NCBI RefSeq assembly: GCF_964204645.1
Contig: NC_134034.1
Span: forward strand, 11,093,414-11,157,413
Direction: 5' to 3'
Length of the DNA stretch: 64,000 nucleotides
Source of the DNA: Tubulanus polymorphus
Taxonomy: Eukaryota; Nemertea; Palaeonemertea; Tubulaniformes; Tubulanidae
Position numbers and translations under genes: made by a program. The number at the start of each line of letters is the position of its first letter. The stretch's first letter is position 1. Of this stretch, positions 1 to 64,000 are shown piece after piece. Below the pieces are notes generated by a model that saw only the letters and a program-made list of their open reading frames with translations, had not been told where the DNA came from and did not search any database.

Positions 1-2
1 CG

Positions 3-1511
3 GAACAACTCGCGAAGGAACGCATGAAGTTCTTCGAACGCGAACTGATGGACATTCGACGTAAAGAGGAGGGACAATCGGTCGAACAGGAACGTCGTCG
101 TGCCGACCAGAAACGCATCGAACTCGAGATACAACGAACGAAACGAGAAATGGAAGCGGACGACGCGAGTTTGGAGGAATTCATCGGCACGACGAAAGAC
201 ATTGCGATGAAAATCGGTGATTTCACGCGTAAAATGAGCGACGGCCGCCAGGTGGCGGCGGATACCGCTTCGACGACCAGTTCGGATTATTCGTCGTCGT
301 CGGCGGTGACCGACGGTACGAAACGTCGCGCGGCTTCAACGTCCGATTATTCGAGTAGCGCGTCGCCGCCGACCGCACGGGACGAGATCGCGACCGGATC
401 ATCGGGCGGAGCTCGGAGCGGCTCCGATTCGAGTCTAACGTCCTCGTCGCGGTCGCGCAGCAACGAGATGATCGTCGCGGGAGGAGGCGGAAAATTCTTT
501 GCGTTGAAAGCGTCGCCGCCTCGCGAGCTCCTCGATAACGGGTCGCGTCGCGGGTCGCAGCAGGACGCGGCGACCGTTCTGACGAGCATCAACGAGACGC
601 ACGAGGGGAAAATCAGCCGACAGAATTCGACTCGTCGGTCGACGCGACGCGGGTCGCTCGACTCGTTGAGAGATTTCTACGATCGAAACGACCGCGCTCG
701 TCACTCGTACGCGTCGAGCAGCTCGGACGACGGCTGCGACCTGCTCTCCAGTCTCACGACGACCTTCGATCAAAAACTACGCGTTTTATTAGATCCGAAG
801 TATCGCTTTGTCGGCAACAATACGGCGACGTCGTCGGCGGCGACGAATAGAAATACGACGAAAAATTTCGACGACGAAGTCGAAACCGGATTCGAGCGCG
901 AGACGTCTCCGAACGACGTGTTCTTGGACGCGACCCGTCGACGTTCGCCGGTGCGAGGATTATTCCGCGACCCGAGTTTACACCGATTGGCGTCGCCGAC
1001 CGGCGAGGTCAAGGTCGGTATCGCGGCACGTATAGAACGCGCCGATTTACAACAACAGCAGATGGCGGCGACCGGTTTGACGACGTCGAAATCCGAACCA
1101 AAACTCAGCTCGAAAACGGCGCGCGTTAAAACAACGGAAAAACCGATCAAAACGTCGGAGAAACATTCGTCTAACGGAGGTAGCGCCACCGTTCGTGTGA
1201 CCGCGTCGTCGCCCACCAGGCGGCGCCGGCGTATTAAACACCGTCGCCACACGGTGACCGGATCGCGATCGGACATCGAACAGTGTCTTATAGCGCTGCA
1301 TCGTCTGAGCAGACGTCAGACGGCGGCGGCGTCGCCGCGGAAACCGTCTGCCTGGGAACGTCTGCTACCCGGCGACATACAGACGTGGCTCCAACAACAG
1401 CAACAATCGTCGCCGCGGTCGCGTCATACGGACTCGTCATCGGTAACCGCGACGACTGACGTTCGCGCGTTGAAATGTCGCAGTTTAGACCCATCTGAGT
1501 TACATGTGTAA
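3..1511 (+). CDS. C-terminal exon of an unidentified coiled-coil / disordered protein (5' partial)
   Basis: The frame is already open at the left edge (it reads EQLAKERMKFF from base 3), so this is the last coding exon of a gene starting outside the window; it ends at TAA 1509-1511. About 500 residues are visible. The first ~75 are strongly charged and heptad-like (MKFFERELMDIRRKEEG, then many E/K/R), consistent with a coiled coil. The remainder is low-complexity Ser/Thr/Arg/Asp, with a basic cluster RRRRRIKHRRHTVTG near residue 400 and a Gln run near 460. Codons are rich in CG dinucleotides, unlike the surrounding AT-rich DNA, which supports real coding. No catalytic domain is seen. A charged helix followed by a Ser-rich tail and a basic patch occurs in formin tails and in scaffold proteins, but I cannot assign a family. 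Open frames on the opposite strand here are shadows of this exon. Confidence 0.8.
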   Translation, partial: EQLAKERMKFFERELMDIRRKEEGQSVEQERRRADQKRIELEIQRTKREMEADDASLEEFIGTTKDIAMKIGDFTRKMSDGRQVAADTASTTSSDYSSSSAVTDGTKRRAASTSDYSSSASPPTARDEIATGSSGGARSGSDSSLTSSSRSRSNEMIVAGGGGKFFALKASPPRELLDNGSRRGSQQDAATVLTSINETHEGKISRQNSTRRSTRRGSLDSLRDFYDRNDRARHSYASSSSDDGCDLLSSLTTTFDQKLRVLLDPKYRFVGNNTATSSAATNRNTTKNFDDEVETGFERETSPNDVFLDATRRRSPVRGLFRDPSLHRLASPTGEVKVGIAARIERADLQQQQMAATGLTTSKSEPKLSSKTARVKTTEKPIKTSEKHSSNGGSATVRVTASSPTRRRRRIKHRRHTVTGSRSDIEQCLIALHRLSRRQTAAASPRKPSAWERLLPGDIQTWLQQQQQSSPRSRHTDSSSVTATTDVRALKCRSLDPSELHV

Positions 1512-2200
1512 TGTATGTATCTAGTAGTACTTAATTCTCTGATCGTGCTTATATCATAAATTTTTGTGTGTGCTACTCCTCCTCAATTGTAAAAACTGTC
1601 TTAAAACCCTCGCTGAACCGGGTCTATTTTGGCCTCAGGTATTACATTAGTGTCAGTTAAATTTCACTGTTCTATTCACAGTTGCTCGAAAGTTAGCCTT
1701 TGGCTGTCAAACACTGGTTAACTTTGTTAGTCTTTTGTGCAACTGGGGCTGGTTCCATAGTCAAGACTCAAGTCCAAAGTGGTTTTAGATCTCAAGACTG
1801 GTCTTAAGTTGTTAGATTAGTTATAGAACCAAAATGAGCTGAGGCTGGTCTTAAGTTGTTAGATTGATTGTAGAACTAAGATGAGCTTAGACTGGTCTCA
1901 AGTTGTTAGATTGGCTGTAGAAACAAAATAAGCTAGGACTGGTCTTAAGTCTGAGCCATGACTATGGAACCGGCCTGTGGTCCCAGTTTGACAGTACTGA
2001 CTCGAGCAAAAGTGGCCAGTGATCTACTGTCAGTAGTTATCTCGAAACTAGGGTTCATATACAGTTTTCATGTGTTTTTCGCCGCGAGGGCGCTGACTTT
2101 TAAATATCTGTGATTTTAATGATGATAAGGTTAGATAGATTGATATTATTACGATGATGATGATTATGGATGTAAAAAAATAAAAAATACCAAATTGATG
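1512..2200 (+). other. Probable 3' UTR of the left-edge gene
   Basis: Non-coding sequence after the stop codon. The first good polyadenylation signal, AATAAA, is at 2179-2184. A TIR element with internal short repeats (1746-1976) lies inside the putative UTR. Confidence 0.4.
1746..1976. repeat. TIR element with ~56-bp internal tandem repeat
   Basis: The left end reads GGTTCCATAGTCAAGACT and the right end is its approximate inverse (AGTCTGAGCCATGACTATGG). Between them three similar blocks carry ACTGGTCTTAAGTTGTTAGA. A related fragment is at about 57565-57690. Likely a non-autonomous MITE whose interior has tandemly expanded. Confidence 0.5.
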
Positions 2201-2435
2201 TTGTGTCAGTTGTAAGGTAGATTGAGAGAGAGAGAGAGGAATGAGTGAGACCGTGACTGATGTGTGTGCATGTCTATTGAGTGTAGGTCGGGACCCGGCT
2301 TCGCAATTCCCGCTTAGAATTTGACTCTACACTTAGAAAAAAAATATTAGAAATTAATTCAGTGGATAGTTGACATAGTGACGATGAAAACTTTATGTAA
2401 CCATGGGAACCATGACTAGCATACGTCAGGAACGG

Positions 2436-2534
2436 CAGTCGCTGAAAAGTTGGTTATAGTTAACACCAGTGGATAGTTGACAAGTTCATCGTTGCTCTAT
2501 GGTTATTTATCTTTAACCAACTTTTCAGCAACTG
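2436..2534. mobile_element. Short palindromic MITE, family A (ends GCTGAAAAGTTGGTTA)
   Basis: Starts CAGTCGCTGAAAAGTTGG and ends with the inverse CCAACTTTTCAGCAACTG. The interior holds GTGGATAGTTGACA. The same family recurs at 8167-8304, 16470-16580, 57248-57364, 57463-57565 and 58883-59003. Confidence 0.65.
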
Positions 2535-3049
2535 CAGCCCCTGCAGATAGAATCAAACTTAACCGGGAACTTCGGAACCGGGTCCTGCGCTAGTAAAACT
2601 CGACGATGTAGAAGAAAAAAAACAAAAAATCAAATCGGATAAAATGTTTTTTATACGACCGCGATCAGCCTTTGACTTACTCCTCGATAATTATTAATAT
2701 AATTATTAATATGAATATTAATATGATTATCGATTCAATGTGATGATGAACATTTTACATATTTCCCTCGGTTACCATGACTAGGATGACCGCGGCAGAC
2801 GATATTTCGTCGATAACGCTGCTGCTGCTGAAAAGTTTCAAAAGATTTGAACGATTTTCTCTCGCGCCGTTCAAATTAATTCTTTTTATACCCACGCGGA
2901 AAAAACCTCATCAAACAAAACCACTTCGTCCACTTAATTTCATCGTCTGCTCGACGTATCCGTGGTAACCGTGGGTATCGTCGCGTACACGTCTGCTGGC
3001 ATGGTAACTATGACGACGACGACAGACCAATCGGTTTTATCTGCTTTGG

Positions 3050-3051
<2 letters not shown>
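2535..3051. other. Intergenic, no gene recognised
   Basis: AT-rich sequence. I see no exon with convincing splice signals. A 63-codon open frame near 2777 has no supporting features. Confidence 0.4.
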
Positions 3052-3105
<54 letters not shown>

Positions 3106-3114
3106 TATATATAT
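3052..3114. repeat. (TA)n microsatellite
   Basis: About 60 bp of nearly pure TA dinucleotide with one AAA interruption. Confidence 0.95.
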
Positions 3115-3554
3115 TTATGTATGTATATACAGTGGCGTAATTTCATAGTAGATGATCCAGTATATACAAATAGATAGAAAATTGAAATATTACCAGTAGT
3201 GATTGTTAGGTTTATTGTCGATGGAGACAGGTACAGGGGCAGATCTCGGGTCAAATTTTGAAATTTGAAATTTGATCTCGTCACATCCTAAACGGGCGCT
3301 GTTTCCTAAATGAAAAAAGGAACTCCAAAAAAATGTTGAGTCCCGCGGATCTGGCCCCGAGGTGCATACTGATTGTATAGAAACAAAGAATCGTTTGATG
3401 CAATTTTCGACTCGTAATTGAATGCAAGGAACATTGTTCTGATGGTTTTTAACTGCGGAAACCGAATTTGCAGTCGATCTAAGTCTCTGTTAAAGATTTG
3501 ACTCTTAACGTTAATACATTGAAAATGTTAATTCAATTTTAAGTTAAACTTAAC

Positions 3555-3815
3555 TTAAAACCTTTCAGTGCTGACTGATTGATACTCAAAAGTGCTGGAG
3601 ATAATTTGAAAATTTGAAAAATTCAACCCCAGTGTTTTGCATAACGGGCATACCGCTACAGTGTGTATAAGATTTCACTGTATTTGACAGGTGCTGCCAT
3701 CTTTCAATGGAAAATAAAAACTAATTACATCAATACACTGCGATGCGGTGTGCTAGCAAAGTCCATCACCGATTTATACTCGGCACTGCGGTGTAGACGC
3801 GCTGAACGGGGTTAA
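3555..3815. mobile_element. piggyBac-type TTAA MITE, degraded copy
   Basis: Begins TTAAAACCTTTCAGTGCTGA and ends near GCTGAACGGGGTTAA, matching in degraded form the TTAACCCTTTCAGTGC ends of better copies at 9163-9458 and 13652-13947. The interior carries the family's GTGTAGACGC block. The terminal TTAA fits the target preference of the piggyBac superfamily. Confidence 0.6.
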
Positions 3816-4512
3816 GTAACTCAGAACAGACGGTGCTATTGCATGAACGCTAGGTTAGTCACAAACTGAAACGATTTATTTACAGTTTTGCCGTCGTCGT
3901 ATTCTCAGGAACAAAAAAAAATTTTCGACGAAATTTTTATCAATCCTGCCATCGAATAAAATTAGCGGATAGAAAAACACAGTAGAGAGATTTTCGGTCA
4001 GTAAAATGGCGCTGAAGTCCGGGAATGATGTTGTTATACTCCTCGTGCTTGAGATGATGATTGCTATATTATTTTTATTTTAAGCCAATTTCGCTGCCAA
4101 TGTTTGAATATTTTGTGTGCAATAACGATGATAATGATAATAATTCGATATAGACCGCATTTCAAACTCTGTCTTCTTCGATCGAAACCGCGGGAAAAAA
4201 TCGAAAACCGACGTCTCGCCGATAAAAACTGTTCTATCGTAAGAGCAGACGGACTTCGAATAACAATGTAATTCGTTATTATCGTCACGGTTACGACGTA
4301 TGATGTGATTTCCCGCATTCAAACATGAGATTAAATTCATATTATACGAATATATTATTGATTCATACTATTGATTATTGTATTTAATGAAGCTAATTGA
4401 AATATTTGTAATTAGAGTGAAATATGCGCGTATCTAATGAGATACTTAACAGACGGCAGTGTACAGAATGGGTTATCGATTATATTAAGAGTCCTGATCC
4501 AAGTTTTCGTAG
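3816..4512. other. Intergenic, no gene recognised
   Basis: Nothing coding or structured is evident. Two overlapping - strand open frames (about 85 codons) lack codon bias and recognisable motifs. Confidence 0.35.
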
Positions 4513-5297
4513 ATTTGAGGATTTACCCCTAGGGGTAACTTTGATACCCGGTCTATAAAACCAGGCCCATGTTGAGGATTTACCCCCAGTGGTAACTTTG
4601 ATACCAAGTCTATAAAACCGGGCCCATGTTGAGAATTTACCCCTAGGGGTAACTTTGATACCAAGTCTATAAAACCGGGCCCATGTTGAGGATTTACCCC
4701 TAGGGGTAACTTTGATACCAAGTCTATAAAACCAGGCCCATGTTGAGGGTTTACCCCCAGTGGTAACTTTGATACCAAGTCTATAAAACCAGGCCCATGT
4801 TGAGGATTTACCCCTAGGGGTAACTTTGATACCAAGTCTATAAAACCAGCCCCATGTTGAGGATTTACCCCTAGGGGTAACTTTGATACCAAGTCTATAA
4901 AACCAGGCCCATGTTGAGGGTTTACCCCCAGTGGTAACTTTGATACCAAGTCTATAAAACCAGGCCCATGTTAAGGATTTACCCCTAGGGGTAACTTTGA
5001 TACCAAGTCTATAAAACCAGGCCCATGTTGAGGGTTTACCCCCAGTGGTAACTTTGATACCAAGTCTATAAAACCAGGCCCATGTTGAGGATTTACCCCT
5101 AGGGGTAACTTCGATACCAAGTCTATAAAACCGGGCCCATGTTGAGGATTTACCCCCAGTGGTAACTTTGATACCAAGACTATAAAACCAGGCCCATGTT
5201 GAGGGTTTACCCCCAGTGGTAACTTTGATACCAAGTCTATAAAACCAGGCCCATGTTGAGGATTTACCCCTAGGGGTAATTTTGATAAACAGTCTAT
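4513..5297. repeat. 57-bp minisatellite, about 14 units
   Basis: Tandem units of 57 bp containing GTCTATAAAACCAGGCCCAT and TTACCCCTAGGGGTAACTTT. Because 57 = 3 x 19, the - strand reads as a 19-residue peptide repeat (VSKLPLGVNPQHGPGFIDL) through all units, broken once near 4975 by a CAA-to-TAA change. No start context, splice site or flanking coding sequence supports real translation, so I call it a repeat. Confidence 0.9.
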
Positions 5298-6353
5298 GCT
5301 CAGCGCAGGTAATGCCACAGTAACACCCTTCAGCGTGGGTATTGCGCAGTAACCCCCTTCAACGCAGGTATCCCATTAGATATTTGTGCATTTTAATGTT
5401 TTTTAAATTTAAAAAAAACTCATCACAAACGCAAACAATGTAAATACGACCATCATCACCATCAATCATTCATTGTTGTTGTTGTTGTTTTTCGTGTAAC
5501 TGACACCATTGTTAGCGAAGCAGACGTGCGTGGAATTTTTAACCCTTCGACGATTCGAATTCTTACGTCTGCCGTTCGTATGATTTTTCCACGATGAAAA
5601 AAACCTTGTAAATTTTGTAATTCAGAAAAATAACTCATTGGAATTTTAGCGCTTAATAAGATCCTTCACCTCGATGTAGAAAATAGCTGGCTATCTTCAT
5701 AAAACTTGAACATTCTGAAATGCTTCAGATTAAGATTGTAATTCGGATGTTCGAAGGCAGGTTTCGATTGAACTTATTCCGGTTCAGGAATAGCAATTCC
5801 CGATTACAAAAACTCTCTACCGGTCACTTCTATCAGGTTTACAGATTACAAACTCTCTACCGGGGCCGCTTCTATCAGGTTTACAGATTATACTATTCCG
5901 GAATAGGTAGAGCGAATTCTGGTTGAAGGCACTTGCCAGAAGAGAATTCCAGAATCAGTACAGACCAATCAAAACCTGCCTAAGATAATTATTAGCTCTT
6001 CGTTTGATATGTTAACCCATGACCTATGAAAACCGTGAAATGCATTGTATTAATTTCAACTTGAAATAGACAGAAAATATTTCGAGTCGGGATAATTTTC
6101 GGGATAAGATGGTTCTCTCTACTTCAGTCTGTCCCGACAATAGTTGTATTTAAATGCTTTTAGTGTTAGCTCTCTGTAATTACGTGTTTTTAAAACAGGT
6201 AGTAATAATAATAATCCGTGTTAACCGATGAAAATTTGACTCAGAAAACAAACGGACATATGCCACAATCGAAAAAATACCAAAAAGTTCATTCTCGTCG
6301 TTGTTGAAAAATGTGGAATTATAATTATATCGAAAAGTACAATATGTATAACG

Positions 6354-6355
<2 letters not shown>
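5298..6355. repeat. Intergenic stretch holding a dispersed repeat at 5747-5975
   Basis: No gene seen. Positions 5747-5975 contain two short copies of CTTCTATCAGGTTTACAGAT and match, in reverse orientation, 23885-24115 in the IMP 3' UTR. The two therefore belong to one dispersed, possibly transposed, family. Confidence 0.55.
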
Positions 6356-6447
<92 letters not shown>

Positions 6448-6449
6448 AT
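6356..6449. repeat. (TA)n microsatellite
   Basis: About 80 bp of pure TA followed by TTTATATATA and an ATT-rich stretch (6458-6500). Confidence 0.95.
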
Positions 6450-6876
6450 AAAGTAATCTATTATTATTATTATTATTATAATTATTATTATAATGATGAT
6501 TCATTATTATTTGTGTAAAATATGAAAAAATAAAAAAGCCGAATGTAGTAATATATTTAATCCTCAGAAATAGGCGAGTCGTGTTTTTTTTAAAAATTGG
6601 TTCTTTCCGTAGAAGTTCATCGTTCAGTTGGTTCACCTGGTGCCGTTGGTTATATTTCTATTCGTCCCTCTCTAATTGATGTATCTTTCGATGGGCCGAG
6701 ATGATACATCAAATCCGAGTATGATGAATCTTCGTAAAACTTGACATGACAACTTCTCTGTTGAGTTGAACAGAACTATGAAATATATTACTTGGGGTCT
6801 AAACCCCTTTGATAACCGATTAATTTGAATATTTCCATTTTTCGATGGACCAAACTTATTTTAATTTCAAAAAAGC

Positions 6877-7013
6877 CTTCAGTGCACAGGGACTTGACAC
6901 AAATGAATTTTTACCCTAGTATCCTAGGTACTATATATAAAAAGACTTTTTATATATAGTACCTAGGATACTGGGGTAAAAATCCTTTTTTGTCAAGTCC
7001 CTGTGCTTCAGTG
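6877..7013. mobile_element. Perfect hairpin MITE with 8-bp target duplication (hAT-like)
   Basis: The element occupies 6885-7005 and begins CACAGGGACTTGACA; its right end is the exact inverse. The two arms (about 60 bp each) pair almost completely with a loop of only a few bases. Identical 8-bp direct repeats CTTCAGTG flank it at 6877-6884 and 7006-7013. An 8-bp target duplication and ends of CA-GGG type are characteristic of hAT-superfamily transposons. No transposase gene is inside. Confidence 0.85.
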
Positions 7014-7314
7014 CAAGATCATAAGACGTTTGAATAGTAGGCTTACAAACACGCCATCTATCAGGTGAGGATTGTACTACAATAATGGGCCTACACAGCA
7101 GAGACCGTGCCGTGTCGTGGGATCCAACAAACACTTCCTCCAGGACCGGAAAGGCCAACAATATCTGAATGCTTTCGCTATTTGGTTTCAACTGCTCGAG
7201 TATGCGAATTATTTGAAGTCGTGGTTTTGGTTCACAAAATAGTGACACACTCATCGATTCCCAGAAACGTGTGGCCACGTGCGTTCTAAACGTCATCGGT
7301 AATCTTGTAAACAA
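7014..7314 (-). pseudogene. Unidentified ~98-codon open frame next to the hairpin element
   Basis: The - strand is open from about 7310 down to the hairpin insertion. The peptide has a mixed, non-repetitive composition (for example ILEQLKPNSESIQILLAFP and EEVFVGSHDTARSLL) more like a folded protein than random translation. There is no good start codon, no clear splice acceptor, and the frame then runs into the MITE. It may be a broken exon or old transposon coding sequence. I do not recognise a family. Confidence 0.3.
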
Positions 7315-8166
7315 ATGTCGTCACTCACACCTCAAACCAGCCAATCATAGATCAGGTAACATAGAACTGGCAGCCAATCACAGCAGACATTACGAGCACT
7401 CGGAATGAGCCAATCAAAGGTCGTCTTCTATAAATAGATCTGAACATGACTGTCTATAAAATGAAGCGCTGAAAACATTTACAGTAAAAACACTACACTG
7501 TACTCATTCGAGACCGTCTAACCATCCGGTAGGTATAATTAGCTCATTAACTAAGTCTTCTTAATTAGGTCGTTGATTAGTCAAAAATTAATTGTGTTTA
7601 TTGAAGTAGACGGCTACGATTTAAAACGGACAGTGTGAGTGATCTAAATAAATCTGCTTTCAGTTTCACTCAGCAAGCAGGTTACAAATTTAAATTACAA
7701 CCAACCAAATTTTGGTAAATTATTGCAGTTGTTTTTAAAATCTTAGCTCTATATCGTTTAGAATCAGTAGTTGTGTGGTAAACTGGTCTAATTGAATGTT
7801 AGATTGGGAATCTAAATCTAAGGAATCAAATTTTTTAAGATAAAGCGAGTAAATATGAACCAAGAAATTAATTCAATTAAGCCTATTAGCTTATTAGGCC
7901 AAGCTTATTATAGGCTAAGAAGATGGCAAAGGAGTTGAAATTTGAATTTTTTTTGTGAAACACGCGCCTGGCTTTTGATGATAACCCTGAGAATGGCCGG
8001 TTCGTGGCGCTCATCATCATCATAGCGATGTACCGGTGACATAAACGTCCTCCAAAAAAATTTGAAAAAACTGATCATATCGAGAATCTATTGATTCTAA
8101 AACATGCGATGATATAATCTTGGTAAATAGTTAGCCGGAGGGCCCCCTCTAAATTGACCCCTGGGC
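7315..8166. other. Intergenic, no gene recognised
   Basis: AT-rich sequence with several CCAATCA motifs at 7340-7420 (GCCAATCA three times) and TATAAAT at 7429-7435. This could be a promoter-like patch, but no transcript can be assigned to it. Confidence 0.25.
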
Positions 8167-8304
8167 CGGTTGCTGAAAAGTTGGTTAGAATTAACCAGTG
8201 GTTGATTAGCCTAGTAGAAATGGTCACTATTTAAAATTCATTGTTTCGATGGTACGGTATAGGCCTATTTCTGCTGGTTATCTTAAACAAAGTTTTCAGC
8301 AACT
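8167..8304. mobile_element. Palindromic MITE, family A
   Basis: GTTGCTGAAAAGTTGGTTAG at the left and the inverse AGTTTTCAGCAACTG at the right; the interior is diverged from the 2436-2534 copy. Confidence 0.6.
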
Positions 8305-8310
8305 GACCCC

Positions 8311-8645
8311 TCATCCTCCCCGGCAGGGATTCGAACCTGATGGCATCGAGATTGCCACGGCGCGAAACCCTGCCATAATCGACCGTGTGCGCAGATACAT
8401 GCGCAGTTCAGATGATGTGATTTTTAGCCAATCAGAAATCCCGTTTTATTTTATCCCGGGTTTTCCCATTTATAGTTCTTCCTTGAAATTTGCCTCAACG
8501 ATTATACAACGAGCAATCTGATTGGTGCCGCCAGTTTTCGTTCGGAAAGCTGCGCATGTACCTGCACACTACTGATGCAGGGGTTCGTGCTGTGGCTGAG
8601 TGTAGCGATGCCATTAGGTTCGAGTCCCTGCAGAGGGAGGATGCT
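8311..8645. mobile_element. Inverted pair of tRNA-like (SINE-type) heads just upstream of M-Ras
   Basis: The right arm (about 8510-8645, + strand) contains TGGCTGAGTGT followed by AGGTTCGAGTCC, resembling Pol III A and B boxes. The left arm (8311-8455) is its inverse: on the - strand it reads CAGGTTCGAATCCCTGCC. The arms match over roughly 130 bp, including GATGCCAT and CATGCGCAG. This looks like two head-to-head SINEs or a foldback element built from a SINE. A fragment of the same family is at 22919-22986. Confidence 0.6.
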
Positions 8646-8797
8646 GACCCCTGGACTTTAAGCTAATAGGCCTGAGAAAAGCGATTCATGAGTCCATGAC
8701 AATCGTACATGATTTGAAAAAAAAATTAGCCTATCGAAATTTATTTTTCCGCAGCGTAGCTCTCACTCAGTCTCGACTAGCGGTGCAGTAGTAAGTG

Positions 8798-11700
8798 ATG
8801 ATGGCGAAACAAGCTCCTAACAATGAGAACATGACGACGTATAAACTGGTCGTCGTCGGCGAGGGAGGCGTCGGCAAGTCGGCGTTAACGATTCAGTTCT
8901 TTCAACGTATGTTCGTCGAGGACTACGACCCAACAATCGAGGACAGTTACTTACAACATACTGAAATCGACGGCTGTTGGTGCATTTTAGACGGTAAGCG
9001 TACAGCGACCTCTACTGGGCGATATGTATATTAATTCAACCCCAGTTCCGCAATTTGGTCTGAATTTTAAATTTGAAGTTTTGGTGTCTCATTCTTGCCG
9101 GTGACGAGTGACGCAAGGAACCTCTTGATAAGAAACAGCCCTCACCGAAGATATCTTATGATTTAACCCTTTCAGTGCGTCTACACCACAGTGCAGTGTA
9201 TAAATCAGTGATAGATTTTGCTAGTACAACGCAATGCAGTGTATTGATATTATTGGTAATTAGTAATTATCTCTCTTGAAAGATGGTAGCACCTGTCAAA
9301 CATAGTTAAATACTAATAACTAACGATACACTGCACCGCGGTGTAGACGCACTGTAGTGGTATTCCCGTTATTCAACACATTAGGGTGGAATTTTTAAAG
9401 AATTTCAAATTATCTACAGCACTATAGGGTATTAATTAGTCAGCACTGAAAGGGTTAATCAGGGAATCTTTCGTCATGGAAATATCGTGGTATTTTGAAT
9501 TGCCTGATCTGTAAGAACCTCGTAAGACGTTAGATTGTATCGTTACAGTATTAGACACGGCCGGTCAAGAAGAGTTCAGCGCTATGAGGGAACAGTACAT
9601 GCGTAAAGGAGATGGATTCCTATTGGTCTATTCCGTCACCGACGCGCAAAGTTTCGACAACATTCGCAATTTTCATACGCAAATTTTACGCGTTATCGAC
9701 AGGTGAATTTCCAAAAAAAGAATAACCTATGATATCGGGGGACGATCCATGAATTTTTCTATGGGGTTCACACTTATTTAGATGGCCGGAAACTTTTGGA
9801 TTGACTTTCTGAGACACATTTTGAGGTATATTGATAGGTTAATAGGCTTATTTAATAAGTACATTTAACCCTCTTATCCTTAACAGCTAGATCCAATTTT
9901 TTCTGGAGGCTATCACCGGCTACTAATTTGTGATGGTGGATCTGTTCCTGGATGTCGTAGGGAGAATAGATGAGTTTATTCAAGGATTAAAGTTAGTTGA
10001 AACATGTTTTTTTCACCTTCAGGGATCGATATCCGATGATCCTCGTCGGTAATAAAGTGGATTTAGTTCATTTACGTAAAGTGACCGAGGAACAAGGCAG
10101 AGAATTAGCAGCTGAATTACACGTGAGTCTCATTCTCCTTACACTCATTAGGGGGAGCTTCCATCAGTTTCTAGTTCTCCCGTTCCGCAGTAGGGGGAGC
10201 TTCCAGACCACCAGTTAACTAGTTCTCCTGTTCCTCAGTAGGGGGAGCTTCCAGACCACCAGTTAACTAGTTCTCCCATTCCTCAGTAGGGGGAGGTTCC
10301 AGACCACCAGTTAACTAGTTCTCCCGTACCTCAGTAGGGGGAGCTTCCAGACCACCTGTTAACTAGTTCTCCGTTCCTCAGTAGGGGAAACTTCCAGACC
10401 ACCTGTTAACTAGTTCTCCCGTTCCTCAGTAGGGGGAGCTTCCAGACCACCTGTTAACTAGTTCTCCCGTACCTCAGTAGGGGGAGCTTCCAGACCACCT
10501 GTTAACTAGTTCTCCCGTACCTCAGTAGGGGGAGCTTCCAGACCACCTGTTAACTAGTTCTCCCGTTCCTCAGTAGGGGGAGCTTCCAGACCACCAGTTA
10601 ACTAGTTCCCCCGTACCTCAGTAGGGGGAGCTTCCAGACCACCTGTTAACTAGTTCTCCCGTTCCTCAGTAGGGGGAGCTTCCAGACCACCTGTTAACTA
10701 GTTCTCCCGTTCCTCAGTAGGGGGAGCTTCCAGACCACCTGTTAACTAGTTCTTCCGTTCCTCAGTAGGGGGAGCTTCCAGACCACCTGTTAACTAGTTC
10801 TTCCGTTCCTCAGTAGGGGAAACTTCCAGACCACCTGTTAACTAGTTCTCCCGTTCCTCAGTAGGGGGAGCTTCCAGACCACCTGTTAACTAGTTCTTCC
10901 GTTCCTCAGTAGGGGAAACTTCCAGACCACCTGTTAACTAGTTCTTCCGTTCCTCAGTAGGGGGAGCTTCCAGACCACCTGTTAACTAGTTCTTCCGTTC
11001 CTCAGTAGGGGTAGCTTCTATAAGTTTCTACTACCATTCCTCAGTAGGGGGAGCTTCTATAAGTTTCTACTACCATTCCTCAGTAGGGGGAGCTTGCTTC
11101 ATGGTTTCTATTTCAACTATACCTCGATAGGGGGAGCCTCCCTCGGCTAAGTTCCCTCATTCCACAATACTTAGGGCAGTTTCAACCAGATTTTAGTTCT
11201 ACCATCCCAGGGTCCGATCTAAACACTCGTCCGATTGCCCGGGACAAATATATTCTCATCAGGGCAAGTAGGTTATCATTATCACTTGTCCCCCGGGCTA
11301 GTGAAATTTTATGACACAGCTTTTTTCCCACTCGATACAACAAATGATAGTGCCACCAATCAGACTGCCTGTGTAGGGCAAGTAGCTTTTGGAGGGGGCA
11401 AGCGAAATTTCAGATATGCTTGCCCCCCAGGGCAAGTGGCTTTCATTCCTTAGATCGGACCCTGCCATTCCTAACTAGGGGGAGCTGAAATGGTAGTTTT
11501 TAGTTCTTCTATTCCTCACCTGGGGGAGCTTACAGCTGCTAACACGTACATTATTTTCTTTTCGACAGATTCCGTATTTAGAAACGAGCGCGAAAGATCC
11601 GCCGTTGAACGTCGACACGGCGTTTCACGATGTCGTTCGAGTCATCCGGTAAATATCGGACAACAAACATTTCAGTTGAGTTTGAAATTCAAAATATTTA

Positions 11701-11817
11701 ATGATTATTCGAACAATGATTTTTGCTAATTACAGGGATCAACCGGTCGAATCGCCGAAGAAAAAACGCCGAACTTTCAGTTCGCTACGGAAACAACTAA
11801 AATGCGTCGTCATGTGA
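8798..11817 (+). CDS. mras: M-Ras-type small GTPase, complete, five exons
   Basis: Membrane-anchored Ras-family GTPase switch. Exons: 8798-8993, 9549-9702, 10023-10122, 11569-11648, 11736-11817, all bounded by GT/AG; the joined frame gives 203 residues (human M-Ras 208). G1 is GEGGVGKS (residues 21-28), the effector loop [19 protein letters not shown] is M-Ras-like, G3 is [18 protein letters not shown]4 [11 protein letters not shown]5 [12 protein letters not shown]. The phrases [10 protein letters not shown] and VDLVHLRK distinguish M-Ras from R-Ras and classical Ras. The C terminus has a basic KKKRR stretch and a CVVM prenylation box. Two ATGs are adjacent (8798, 8801); either may start. TTTTTCCGCAG at 8745-8755 looks like a splice acceptor, so a 5' UTR exon probably lies upstream. 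Intron 1 holds a TTAA MITE, intron 3 a 48-bp minisatellite and a TIR element. Confidence 0.93.
9163..9458. mobile_element. TTAA MITE (piggyBac-type) in M-Ras intron 1
   Basis: Starts TTAACCCTTTCAGTGC and ends GCACTGAAAGGGTTAA, exact inverses including a TTAA at each end. It is 296 bp with no coding capacity. Interior blocks such as GCGGTGTAGACGCACTG are shared with the copies at 13652, 21448 and 29338. Confidence 0.85.
10140..11100. repeat. 48-bp minisatellite in M-Ras intron 3, about 19 units
   Basis: Units contain CAGTAGGGGGAGCTTCCAGA and CCACCTGTTAACTAGTTCTC. The central units are almost identical; the outer ones (after about 11000) are diverged. The array fills most of the 1.45-kb intron without disturbing the splice sites. 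Confidence 0.92.
11209..11463. mobile_element. ~255-bp TIR element, copy 1 (in M-Ras intron 3)
   Basis: Ends are exact inverses: AGGGTCCGATCTAA at 11209 and TTAGATCGGACCCT at 11463. The interior repeats GGGCAAGTAG and GCTTGCCCCC. A second copy with the same interior lies at 31543-31797. No coding capacity. I could not identify a clean target duplication because it sits in degenerate repeat DNA. Confidence 0.8.
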
Positions 11818-12649
11818 GACTGCTCCCCGCACCTCCTCTCCTCAACTATCATTTCTCTCTATGACTGTCGTAACCTCTTTTTACTTCCATCCAAACATTC
11901 GCCAAGCACAAAATATTGAATTTCTCTACCAAACATCCGAATATTTAGTCCGTCTGCTTCGAGTCAAGGTTGAGGAGGTGTGGTCATCTGCAACAAGCCA
12001 GGAACCGACTACTATTTAAAGATAGTTTCTACTCTTTTTGAAATCTTCTCTTGAAAATATCGAAATATCTTCAAGGGGAGAAACATTTTGATGTTTTATT
12101 ACTCAAATTTTGGTTTTGAGATTTTCACTTCTCGACGCAGACGGACAAAATAATCAATATCTGTGGCTGGTTTCCATGGTGATAGTGTGATGTTATGGTG
12201 TATATTGTATCATACTTGTTGTCTCGATCTGCTGATATATCATTACTATCGATAATAACAGGCTGGGCCGATGAAGCGTTTCTTTAAAAAAAAAAACAAA
12301 CAAAAATTACTGACTACTGATGATGCTCCTTTTGCAGTGGACTGAATTGAGGTTGAGAGATGACTCAAGAGATTCTGTTTGTTCCGCTGCAAAATGAGTT
12401 TAATACTATTCTATTCATAGATGGATGTATTGTAAACTCAGATGCATTTGAATAATTGAAATTGAACTCATTTAAAATGCTGTTAATACGGATCATATCT
12501 GTAGTAAATTATTGTCTGTGGTTTTATCATACCAGTGTGTTAATCGATGTCTGTTTGGATTAAGGCGATATCAGTTGGTGACCGGGTTATAGTATATAGG
12601 TTCAACTGTAAAATGATGTTTTAACGTGAAGTTAGTCTTACATGCATGG

Positions 12650-12895
12650 AAAGGGGTCTGCTCAGAGGGCAGTGTGCTTGGAGGGGCATCTACTCCGAAA
12701 AGGCGTCTGCTCAGAGCGCCGTGTGCTTGGAGGGGGGTTTGCTCCGAAACAGCGAGTGCCGTGTGCTCCGAAAGGGCGTCTGCTCAGAGCGCCGTGTGCT
12801 TGGAGGGGCGCCTGCTCCGAAACGGCGTCTGCTCAGAGTGCCGTGTGCTCCGAAAGGCCGTCTGCTCAGAGAGCCGTGTGCTTAGAGGGGACATC
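12650..12895. repeat. ~30-40-bp GC-rich minisatellite
   Basis: Irregular units of GTCTGCTCAGAGCGCCGTGT, GCTTGGAGGGG and GCTCCGAAA. All three + frames stay open, which explains the Cys/Arg/Ser-rich frames here; these are not genes. Confidence 0.8.
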
Positions 12896-13152
12896 TGCTG
12901 CTTTGAATAATGTGTTCATTTCTGTCTGTGTTCATTTTCCTGGTTATAATTGCTGGGTCCCGGTTTTACCAAAGATTTTTCAATTCGATTTAATAGCTGT
13001 TGATTCCTCGGATATTTTCCGCTGATAGCTTCGTAAAACTGGGCCCCGACATGAAACGGCGTGTGTTCAGTGTATTTTTTACACCATTTGAAATTGAAAA
13101 TTTGTTAAGTCTTAGAAATTAATTGTTGAACTTGAAAAATAATCTAGTGTAT

Positions 13153-13323
13153 AAGGGATCATTCATTTATTACGTACGCATTGAATTCGAATTTTTCAAC
13201 CCCCCTCCCCCTCTGTACGCAAAATCGGCCATTTTTTCATATACATTAAGCATTACAGTACGCAATTGCACTGACCCCCCTCCGCCTCCCCTAATGCGTA
13301 CGTAATAAATGAATGACCCCTAA
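13153..13323. mobile_element. ~170-bp TIR element, family B, uninterrupted copy
   Basis: Ends GGGATCATTCATTTATTACG and its inverse CGTAATAAATGAATGACCCC. It contains ACATTAAGCATTACAG, the site that is interrupted in the next copy. A third copy is at 33032-33197. Confidence 0.85.
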
Positions 13324-13582
13324 GTGAAAAGTTTGTTAATGCTTTGTGATTATTGATGATACGTGTATCGTAGCGTAAAAGCAATTATTCTATGTGGTTA
13401 ACTGGGTATATCTTGGCCATTATGATATGAGTTTAAAGGCTTTTGATGAATTGAAATACAGTCAACACCCTATATACTGCCCCCCCCCCCTGATATATCA
13501 CCACCCCAGTCTAACGGTAGGTCTCTTTCAGGGAACGAAACATCGGTATTTTATCTTGGAACTAGTAAAAATTAACCCCGAA

Positions 13583-14039
13583 GGGGTCATTCATTTATTA
13601 CGTACGCATTAGGGAAGGGTGAGGGGTCATTGCAATTGCGTACTGTAATGCTTAACCCTTTCAGTGCGTCTACACCGCAGTGCGGTGTACGAATCAGTGA
13701 TAGATTTTCCTAGTACACCGCACTGCGGTGTATTGATGTAATTAGTAATTACTAATTATCTCTCTTGAAAAATGGCAGCACCTGTCAAACATAGTGAAAT
13801 ATTAGTAACTAACGATGCACTGCACCGCGGTGTAGACGCACTATAGTGGTATTCCCGTTATTAAACACACAAGGGTGGAATTTTTGAAAATTTTCATATT
13901 ATCTCTAGCACTATAGGGTATTAACTAGTCAGCACTGAAAGGGTTAATGTATATGAAAAAATGGCCGATTTTGCGTACAGAGGGGAAGGGGGGTTGAAAA
14001 ATTCCAATTTTATGCGTACGTAATAAATGAATGATCCCT
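13583..14039. mobile_element. Family B TIR element interrupted by a TTAA MITE
   Basis: Opposite orientation to the 13153 copy. The left part (13583-13651) stops at GTACTGTAATGC and the right part resumes at 13948 with TGTATATGAAAAAATGG; between them sits the TTAA MITE. Confidence 0.88.
13652..13947. mobile_element. TTAA MITE nested in family B element
   Basis: TTAACCCTTTCAGTGC to GCACTGAAAGGGTTAA, 296 bp. TTAA is present once at the matching site of the uninterrupted neighbour and twice here, so the insertion duplicated TTAA, as piggyBac-superfamily transposases do. Confidence 0.92.
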
Positions 14040-15729
14040 AATATATTGCCATACTCTCTATACCGCCAACATCATCAATGTGGGTGCAGTATATCGGGGC
14101 TTGACTGTAGTGCTGACCACCGTCCTGCATTTGCACCCAGTTCAACACTTGCTCCTTAAGAATTGGCTCTACAGTTTAAACGTTTGAAATGAACTAATTC
14201 TAACAGTTAGAGAGTCGAATTTAACCGTAAAACTGGGTCCAGAATCTCTTTAAAATTGTGCTAAAATGATTTATCGTTCATGTGCTCAAATGTTTTCCGA
14301 AACAGAAAAAAACCATCGTTTTTGCAATATCGACCTCTGATATGGTAAATTATGTACATTTCTTAGAATATGTTGTAGGTAAAATGTTCAAGTTTCAAAA
14401 ATCGTGGTGATATTTATCGATCAGGCTAGTTATGTATAGGCTATCTTTATTGGTCAGTCGTTAACATTTTATCTTCTATTTGTTGACGCTCGTTCCGCGA
14501 TGGGAATTTTCTTGGTAGGTTTAATCCGCGGTGTGGTCCCCGACGAGATGGGTGTAAACGTAGATCTTAGTCAAAAATCAAAACCGAAAGATCCATTTCC
14601 ACAGTTAACGGTTAAATTTCATCTGATGGTTAAAGTTCGTCCGATGGTTAGGCTGAAAAATGATAAATCTTTTCTTCTAATCGGCTGGGTCGTTTTGAAA
14701 ACTGCAATAAAATCTTTTATCAGTTCCTATAACTGCCGGGTCTGTTATTGTCAGCTCGATCATGATTTTAAAAAAAAGTAATACGAGAATTAATCTGCAG
14801 AAATGAGAAACAGGTATTTTTTTTAGCCTAAAGTGAACTGATTTTAACTCGCGCTTCATCTGAATTAAGTGCATTCTACTGTTGTGATTCGAACTTCAGA
14901 TTCAAACTTATCCGTCAACTGTGGAATTGGATCCTGTATTTTTATTATGAAATGTTTTAAAGATTTTATTCTATTCCTCGTCTTAATTATACAACGTAAA
15001 TCAATTCTTGATTAAAAATGAGAATCGATGATTATGAAATTGTGGTTTTTGTAAAAGTGTTATTTTACATAAAATATTGAATTGTTTTATTCAGAATAAT
15101 ATGAAAATAAATAAACACTTTTTGTCATTTGTAATGCTATTGGAGTCTTGTTTTTTTTCAACAAGGGCTGAGGTAGTGTGTCTAAGGCAGGTCCAGATTC
15201 AAAATTTTTTATTTATTTGCAGTAGGTAGGACACTCATCCTTGACAAACTCGTCTGCCCGAGAACATGGGATATGACAATTGCCAGGATCCATTGCTGGT
15301 CAAAGATTGTGACAGTGACCGCTTCAAATTTGGCGCATCTGACCCACGTGCCAGCACTCCTTGGACGGGTCCATGACGCTGTCAAGCCCAGGGTGCAAAT
15401 CCTGACACGGGGTTCTCTATCGAAATAACTACACGCAATTCATGTGACAGGGAAATCAATCCTAGAATCATAAATCGGTAGTATTCATTGATTAAGATTG
15501 AAATAATTAACGTTTTAACTATTTTATCGACCACACTATGATATTCGGTGCTGTCACCCCTTCGCGTATTCAACCGGTCCGCGTACTGATCCGTACATTT
15601 CTAGCTCGATTTCGGCGTACGCGCGAATATAGTGCTGTAAACTTTCAGCGACACGCGAGTCCAGCTTCCAAAATCCGGTCACAATCATACCCGAAAATCC
15701 ACCGTCATCGCCGCCCCCGTGCCCGAAAC
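14040..15729. other. Intergenic DNA between M-Ras and IMP, with IMP 5' UTR
   Basis: No coding exon recognised apart from a weak 93-codon frame at 14500. A diverged element ending GTCAACTGTGGAATTGGATC (about 14875-14935) belongs to the family also seen at 58999-59110. From about 15540 the DNA becomes CG-rich and is probably the IMP promoter and 5' UTR. An in-frame ATG at 15538 would add 64 residues without similarity and is unlikely to be used. Confidence 0.4.
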
Positions 15730-18700
15730 ATGGCCAAGCTGTACGTGGGCAATCTGGACGCGAAGATCGCCGATAGTACTGTGCGTGCGCTATTCGAGGA
15801 ACGAGGCCTCCATCCTTCCAACATAATCATCAAGAAGGGCTACGCGTTCGTAGACTGCCCTAACCAACAAACCGCCGACCGGGCCATAGATTACCTCAAC
15901 GGTAAGCCTGCAGCTAGTTTCTATCAGTTCAATTCGAGCGCCCGCGTTCCCGGTCGCCGGCGTCGTCGACGATAACGACGAGAAACCGGTCTATTTCTTA
16001 AAAAGGCCTCTTTCGGTATTCAACATGGCTGAATACACGAGGAATGGAAAATGGAGGCATGCCGGTCTCCGTCGACGTAATTTTCGAGTCGGCTACCGCT
16101 GCTATTTCACCTCCGAAAGCGTCAATTCGATTCTTACAGCTGCCATACGGAGTTCTATCGTTCGTTGGCCGATTCAAATGACGCGTCCGACGAATGTCAT
16201 CTTTTTTAAATGACACGTCAAAAATAACGATGATGCTGATGCTCGGTTTTTGGCGAGTTGCCAGTTCTGAATGTTGCTGCAAAAATGCTGCAGCATCATT
16301 GTCATTCCATACGTCGTTATCCTACAGTTCTGCCTGGTATTTTCTTGTGTGTGTCGCGAATCGTTATGCTTAAGAATTGCCTTAATTGTGTGTGCTATTC
16401 TATGTCATGTGTTTTATGAACTGGTTTGGCTTTGACAGTCTTCGCCAAGTGTCATCAGGGGCCAGGTGCTCAAAGGTTTGTTCCGAGTTAACCAGTGACA
16501 ACAGTGGATAGTTGACATAGTGACAATTAAAAGTTCATTGTTACTATGGTATTTATTCCCTGGTTATCTTTAAGCAACTGACCGGCCCTGTACTGTATAT
16601 CCTGTACTGTATATTCAAAGTGTCAATACCCATAGAAACGTGTTTGTAGGCTGCACTTGTAGCCCACTTGGGTCGGAATAAAAAAGGACCTGATTTTATT
16701 TTGTTAGATGAATTAGGTCCCGCCCTGAATAAATTTCATCTAACTACCGGATAGGCATACGGAATATCAGTACAGACTGTCTTTATCTCTTGGTTGGCCT
16801 ACGCACTGGAATAATACTGAATGAACGTTTTGGATTGAAAATGGTTATTGTTGATTTGTAGGTTATAACTTACTGGGATCCATCATGCAAGTAGAACCTT
16901 CTGTACCAAAACAGCGCAGGTATTTATAATACGTGAACCAACACGCGTCGAAACCATTCACTCGCTTTACGCAGATATACCCGTTAATATTTTCATCGTT
17001 TGTTTCCGTTGTAGGCGCACAAACAAAGTCAGCATCCGCAACCTTCCTAGTTACGTAAATCCAGATGAAATCAATGCAATGTGTCAGAAATATGGCGCAA
17101 TCACCAACATAGAAAGAGGTACAATAAAAACCAGCCCGGAGCCTGTACCCTGTACACAATGCAGCCCCTTAAAATTCCAGCATATGCAGAAAGCTGAGAC
17201 ACTGGACCCCCTTGGCCCGAAGCTTGCACTCACTTAGTTGGGACCCTGTGCTTTTACGGCGTTGACATAGCACCGGAAGGGACCTGTCCCCCCTCAGCCT
17301 GAACCCATGACCCTGAAACATTCGAAACTTCTTCCAATTTGTGACTGCCCGAGGTCACAAAGCCTTGTCAGGAAAAAAAATTGCTGAAATCTTGAACAAA
17401 ATCGTTGAATTTATTTCAGAGGACGACGGTCAGTTTGTGGTCACTTTCGATAATTCGGACATCGCGACCGAGGCCATCAACGGATTGAACGGTCAAGATT
17501 TCCAAGGTCAGACAATCAAAGCGGCACCAGTCGTGTTCAACAATAGACGCAACGGCAACAACGGTCGTGACCGCGGCGACCGAGGTGGTGGTTTCAACGG
17601 CGGGCGTCCGGGCGGTCGTCCGCAACCTCCCAGACGCGATAACTATCCATTACTCAGGTAACGTTTCAATCGGGGCTCGGTAGTCAACCGTGGCAAGCGA
17701 GGATCCACCAGGTGTCACTACCAGCGTGCCGTAGTACATGCCGGGATTTAGATTTGAATCTTCTCAATTTTCTCGACAAATCTTTCCGATTTAATCAACG
17801 AGCGGTGATTTGCTGAAATTTTTGGAATGTCGGGGGGGGGGATTAAAAACAAATTGAAAATCGACTAAATTTTGATCCCGAGTCAGCTGGTAAAATAGCT
17901 AGTGTAGCAGGAGTGTTCCTCGTTTTAAATGAAAGCAATTTTGAAAATCTGCTTGATTTTTTTGGGCGAATGTTTAACGTTTGGAATTGTCGTCTCTTTA
18001 TTCGCAGATTACTGGTGAACAGCGATCTCGTAGGAGCCGTAATCGGAACTGGAGGAACCACGATCACCGATATAACTAAACGCACGAAAGCTCGCGTCGA
18101 CGTTCTGCGTCAAGATAAAAGCAACAAAATCCGTCTGCCCGAAACTGTAAGTATTGTCGTATTTCGCTCGTTGCTGTGGTTGACAGTAATTTGAAATCTA
18201 ACTCCCCGAATCATCTGAAAGCAGAATATCAACCTCTCCAGAAATATCAAAATACTCTTAAATTCGGATTCATTTCTACTTCATCCTAAAATTGTAAAAA
18301 TGTAAAAATTATTCGCGATTTATTGTGAAAACTGCCGCAAATAGAGATTTCAGGTAGTCTGGCAACCGCTGGGGTCAACTTCACTAGAAAAAGGTTTTCT
18401 TTGTTAATTATTCAGGTTTATCTTGTATATCAGTATAGGGTTTTATTTATTTTTGGAAACTGGTGCTAGGATTTTAAAATTGGCGCTAGTCATTGGGAAT
18501 TTGACAAATATTTTTTTTGTGAAGTGACATTTGATTCTCAAACTGTGGCAATGTTTGTAATGCGACCGACATCGGGCCAGCTGGTAACTAACGTCTGTCA
18601 TTATTGCTACGATTACAGCCTATATACATGTACGGTAACCCGGAGAACGTCAGTTCGGCGTGTAAGGAAATCATGAAAGTTCTACAGGAGGAGTCGCGCG

Positions 18701-21700
18701 AGAAACTGAAAGAGGATTTCACGTTGAAAATGCTCGCCGAGGACAAATACTGCGGCAGCATCATCGGCCGTTCGGGCAAAAATATCCGAGCGATCCGAGA
18801 AAAAACTGACTCGAAAATCACCATTTCACAGTGAGTGTAATTCCTTCGCTAGTCAATTTTAAGTAGTGGAACAATGGGAAAACTCCTGAACCAACTTTTG
18901 GCTGAAGTCGTTACTGAACGACTTAGGTGTTATCCAAATGTTGGAATATTATAGGGGCTGTATTAAGACATCGTGGCTGCTGAAGGCTTTCAATCCACCC
19001 AAAAAGAAAATTGAGCTAAATTTTGGTGTTATCTTCTATTTTGCAAATTAGCTCAATATATTTCAAAGCAAATATCAGCATTATAAATAGAATATTGACA
19101 TCCACTCTGGTTGGGGCAGCAGATGTTTTATAAGGGGTGGCTGATTTTCAGAGGGGTGGATGTAAAAATGAAAGCACCCCTCTAAACCTGTTGTGGAGAA
19201 CACTGCAACTGGGCCCGAATCGATTTGAAAAATGTTGAGAATTTCTGATTTTGATAGATTTGGATATTATTTTCGTTCGTTTAGACAAAATCCGAATTAT
19301 CCGTTTAACTGGGATCGAATCATCACGATTAAAGGTGAATTAGAAGGAATGTCCGAGGCTGAGAAAGATATCACTTCCAGATTACGACAATGTACAGTGA
19401 GCGACAGAGAGAAAAATGAAGTAAGTTTCATTTCATTCCCTTCTTTACTACACTGGATTCCTTGCGGATAGTCGGCAACATTCTCTGAAAATAGTAGTCC
19501 CCTGATTGTCAGGAACAGTCTGTGAAAATGGTTTACTGTCCCCTGATTGTCAGGAACAGTCTCTGAAAATGGTTTACTGTCCCCTGATTGTCGGGAACAG
19601 TCTCTGAAAGTGGTTTACTGTTCCCTGATTGTCAGGAACAGTCTCCGAAAATGGTTTACTGTCCCCTGATTGTCAGGAACAGTGTCAGGAACAGTCTCTG
19701 AAAGTGGTTTACTGTCCCCTGATTGTCAGGAACAGTCTCTGAAAGCGGTTTACTGTGAGAATGATTTGACCCTGTAAACTCTTTTGTCTCTGATGAATTT
19801 CCAATGTCAAAATTGTAACGCATTTCACTGACTCGGCCCCAACTTGATTGACCTGTCAATTATCTGTCGCTAGTCTGCTTTCTATTGTAGTTGTAATTTC
19901 AGACATGTGTCTACTACAACTGTTACTCCTGTGAGGAGAGAAACAATGAAACTCTGTCTATAGTCATGTATATATGTAACTGGTGATGATTCTAGGACAA
20001 ATACTTTACTTAGAAATTCATTCGTATATTGTTGAATATAGATTTATAAGACATAAAATTACTGATGTTGTGTGCAGATCAAAAACTTTAAATCAGTCCT
20101 TGTGTAATTATAATTCACTTACCAAATTAAAGGAATCTTAATAAGTGCACTTATTAGTGCATTAGTTAACGTTGGCTGATTTATTGGAATTAGTTTTAGT
20201 GTTACTTTAGCCAATCAAAAACTTTAAAGCAGTCCTAGAGTAATTAGCAATTAGTAATTATTAAAAAGATTTAATTTGGGGGGCAATTGTCCTGATACCC
20301 TGGTGATTTAATACTTGTACCTGGTAATATTTTGTAGTACTCGTGCAATGCGATGATGCCGCCACCTCCTCCGTATATGACTGCTCCGGCTGGAATGCAC
20401 CACCACCACGGACACACCCACGGAGGACCGGGCATGTATCCACACGGTATGATGAGAAATCCTTACTTAATGGTAAGTGTTGATGTATTGTGATCAACGT
20501 TTCGAAGAAAAAAACCTTGGCGTAAAGTTTTGGAGAAAGCCTTCGAGAGAGAAGGAGTTATTTGAAATACGAATCTTGTAAAGGGTCTTCGAAAACCTTT
20601 GCAGGATGGTCGCTTACCTGGAAATCAGGGAAAAGTCGGGGGCTTTCTTTTCTTTTGAAAAATTTGGCGAATTTTTTTTTAAAAGGGAGCTAAAAATTCA
20701 GGGAATTTCGTAGAATAGTTCAAAATCAATATGTTGAGATTGTTAGATCTTGTGTAAAATCAAACAGTTTCCGTGTATGTCTTACGTAGTTGACTGTTTT
20801 TTGATTGGATTCGAAGCAGATCAAGTCAGGGAAAACAACGTGTGTGTCGGGGAATAGTTGGGGGGAAAAGCAGGTCAAATAAGTGGCCACCCTGCTTGGG
20901 AAAAATGACTGAATAAAATTTGTTGATTGTAGCGTGTAATCAATCGTGAATGTTGATATTTGTTACAGCCACATCACAACTATCCGGTGCACCAACATCC
21001 CGGTAACATGTATGGTAACTCGTCGCAATACCCGAACTTACCGCCGAATATGATGCCACAAGCGCCGCCCGAGGAGGAGACGTTTATCAAAGTGCCAGAC
21101 GGCGCCGCGTCGGTCATCATCGGGCCGAAAGGCAACAATATACGACATATTAAAAACGAATCTAAAGCCTATATACATGTGAGTAGTGGCCGATTCATGG
21201 TTGACAATAGCAGTTTACCGAATGATTCTAGCGAGTCTCCTAACTGCTTTGAAGTTATTCTATTTGAATAAATTAAATAATGCCCTTCAATAGTGAGCTT
21301 ACTCGTCGCAAAAAGTGACTTGTTATCCCGAATTGTTTGCGACGATTATGCATTTTGGGGCAATCATGTTTTAGGTCTTGGATGAGGTTTGTAGACTAGT
21401 GAGTCATTTAATGAGATGAACGCAGCTAAACACTGAATACAGCCCTTTGAACCCTTTCAGTGCTGACTAATTAATACCCTTTAGTGCTGGAGATAATTTG
21501 AAAATTTTGAAAAATTCCACCCTAGTGTGTTGAATAACGGGAATAGCACTATAGTGCGTCTACACCGCGACGCGGTGTATCGTTAGTTACTAGTATTTCA
21601 CAATGTTTGACAGATGCTGCCATTTTTCAAGAGAGATAATTACTAATTACATCAATACACCGCAGTGCGGTGTACTAGCAGAATCTATCACTGATTTGTA

Positions 21701-23296
21701 CACCGCACTGAAAGGGTTAAACCCCCTGCGTAAACCACTGCTTCGTTAATGATCGTATTTCAACGATTGAATCTGGTTTTCTGAAATGTTGCGTCGTTTT
21801 TGTTTAGATTGATCCGGAGAAGAAAGATAAGAACGACCCGACGCCTCCTCGTATTCCCGACGGAATACCACTGCCTAAAGATCCGAAAGAGCGAGTCGTT
21901 ACAATCAGAGGAAACTGGGACGCCCAGTGGAAAGTAAGTACTGCGCCGCCGCCCCCTGGTGTCGTCTGAAACTGATTTCGATGTACTCATCGTCGCGGTT
22001 TATTTTTTTTTCAGGCGCATTTTTACGTATTCGAGAAGTTAAAATCGGAAGGTTTTGCCGGCAATGATGAAGTGAAATTGACGTGTTTAATGAAAGTGCC
22101 GAACAGTTGCATCGGTCGAATCATCGGCAAATTAGGACACAATGTTAGTATTTCTAGTCTACCTTTCACCCTCCATTCTCTCTTCACCCTTCCTTCCCAC
22201 TCCCTTTCCCTTCTCCATTTCTTTCTCTTCTTCCCCTCAAGTTCCACTCCATTCCCTACCCTTTAATCCTCTCACTCTATTTCTATCTCATTCTCTCCTC
22301 AGTCACTTTCCTCCTTCCTTCTCCCATTCTTCATTTCTCCTTTCTATCCTCCTTTGCCTCATCCTCCCTCATCCCTTTCCACGCTGCCGTACCAGCCAAT
22401 CCCTCTTCTGATTTCATTAACGTCTCTTTCTCGTTGTAGGTAAAAAATATACAAAAACAAACTGGAGCTATAGTAAAACTGCCTGAAGATACGTATTATC
22501 CACCTGCTGGTGATTACAAGTTTGTAGAAATCACTGGAAGTTACACTGCCACACAGGTTAGTCTACAGTTACAGCTATAATGAGTATACCGGCTACGCTA
22601 CTGAGGGAAGCAAGGATTCGGCGTTGATCCTCCCGGATCGCTAGGGAGTTACCGTGCTTCAATTTCCTTCTGCTGTTATATTCTTTTGTAGTTAGTTAAT
22701 CATAATTATCTAAATCATACACTGGAGAGTGAGAAAGCGAATCTTCTATCTAACCGATCATCCGTTCGATAATTTTCCGAATTGTCTTGATTTTAAAGAT
22801 AAAGCTCAAATTCATTGAAAATGAACTGGATTTTCACCACGACTGACCCAGTAATTTTATGCTTCATTTGGTGGTGCCGGTCACATCCCATAACAGCGTA
22901 CAAAAATCTTTCACGCTAGACCGAGCGTGTGGGTTCACGCGCAGCTTAGATGATGTCATTATTAGCCAATCGGAAATCATGTTTTAGAAATGTGTTTGAA
23001 ATTCTACTGTCATGTGTTTTTTTTTTTTTTTTCAGGCCGCAATGAGCCGCATAAAGTCCAAGATCCCAGGGACGAATTCCGGATACCCACCTAAACGTAA
23101 CGGTACACCTCCGCTGACTGGAGCGGCGGCGGCGGCCGGGTCGCAGTCGTCGACACCGGTGGCGCCACCGGCCTCGTCGCAGGCGAGCGGTAACGGACAC
23201 GCGTCGCCGAGCGGAGCCGCCGCGTCTGCCAGCGTTCAACAACAACAACAACGCAGTTCATCGCTGAACGGCAACGAAACCAACGGCGATCAATAA
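15730..23296 (+). CDS. igf2bp: IGF2 mRNA-binding protein (IMP/IGF2BP), complete, 13 exons
   Basis: Cytoplasmic RNA-binding protein controlling mRNA localisation, stability and translation. Exons: 15730-15901, 16862-16919, 17015-17118, 17420-17657, 18008-18146, 18619-18830, 19285-19420, 20338-20472, 20969-21178, 21808-21933, 22015-22143, 22440-22556, 23036-23296; phases agree throughout and give 678 residues (human ~577). RRM1 (about 1-72) has LYVGNL and KGYAFVDC; RRM2 (78-155) has VSIRNL and DGQFVVTF. KH loops are GTGG, GRSG, GPKG and GKLG for KH1-4. The start GCCCGAAACATGG has good context and gives MAKLYVGNL, like other family members. Added to the vertebrate plan are an Arg/Gly-rich linker after RRM2, a His/Met/Pro/Gly-rich linker between KH2 and KH3 (two exons), and an Ala/Ser/Gln-rich tail. 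Splicing of exon 11 uses a GTTAGT donor. Confidence 0.95.
16470..16580. mobile_element. Family A MITE in IMP intron 1
   Basis: Contains CAGTGGATAGTTGACATAGT and GGTTATCTTTAAGCAACTG. The left end is diverged (GTGCTCAAAGGTTTGTT). Confidence 0.5.
19490..19760. repeat. ~41-bp minisatellite in IMP intron 7
   Basis: About six units of GTCCCCTGATTGTCAGGAAC followed by AGTCTCTGAAAATGGTTTAC. It sits directly after the exon-7 donor. Confidence 0.88.
21448..21720. mobile_element. TTAA MITE in IMP intron 9
   Basis: Inverse orientation relative to the 9163 copy. Ends TGAACCCTTTCAGTGC (left TTAA mutated to TGAA) and GCACTGAAAGGGTTAA. Confidence 0.8.
22144..22439 (+). other. Pyrimidine-dominated IMP intron 11
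   Basis: Nearly the whole ~296-nt intron is C and T on the coding strand (runs such as CCCTTCCTTCCCACTCCC), far longer than a normal polypyrimidine tract. It separates the two halves of KH4, directly after the GKLG loop. Confidence 0.75.
22919..22986. mobile_element. Fragment of the SINE-like family of 8311-8645
   Basis: Shares GATGATGT, TTAGCCAATC and GAAATC in the same order with 8385-8450. It lies about 50 bp before the last IMP exon and abuts that exon's poly-T tract. Confidence 0.5.
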
Positions 23297-25640
23297 AAAA
23301 CAGTAACATGGCAACCCATTTACAGTTAGTCCGGGGCGGTCGGGTTTTATAGATTCGAGGCTGAATTGAGTTAACCCCTCGCCGGCCCGTTTTATAGGCT
23401 AGTGCTTTTAAGTCTTTATAACCGGCCGCTGGGGTTGAGGTTAAAAACCGGTCTATAAAACTCGATACGCCTGGATTTTGATTCTGGTCGGTGGTCACTT
23501 TTCAATCAGCAGTTCGATTTCAATCCGTATCCCCGTTTTAGTTATACCTGTCAAGAAAACGCGAAACGCTATAATACGGACGGTTACGATAATGGACTTA
23601 TTCGAAAAGCGATGAAAACAGATGTTTTTCCCTTCTTGCGTAACTCATTTTCGCGCGCGTCCCGCGTTCGTTCACACGTTCATTACCATTGCTACGGTAA
23701 CTAATAATAATAATTATTATTATAACTCGTTTTCAGTTTTTGCTAATCAAATAATTGTTGAATTAAAAAAAAAAAATGCTTTGAAAACTCTTTGTCCTGT
23801 AACAAATACGCCGGCTTAATCCGGATTGCGATTTCAGAACGGATCCGGGATCCTTATTTTGTCAGCAACACTTTTTGAAAATATTGCGAGAATTGTATTA
23901 GTTTCTCGATTAAGGTCGGATTGGTCTCTACAGATTCGGGAATTCTCTTCACGCGCATTCGTTTCGGCAAAAAATATTCCAGAATACGATATATCTATTC
24001 CCGAATGGCGTAATCTGTAAACCTGATAGAAGCGGCCGGTAGAGAGAGTTTGTAATCGATATTCCTAAACCGGAAATTAGTTCAATCGAAAAAACCCGGA
24101 TTAAGCCGGTTTAAACGCTGTATTTCTGTCACTTGTCGTTAGAAATCTGTTTTTCATTCGATCATTCATGCAACAACTCGGTACTGCGCGTACGTAAAGA
24201 CGCTTCTTCAGTCTTCGGCTGAGATCAATAAAAAAATCAATAATTATCGTCAGACGACACTTAACTATCTATAAACTCTACAGTAACCCACTGTGCTTTA
24301 AACTCAGTTAGTCGATGTGAATCGTAGACGGGACCTCGGTTCTTGGGAAAGAAATCATTTTCGCGCGTCGTATTCAACTCGGAAGTACTGCGCGCGAAAG
24401 CCAGCCGGTTTAAATTGTTGCATTTCTATTTTTAAGAACGATTTAATAGGCTTCGCGCGTTGGCGCTTCGAGCAGCACGCGCGTTAGGTAGACCTAGCCT
24501 CGAGCAATTATCAAACGGATGTAGACTCCGTTTGCCTCGGACTATGGCTAGCCCTAGTCTGTGGTTTAGTTTCACGATTGGATACTAGATCGCTTGTCCA
24601 TTATGCCACATGTTTGCAAACCAGACAAAATGGCGGCTTCTGACACTGGAAATCTGAGGATAAATTGATTAGTTTCTCAAGAAAATGTTGATTAATCGCT
24701 CAAAGCATTCATGAAAATGGATAATTTGAAAAGTTTGTGAATTAAGTGATTGTCTTTAGAAAATTTTTTTGTAGCGTTACTTTTTTCAACTGTTTTGGCC
24801 CTTGTCAGCCCTAACATTGGTATTGGTAAGCTTACCACCAATGATTAGGTAACTAACCAGGTGAGCCCCGGACTCTGTTTAACCCAGTTTTGATTGCATC
24901 TCTGATATCGTAGAAGAGAAGATTTTGGTCCCCGAGATGCGAGAGGCGAGTGGAGTCTACCGCCGTACACAACGTTTCTAGATAATTGTTCATGTTTAAG
25001 AACCGATAGTATTCTAAACAACCCTGAAATAAACGTCGGTCGTCGCGACTTCTACGAACTGTCCGAGCGTTATTTTTTGAGCGGATTTCGTCGGAAAATC
25101 CGATTCGAAAAAAAAAGTGTTTCAGTCTTGATCACCGCGTTGATAACAACGGCCATATTGTGATAAATTCATGGCTATTGTTTTAAGAATGAGTTGACTT
25201 CAAAAAACGGCATGTAGGCAATCAAAAATATACGTGACACAGACTTTCGACCGGTTTGTCGACCCAGTCGGTCGACTAGTCGATCGACCGCGTGTGTCGC
25301 GCGGCGGTTTTGTACGGTAATTTTATATTTACAAAAAACGCTATGAAAACTTTAAAAAAAAAAAAAAACGGCTAAAAGATGGAGTTTGATAAATATAGTA
25401 TATGTACGTGTATGTATTTAAAAAAAAATAAGCGGCATTTTGTGCCCGGTGCGCGAGCGTGTGCCGCGACGGGCGGGCACACGCCTCGACGTACTAGTGC
25501 GCGGGCAATTTTGTATTAAAAAAAAAAAAAACAAAGTTTATTTTTTGATACTTGTTGGGAACGCGAAGAGAACACTTTGTTACAAAAACGAGAAAAAAAA
25601 ACAGAATACAAACATGAAGAATAAATAAGTGACCGGGGGC
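23297..25640 (+). other. Probable IMP 3' UTR
   Basis: Non-coding after the TAA. Several polyadenylation signals are present (24237-24242, 25028-25033, 25620-25625). The true end cannot be chosen by eye; long 3' UTRs are usual in this family. It includes the dispersed repeat at 23885-24115 (inverse of 5747-5975) and a GC-rich inverted repeat at 25440-25510. I searched by eye for the let-7 seed complement CTACCTC here and did not find it. Confidence 0.4.
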
Positions 25641-28600
25641 AATTTCTACGCAGGTCGTATGAATGTGTGTTAAAATATAAGGCGGAGCCACCCCGTGCCG
25701 GTGGTGGCGCCGCTGTGCGCTATTTCATCACCGGACGGTGGCTTCGATTCCGTATCCGGAACTTTGCGAGAAACTGAATTTATCTCGATGATCCGACACA
25801 GACAGAGACTACTAACGCCCTCTATCTTCCTGATTATTCAGCAGCATTCAAACAGACCTGTTACTATAACGTACGTACGCGTGTGCGTGCGCGCGCTCAT
25901 CCAGTCAATTAAAACCCTACGATTGGCTGGCCGTTGATCTTATTCAAGATGGCTGCCTCTCGACGTTGATCACAGTTTGCTGGTCGTCACGCGACCGGCT
26001 CTAATCGTCGAGAGTGTTTTACGTTGTCCTTGTTTCCAACATTCATCAAAGATTCAAACTTGAGAATATTTAACGACGATTACGGAGCATTCGATAATGG
26101 CCGCCTTCGTCGTCGGCGGAGCGCGAGTGAAATTAATCCGGCTCGAAACGATGAACGCAACCATCGCAGATTTCTATATATATATAATACATATACATGT
26201 GCTACTAGTACGAGTTGTTATGACGACGATTGTTGTAGCTAGCAGACGGCTTGAATACCGGTTATGACGATGGTTGTCGACGCTCGTGCTATTGTTTTCG
26301 TTGTGATAGGACAGGACGGGAAGTCTCCGGTGATTGGCTAGAAATCGGTTACTCGCGGTTACGCGTAGCGGCAGACGTGAAATCTGTTGCCAGGCTACAG
26401 AGCGGCAGACATTGTGCATGTTGTTGTCTGCTCGACTGTTACCTAGAGAAGGTATTCGATGGTAAAGCGTAAGTTTCGAGCTGGTTTATTTTCGTTTCTC
26501 GAGGGCGGCGGTAGCCATGGCGTCTGCTGCGTAATAGTCGTTACATACGACCTGTAAAATGTAATAATCAATAATATAGATAGATCGTTCTTCACCTGAC
26601 CTCTTTAGCCTACTTATTATTGAGTCTTTATCAAATCTCTTGTAGTATATATATATATGTTAATCCTGAACCGTGCAGTGGCGCGGACAGATTCCTGCAG
26701 GAGAGCAGCCATTGTTCGGCTTTGCGCTCCTGTTTTTGATTTTTATGCCTTTTTGTGTGCGTCTGGCGGCGTCGGCGGTGGTGAATCGGTCGTCCGTCTG
26801 TCGCTGACGAAACGCCGTGAAATTTTTTGATTCGTGATTTAGAATATTCCAGATGAAAATGATCACTTTTTCGCGAAACCGTTATTCAACCGCGACAGAT
26901 TCTCCGACGTATCTTAAAAAGGTCGGTGGTTTTATCGGCCGAAAATGAGCCAAGCTGTGAGCGAGTTATTTTAAACGAATCAGTCATCATCCGTTTTCTT
27001 CCGCTTTTAGACTCACATGTACTGACACCTAGTGGCGAAGAGCGGCGATATCTTGTGAATAGTTAGTACTACTACGCTTAGGGTTATTTTTCAATGAGCT
27101 TTGTTTGTTAGTTTATTGTGTATATTAAAGCTGGTTCTGTGTTGCATGTGAACCATTTTGAGTCTGTATCTGTCTGCTCTCTGTGAACTCAATGAGCCGG
27201 CGTCCGTCTGCTCTGTGAACTCAATGAGCCGGCGTCCGTCTACTCTCTGTGAACTCAATGAGCCGGCGTCCGTCTGCTCAATGTGAACTCAGAGCCGGCA
27301 TCCGAAGATCCGTCAAAACTTCGTTGAAAATTTTGAGGGCTCAATTTTACCGATATATATATATATATATTATATATATTAAGATATTTTACGATGATTT
27401 CATCGAGTTTTTGTTTTGTTTTTGATTTATCCGAGAGGAATATCTCGACGTGTTTCTCGCGAAGTCGTTGTTGAGATCCGGCTTTCGTAAAGATAACGCT
27501 TTTTTTTCCGCATGGTTGAACGCTGGTTATTACTGTTTATGATGAGACTCTTGCTGTGTTGGGCGGGTGCGCGGCCCGAGCGTGGCTACCCGCCCCCGGG
27601 CGCCGATCGAGTGCCCGGTATTTACGTTTCAATGGTGAATGATGATGATGATGATGATATTGAAATTTGTTGCAATGTTTTTTTCTTGTTTTATTATATA
27701 AAGTATTAGTTGATATTATTTTTGTGCTTGTGTGTGTATGCATGCGTGCGCGCGCGTAACGCGGCCGCGTGCGAAGAAGGATTTTTATTTTCTTTGTTTT
27801 CGACGCCTCGAAAAAATAAGCAGTTCGGTGATGATACATCGCGCTGCGTATAGGTGGCGCTACCGCTTATGTTAGTAAATTAGTTGTGAATATAGGGATA
27901 GGCATTTGACGCGCAGCGCGGAAGGATAACTGATCGGCGCGCTAGATCGACGAAAGACAGCTTGGCTCATTTTACTTCAATGAATTCATGATTTTGTTTG
28001 TTTATTGTCTTTGATGATTCTCTTTGATATTTTGTCTTTGTATCTCACAACTCTCTCTCTCTCTCATTAGACAATTACGTCATAGATATTGATAATTGAA
28101 ATGTTATTTAACGTGTTTGATGATATATGAATAATTAACCGCAATGAATCGTTATCTTGGTCTCGTACGAACCCTATTTAACAGTTGTAGTAAAAACCTA
28201 TTTTACTCGATTTGGCGATTGAATCGGGGGATGAAGAGTTGTGTGGGGGTCGGTGAGAGTTCGGTTCCACTGCGTTGTCTACCCAGTTGTGCAGTTGTGG
28301 ACCCGATTCACGGTTGTGGACGCAGTTCCAACGATCTGCAGTTCTGGACCCAGTTCACGTATTTGGAACCGGTTTCAAGGTTCTGCATTTCTTGTACCGT
28401 TTTTTGTGAGTTTAAAATTTGATTTGTGTCGCCTCCGCAACTTTCTGATGGACTCACTCTCACGACCCAGTTCTGCAGTTGTTAGTTGGGATTTGGCTCT
28501 AGTAGACTTCATAAAACTAAAATGACATGAAATTCAACTGTTTTTAACTTCTGATGAGTAAAATGCGACAAATAGAAGTAGACCTGTAGGTCCAGGGTCG

Positions 28601-29337
28601 GATTTAGTCGGTAACTTGTCCGCGGTTTACTTTCAAGATCTGTTATTTTCGCTGACCACCTTTATTGGTATGAGCTCTCATCTGATATAAAAGCTTACCA
28701 CCAAGGATTAAGCGACTAACCGGGTTCGTTTTATGCAAAGGCAAAATTCTAGTTACCGGGTAGCTTCATTCCCTGCACAACTCTTGAAATTCTCACGAAG
28801 AAAAAAAATAGTTTGCGATGTTAGTGACAATTTATTTGTTCAACGTAAATAGCTATAACGATATTAATGATAATGATAATAATAATAATAATTACTCTGC
28901 AAATATAAATGATTAGTTAACAATACGTGGAACAGACAATTTCACCGAATGTTATTAATGTATAATTTTAGTTTTTTCATGAGTTTGGTTTATTTTTTCG
29001 AGTTTTAAAAATACGCAACAACAACTTCGGTGAAGACCTTAAGAAATTTTTGAAAAAAATTGTGCCGCGTGGTTTTCTTTTTTCTACGAGTGAAAATGGT
29101 GTGCGTTTCGAAAGAAACGAATCCGAACATTTTTACGATGATATTGATTTCCTTTGTTTCTCATCGGACGCAAATCGTTAAAAAAAACTCGCTTTGCAAA
29201 AACATACGATGTAAGATGTTTTCATGTACAGTAGTATATCGGTAAAGGGGCGCGAGGCGGCTTTCTCAAGTCACCCCACCCCTTGTCATTTTCTGGTGTT
29301 ATAAAATAGTTCTTTAGAGTTAGCTAATAATGTTAGT
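25641..29337. other. No confidently recognised gene; possible 5' exons
   Basis: CG-richer patches occur around 25680-26520 with YY1-like CAAGATGGCTGCC (about 25946) and a GTAAGT donor at 26469-26474, which might mark a promoter and a non-coding first exon. A 36-bp repeat containing TGAACTCAATGAGCCGGCGT lies at 27180-27300, a short TA tract at 27354-27379 and GAT repeats near 27640. None of the small open frames carries a recognisable domain. Confidence 0.25.
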
Positions 29338-29457
29338 TTAACCCTTTCAGTGCTGACTAATACCCGAAAGTGCTGGAGATATTTTGAAAATTTGAATAAC
29401 TGCACGGTGTATCGATTAATACATCGCACTGCGGTGTAGACACACTGAAAGGGTTGA
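29338..29457. mobile_element. TTAA MITE, internally deleted copy
   Basis: Begins TTAACCCTTTCAGTGCTGAC and ends CACTGAAAGGGTTGAA. Only about 120 bp remain of the ~296-bp element. Confidence 0.75.
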
Positions 29458-29849
29458 AATTAACCTCGCTCATTGTGTCCTATATTCCTTTACATAGAAA
29501 AACGAAACTTTTGAACGCGTTTCGCGGCCTAATGCGTGTAGCCATAGCGACCGATGTATGTCCGTCCGTTTGAGTATAGAAATAGTTCCGCGTGCGACAG
29601 GGTTCGATGTATGAAGTGACATTTTTGCCATACAACTCTATGAAAAAGCTATGGGATTTAGAAGTTTGGTCTGGATAATATTTTTCTTGTGGATTTCGTG
29701 AGTACTCTATGCTCTATTCAATTCTGTCGTAGCGAGTATAAGATCATAGCTCATTTAGCAGGAATTTTTTATATTTGACCCTGGCGGATGAAAACTGTAA
29801 AATCAAAGATGGCAAATAGTGCCAAACCCTGCTGATGACTCCAGGACCC

Positions 29850-29965
29850 ACAGTTCCACAGTTGTGAGTTAGAGTTAACTCTGAGTTAAATTTAGTTCAT
29901 TTTCAATGAGTTAACTCTGAGTCAAATCTTAACTGAATTATAATTCATAACTTGAACTGAATCCA
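29850..29965. mobile_element. MITE family C (ends CAGTTCCACAGTTGTGAGTTA)
   Basis: GTTCCACAGTTGTGAGTTAG followed by paired GAGTTAACTC motifs. The same family lies at 58999-59110, 60440-60530 and 61011-61112. Confidence 0.5.
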
Positions 29966-30689
29966 GAACTCGGTCGAACTGAAAACAAAAACATGGCAGA
30001 CGGACTAATGGCATCGATCGTCGCTATGGCTACGCTTCAGTTACGTTTTCGCGTTCTTCCGTCTCCCGGTTATTGAAACAGAGTATAATGGCGTGTTGTA
30101 GTTCATATCGATGATGGTACGGAGAGATGTAACGGTTGCCATGGTTATCACTCGGTTTATTATTAAAAATAGAAATGACACAGCCTTTAAAAAGTAAATA
30201 AACGTCGAATGGAATTTATAAAAAACATAAGTTTCCTGCTCTTCACAGGACTGTGTTTCCTGCTCTTCACAGGACTGTGGTGGTGATCATAGAGAAAATA
30301 TAGAAACAAAGAACATGACATTTCCCTGTTTTTCTACCATGATGGAATTTGAAAAATAAAAGGCAAAAAAATTGTAAAATTGGAAAATCAAATTTATTTC
30401 GTTGTTTTCGTTTTTGTCGAGTGTGAGAAGGAGAGTCGTTTGTTTCAGTTGGCCGAGTTTCCCAGTCTCTGGAGACCTGCTCAGTCCATAAGGGCCTGAT
30501 GCAAAATGTTCGAGTTCTGAAGACCCAAATAATGTGATCATCATAGGGGGATTTCATGGTTGGAGTTTTTAGGGTCGAAAAACTTTTCTTCTACAATCAA
30601 GTGGTTGAAATTTAAAATTCCCTCCCTGTCATAATTATCCACTAGCAAACAATTAGATTACAACCCGAGGCGGATTATTTGTAGATAGT

Positions 30690-30800
30690 GGGTCAGACCT
30701 TTACCGTCTGGTGCTGCCCCTATGTACAACATTAGCGGTGAAAATGTGAACTAACTCAACAGCGCAATATTCCTACTGTGGCATGCGGGTACCTATTAGA
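30690..30800. mobile_element. Diverged solo relative of the satellite-embedded MITE
   Basis: TTTACCGTCTGGTGCTGCCC followed by CTATGTACAACATTAGCGG resembles TTACCGTACGGTGCTGCCTC / ATGCTCATCGTTAGCGG of the element amplified at 35.6-43.1 kb. It lies outside any array. Next to it (30796-30865) is a separate inverted repeat GACTGGTTACCGGTC. Confidence 0.4.
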
Positions 30801-31037
30801 CTGGTTACCGGTCCCTATGTAGCATATACTGGTTGCCTGTCCCAGATACCGGTAACCAGTCTATATCTTCCATACTTGAACTTGAACTTTAATTTTATTG
30901 CTCCATATAATATACAAGTTATATAGGAAACGGCATGCAATAAAATATTAACATCAAAACACAGGAGAAACAGTACAAAAGTGTATCTTCCATAATGAAT
31001 GGGACAGGCAACCAGTCTATTCGCCATCAAAAATTAA

Positions 31038-31262
31038 TCATGCGAATGTCCGTTAGTCGGAACTATAGTCCGGAAATGGTCGACCACGCAATTGAGCACG
31101 GTCGCTACAGTTCGGACCACAGTAAAATACGTTACGACCGAACTAGAGTGAACGACCGAACTAGCTACACGAAAACCGAAGTTGGCCGGGGCAGCGGCGC
31201 GCGGAGAATCCGCGAGTCCTCACTTCCGGTGTGGAGTCGTGACCCGCCATATTGAAATTTGG
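31038..31262 (+). other. Foldback-element fragment and possible first exon with donor at 31262
   Basis: 31038-31180 is related to the foldback element at 34466-35051 (GAATGTCCGTTAGTCGGAAC). It is followed by a CG-rich patch, a CCGCCATATTG motif (YY1-like) and a strong donor TTTG|GTAAGT at 31262. This could be the promoter and non-coding first exon of a + strand gene. No downstream exon can be joined with confidence. Confidence 0.25.
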
Positions 31263-31379
31263 TAAGTCTTGGAATTTTTCCGGTTTTTTATCCTTGAATA
31301 ATATCTATGTATTAAGTTAACAGAATTAATTTAATTTAATTTTCTAAATATGAATAGGAATTGCATTGAGATGTCTAAA

Positions 31380-32120
31380 GGGAGGAGGCTGATAGACGGA
31401 CCGACCCCGTCAATCACTCATCACACCCTGTGCTGTCCTATCTCCACCCCTTATATCACATCATGTACCTCCCAACCTTCCACAGACACCACCCCCGACC
31501 TCACCTTCACCTTTACAACACCAAACATCCTGACCCCACATTAGGGTCCGATCTAAGTACTTGTCCGATTGCTTGGGACAAGTATATTCTCATCAGGGCA
31601 AGTAGGTTATCATTATCACTTGTCCCCCGGGCTAGTGCAATGTTATGTCGCAAAGCTTTTTTCCCACTCGATACAACGGATGATAGTGCCACCAATCAAA
31701 CTGCATGTGTAGGGCAAGTAGCTTTTGGAGGGGGCAAGTGAAATTTTTTGATGTGCTTGCCCCCGGGCAAGTGGCTTTCATTCCTTAGATCGGACCTTGA
31801 ACTTACACTTTCATATTACTCTAACTGTACCTTACTCTACCCTTATAACAACACCCCCTACCTTACACATACCATACCAGCATCACACCTGCACCGCCCT
31901 CTACCAGCAACCTTTCTCCGTTATCATACACCTCCCCAACTATACATCGTACACTACCACATACACCCACCCCAAACAGTTCTATATCAAACTCATCATC
32001 TAATCCAGCCATATCAAACAATCCTTCATCGTCCAACCTGACCTTACCTTATCACAATGTCCTATCCTCCACTAACGTGTCAACTCCCATACCCTGTCTC
32101 ATTCCATACCCAAGCGCCAC
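31380..32120. repeat. G-poor C/A/T-rich low-complexity tract
   Basis: The + strand outside the embedded TIR element has very few G bases (for example CACCCCCGACCTCACCTTCA). This pronounced strand asymmetry explains the long open frames; I do not consider them genes. Confidence 0.7.
31543..31797. mobile_element. ~255-bp TIR element, copy 2
   Basis: AGGGTCCGATCTAA to TTAGATCGGACCTT with the same interior as 11209-11463. It is inserted in the G-poor tract, whose composition resumes on the other side. Confidence 0.85.
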
Positions 32121-32738
32121 ACTCCTCATTCTCCTATGATTAGATGAGTAGAAATGTTACGATGTTGTAGTTAGACGGATGAGAATGATTCTTATCGCTA
32201 ATGAAGATGAGAGAACAAACATTTTTCAAACTGAGGAGGAATATGTGAACAAATAAGAGCAGTGTTACACAGTCAATATTACATGTACATCAGTTATATC
32301 TCAATTAGACTGAAACAATGAGTGAAACTTCTACAGTTACAATCTGACACAAATCAGACTGGGTCAGAAAACATTTTACAACTTTCTATTTTTCTATCAC
32401 TTTGGTTTTAGATGTGCTTCATACGTATTCATAAATAGAATCTGTTATCATTATTTCAATTGTTATGATTAGGTTGATTCAGTGGTCGCTGTAAGGAACT
32501 CTGATCTATAGCTGTGTGTGAAGTGAGCTGAAGATGGATACAGATACTTGCTGGAGACAAATTCAATAACCGTTATAATGATTCTATACATTTTGTTTTG
32601 GTCTTTTATGATATAAACTGAATTGTGATCCTGGACATCTTTAACTACTCCATCAATACTTGGTATGAATGAAGACATAATTTCAACAGTTTATTTCATG
32701 ATTTCGATTGGTAGAACACTATATCCGTGTTGACGCGA

Positions 32739-32892
32739 TGTAGAGAGAATCCCACAATGATAATAAAAAGTCAGAAAATGAAATTTCGAGATAGTTTATT
32801 TCAATGTTTCGACTATATCCTAATAGTCATCTTCTGCTATCTCGAAGTTTCATTTTCTGACTTTTTATTATCATTGTGGGATTCTCTCTACA
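32739..32892. repeat. Long hairpin, two 56-bp arms and a ~42-bp loop
   Basis: The left arm starts TGTAGAGAGAATCCCACAAT; the right arm (32837-32892) is its near-perfect inverse. The loop holds a smaller inverted pair (ACTAT...ATAGT). It could be a MITE or a hairpin-RNA source. Confidence 0.8.
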
Positions 32893-33031
32893 TTTCATTA
32901 TTTCCTGCAATAGAATTTGATAAATTGAAGAATCTGTTATTTTCATTTCAGTGTCAATCACTGCTGGGGAGTTGTAGAATCTGATATAGAACTGATTTTC
33001 ACAGTCAGCTACACACATTAACCGTTAGTTA

Positions 33032-33197
33032 AGGGATCATTCATTTATTACGTACGAATAAAATTGGAATTTTTCAACCCCCCTCCCCCTCTGTACGCAG
33101 AATCAGCCATTTTTTCATATACATTTAGCATTACAGTACGCAACTGCACTGACCCCTCCCCCTCCCTTGATGCGTACGTAATAAATGAATGACCCCT
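33032..33197. mobile_element. Family B TIR element, third copy
   Basis: Same ends and interior as 13153-13323. Its internal site reads CATTTAGC rather than CATTAAGC, so it lacks the TTAA target. Confidence 0.85.
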
Positions 33198-33235
33198 AAT
33201 ACATGTTTATGGATACAATAGAATAATATTTATTC

Positions 33236-33363
<128 letters not shown>

Positions 33364-34465
33364 TCATCACACTAGTTCTACCTCCTCAGTAGCAGGAATG
33401 TGCATCCTGAGGAGGCAATCAGTCCTCCTACAATTACAGATTGCACGTTCTTGTGCTGCCAATCTCAAGGTGGTCAGGTGACATTGGGTCTTACTTTAGT
33501 TTAACTCGGTCTTCGCTTCTCCGGGTTGGCTCTTAGTTGCTGTTGGAGGTTGGAGCGTTGTCTTACCCGACTAGATTGCCTAACCACCTGGTATTGTTAA
33601 TGATTCTACATTTTGTTTTTACCTGTTAGGAGATGACCAATTACCAGGCGAAGACCAGGGATGACCAATTTACCAACTACCAGGGATGACTAATTGCCAG
33701 ATGACCAGAAATGACCAATGGCTAGGCAATGACCAGCGATTACAGATAGCCAGTATAAGTGTATGATTGATTTTCTGTTTGTGAATGAACTTGAGAACAG
33801 TCGCTGCTCTTTAATCCTATCAGTTACAGCCATGTTTTGATAAAACATCAGCCTCTTGCACACGATCACTTGTATCTCACCTCTAACACCTAATAAATAC
33901 TAATTTTTTATTTTAACTCTCAATAATCAAAACGTGGTTGTAATCGATAGAATTAGAGATGCTATCCAGCTGGCTGATGGTCATAATTCAAAATCTTTAA
34001 TCGTGTTGTAGAACAAGTTCACGGAAACTGAAATCCACGAATCTATTTTGTAAACCCGAATAAATGTATTTATTATTGTGTTGTGTTGTTTATTCAGCGC
34101 GATCAGTGGTAATTCAATCACATGATCCGCTCTTTATGTCAACTCCCTCCAAAATTCTGGATCCGGTGTAATACATTGTAGTTTTAGACCATAGAACAGA
34201 GTTTTATGTTTGGGGCCTTAAATCTTAAGACTAGTCCCAAGTACATTGCTATACATTGCTTACAGTAAAGTGATCTTCTATAACAACTACGAACCAAGCT
34301 ATTAACCAGGTCTCGCAATTGCATTTAATTTAAAATTGATAATCGTCTTTCCACACTTATTGCCATTTTCCCATAATCCGGATCCAGGCTTTTTTTGGAG
34401 TGAACGCGACCTGCCCACACGTTGGCGATTTTCCCATAGACTGGTTGCCGGTCTACCTGACTGCT

Positions 34466-35051
34466 AGGGCCAAATTCAATTTTCGTATCTCGAGACTAGT
34501 GGTCGGAACTAATAACCGAATGCGCTGATTTCCGGAATATAGTTCCGACTAACGGTCATTCGGGTCCGTTTAGTCTAACTCAGATAACCGAAGGTGGCCC
34601 TGAAATAGACTGGTTGCCGGTCTCTACCTTCAGTTATTCCTCCCGAACTCGCTTCCACCAGCCACCCTGGGCGTACTCTTTTATGACGTCAGAAATCTCC
34701 GGTTGGCTCCACATAAAATTCTAATCACACCACCTCGACAGGAAGGAGGTTTCGGAGACTCCAGAAGTCATGTGACCAATAAAAGAGTACGGTTGGAGGC
34801 AAACGGATTCTCCGATCTGGTAAAGGAATTTCGACCCTGGGGCCGACTCTATAATCACGTCCGGATTGATATCCGGAAATAGACAGGGCCGCCTTCGGTT
34901 TTCTGAGTTAGTCGACTATAGTCGAACTAAAGGAAACCGAATGTCCGTCAGTCGGAACTAACTATAATCCGGGAATAGTTCGGAAATCAAGCGCATTTGG
35001 TTATTAGTTCCGACCACTAGTCGACTAGATACGAAAACCGAATTTGGCCCT
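34466..35051. mobile_element. Foldback element with ~140-170-bp arms
   Basis: The left arm begins AGGGCCAAATTCAATTTTCG; the right arm (34881-35051) ends GAAAACCGAATTTGGCCCT. Both carry GTCGGAACTA and GGTCGGAACTAATAACC or inverse forms. The centre (34606-34880) is unrelated and includes GACTGGTTGCCGGTC. No coding capacity. Confidence 0.75.
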
Positions 35052-35193
35052 GCATTTGTGTTCTGTTTAAGACTGAATTGATGATGGGTGTCTCGATACC
35101 AGGGCCCCGTTTCAATCAGAATCGATGCTAAAATGGATGTGTTCGATCTGTATTTATAAATCAGTCACGCGACAGAATCGCCACATTTGACAG

Positions 35194-35316
35194 CGTCATA
35201 AGAACACGGACGACGCGACTGCTGTATTTGTAAAATCGGAATCGATTCATATTTCGACGCCGAGCGTCGAGACGAGTAACGAGAAGATCGTGAAACTCTG
35301 GATGAGATACGAATAG
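35194..35316 (+). CDS. Candidate terminal coding exon, unidentified
   Basis: After an acceptor-like CACATTTGACAG the + strand stays open for 40 codons to TAG 35314-35316. The peptide (ending SNEKIVKLWMRYE) and CG-rich codons look protein-like. A polyadenylation signal AATAAA follows at 35379-35384. A possible first exon of the same transcript ends at 31261. No internal exon was identified, so this could be a short gene, a gene fragment or chance. Confidence 0.3.
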   Translation, partial: RHKNTDDATAVFVKSESIHISTPSVETSNEKIVKLWMRYE

Positions 35317-35431
35317 TCAATGTGTGTGTTTATGGGTTTTGTTTCTCCTGATCGATCTTTCATTGTTGTAAAAATTAGAATAAACGTGTTTTCCTGAAGT
35401 TATGAGTCATTGATTTTTGTATCTTTAATCA

Positions 35432-38400
35432 GTGATTTTGGTTTCGAACCTGGGACGCCCCTGTTCATCCTCTATTCAGCATCACGACCACTCGGAATCA
35501 GCATCAGTAATTACTGGGTTCGACCCCGGTACATCCTCCATTCAGCATCAGGGCCACTCTGAATCAGTATCAGTAATTACTGGGTTCGAACCCGGCACAT
35601 CCCCGTACATCCTCTATTCAGCATCAGTACCGCTCTGAATCAGTTATTAGTTATCACCTTTGTTAGATATCAACATTTTACCGTACGGTGCTGCCTCTAT
35701 GCTCATCGTTAGCGGGATTTTTATACACTAACGTTAGTCAACTCTGGCAAGCTAAGGTCACGGAGTGTAACTAGACAGCGCGTTGATTGCCAAAGTTGAC
35801 TTTAGTTAGTGTATGAAAATCCCGCTAACGATGAGCATAGCGGCAGCACTGTACGGTCGGGACACCCCTACATCCTTTATTCAGCATCAGGACAACTCTG
35901 AATCACAACAATCGATGGGTTTGAACCCGGGATACCCCTGTACATCCTCTATTCAGCATCAGGTCCACTCTGAATCACAGTAATTGATGTGTTTGAACCC
36001 GGGATACCCCTGTACATCCTCTATTCAGCATCAGGACCACTCTGAATCAGTATCAGTAATTACTGGGTTTGAACCTGAGACACCCCCGTACATCCTCTAT
36101 TCAACATATGTACCGCTCTGAATCACAGCAATTGATGGGTTTGAACCCGGGATACCCCTGTACATCCTCTATTCAGCATCAGGACCACTCTTAATCAGTA
36201 TCAGTAATTACTGGGTCGAACTCGGGACACCCCCGTACATCCTCTATTCAGCATCAGTACCGCTCTGAATCAGTTATTAGTTATCACCTTTGTTAGATAT
36301 CAACATTTTACCGTACGGTGCTGCCTCTATGCTCATCGTTAGCGGGATTTTTATACACTAACGTTAGTCAACTCTGGCAAGCTAAGGTCACGGAGTGTAA
36401 CTAGACAGCGCGTTGATTGCCAAAGTTGACTTTAGTTAGTGTATGAAAATCCCGCTAACGATGAGCATAGCGGCAGCACTGTACGGTCGGGACACCCCTG
36501 TACATCCTTTATTCAGCATCAGGACAACTCTGAATCACAACAATCGATGGGTTTGAAACCGGGATACCCCTGTACATACTCTATTCAGCATCAGGACCAC
36601 TCTGAATCAGTATCAGTAATTACTGAGTTTGAACCCGTGACACCCCCGTACATCCTGTATTCAGCATCAGGTCCACTCTGAATCACAGTAATTGATGGGT
36701 TTGAACCCGGGATACCCCTGTACATCCTCTATTCAGCATCAGGACCACTCTGAATCAGTATCAGCAATTGATGGGTTTGAAACCGGGACACCCCCGTACA
36801 TCCTCTATTCAGCATCAGTACCGCTCTGAATCAGTTATCAGTAATTACTTTTGTTAAGATATCAATATTTTACCGTACGGTGCTGCCTCTATGCTCATCG
36901 TTAGCGGAATTTTTATACACTAACGTTAGTCAACTTTGGCAAGCTAAGGTCACGGAGTATAACTGGACAGCGCGTCGATTGCCAGAGTTGACTTTAGTTA
37001 GTGTATGAAAATCCCGCTAACGATGAGCATAGTGGCAGCACTGCACGGTCGGGACACCCCTACATCCTTTATTCAGCATTAGGACAACTCTGAATCACAG
37101 TAATTGATGGGTTGAACCCGGGACACCCTTGTACATCCTCTATTCAGCATCAGGACCACTCTGAATAACAGCAATTGATGGGTTTGAACCCGGGATACCC
37201 CTGTACATCCTCTATTCAGCATCAGGACCACTCTGAATAACAGCAATTGATGGGTTTGAACCCGGGATACCACTGTACATCCTCTATTCAGCATCAGGAC
37301 CACTCTGAATCAGTATCAGTAATTACTGAGTTCGAACTCGGGACACCCCCGTACATCCTCTATCCAGCATCAGTACCGCTCTGAATCAGTTATCAGTAAT
37401 TACTTTTGTTAAGATATCAATATTTTACCGTACAGTGCTGCCTCTATGCTCATCGTTAGCGGAATTTTTATACACTAACGTTAGTCAACTCTGGCAAGCT
37501 AAGGTCACGGAGTATAACTGGACAGCGCGTCGATTGCCAGAGTTGACTTTAGTTAGTGTATGAAAATCCCGCTAACGATGAGCATAGCGGCAGCACTGTA
37601 CGGTCGGACACACCTACATCCTTTATTCAGCATTAGGACAACTCTGAATCACAGCAATTGATGGGTTTGAACCCGGGATACCCCTGTACATCCTCTATTC
37701 AGCATCAGGACCACTCTGAATCAGTATCAGTAATTACTGAGTTTGAATCCGGGACACCCCGGTACATCCTCTATTCAGCATCAGGTCCACTCTGAATCAC
37801 AGTAATTGATGTGTTTGAACCCGGGATACCCCTGTACATCCTCTATTCAGCATCAGGACCACTCTGAATCAGTATCAGTAATTACTGGGTTTGAACCTGA
37901 GACACCCCCGTACATCCTCTATTCAACATATGTACCGCTCTGAATCACAGCAATTGATGGGTTTGAACCCGGGATACCCCTGTACATCCTCTATTCAGCA
38001 TCAGGACCACTCTTAATCAGTATCAGTAATTACTGGGTCGAACTCGGGACACCCCCGTACATCCTCTATTCAGCATCAGTACCGCTCTGAATCAGTTATT
38101 AGTTATCACCTTTGTTAGATATCAACATTTTACCGTACGGTGCTGCCTCTATGCTCATCGTTAGCGGGATTTTTATACACTAACGTTAGTCAACTCTGGC
38201 AAGCTAAGGTCACGGAGTGTAACTAGACAGCGCGTTGATTGCCAAAGTTGACTTTAGTTAGTGTATGAAAATCCCGCTAACGATGAGCATAGCGGCAGCA
38301 CTGTACGGTCGGGACACCCCTGTACATCCTTTATTCAGCATCAGGACAACTCTGAATCACAACAATCGATGGGTTTGAAACCGGGATACCCCTGTACATA

Positions 38401-41400
38401 CTCTATTCAGCATCAGGACCACTCTGAATCAGTATCAGTAATTACTGAGTTTGAACCCGTGACACCCCCGTACATCCTCTATTCAGCATCAGGTCCACTC
38501 TGAATCACAGTAATTGATGGGTTTGAACCCGGGATACCCCTGTACATCCTCTATTCAGCATCAGGACCACTCTGAATCAGTATCAGCAATTGATGGGTTT
38601 GAAACCGGGATACCCCTGTACATCCCCTTTTCAGCATCAGGACCACTCTGAATCAGTATCAGTAATTACTGGGTTCGAACTCAGGACACCCCCGTACATC
38701 CTCTATCCAGCATCAGTACCGCTCTGAATCAGTTATCAGTAATTACTTTTGTTAAGATATCAATATTTTACCGTACGGTGCTGCCTCTATGCTCATCGTT
38801 AGCGGAATTTTTATACACTAACGTTAGTCAACTTTGGCAAGCTAAGGTCACGGAGTATAACTGGACAGCGCGTCGATTGCCAGAGTTGACTTTAGTTAGT
38901 GTATGAAAATCCCGCTAACGATGAGCATAGTGGCAGCACTGCACGGTCGGGACACCCCTACATCCTTTATTCAGCATTAGGACAACTCTGAATCACAGTA
39001 ATTGATGGGTTGAACCCGGGACACCCTTGTACATCCTCTATTCAGCATCAGGACCACTCTGAATAACAGCAATTGATGGGTTTGAACCCGGGATACCCCT
39101 GTACATCCTCTATTCAGCATCAGGACCACTCTGAATAACAGCAATTGATGGGTTTGAACCCGGGATACCACTGTACATCCTCTATTCAGCATCAGGACCA
39201 CTCTGAATCAGTATCAGTAATTACTGAGTTCGAACTCGGGACACCCCCGTACATCCTCTATCCAGCATCAGTACCGCTCTGAATCAGTTATCAGTAATTA
39301 CTTTTGTTAAGATATCAATATTTTACCGTACAGTGCTGCCTCTATGCTCATCGTTAGCGGAATTTTTATACACTAACGTTAGTCGACTCTGGCAAGCTAA
39401 GGTCACGGAGTATAACTGGACAGCGCGTCGATTGCCAGAGTTGACTTTAGTTAGTGTATGAAAATCCCGCTAACGATGAGCATAGCGGCAGCACTGTACG
39501 GTCGGACACACCTACATCCTTTATTCAGCATTAGGACAACTCTGAATCACAGCAATTGATGGGTTTGAACCCGGGATACCCCTGTACATCCTCTATTCAG
39601 CATCAGGACCACTCTGAATCAGTATCAGTAATTACTGGGTTTGAACTCGGGACACCCCCGTACATCCTCTATTCAGCATCAGGTCCACTCTGAATCACAG
39701 TAATTGATGGGTTTGAACCCGGGATACTCCTGTACATCCTCTATTCAGCATCAGGACCACTCTGAATCAGTGTCAGCAATTGATGGGTTTGAACCCGGGA
39801 TACCCCTGTACATCCTCTATTCAGCATCAGGACCACTCTGAATCAGTATCAGTAATTACTGGGTTTGAACCCGAGACACCCCCGTACATGCTCTATTCAG
39901 CATTTGTACCGCTCTGAATCACAGCAATTGATGGGTTTGAACCCGGGATACCCCTGTACATCCTCTATTCAGCATCAGGACCACTCTTAATCAGTATCAG
40001 TAATTACTGGGTCGAACTCGGGACACCCCCGTACATCCTCTATTCAGCATCAGTACCGCTCTGAATCAGTTATTAGTTATCACCTTTGTTAGATATCAAC
40101 ATTTTACCGTACGGTGCTGCCTCTATGCTCATCGTTAGCGGGATTTTTATACACTAACGTTAGTCAACTCTGGCAAGCTAAGGTCACGGAGTGTAACTAG
40201 ACAGCGCGTTGATTGCCAAAGTTGACTTTAGTTAGTGTATGAAAATCCCGCTAACGATGAGCATAGCGGCAGCACTGTACGGTCGGGACACCCCTGTACA
40301 TCCTTTATTCAGCATCAGGACAACTCTGAATCACAACAATCGATGGGTTTGAAACCGGGATACCCCTGTACATACTCTATTCAGCATCAGGACCACTCTG
40401 AATCAGTATCAGTAATTACTGGGTCGAACTCGGGACACCCCCGTACATCCTCTATTCAGCATCAGGACCACTCTGAATCAGTATCAGTAATTACTGGGTT
40501 TGAACCCGAGACACCCCCGTACATCCGCTATTCAGCATCAGTACCGCTCTGAATCAGTTATCAGTAATTACGATATCAATATTTTACCGTACGGTGCTGC
40601 CTCTATGCTCATCGTTAGCGGAATTTTTATACACTAACTAAAGTCAACTCTGGCAAGCTAAGGTCACGGAGTATAACTGGACAGCGCGTCGATTGCCAGA
40701 GTTGACTTCAGTTAGTGTATGAAAGTATGAAAATCCCGCTAACGATGAGCATAGCGGCATCACTGTACGGTCGGGACGCCCCTACATCCTTTATTCAGCA
40801 TTAGGACAACTCTGAATCACAGTAATTGATGGGTTTGAACCCGGGACACCCCTGTACATCCTCTATTCAGCATCAGGACCACTCTGAAGAACAGCAATTG
40901 ATGGGTTTGAACCCGGGATACCCCTGTACATCCTCTATTCAGCATCAGGACCGCTCTGAATCAGTATCAGTAATTACTGGGTTCGAACTCGGGACACCCC
41001 CGTACATCCTCTATTCAGCATCAGTACCGCTCTGAATCAGTTATCAGTAATTACTTTTGTTAAGATATCAATATTTTACCGTACGGTGCTGCCTCTATGC
41101 TCATCGTTAGCGGAATTTTTATACACTAACTAAAGTCAACTCTGGCAAGCTAAGGTCACGGAGTATAACTGGACAGCGCGTCGATTGCCAGAGTTGACTT
41201 TAGTTAGTGTATGAAAATCCCGCTAACGATGAGCATAGCGGCAGCACTGTACGGTCGGACACCCTACATCCTTTATTCAGCATTAGGACAACTCTGAATC
41301 ACAGCAATTGATGGGTTTGAACCCGGGATACCCCTGTACATCCTCTATTCAGCATCAGGACCACTCTGAATCAGTATCAGTAATTACTGGGTTTGAACCC

Positions 41401-43125
41401 GAGACACCCCCGTACATCCGCTATTCAGCATCAGTACCGCTCTGAATCAGTTATCAGTAATTACGATATCAATATTTTACCGTACGTTGCTGCCTCTATG
41501 CTCATCGTTAGCGGAAATTTTACACACTAACGTTAGTCAACTCTGGCAAGCTAAGGTCACGGAGTATAACTGGACAGCGCGTCGATTGCCAGAGTTGACT
41601 TCAGTTAGTGTATGAAAGTATGAAAATCCCGCTAACGATGAGCATAGCGGCATCACTGTACGGTCGGGACACCCCTACATCCTTTATTCAGCATCAGGAC
41701 AACTCTGAATCACAGTAATTGATGGGTTTGAACCCGGGATACCCCTTTACATCCTCTATTCAGCATCAGGACCACACTGAATCAATATCAGTAATTACTG
41801 GGTTTGAACCCGAGACACCCCCGTACATCCTCTATTCAGCATAAGGACCACTCTGAATCACAGCAATTGATGGGTCTGAACCCGGGATACCCCTGTACAT
41901 CCTCTATTCAGCATAAGGACCACTCTGAATCACAGCAATTGATGGGTTTGAACTCGGGACACTCCTGTACATCCTTTATCCATCAGGACCACTCTGAATC
42001 ACAGCAATTTATGGGTTTGAACCCGGGATACCCCTGTACATCCTCTATTCAGCATCAGGACCACTCTGAATCACAGCAATCGATGGGTTTGAACCCGGGA
42101 CACCCCTGTATATCCTTTATCCATCAGGACCACTCTGAATCACAGCAATCGATGGGTTTGAACCCGGGACACCCCTGTATATCCTTTATCCATCAGGACC
42201 ACTCTGAATCACAGCAATCGATGGGTTTGAACCCGGGACACCCCTGTATATCCTTTATCCATCAGGACCACTCTGAATCACAGCAATCGATGGGTTCGAA
42301 CCCGGGATACCCCTGTACATCCTCTATTCATCACCAGGACCACTCTGAATCAGTATCAGTAATTACTGGGTTTGAACCCGGGACACCCCCGTACATCCTC
42401 TACTCAGCATCAGTACCGCTCTGAATCAGTTATCAGTAATTACTTTCGTTAAGATATCAACATTTTACCGTACGGTGCTGCCTATATGCTCATCGTTAGC
42501 GGAATTTTTATACACTAACGTTAGTCAACTCTGGCAAGCTAAGGTCACGGAGTATAACTGGACAGCGCGTCGATTGCCAGAGTTGACTTTAGTTAGTGTA
42601 TGAAAATCCCGCTAACGATGAGCATAGCGGCAGCACTGTACGGTCGGTACACCCCTGTTCATCCTTTATCCATCAGGACCACTCTGAATCACAGTAATAA
42701 CTGGTTTTGAACCCGAGACACCTCCGTACATCCTCTATTCAGCATCAGGACCACTCTGAATCAGTATCAGTAATTACTGGGTCGAACTCGGGACACCCCC
42801 GTACATCCTCTATTCAGCATCAGAACCGCTCTGAATCAGTTATCAGTAATTACTTTTGTTAAGATATCAACCTTTTACCGTACGGTGCTGCCTCAATGCT
42901 CATCGTTAGCGGGATTTTTATACACTAACGTTAGTCATCTCTGGCAAGCTAAGGTCACGGATTATAACTGGACAGCGCGTCGATTGCCAGAGTTGACTTA
43001 AGTTAGTGTATGAAAATCCCGCTAACGACGAGCATAGCGGCAGCACTGTACGGTCGGGACACCCCTGTACATCCTTTATTCAGCATCAGGACCACTCTGA
43101 ACCAGTATCAGTAATTACTGGGTTC
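35432..43125. repeat. Composite satellite: 72/76-bp monomers with 13 embedded MITE copies
   Basis: Monomers share TTGAACCCGGGACACCCC, GTACATCCTCTATTCAGCAT and CAGGACCACTCTGAATCA. Two flavours differ in the linker: TATCAGTAATTACTGGG (76 bp) or CACAGCAATTGATGGG (72 bp). Thirteen ~180-bp palindromic elements interrupt the array at about 35677, 36308, 36870, 37424, 38130, 38768, 39322, 40103, 40583, 41077, 41477, 42467 and 42867. Blocks recur at spacings of 1822 bp (36241/38063) and 1974 bp (38063/40037), showing a higher-order repeat. Open frames inside are translations of the monomer and have no independent support. Confidence 0.92.
35677..35853. mobile_element. Palindromic MITE inside the satellite (first of 13 copies)
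   Basis: Begins TTACCGTACGGTGCTGCCTC, has ATGCTCATCGTTAGCGGGAT in the left arm, and the inverse ATCCCGCTAACGATGAGCAT and GGCAGCACTGTACGGT in the right arm. The unpaired centre contains GCTAAGGTCACGGAG. The arms are about 70 bp each. No coding capacity. Confidence 0.85.
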
Positions 43126-43129
43126 GAAC

Positions 43130-43560
43130 CTTAGAGACGATCAGGAGGTCATCGGCTACATTTACCGAAAGCATGAAGAAAATAAAAACAATGATTTTTA
43201 CAAGAGAAACACAAATCTCACGTAATTAATCATGTAATGTTAACACCAAAAGAAGGAAACTGGGTACCACTTTTAAAGGCAAAGTTAACTATTCAGGACT
43301 CTGCTTCTGTATATAAAATTCAAACCGATCATCAGTGGAAATATCAAATTAGCGGGTGGTGAAATATATATGCCGTCACAAAATATTGCCGAAGGGCACT
43401 TAGATTTTAGACCGTACAAACAATGTATTGGGCAATACGGTCTGGATCCGCCCCTGATGGCTATAGTGGCAATCAAATTTCGTAATTACTCTTCGGCAGC
43501 TCAACACTCGCTTCTAACCAGTCAACAAGCGTTAGTGTGTCCGGGTTGAAGTGGTAAGCT
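43130..43560 (+). pseudogene. Unidentified broken coding-like sequence
   Basis: Just after the satellite ends, the + strand shows protein-like stretches in more than one frame: one near 43137-43223 (DDQEVIGYIYRKHEEN), ending at a stop, and one from about 43305 to 43550 (includes LAGGEIYMPSQNIAEGHLDF and QYGLDPPLMAIVAIKF). At least one frameshift and stops separate them. This fits a decayed mobile or captured gene. I do not recognise the family. Confidence 0.3.
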
Positions 43561-46219
43561 GTATTGCCAATATTCGATTATCATGTTTTCCGGACATCCT
43601 CGTCTCCGCACAATGTTGGTGGAAATATTGGGTTGAAAAAAGAGGTGGATTGCAAAATAACAAAAAACCACTGACTGGTGAACTAACAAAGTTCAGAGAG
43701 AGTAGCTAAACAGATAAAGAATTTCAATCATATTTATTCTCATACAGTGTACAACAATTATACAAAATGCCAGGTCTGTGCTCGAGGAATTATAACGTAA
43801 GCTCCTCAAACACGCTGACTGTATTTCAAAAACAGTCCAACCATGGACGTATAAACTATTAACTATAGTTTATACATCCATGGTCCAACCATAGACTCTT
43901 AAACAGAAACGTCTATGGCCCACAACCATGGACTCTCGAGTCCACGGCTCCCCGCACTAAAACCAGAGATAAATACTCTGGAAAGCGTAAGATTTAATGA
44001 ATCGATCTGATTTACATTTTTACTCTTTAAAATTTGACCCGGCCGGCCACCTATCTACCAAGGTATTACTTTAAAATCATGATCAAGCTAACCATAGCAT
44101 ACCGGGCAGCTGGAAATGAACTGATCACAAATTTCATTGATTTATGAAATGACCCGGTTGATCAGGAAAAACAAGGTATCATTTTTAGCCTTGACTCAGA
44201 TTATTCATTAATAAAATTACAAGCTTTTAATATCACATAACAAAATTACACAAAGAATTGTAAACTTTGATCCATAAAACACCGACAATTTGGGACTAGT
44301 CTGAATGTCTAAGACTATTAATTTGACATTTCATGATGTCACCGGGCATGAGTGACACTTGATTATTTCATGAAATATGAAGCATTCTATCATATCAACT
44401 ATACAGCAAATGACAATGTAAGAAAGATTTCTGTTTATACAAAAAACATATCTCCAGCATATAAACATTAAAGCTGGACATAAGATCACAAATTCACTCA
44501 AATAATCAATCTCTCATTTCATTTCATTAACATTATTTTTACAAGAAAACTGAAATTTTGCAAACTTTGCTTTGTATTCGAGGAATTATCAGTTCTTCGT
44601 TAACCAATGGGTGAACTGTATTTGAAACAAAAAAACAGTTCAACATAAAAGGATTACAATCAGAGATAAAACCTAAAGATTAACTCTGGAAAGCTTGAGA
44701 TTAGCTAATCAATCTTTATTTTCATTTTCATTTGAATTATTTTCCAAGATAACTAGAGTTTTACAAGATAACTAGAGTTTTTCTAACTTTGCCTGAGATT
44801 TTCAAACATTGTCAGTTCGCTCATTTAATACGTTATTTCAGGGAAAACATGACAAAAATTTTACTATCGATAACTAATCACGTTTATAGCTGTTTAACAT
44901 TATTTCTAAAAAAGAGTAAAATGTATCTCCCAGATATTATCCCTAAAACAATTAACAGTTACAGCAGTGACAGGGTGTGATATATAGGTAAAAGGACGCA
45001 TGATCTTTCATCAGTTATTTGAAGCATTCTATCGAAACAGATATTTTTTAGTGTGTTTGATTTAGTTAAGGTTTATGGTTATTTGTTTTGTTTATTACTG
45101 AGCCGATAGAACGCTTAAAACAACAACAGAAAGGATCTCAAGAGGTTGGGAAACACGGAGAAGGTTGTTCTATGAAAGAAGAACCTTTAATAATTGGATT
45201 AAGTTGATTAGAAAAAATGCCTGATGATGAAGGCCCTATATAGAGTATTTACTAATTATTTGTTGGTTTTGTTTATTTTTATTACTTATCATTTAATTAG
45301 TTTTTTTTGTTATGTATTTTTTTATTAATTGTTTTTTTAATGTATTTTTCTTAATCATGTTCTATGTATTTTGTACTGTTTATTACAATCTACATCATCA
45401 GGAATTTTTTATCGGTGAAATTATGGGCTCACTTAAAAAAGTGCTACAAATTCACTGCTGCACCTAAATAATAGTTTATTATAAAACACCCCGATTAGTA
45501 TGAAAGCCACTCAACCTTTTGATATGGATGACAATGAAAGAAGTTAAAACAGCTATAAACAAAATTAAAACGATCAAAATCAAGTTCAGGACTAATAACG
45601 TTCCAACATCCTTTATTGCATTTAAAAGTTGCAACTGTTTAACTGACTACGCTCTCCCTTTTGAACATTTAGGCTATGCAAATCATTTTCACTCAATAAA
45701 ATATAAAATGAATCACTATTTCTAATATCAATTATCGAATAAAGACTAAGAGAGTAATTCATTCTATGAACTATTTGATTATTACAAATTAAGCAAAGCT
45801 ATGTTTAACTAAAGTATGAAGCTTATCTGAACTATCCTGTCGATATTATATCTCAATTTCAACTGACCTACAAGTCAAACTGAGACGCTGAACGCGATCA
45901 ATACCATGAATTAATGGAGCTTAATTTTATGAGACTCCAAGAAGGAACTTTAAGGACTTAAATGACTCATCTGTTTCACATATCTAAACAGTTTGCCTAA
46001 TCAATATAAAGAATCAGGAGGATGCCATTTTATTGAAATATTCAAATATGAATAGAAGGCCCAGAGACCAAATTACCTAATTTTCATTAATCAACATTTC
46101 AACAACTAATCAACTATTTCTTTAGTTTATTCTGCCCCTTCAAATAGACAGTGAATTTTGTAAACTAATGTTACACATCAGACTGATTTGTAAAAAGGTG
46201 ATACGTAAAATAAATCAAT
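43561..46219. repeat. AT-rich region with an old ~0.7-kb tandem duplication
   Basis: 43740-44400 and 44540-45040 share, in order, CGAGGAATTAT, AACAGT(C/T)CAAC, an AACTCTGGAAAGC-type block and GAAGCATTCTATC. No coding exon seen. TTTATT at 43733-43738 could be a - strand polyadenylation signal (AATAAA). 43841-43884 is a small perfect hairpin around CCATGGACGTATAAACTA. Confidence 0.4.
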
Positions 46220-46495
46220 ACTTCACATATTCTACTGTCTCTGCTGCTCCTGAATAAGTGTTTATAAGACACGCATTGTCTGTGCTGCTCCTGAATAAGT
46301 GTTTATAAGATACGCATTGTCTGTGCTGCTCCTGAATAAGTGTTTATAAGATACGCATTGTCTGTGCTGCTCCTGAATAAGTGTTTATAAGATACGCAAT
46401 GTCTGTGCTGCTCCTGAATAAGTGTTCTACGCATTGTCTCTGCTGCTCCTGAATAATTGTTTACAAGATACGCAATGTCTCTGCTCCACCAAATG
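46220..46495. repeat. 41-bp minisatellite, block 1
   Basis: About six units of TGCTGCTCCTGAATAAGTGT plus TTATAAGATACGCATTGTCTG. The identical family reappears at 47430-47725 inside a different satellite. Confidence 0.9.
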
Positions 46496-46499
46496 TAGA

Positions 46500-47110
46500 A
46501 GAAATCCATCCGATGCTGGGTGAATTTCTCATCTGGACTTCAGCAGTTAAATTCAAGTTGGATTCATTCTGCTGACTGTTTTAATCAGTAGATTATAGAT
46601 GGTTAGTTGATCTTAGTATGGGCTTTTTCTCATAGATGTGATTCAGCTGAAAAGAGTTAAAGAAAATATCCTGTATTCACACAATATTTCATATAACATT
46701 AATCATAATAATTTCCATGTGAATCAACTTACCTGTCAAGATTGCTGAGTATCGGCTAGGATTGTCTTAGTTGGTTCGAGTTAAATTCGTTGGACTCTTC
46801 CGTGGTAGTTGATGAGTTCAATTCAAGTTGTACCTTCTATGATTGCTGTGTTCATTATCGGCGAAGTTCTCCTAAGTTGGTTAGTTCTTGAGTTTCATTC
46901 GAATCGGCCCCTTCTGTGCGCTGTTCTCTAATCGGCAGATTTCTGATGATTCGTCGACCTCAAGCTCTTGTTTGAGTTGGTGTCCCTTACAAACCTACCA
47001 CACCTGCCGCGAGCGAAACAGGCGTTTTTTTCTAAATCGGAAATCGAAGTACAGATATAGTTGTGTGATCGGCGGTCGAGTTTACAGAATATTTTTTCTT
47101 TAAATCCAAG
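46500..47110 (-). other. Possible - strand exon with strong donor at about 46739
   Basis: The - strand reads CTTGACAG|GTAAGT at this point, a near-ideal donor. The surrounding 46640-46750 is similar to 52935-53045 near the acidic exon, where the donor is lost. No coding function is apparent; it might be a 5' UTR or non-coding exon. Confidence 0.2.
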
Positions 47111-47429
47111 CACATAATTGGAAATTTCTCTGCCTATTCTAATATCGAGATTTTGGATATCTATATTACATGGTTAACTTTTTTTCTGCCTATTTCAAAA
47201 ATTCGAGATTTTGGGTATCTATATAACAAGGTTAACTTTTTTTCTGCCTTTTTCAATATATCTAGATTTTGGATATCTATATTACAAGGTTAATTTTTTT
47301 TCTGCCTATTTGAATACATCTCGATTTTGGATATCTATATTACAAGGTTAATTTTTTTTCTGCCTATTTGCATACATCTAGATTTTAGATATCGATGTTA
47401 CACGGTTAACTTTATTTCTGCCTATTTGA

Positions 47430-47725
47430 ATAAGTGTTTATAAGATACACATTGTCTGTGCTGCTCCTGAATAAGTGTTTATAAGATACGCATTGTCTCT
47501 GCTGCTCCTGAATAAGTGTGTATAAGATACACATTGTCTGTGCTGCTCCTGAATAAGTGTTTATAAGATACGCATTGTCTGTGCTGCTCCTGAACAAGTG
47601 TTTATAAGATACGCATTGTCTGTGCTGCTCCTGAATGAGTGTTTATAAGATACGCATTGTCTGTGCTGCTCCTGAATAGGTGTTCATAAGATACGCATTG
47701 TCTCAGCTGCTCCTGGTTAATTGTT
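47430..47725. repeat. 41-bp minisatellite, block 2, inside the AT satellite
   Basis: About seven units of the same 41-bp repeat as 46220-46495, with satellite DNA on both sides. Confidence 0.9.
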
Positions 47726-49785
47726 TATACATCTGGATATCTGGTATATCTATATTATAAGGTTAGCTTTTTTCATCTGCCTATTTAAATACATCTAGAT
47801 TTTGGATATCTATATTACAAGGTTAATTTTTTTTCTGCCTTATTTATTACATCGAGATTTTGGATATCTATATTACAAGGGTAATTTTTTTCTGCCTATT
47901 TCAATACATCTAGATTTTGGATATCTATATTACAAGGTTAACTCTCTTTTCTGCCTAATTTATTACATCTAGATTTTGGATATCTATATTACAAGGTTAA
48001 TTCTCTTTTCTGCCTAATTTATTACATCGAGATTTTGGATATCTATATTACAAGGTTAACTTTTTTCTGCCTATTTGAATACATCTAGATTTTTGATATC
48101 TATATTACAAGGTTAACTTTTTTTTCTGCCTATTTCAAAACATCTAGATTTTGGATATACATATATTACAAGATTGATTTTTTTCTGCCTATTTAAATAC
48201 ATCTAGATTTTGGATATCTATATTACAAGGTTAATTTTTTTTCTGCCTAATTTATTACATCTAGATTTTGGATATCTATATTACAAGGTTAACTTTTTTT
48301 TCTGCCTATTTCAAAACATCTAGATTTTGGATATACATATATTACAAGATTGATTTTTTTCTGCCTATTTAAATACATCTAGATTTTGGATATCTATATT
48401 ACAAGGTTAATTTTTTTTCTGCCTAATTTATTACATCTAGATTTTGGATATCTATATTACAAGGTTAATTTTTTTTCTGCCTAATTTATTACATCTAGAT
48501 TTTGGATATCTATATTACAAGGATAAATTTTTTTTCAGCCTATTTCAAAACATCTAGATTTTGGATATCTATATTACAAGATTGATTTTTTTCTGCCTAT
48601 TTAAATACATCTAGATTTTGGATATCTATATAACAAGGTTAATTTTTTTTCTGCCTAATTTATTACATCAAGATTTTGGATATCTATATTACAAGATTAA
48701 CTTTTTTTCTTCCTATTTGAAAACATCTAGATTTTGGATATACATATATTACAAGATTGATTTTTTTCTGCCTATTTAAATACATCTAGATTTTGGATAT
48801 CTATATTACAAGGTTAATTTTTTTTCTGCCTAATTTATTACATCTAGATTTTGGATATCTATATTACAAGGTTAACTTTTTTTTCTGCCTATTTCAAAAC
48901 ATCTAGATTTTGGATATACATATATTACAAGATTGATTTTTTTCTGCCTATTTAAATACATCTAGATTTTGGATATCTATATTACAAGGTTAATTTTTTT
49001 CTGCCTAATTTATTACATCTAGATTTTGGATATCTATATTACAAGGTTAACTTTTTTTTCTGCCTATTTCAAAACATCTAGATTTTGGATATCTATATTA
49101 CAAGATTGATTTTTTTCTGCCTATTTAAATACATCTAGATTTTGGATATCTATATTACAAGGTTAATTTTTTTTCTGCCTAATTTATTACATCAAGATTT
49201 TGGATATCTTTATTACAAGGTTAACTTTTTTTCTTCCTATTTGAAAACATCTAGATTTTGGATATACATATATTACAAGATTGATTTTTTTCTGCCTATT
49301 TCAATACATCTAGATTTTGGATATCTATATTACAAGGTTAATTCTTTTTTCTGCCTAATTTATTACATCGAGATTTTGGATATCTATATTACAAGGTTAA
49401 TTTTTTTTCTGCCTATTTCAATACATCTAGATTTTGGATATCTATATTACAAGGTTAATTCTTTTTTCTGCCTAATTTATTACATCGAGATTTTGGATAT
49501 CTATATAACAAGGTTAATTGTTTTTCTGCCTATTTCAAAACATCTAGATTTTGGATATCTATATTACAAGATTGATTTTTTTTCTGCCTATATAAATACA
49601 TCTAGATTTTGGATATCTATATTACAAGGTTAATTCTTTTTTCTGCCTAATTTATTACATCGAGATTTTGGATATCTATATTACAAGGTTAATTCTTTTT
49701 CTGCCTAATTTATTACATCGAGATTTTGGATATCTATATTACAAGGTTAGTTTTTTTTCTTCCTATTTAAAACATCTAGATTTTT

Positions 49786-49920
<135 letters not shown>

Positions 49921-50240
49921 CAAGATTGATTTTTTTTCTGCCTATTTAAATACATCTAGATTTTGGATATCTATATTACAAGGTTAATTTTTTTTCTGCC
50001 TAATTTATTACATCCAGATTTTGGATATCTATATTACAAGGTTAATTTTTTCTGCCTATTACAATATATCAAGACTTTTGATATCTATATTACAAGGTTA
50101 ACTATTTTTCTGCCTATTTGAATACATCTAGATTTTGGATATCTATATTACAAGGTTAACTTTTTTCCCCTATTTCAAAACATCTAGATATTGGATATGT
50201 ATATTACAAGGTTAACTTTTTTACCGCCTATTTCAAATCA

Positions 50241-52930
50241 TTGAGATTTAGACATAAGAATCCAGAATTCAGCAAAGTCTTTTTAAAGATTCAATAAATC
50301 CTTCGCACAAGAGCCAGAGTTATAGTTCCTGTATTCTTTTGATATCAACCGATATTAAATTATACAATTGTCTTATCAACCCCTATGGTTTGGATTCGAG
50401 CACTTTTGAGATGAAGATACTGAATTAATCTTCATCGTAGATACCTAATCAGTCTACTTAAGTCCTCTATGATTAAAATTTTCTCCGACAATATTTTATG
50501 CGGGGCTTGACATGTCTACACGAGAAGAATTTCAGATCCGGTACAAATTTGGATTGATCACTATTTCAAACTGCTAATTTTGCATCAGAGCTTTCGATAT
50601 CTAGTTTGACGAACCCAGACATCCCCAAAACCTAACTGATTCAACAGATCCCACACACATGTGGCCTAGTTAGACGCAGATGACATTGCACGATACAGTC
50701 GTCTCATCCACTGCGCTATTTTTTGAATAATTTTCACTTATATTCATTATATTGAATTGATTTTAATTAATCTTCTAGATATCTAACGCAATCCGTTAAT
50801 TAGTAATCATACTAGCTTCATTTTAATGTCAGTTAAATTCGTCACTACTTGAATTCATTAGAACTTAAGATACAAGCACATTTTTAGTGGTAAATTAGAA
50901 ATTCCCTTATAGCCGAATTGCTATTTAATCTTTATTTCCCTTTTACAGTACACTGTGTATAAGACCGAAAGACCTTGTTATGACTGGACCTCCCTGGTGC
51001 GGTGCGAGTCATGATGCTGGAATATAGATTGAAGGAGAGGGGTTAGTAAAAGAGAGCTATTAGCAAGAGGGATAAGACCTAAGTTTAGGATATCCTGTCA
51101 GAATAAGGCTCTCAATCTGATATACACAGTGAAATTGAAAATATTCCCCCTTCCAAATTCAGGAATGTATTTGTGCACAGATTTGTTTTATCTCCCTTCG
51201 ATCGGAAGTAAATCTTCGTTAAATGATTTTGGCAATATGTATCAAAACTAATACAGCTGAATGAAGACACAATAGGTTCACTTAAGATACAGATAAATAA
51301 ATGTGCTCAGATACACATGTATCAGCTTTAAATGTCCATGGACCTAAATTAAAAATATTTTCATATAACAATTGAATTTAACCCTAATTGTAGATATCTA
51401 AGTAATACGTTAATGAGTAATTCAAGCTATATTCTAATTGTCAGTTAAACTATATCTATTATGCGTCACTTGACACACAGTTATGCTTTTAGATATTATT
51501 TGAATCAGTTAGGTTTCGGTAAATTTTGGCAATATTGAAGAGCATGACCAGTCGCCGTAATTAGGAGTTTGAGATGCAAGTACTGATCAGTCGATGAGAC
51601 TGATTCAGATGTGCTCATACATATCAGCTATATTTAAATTGTAAGTTTAACAACATTTATATTATGGACCTGTATTACATATAGTTTTTGATCTAACATG
51701 AAATATTGATTGTGGAATCTTAATTGTGGATATCTAAGCCATTTGTTAATGAGCAATTTGTCCTAGTTATATGTATGATAATTGTCAGTTAATCAATAAT
51801 CATAGCGCAAAACAAGGCACATGGTATGGCTCTGGGGAATGATTTGAATCGATTTAAGCTTTGTTTGATTCTAGATTTGTCAAAGTGCTGAGACGTAATC
51901 ATAGCTTCTAAAAGATCCACAGTCCATAGTTTTCCCCCATGTATATTACACCAGACCTCGATAGAGCCCTAGACACTTTTTATACATCTTTCCGCGGAGA
52001 AATTCATTAATGCAATGGGTAAAGCAGCATATAATATATACTGTAAAGTGCCTGAATGTTTATAAATGTATCAATATACTATTTGTAAAAAAATCTATTA
52101 ACCGACGATGAAGTTTAATTGATATATATCTTTACAAGTAAAGCCAGCCTAAATGTATACAGGGCCCTAAAATATCTACACCAGAAGAATTTCTCGTCAA
52201 ACATTATAAGATATTGAATGATTGCTAATATCTAAGCGATTAATTAGTAAATTGTCCTATCTCTGTATCTTGATTGTCAGTTAAACAATAGTCATATGAG
52301 GCCTGAAATATAGCGCCAAGCAAAAAGATGATGGCGTCTCGCCAGATGGCGCTATGTTACGGTGCCGCTCCAAAAGTCAATTCGGGCGTTATCTGCCTAG
52401 CCAAAAGCAATATGGCTATAGTGTATTTTCCCAGGGAATGTATTCGAAGTAAATATCTACGGTACATTCGAAAAATTACAAATGTCACATTGGATATTGA
52501 ATTTACCTTAATTGTACATACTTAAAAAAATCTGAATTAATAATTGACCAATCTACATTTTAATTATCAGCCAAAGTAGGCCTACATTTATAAGGGACCT
52601 CACTCATTGATTTTGTCTAATAGTGTAAATATTTAAGCAATCATTGCCCTAGTTACATTTCATTTTACTATCAACAATGTACCGGCCACAGAGCCTCAAT
52701 AAAGTAGTGCGGAGATGCCGAGCTTGACCAGCGTCTCTATCCTCTCCAGTGCCTATGCATTTTGCTCCAGGTATGAAAAATCAACTAAGCTTTATGTCCT
52801 GGTATGTATCCATTCCTGTTGCTTATGCAGAATGAGCTCAAGACTGCCAGGTTCGGTTGCCAGGTGGAGTCTTTTGTGGTCACTTCTGGTGGGTAGATTT
52901 TAGGTTGATATCACGCTGGGCCTTTCCAGA
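50241..52930. repeat. AT-rich region with scattered copies of a ~65-bp core
   Basis: A core resembling GATATCTAAG...GTTAATGAGTAAT...ATTGTCAGTTAAAC recurs at about 50776, 51391, 51728, 52225, 52513 and 52614. A tRNA-like A box TAGCGCAGTGG on the - strand near 50710-50720 suggests a SINE remnant. No gene seen. Confidence 0.45.
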
Positions 52931-53042
52931 TTAAGTTTAGCTGAAATGAGCAAAAGAATGATATCCTGTAGTTACACAATCCTCTCTGTATCATACATCG
53001 TAATTTACATGTGTATCAACTTAACTTTCAATATTGCTGAGT

Positions 53043-53117
53043 TCAGTGTTCTTTTTTTTCGGCATCGTCTTCGTTGTCGTCACCTTCAGCATCTTCTTCT
53101 TCTTCATCTTGGGAATC
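53043..53117 (-). CDS. Acidic C-terminal exon of an unidentified - strand gene (calnexin-like?)
   Basis: On the - strand a strong acceptor (long T tract, TTTAATTTCAG) is followed by 24 codons and TGA at 53045-53043. The peptide is almost all acidic (DSQDEEEEDAEGDD, ending AEKKEH). Such tails occur on calnexin, HMG proteins and histone chaperones. A very hydrophobic stretch (PPWILLLAIFAALPLLLLF) lies upstream on the same strand at about 54083-54150, which would suit a calnexin transmembrane segment, but its exon borders are not convincing. No lumenal-domain exons are visible upstream, where EHHADH lies on the other strand. Confidence 0.4.
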   Translation of the reverse strand, partial: DSQDEEEEDAEGDDNEDDAEKKEH

Positions 53118-53149
53118 CTGAAATTAAAAAAAAGAGAAGAGCGATGAAA

Positions 53150-53465
53150 ACCTGGTACGGAACAAAACTAATGTCAGAAAGCTTTACAGCTCTCCGTCTT
53201 CGGTCACATGCCGAGAACACCAGACAAAGAGCCAGCCAGGAATATACTGCCCTCTACACGCCCTCACACAGAACACGAAAACCAGGATGACAACGCCTTA
53301 CTTTCACCATTTACCGACAGGGTGTGCCGGATGACGTCAGTAACTGACAAACCTATCAAATTGCCCAAGCCAAAAATCAGGCAGCGCAACTGGATTGCCC
53401 GCACTAGCACTCAAAGGAAGACAAGACTTAATCCATGCCCGAAGCAACCCACAGGGAATCAATGA
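53150..53465 (+). pseudogene. LINE-like C-terminal coding remnant, arm 1
   Basis: The + frame reads VFGHMPRTPDKEPARNILPS and continues to a stop at 53465. The GHxxRM-type phrase resembles the tail that follows reverse transcriptase in many non-LTR retrotransposons. It is about 200 bp similar to the inverted copy at 53775-53985. Confidence 0.4.
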
Positions 53466-53712
53466 ATACTAACACGCAAAGGAAGACAGGGAAATTAATC
53501 CCTGCCCGAAGCAATCCCTTAAAAGGAATCAATGAATGCTAGCACGCAAGCGATCCCGCAGTGAATCAATGAATCCTAGCACGCAAAGGAAGACAGGGAA
53601 ATTAATCCCTGCCCGAAGCAATCCCTTAAAAGGAATCAATGAATGCTAGAACGCAAAGGAAGACAAGACTAAATCTTTGTCCGAAGCAATTCCTGAAAAG
53701 GAATCAATGAAT
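53457..53712. repeat. ~60-70-bp tandem repeat
   Basis: Three to four units of AATGAATNCTAGCACGCAAA, GGAAGACAGGGAAATTAATC and GCCCGAAGCAATCCC between the two LINE-like arms. Confidence 0.75.
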
Positions 53713-53774
53713 ACTAGTAGACAGTCCAGCTTTACCACTCCATTTTTAACCAGTCCAGTGCAATCGGACCGACT

Positions 53775-53985
53775 TGCCCGTCATTGACGTCACCCAGCAC
53801 ACTCTGTAGATAGGTGGGGAGAGTGAGGCCTCGTCATCCTGGTTTCCGTGTTCCGTATGAGGGCGTGTAGTGGGCAGCCATTTCCTGACCGACTCTTTGT
53901 CTGACATCCTCGACACGTGACCGGCGATGGAGAGCCGACGCTTTCGGACATTAGTTTTGTTCCAGCAAACGTTGAAATCGGCCCT
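53775..53985 (-). pseudogene. LINE-like C-terminal coding remnant, arm 2 (inverted)
   Basis: The - frame reads NKTNVRKRRLSIAGHVSRM and then KWLPTTRPHTEHGNQDD, homologous to arm 1. RRLxxxGHVxRM is the usual form in endonuclease/reverse-transcriptase retroelements. A TTTTTCAG acceptor-like motif precedes it. Confidence 0.4.
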
Positions 53986-54299
53986 GAAAAATAAAACGGA
54001 TTAATAAACACGGAACAATACAGGACAGCACAGATACGAACAGTAACACATAAAACATAAAGACGTCGTTCCTCAGGAAGCAGGAACAAGAGCAGGAGCG
54101 GGAGCGCAGCGAAAATCGCCAGGAGGAGAATCCACGGTGGCATGTTCACAGTGTAAGTAAGCTGAGGTGAATGGCCTATGCTTGTGTACACCGTGGTTAG
54201 CCGGTGACGTATTCAATAGCGCGTGTAAATGATATCGACAAACTTTGAAAAACCGCAATTGTGTCTCTTTTGTTGAATGGATTTACATTATGAAAGGTT

Positions 54300-54584
54300 C
54301 CACCGCCGGGTTGAATACGCGCCAGTAGTCAGATGTGAGTAGACTGGTTACCTGAGATAGAGACCGGTAACCAGTCTAGTCACTTCGCGGCCCCGGCTGC
54401 ATAAAATTCCGCGGTCTTTAGAACTTAGTGATGTTACTTATTTTCTTTATTGCGTAAATAAACTTATCTATATATTTCTAAAGTGAAAGGTTTGTGTTGA
54501 TTTAATCATGCAGTTCAGCAGTTTTCGGATAGATGGCAGCATTGTATGTAACGGGAATCAATATTATTGAATTGAGTTGTCAAG
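54300..54584. other. Non-coding upstream of the first visible EHHADH exon
   Basis: Contains the inverted repeat GACTGGTTACC / GGTAACCAGTC at 54343-54380, a motif also found at 30796 and 34436. No enoyl-CoA hydratase exon seen. Confidence 0.4.
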
Positions 54585-57500
54585 TTTGTTCCTGGTTACA
54601 AAAAACTCTCATTTGCCGCCGTTAAAGAATTTGACAGCTCTGAAGCAGAATACAGTGATAAAAATGCTATGTCTTTCTTGAAGTCAGTTGCACCAGTTTT
54701 ACTGAAACTTCGTCATAAATCGTTGAATAAGGTATTTTAAATATCAATCCAATTCAATTAATAATGATTTATTGTTAACCCTAATTGAAATATGTTGAAA
54801 TTTGGTGTTTCGAGGGTACATGAATAACTGGGTCTAACATAAAGTCTGACATCTGTAATTACTAGGTGTGTTTGAATCAAGCTGCAGCGAGTGGATGGAT
54901 TTTTCAAACCAGGAGACTCCGACGACTGTTTAGTCGGACTTCGAATATGGAGAAATCGGCCGGACTACAACATTTACAACAAGCTCAACAGCGCATTAAA
55001 CAGGTAGAATAAAACATGACTCAGTTCGTCTAATCTGAATGCCAGATAATTTACTGGTTTGGTTCCTTATTTGTGTGGGGTTTGGTTCCTTAGTTAGAAT
55101 CGGATGGGCTTATGTACCCGCTATGAAAATATCTGATCGTGAAGCTAAACCACGGACAGTTTATTGACTAGGACTAGCCCTGATTCAGCCCACAGTTAGG
55201 GCTTGTCACAAAAGTACCTATAGGATACTGCATTGAATCTCTGATATTGGATTCCCAGCTATTGCGACAAGGCAATGATTCAAGCCATTGTAACAAGATA
55301 ATCGTAAAACTGGTTCCCTATTGATAGAGATCTCTCAAAGTCTAATATATGTATGTATTGTATCGTGATAGTGGAGTATCCACGGTGGATTCAATGCGTC
55401 TAATACGGATAGTTTGCCGGTGAAGTGCGTCGGTGTGGTTGGAGGCGGTGGAACGATGGGTAGTGGAATCGTGATGGTTTTACTCAACGCCGGATTACGT
55501 GTCGTACTAGTAGAATCAAATACAGAGGTATCAGTTAAAACCTAAATCTGCTTTAATTTGAACCCAACGCTAAACCTCGCTTAATTTTGAAACCCCCTCA
55601 TCACATTTTGATGTTGAAGCCCCCTCTAAACCTTATCTAAAGCCTCCTTGCTTAACCTAGATCCTGCTTAAATCTACCCCCTCTACAGTCTAGACCCTTC
55701 ACTAAACCTTGCTTAATTTTGAAACCCCCTCATCACATCTTGATGTTGAAGCCCCCTCTAAACCTTATCTAAAGCCTCCTTGCTTAACCTAGATCCTGCT
55801 TAAATCTACCCCCTCTACAGTCTAGCCCCTTCACTAAACCTTGCTTAATTTTGAAACCCCCTCATCACATTTTGACGTTGAAGCTCCCTCTAAACCTTAT
55901 CTAAAGCCTCCTTGCTTAACCTAGATCCTGCTTAAATCTACCCCCTCTACAGTCTAGCCCCTTCACTAAACCTTGCTTAATTTTGAAACCCCCTCATCAC
56001 ATTTTGATGTTGAAGCTCCCTCTAAACCTTATCTAAAGCCTCCTTGCTTAACCTAAATCCTGCTTAAATCTACCCCCTCTACAGTCTAGCCCCTTCACTA
56101 AACCTTGCTTAATTGAATCGGCTTCAATTTGAACCCCCTCACGTGCGCGATGTCGATAGATATATTTTCTAGTCCAGAGACCGAGCCGTTCAGACTATGC
56201 GGAATCTCTACTCCAACGCGGTGAAGTTGAAGAAATTGTCACCGGAACAAACTGAAAAACATCTCTCGCGTATGATTCCAACTACTGAATATTCGCAATT
56301 AAAACGCTGTGATGTCGTAAGTACGAGTTCGAAATCTTCCGTTAAATCACCCTATGACACGATCAAAAATAGAATTAGTCCATAGGTCCTTGTGGAAATG
56401 TTGGTTGCCTCCATAAAATCCCCCTATGACATCACTAATCGTTTTGGTCAGAACTGTTTACTGGATTTAGAGATGATGGGTGTCTAGATAAAATAACCCC
56501 TATGACATCACTAATTAGCAGTTGCTGATTATATTTGCAGGTGATCGAAGCTGTATTTGAGAATCTGGAGCTGAAGAAACAAATATTCAACGAATTGGAT
56601 AAAATCTGTCCACCTCATACGATATTAACATCAAACACGTCATCTTTAGACATCGATCAGGTAGGGCTCACCCCCTCCCCCTAGCCCCTCTCCCGATTGC
56701 AATTTTAAACCTCTAATAGTCTTACTCGATGATTTTCAGCTGGCAGCTGCCACTAATCGCGCAGATAAAGTGATGGGCACACATTTCTTCATTCCCGTTT
56801 ACCAATCGAAACTACTCGAGAACAGCTACGGCCGGTCTACGTCGCCGCAAACTGTCGCTACAGTGATGAAACTCGGGCAGAAGATCGGCAAGGTAAATGA
56901 GAATCGATATTTTACCCCTCAGAAAGTTGGCTGCTCGCTTGAAATTAATTTGAACAGAAATATGAGAGTTGTTACTGAGGGTCTTACCCCCCTTGATTAC
57001 TGCTTGTATATATTTATACCGGTATGTTTATTGTAGTTTCCGGTGTTAATGAAGAATTGTGAATTATTCGTAGCTAACCGCGCGCTCATACAGTACATGT
57101 GGGAAGCTACGTTACTGCTGGAGGAAGGCGCCGATCCGAGTTCCGTCGATACAGCCGTCGAGGAGTTCGGAATTCCGATGGGACCGTTCAGACTAAACGA
57201 TATCATCGGTAATTAACGAGAGAACTGATGCTACCGTTCAGGGGCTGTAGTTGCTCAAAAGTTGCGTAAAGATAACCGGCCGATAAATACCATAAAAGAT
57301 TTACTTCTAATTGTCACTATGTTAACTATCCACTGATAAACTCTAACCAAATGTTCAGCAACTGGCCCCGGATAATTAATGTCATAAGGGGTTTATGTAG
57401 TCAGCCATGTTTTTCTGCTTGCTCGAAAATTTCATCTCTGATTGCCATTAACATCAGAGCCTTCGGATAACCGGCGGATAAATACTGTAGTTACGATGAA

Positions 57501-59784
57501 CTTTTAATTGTCACTATGTTAACTATCCACCAGTTAACTCTAACCAACTTTTCAGCAACTGGTCAACCCTGGACCCAGTTACACAGTTGTGACTTAAATC
57601 CAAGAGTGGTCTTAGAAATTAAGACTAGTCTAAAGTTGGCCTTAGACTGGTCTCGTATCTAAGCCAAGACTCGTTCCTGGTTTTCTGCAGATGAAACGGA
57701 TGATCACCTAATGCATTCGTTAATTCGTTTTCTCAAGGTCACGATACGTTCGATCGAATCACCACCGAATCGATTCTGAAATATGGATTCAGTGAAAATG
57801 GCCGATTCGTCAATAATACGCCGTATTCCGCGATTCATAAAGAAACGTTCAACTCGGGTCGACTCGGAGTAAAAGTCGGTGAGTTAGTCGTAAACAGGGC
57901 GGCTCCGCTCTTCTGGAAATCGGGGAAAAGTCGGCAAATTTTCTTTTCTTAGAAAAGTTAGGGAATACAGTAGTCGGGGAATTTTGTAGGAAAGTTTAAA
58001 ATCAGGTAAAAGTCAGGGAAGTTTGTATTTTCGGTTTTCATGTTAAGGTAAAGGTTGGTACGAATACGAGAAGGGTTCCCGGGATGGATTCATCGACGAA
58101 GACGTTTTAGAGATTTTGGACCGGTTTCGCGCCGAACACAACGTTCAACCTAGAATTCATTCTAAACAGGTTGGTAAGAAACTCGACGATTCAATTACTG
58201 GCAAGGTTACTGCGGCGAGCGAGCATCCACCAGGTGGTGCTAGTGTTAATGAGGACGGGGCCGCTGGAATCAAAATGTATCCAATTGTTTTTCAGGGTTT
58301 AAAATTCTAGATGAAAGTCCGAGGTTTTAGTCGCGCCATCTAACAAGGGCGGAATTAGTCGTTGGACCAGGTGGACTGGTCCACCTAACATCTAAATTTC
58401 AATGGACCCTCCTAAATGTCTTGAAAAACTTTATTCGCACAGAAAGCTTTAAAACGATGAAAAATAAATCCAAATGGCTGGAGATAAGTGCCCCTTTTTG
58501 TCCTTTTCTGTGGAAGGCCACCAGAACCCCCATTATTGTTTCGCCCTTGTTGCACTTGAATTGCCAAATCTGCCCTTCTCAAATTAAGTACACTTTCAAA
58601 TTTTCAAATCCATCCGCATGTAAGAATCCTTGATCCACTCTTGATCTAAGTGGGATGTGGCTGATGTGCCTGATCGCACCTATACTGCGTAGCAGTGTCA
58701 GTTACAGACGTTCAATCGGTCTTGATTTCAATCTATTTTCAGGAGATTATAGAACGTTGCACGCTGTCGATGGTTCACGAATGTTTCCGTATTTTACAGG
58801 ATGGAATCATCAGTTGTCCGGACGATATTGATTTCATATGGTAACGTCTGCTACTCATAACGACAGACGTTCAGGTGGCTGTCGTTGCTGAATAGTTGGT
58901 TCAATTTAACCGGTGGATAGTTGACATAGCGACAATAAAAACTTCATCGTTATTATGATTTTTTATCCGCTGGTTATCTTTAACTAACTTTTCAGCGACT
59001 GGGTCCAGTTACACAATTCCGAGTTAAGATTTAACTCTCGAGTTAGCTCATTGAAATTGAAAATGAACTTACTTTAACTCTAACTCACAACTGTGGGACT
59101 GGATCCTGGGCTTTTACAAAAAGAGTTGACTTCTCAACCTTCTTCAATATCAGAAGTGCAGACTTCATTGTGGGTTCTGTGGTTCTTTTGCTAGATGAAA
59201 CACTCCTCTTACCTTGTGTCGGATTTGTGTTCAATTTCCAGAGTTGCAGTCCTCGGACCATTTCTGAAAACGGTTCGATGTCCCCTGGCTTAGCTTGAAA
59301 ACCACTTAAGATTCAATACCTTATTGAAACTGTCCCTGAAACTATTCTTTTGAATTCCTGAGAAATAGTTATATCCTAAAAACATGTCTCATTGACCCCG
59401 ATTTGGATATTTGCAGGTTGTTGCCGGTTAATGTGGAGGAAGCTCATTTCGAATATCTTTGTTTTTTGCAGCGTGACGGCGTTAGGATGGCCTAAAACCA
59501 CCGGGGGTCCGCTGTTCTACGCGAGTCGCACCGGTCTTAACAATCTACTCGCTAAAATGAAACATTATCGAACTTCATTGAGTAAGTCAGTAAATTATGT
59601 AGGGAAATTGGGTATTTAGAAATTCATGTTGGCCATTGATCAAGTTTAAAAAATGTCTTCATTTTCTATATTTGTAGCCGACGCCCTCCAGTGGACACCC
59701 TGTGAACTACTAGTTGAACTGGCAGCTCAGGATGTTCCGTATGCCGAATGGATGTCGTTTTTGGAGAAAAGCTCAAAACTTTAG
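54585..59784 (+). CDS. ehhadh: Peroxisomal L-bifunctional enzyme, 3-hydroxyacyl-CoA dehydrogenase half (5' part missing)
   Basis: Peroxisomal beta-oxidation enzyme. Exons: 54585-54731, 54866-55003, 55372-55527, 56173-56316, 56541-56660, 56740-56892, 57037-57208, 57738-57878, 58048-58169, 58743-58840, 59472-59581, 59678-59784; phases agree and give about 535 residues. The NAD-binding loop is VGVVGGGTMGSGI; further motifs are EAVFENLELKKQ, NTSSLDID, GTHFF (catalytic His), LLLEEGADP, MGPFR, GKGWYEYEKGSR and GWPKTTGGPLFYASRTG. The last residues are SSKL, a PTS1 import signal. Exons 1-2 match the linker that joins the hydratase and dehydrogenase halves in EHHADH (~720 residues), so a hydratase half is expected, yet none is visible upstream. 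The first acceptor (TTGTCAAG) is weak. The usual PGFxxNR phrase is altered to CELFVANR. Polyadenylation signal AATAAA at 59936-59941. Confidence 0.88.
55560..56115. repeat. ~133-bp tandem repeat in EHHADH intron 3
   Basis: Four units of GAAACCCCCTCATCACATTT, CCTCTAAACCTTATCTAAAG and CTACCCCCTCTACAGTCTAG at about 55588, 55721, 55853 and 55985. Confidence 0.9.
57248..57364. mobile_element. Family A MITE, EHHADH intron 7, copy 1
   Basis: Reverse orientation: GTTGCTCAAAAGTTGCG to AAATGTTCAGCAACTGG. Confidence 0.6.
57463..57565. mobile_element. Family A MITE, EHHADH intron 7, copy 2
   Basis: Same orientation as the neighbouring copy; contains TCACTATGTTAACTATCCAC and ends CCAACTTTTCAGCAACTGG. 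The left end is lost. Confidence 0.55.
58883..59003. mobile_element. Family A MITE, EHHADH intron 10
   Basis: GTCGTTGCTGAATAGTTGG to AACTAACTTTTCAGCGACTGG, both ends preserved. Confidence 0.7.
58999..59110. mobile_element. Family C MITE abutting a family A element
   Basis: GGGTCCAGTTACACAATTCC at the left and ACTCACAACTGTGGGACTGG at the right are inverse ends. Confidence 0.65.
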
Positions 59785-60239
59785 TCGTTTGACTTCAATT
59801 TGAGAATAACAGCTTAATCTATTCCATATTCAAGAACTATCGGGGTTCAAAATACCCGCAGTTCTTACGAATAGCGTCTGTATTTCTGAATAATCAAGAA
59901 ACTATTTGATGTATTGTTCTTATCATGTTTTAATCAATAAATGTAATTTATATTCAATCAATGTGCTTAATGAGGAAGTTGAATGTTGAGTGAACCGCCG
60001 AGAAGCAGAGGAACTCTTTAAGTGCGATGTTAGCAGTGCAGACGCTGTTTGGCATCGGCTAAATTAGTACATGTTCGCCATCTATTGGAATTTTGCTGAA
60101 CTTTCAAATTTCTAGGCCAAGATTCCCGCGTTCAGAGCTTAGATTGGGATGGGTTCGAACCTCTGTCTCCTCCCTGTCCTCCACAGGTAGTAAATAACTG
60201 TCCGACAGTGCGTGTTTATATCAATATGCATTTTTTATT

Positions 60240-63200
60240 TCATTCATTTTTTTATCACACATTTGTTTCACGTTTTTGTTTCACATGTTTCTTGCATACG
60301 TTCGCATCAGTTTTTCTATTCACATAATTATTGTCTCGTCGAGAGAACATTCGCGCTCGGTCCGCGCACAAACAATACATACATGGAAACTATCAAACTC
60401 TATATTGTTCGTCGTCTAATGTTTTTCTACCTACATAGACCCAGTTCAGAGTCGACTCGAGTTAAAATTGAGCTCAATCGTTTCACTCGCATAAATCGAG
60501 TTAAATCCTAACTCACAACTTCGTAACAAGGTCCTGAGACTCTCCGACCCAAAATTGAATCTTTAACACTGGTCGGAGACCAAACAAAAATAGGCTTTAG
60601 ACTGGTCTTAATAACGTTGGTAAATAGACAATAAAACCTGACACTTCTGAAAACGAAGCTTTAGACTGGTTTTAAATCTTATCTTCACACTAGACTGACA
60701 AACTAGATCCGGGGTTAGCTTTGAATTTGGTACCGGTAAATAAGGCGAGCAATTTTCTTCACTCGTATCAAGCCAAACACCCCTGGGCTGGTTTTATAGA
60801 CCTGTATTACCTTTAACCCGAGGGCTAACTCAATTGAAAATGAATTGAATTAGCCCACGGTTTAACGGTAATATGAAACCAGGCCCTCTTCAGTTTTTAT
60901 TTGAATATTTAGTACCGGTGTAACTGTAACTTCAGTGAGATCTTCTTCCACAGTGGAAGTATATCTCATTTGCAATGAGTTCACAAACGCAATGGCATCA
61001 CAAACCCTGCCGATCCAGTTCCACAGCTGTGACTCATTAAAATTTCGCTCTATCGACGTTAAATCGGTTCATCTTGCGAAATCCAAACCGCGACAACCGT
61101 GGAACTGGATCTCGAGTTCATCAACAATTTATCGTACATTAACAAGAGACCATAACATAAAAACCTTTGTTCATTGTTCATTGTACGTAGTCTCAGAAAA
61201 ATTAAATTATTTTACAAAAAAAAGATTCTCGCACAATGCAAGAAATATTCTTAAGCAAGCTCATCCATATAAATTTGCATAAACCAAAGACAGAATGTTA
61301 ATGGCAGACATAAAATTTGAATTCAACTGTCAACTGTTGAACAGCAGACGTACGATTTGAATTCAACTGATGAACAGCAGATGCATAATTTGAATTTAAC
61401 AGTCAACTGAATATCAGACGCATAATTTCAATTCAACTGTCATCTCTGTTGAACATGTTATTATTGAATAATGCAAAAAAAAACAAATAACACATTAAAC
61501 TGTACATTTTATGTACAAATTGATATTAATATTACTTAATCAATTATCACAGTTTTAATTAAATAAAAAAGAAATTATCATCATTATTAACAGAAGTTAA
61601 GCGGGCACGGCCAACCGGAACAAACTGTCAGGAAAAACCGAGAAAATACCAATTGCAATGACAACCTCACTCGATCGAGTCCCAGAAACTTATTACGATG
61701 GAATATGGCACTTTTAAAAATAGGGATAAATTTCAAAACGTTAACAAATAGTTTACAGAAAAAAATGTGATCCCGATTGATGAGCTACGATATGGAGAAG
61801 GGGATAGAGATTGGGGAGGCATAGAGATATAGAGATGGGAGGAGTTGGTTTGAACAACATACAATGAACAATGAACCTATAACACTGTACAAAAAAATCC
61901 TCATGATTCAAAACTATTTCAACAAAACACGGGCAACAAATACACGTACACAACCTATAGATACAGATAGCCGACGAACTCTGTGTCTTACCTCGCTGGG
62001 TTAACTGTCTGGAGATAGACGGATCCCTGGCACCGGTTTCAGCAAGCAATAAATTATGATCATTTACTAATGGAAACCTCTCATTTTCGTTGACTTCAAT
62101 GATTCAGTAAAATTATGATTAGCTACTGATTGATGATGACTTTCTCATTATCAATGACTTCAATGATTCAGTAGAATTAGGAAATTACAATAGAACTTGC
62201 TCAAATGGGATATTTGATTATTCAGCTTCGTAAAACCGGGGCCGACCCAGAAACACGGGTTCAATTTTGCTGACAAGATTGAATTGTTTTTTTTTTTAAA
62301 TTTTATAATCATTAATACTCGACTAATTACTGGATAGCCTTTTTTAATCGGCGGAATCCAAGGAAGTACCGACAACTATCGCGACACATCACCGATCTAC
62401 TAATTAACGAATCTACTAATTAGGAACTTAATTACCGACCTCTACTAACAAACAGTTTCTCACACGCGACGACTTTCAAAATACTTCGCAGTAAAATTAG
62501 TTTCCATCTCGTCCTAATTTATCATATTTCTGTTTTTTGTTTTATGTTTACACGCACGTTCGTCTCGTTCAAACCCTGAATATATTTACACCGATTTTAT
62601 TTACATAGCTGAGAAAATCAGAATCATATCGACCCCCCCCGAAATACCCCCCTATCATATCGCCCCCTCTATCGCACAGGCTTTCACGCTATCATCCCCT
62701 CGGGTCTCACCACGAACCCCCACCCCCCACGCAACATACACACAAATACCCCTATTTCATAACACGCAAGGATATGTGAAGATTAAGACACCACACACGG
62801 TAAACGCGACGCACTCGCGAATTTCAGATTCCCGTCGGAATTCCATTTATACGAGAAAATCTTCAGCTCTATTCGTAGAAACGCGAAACTCCCTTAAAAA
62901 ACGTCGGCTTTTATCTAAAAACAAAAATCTTTTGGCAATAGATTACCGCCTACACGCGAATCTCCCTATGACATCATCAAAACTGTGAAACGCGGAAATT
63001 AACTGGATCGAAGTTCAGACGATCAGGATGGTTTATCGCGGTAGTTCAGTGGAGGCGGCCATCTTGAAACCGCCCTCTCTAGTTATAAATTTAGGAGTTA
63101 TTTTCAGCGTAAATTTTCGCATTAACATCCCAGACTCACACGTTTAATACGAGCACGGCACACGCTATATCGGGCACACGGTTTTAAATTGGCACACGTT

Positions 63201-63817
63201 TTATCATCATTGATTTGATTAGAATGATGTGTACTTATTAAACTCACACTCTCTCTCGCGCGCGCGCACACGTCCGGCACACGCCTCATTATTAAAACTA
63301 TATTTCGAATACCACACGGAAAGAAATCGAAAATGGCCTAAGCCAACAAATCACAACAGTGGCGCCATCTATACGTGGATTCGGCTATCAGTCACAAATC
63401 AAACGCAGTCGACGAACGCCAATGTTTCATCAGTGAAAAATAATGCCACATCGCAGGACTATCGGACTAACTGGCACACGACTGTGACCAGTAATATCGG
63501 ACTAACTGGCACACGACTGTGACCAGTAATATCGGACTAACTGGCACACGACTGTGACCAGTAATATCGGATTAACTGGCACATGGTTTTAGCCAACAAT
63601 CTTGGAATAATTGGCACACGGTAGTCAGCAGTGCTCCGGACTGTCAACTGGCACACGTTAATCCCGCATTAATCAGCAACGGCACGCGACGAGTCAGCAC
63701 ACCATCCAGTCGTTTTCCGAAGTCGAGTGATTCTAAAATCCGGATTCTTCTTTCGTCGTCTGTCGTCGTGTTGTAATAATGACTAGTTGCAATTGTCGCT
63801 AACGGCGACCGTTGTTA
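60240..63817 (-). other. Probable long 3' UTR of a - strand gene
   Basis: No coding exon recognised. On the - strand a polyadenylation signal (AATAAA, complement of TTTATT at 60234-60239) and the stop codon at 63820-63818 bracket it. It contains hairpin and family C MITEs and, at 63440-63610, about four units of a 35-bp repeat (GGCACACGACTGTGACCAGT). Confidence 0.35.
60784..60887. mobile_element. Hairpin MITE with ~48-bp arms
   Basis: GGGCTGGTTTTATAGACCTG at the left; the right end ATATGAAACCAGGCCC is the inverse. The arms meet around CAATTGAAAATGAATTGAAT, so nearly the whole element is palindromic. Confidence 0.75.
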
Positions 63818-63911
63818 TCACGACGGCGTTAGAGAATGATGATGGTGATGATGAGATGACGATGAATAATGATTCGGCGAAGATGACGACGACGAGGTAT
63901 CGTGTAATTGC
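63818..63911 (-). CDS. Candidate last coding exon, Ser/His-rich C terminus (gene continues beyond the window)
   Basis: On the - strand a T-rich tract and TTCCAG acceptor at 63912-63917 precede an open frame: QLHDTSSSSSSPNHY, then SSSSHHHHHHSLTPS and TGA (63820-63818). Homopolymeric Ser and His runs are common at the ends of transcription or RNA-binding factors. Other frames through the exon give Val/Ile-rich peptides, so the frame choice is inferred. Confidence 0.35.
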
Positions 63912-64000
63912 CTGGAAATATAAAACGAAAAAGATTTTTATTTTAAATTTCGCCCATCTCCAGATCATTGGTTTTTCGAGGAAAAATTTGACAAAAAATT

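Follow-up and report, generated by a model that had tools for sequence, protein, structure and literature searches.

An array of short tandem repeats in the genome of the nemertean Tubulanus polymorphus is, judged from sequence comparison, better seen as the variable internal repeat of an interspersed element that is long and apparently non-coding (approximately 35.3-54.3 kb of the window) than as a satellite in its own right. The palindromes that stud the array probably go back to a MITE-like element that inserted once into this host-element repeat, spread with the host and was then drawn into local array growth and hairpin-linked inversions. The window is the whole stretch of 64,000 nucleotides analysed here (C10:11093414-11157413), and the genome searched comprises 267.8 Mb in 77 contigs. 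The window also holds exons with RRM, KH and 3HCDH_N domains; those with RRM and KH domains, at 15.5-18.2 kb, are presumably reminiscent of an IMP/IGF2BP gene.

A tandem array bearing palindromes in one orientation

The array extends over approximately 35431..43131 on the + strand and is built of 72/76-bp monomers carrying 13 palindromes of 178-186 bp. Searching with nhmmer returned 71 whole and partial monomer matches, every one (71/71) on the + strand, and no monomer match elsewhere in the window. The palindromes share a single orientation (13/13, + strand) and lie, from the first to the thirteenth, at 35680..35857, 36310..36487, 36872..37049, 37427..37604, 38132..38309, 38770..38947, 39325..39502, 40106..40283, 40586..40771, 41078..41255, 41479..41664, 42467..42644 and 42877..43054. 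Eleven of the 13 are 178 bp long; the other two, the ninth and the eleventh, measure 186 bp and carry the same 8-bp duplication in the right arm. The third copy, folded as single-stranded DNA over 36850-37060, gave -66.8 kcal/mol, whereas 200 dinucleotide shuffles averaged -22.7 and none of them (0/200) was as good (z = -13.5).

On the left, the palindromes are joined to the monomers by a bridge, GATATCAAYATTTT, which is identical in 12/13 copies and has one change in copy 13. The right context, CGGGACACCCC, matches exactly in 8/13; copies 4, 7, 9, 10 and 12 differ from it slightly. The description given in the first-pass annotation, of palindromes of about 180 bp set in the same monomer context within an array of 72/76-bp monomers, is thereby borne out. 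When read against an ordinary 76-bp monomer, the palindrome together with its 22-bp left bridge occupies the position of GGGTTTGAACC, so the insertion was not a clean addition. Each monomer also contains a near-perfect palindrome of its own, GGGTTTGAACCC or GGGTTCGAACCC (for example at 42040-42115), and this stretch is exactly what the MITE-like element replaces. We take the motif to resemble a tRNA T-arm or B box. ARAGORN found no tRNA genes, and Rfam gave no structured RNA match in the window at gathering scores and none in 35200-43200 up to E = 1.

An array probably internal to an interspersed element

Among the fetched loci, all right-flank copies with an intact start (15/15) join the monomer at almost the same base and in the monomer's orientation; at least three further fetched copies (L016, L018 and L080), outside these 15, lack the beginning of the right flank. 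The right flank (43128..47126, +) is repeated elsewhere, with at least 43 matches in the genome to 43125-43560 (40 of 175 candidates scored) and a copy at C3:24.72M that reaches 47126 at 90-94%. On the other side, the left flank adjoining the array (35314..35430, +) recurs at five other places at 82-89% (C2:547771, C4:1441662, C10:14260133, C5:383145 and C1:9591364). The segment 35228-35313 also matches four places, where it is set off by an extra 230-890 bp, and 33.7-35.2 kb, left of the host element, consists of other dispersed repeats. It is because the right junction is fixed in 15/15 copies and the left flank is shared with five other places that we place the array within an interspersed element. 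A classical satellite forms independent arrays without fixed flanks, and these two observations describe something else; the earlier proposal that a MITE had been captured by a satellite must therefore be revised.

Next to the right flank comes an AT-rich 58-bp minisatellite (47125..50233, +), likewise found beside the right flank in the C3:24.72M copy, followed by distal blocks of the host element at 50259..52311 (+) and 52451..54335 (+). Between these blocks the window copy has about 140 bp (52312..52450, unstranded) that none of the relatives listed contains, their sequence passing from query 622 to 762. Up to 54335, the distal blocks recur behind the right flank with order and orientation unchanged at eleven other loci (C4:24.04M, C4:0.67M, C2:2.92M, C2:23.61M, C4:5.61M, C3:7.14M, C1:6.74M, C1:0.57M, C5:0.37M, C4:24.57M and C1:23.82M), as judged from coordinates among the matches listed. 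Similarity to the window stops at 54335, and the relatives read (6/6) share sequence beyond that point. The window copy stops at a GGTTACC/GGTAACC hairpin (54336-54380), which resembles the start of another repeat. Within the distal block, a 70/107-bp tandem repeat lies between the two arms of an inverted repeat (53159-53350 and 53774-53963; about 190 bp, 79% identity).

No Pfam family scored above cut-off in ten of the longest stop-free pieces listed for 43.1-54.3 kb, a selection that leaves out the 58-bp minisatellite and does not comprise every piece; for one of them TMEM18 came up as a weak match that did not reach the cut-off (E 0.057). A comparison of 33.0-35.6 kb with 53-55 kb for terminal inverted repeats yielded short weak matches only. 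Neither ends of the host element nor transposition proteins were found, which counts against the explanation that we favour.

A probable single insertion copied with its surroundings

The same bridge stands at the junction of 108 of the 118 non-redundant palindromes in the fetched loci, window copies included, when up to 5 mismatches in 13 are allowed on the left and up to 4 on the right. It lies on the left only in 104, on both sides in three and on the right only in one, a nearly symmetrical copy read on the opposite strand. Nine of the ten palindromes without it lie outside monomers, and one is cut by the end of its locus. In the window, all 13 copies have in common 11 fixed differences between left and right arms in 92 aligned columns, and the arms of one copy are as divergent (0.186) as those of different copies (0.185); divergence is 0.036 among left arms and 0.029 among right arms. 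Relationships among the palindromes, which it had been suggested to compare with those of the adjacent monomers, follow those of the left flank (Mantel r 0.65, p 0.0003). On the right, the correlation holds for the second stretch of 76 bp (r 0.38, p 0.0025) and is not significant for the first (r 0.23, p 0.086). Collectively, the derivation of the window palindromes from one insertion that was later copied is supported at the level of sequence.

A dispersed, MITE-like palindrome

The arm motif of the palindrome has 974 matches genome-wide, against 4 for a reversed control (up to 2 mismatches). Ten sites carry the palindrome with no monomers present: a tandem of units of about 670 bp (L067-L070), L073, L074, L077, L078, L110, L111, L112, L116 and L117, five of the ten having been read over 261 bp each. 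Their flanks are unrelated, leaving aside a 12-bp match and the copies that belong to one array, and the palindromes end close to the same bases while sharing neither bridge nor monomers. Since the palindrome is thus also dispersed alone at ten unrelated sites, we regard it as MITE-like; it has terminal inverted repeats without coding capacity, within 178 bp and with arms that differ by about 18-19%. The ends lie near CCRTAAGG-GTGCTGCC, and a TA lies outside the core, at a distance of 6 or 8 bp, in 10/12 left ends and 6/12 right ends, positions that hint at a TA target but do not prove one. No clean target duplication was found at the sites read, by eye and by TA offset. From its dispersal, inverted-repeat arms and non-coding sequence, the palindrome is likely a MITE, as first annotated. 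Five of eight short stretches fetched as single-arm matches were satellite-free and three stood in monomer context, as did all stretches (8/8) fetched as relatives of L074.

The tandem at L067-L070 (C1:2862204-2867756) places the palindrome in a different array, of units of about 670 bp, with no 72/76-bp monomers. Elsewhere, a DNA transposon sits within a palindrome loop (L079 1571-3018 and L080 to about 1447; C1:9591678-9597277). It contains an ORF matching Pfam DDE_Tnp_4 (E 2.9e-40), has matching inverted ends and, by eye, an apparent 3-bp duplication, and we assume it to be Harbinger-like. A second loop insertion, at L071 1290-1440 (reverse strand), is flanked by what appears by eye to be a 10-bp direct repeat, GGGTTACGGA.

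Locus-specific growth of arrays

In the window, the block 35915..38455 (+), with a period of about 1.9 kb comprising three palindromes, has a tandem duplicate downstream at offsets of 1822, 1898 and 1974, which shift by single 76-bp monomers. The duplicate is 98.8% identical over 35915-36822, 99.0% over 36772-37829 and 97.9% over 37795-38455. Other loci have periods of their own: palindromes are spaced by 341-342 bp at C2:816k (3/3 spacings) and C4:1.44M (4/6), by 492-494 bp at C2:445k (6/7), and in a 483/403/664/947 cycle of 2497 bp at C10:14.26M, seen twice in full and with variants. Among the 99 of 120 palindromes used for this comparison, the mean distance is 0.036 within loci and 0.048 between them (0/999 permutations as extreme), and 66 of 87 palindromes have their nearest neighbour within their own locus. 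Array size varies: the window has 13 palindromes and C10:14.26M at least 23, and the other right-flank copies, over the 1.5 kb read, have no more than one or two alongside a small number of monomers. Judged by these comparisons, growth is two-level, with dispersal of the host element followed by locus-specific higher-order expansion. Several large arrays occur less than 1 Mb from a contig end at C10:14.26M, C2:0.36-0.82M, C4:0.67M and C1:0.03-0.57M.

Inverted flanks beside palindromes

Fold-back inverted duplications place inverted copies beside the point at which the strand folds back. We surveyed monomer strand across 42 merged regions holding 608 monomers and 120 palindromes and found 17 strand changes. 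Nine lie across a palindrome, among 99 palindrome-flanked monomer pairs, the remaining 90/99 showing no inversion; seven lie between adjacent monomers (7/471 pairs), all at the far ends of inverted blocks that begin at palindromes. The last, at C1:571766, spans a 1359-bp spacer without a palindrome and looks like a meeting of two head-to-head arrays that have separate left flanks. Since these 9 + 7 changes go back to no more than two independent events, the association is overstated by the Fisher test (p 0.0004).

One event, at C7:20.24M, placed an inverted copy of the left flank directly after the palindrome in two palindromes, after which the array runs forward again. In these the palindrome arm gains 117 bp (92 and 96% identity), and the third palindrome of the locus is ordinary. 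The other event defines a subfamily of seven palindromes at six loci, with an identical junction, GTGTCC + TGAATCAG, in which the right flank recurs, inverted, to the left of the palindrome. A third case may be L105, which has the bridge on both sides in the 266 bp read. Compared with other fold-back inverted duplications, these inverted copies are very small (about 120-150 bp) and lie inside a tandem array. From sequence we infer that the geometry of both events fits template switching at the hairpin. There is thus some real evidence for the hairpin-driven instability that had been guessed at, in the form of two independent inverted duplications anchored at palindromes, a small sample, although most flanked pairs are uninverted. 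Loci were fetched mostly through palindrome or monomer queries, so that the sample is biased towards arrays.

Discussion

In the history that we consider probable, a MITE-like palindrome would have entered one monomer of the host element's internal tandem repeat; the common junction is observed, and we infer the order of events. The host element would then have dispersed, bearing monomers and palindrome along, as the fixed flanks and the block order at many loci indicate. At some loci, the array would have expanded locally in units of a palindrome plus several monomers, in line with the locus-specific periods and the closer kinship within loci. The palindrome is predicted to fold as a stable hairpin, and replication or repair stalled at it may sometimes copy one flank in inverted orientation beside the palindrome, template switching being suggested by the geometry of the two examples.

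It is conceivable that the MITE was captured by a classical satellite, which went on to spread alone, via rolling circles or ectopic exchange, with the shared flanks as sequence caught en route. The arrays do have at least two left contexts, one of them around C1:231k and C1:576k, and large arrays lie near the end of C10 (16.5 kb). However, a single array junction in 15/15 right-flank copies and an order of blocks kept up to 11 kb downstream make this account improbable, and the array could reach other loci without any rolling circles of satellite. Thirteen separate MITE insertions with a strong site preference can be given practically no credence: the family does transpose or disperse, as the ten satellite-free sites attest, yet the orientation of the window copies (13/13), their identical bridge, found in 108/118 palindromes, and the 11 arm differences fixed among 92 columns led us to reject independent insertions and to uphold the earlier claim that there had been one insertion and not thirteen.

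The palindrome might instead have arisen as an inverted duplication within the array and spread from there without ever having been a transposon, the satellite-free copies being decayed escapees. Such an origin would agree with the lack of a clean target duplication at the sites read and with a palindrome that took the place of 11 bp of monomer instead of being added to it. It agrees less well with satellite-free copies whose ends fall close to the same bases, without bridge or monomers, in unrelated flanks, or with the TA found outside the core at most left ends (10/12) and half of the right ends (6/12), itself a hint and no proof of a TA target. We consider an origin within the array unlikely, and prefer the single insertion of a MITE-like element into the repeat of the host.

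Each of these ingredients is known, and their nested combination is unusual, though not unprecedented; our literature search found no report of this nesting, which is no proof of absence. In PMC7492417, the Cg_HINE elements of Crassostrea gigas, which are non-autonomous Helentrons, are described as carrying dispersed satellite-like arrays as central repeats between fixed flanks, and as having a right flank defined as a 60-bp consensus that includes a subTIR and a 3' palindrome. The present array likewise forms central tandem repeats between conserved left and right flanks. It differs from Cg_HINE, as portrayed there, in that no short right flank was seen, the shared sequence reaching at least 11 kb, and in that the array itself bears a 178-bp palindrome every few monomers (PMC7492417). 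In Messor ants, a satellite DNA with inserted MITE and mariner provides another case of a MITE integrated in a tandem repeat; unlike that satellite, as described there, the present array is internal to a dispersed element, with the palindrome within higher-order units and with fold-back inversions (PMC5139131). Xenopus Xstir and miDNA4 combine a MITE and a tandem repeat in one unit, for which hairpin models of repeat growth are discussed in PMC12628747. There, the tandem repeats lie inside the MITE, and here the nesting is reversed, the palindrome lying inside the tandem repeat.

An array that reads as a satellite within a single window can turn out to be the interior of an interspersed element. 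A more far-reaching idea, possible though doubtful, is that the palindrome acts as a built-in site of fork stalling and template switching, by which the array would rearrange and grow by itself. If true, the tandem repeat of a mobile element has gained an instability motor of its own. Within one genome, these loci form a natural series: the same hairpin occurs in arrays that differ greatly in size, some of which have inverted flanks and others not. Such a series makes it possible to examine at natural loci what is mostly approached with engineered constructs, namely whether tandem repeats expand because of a hairpin.
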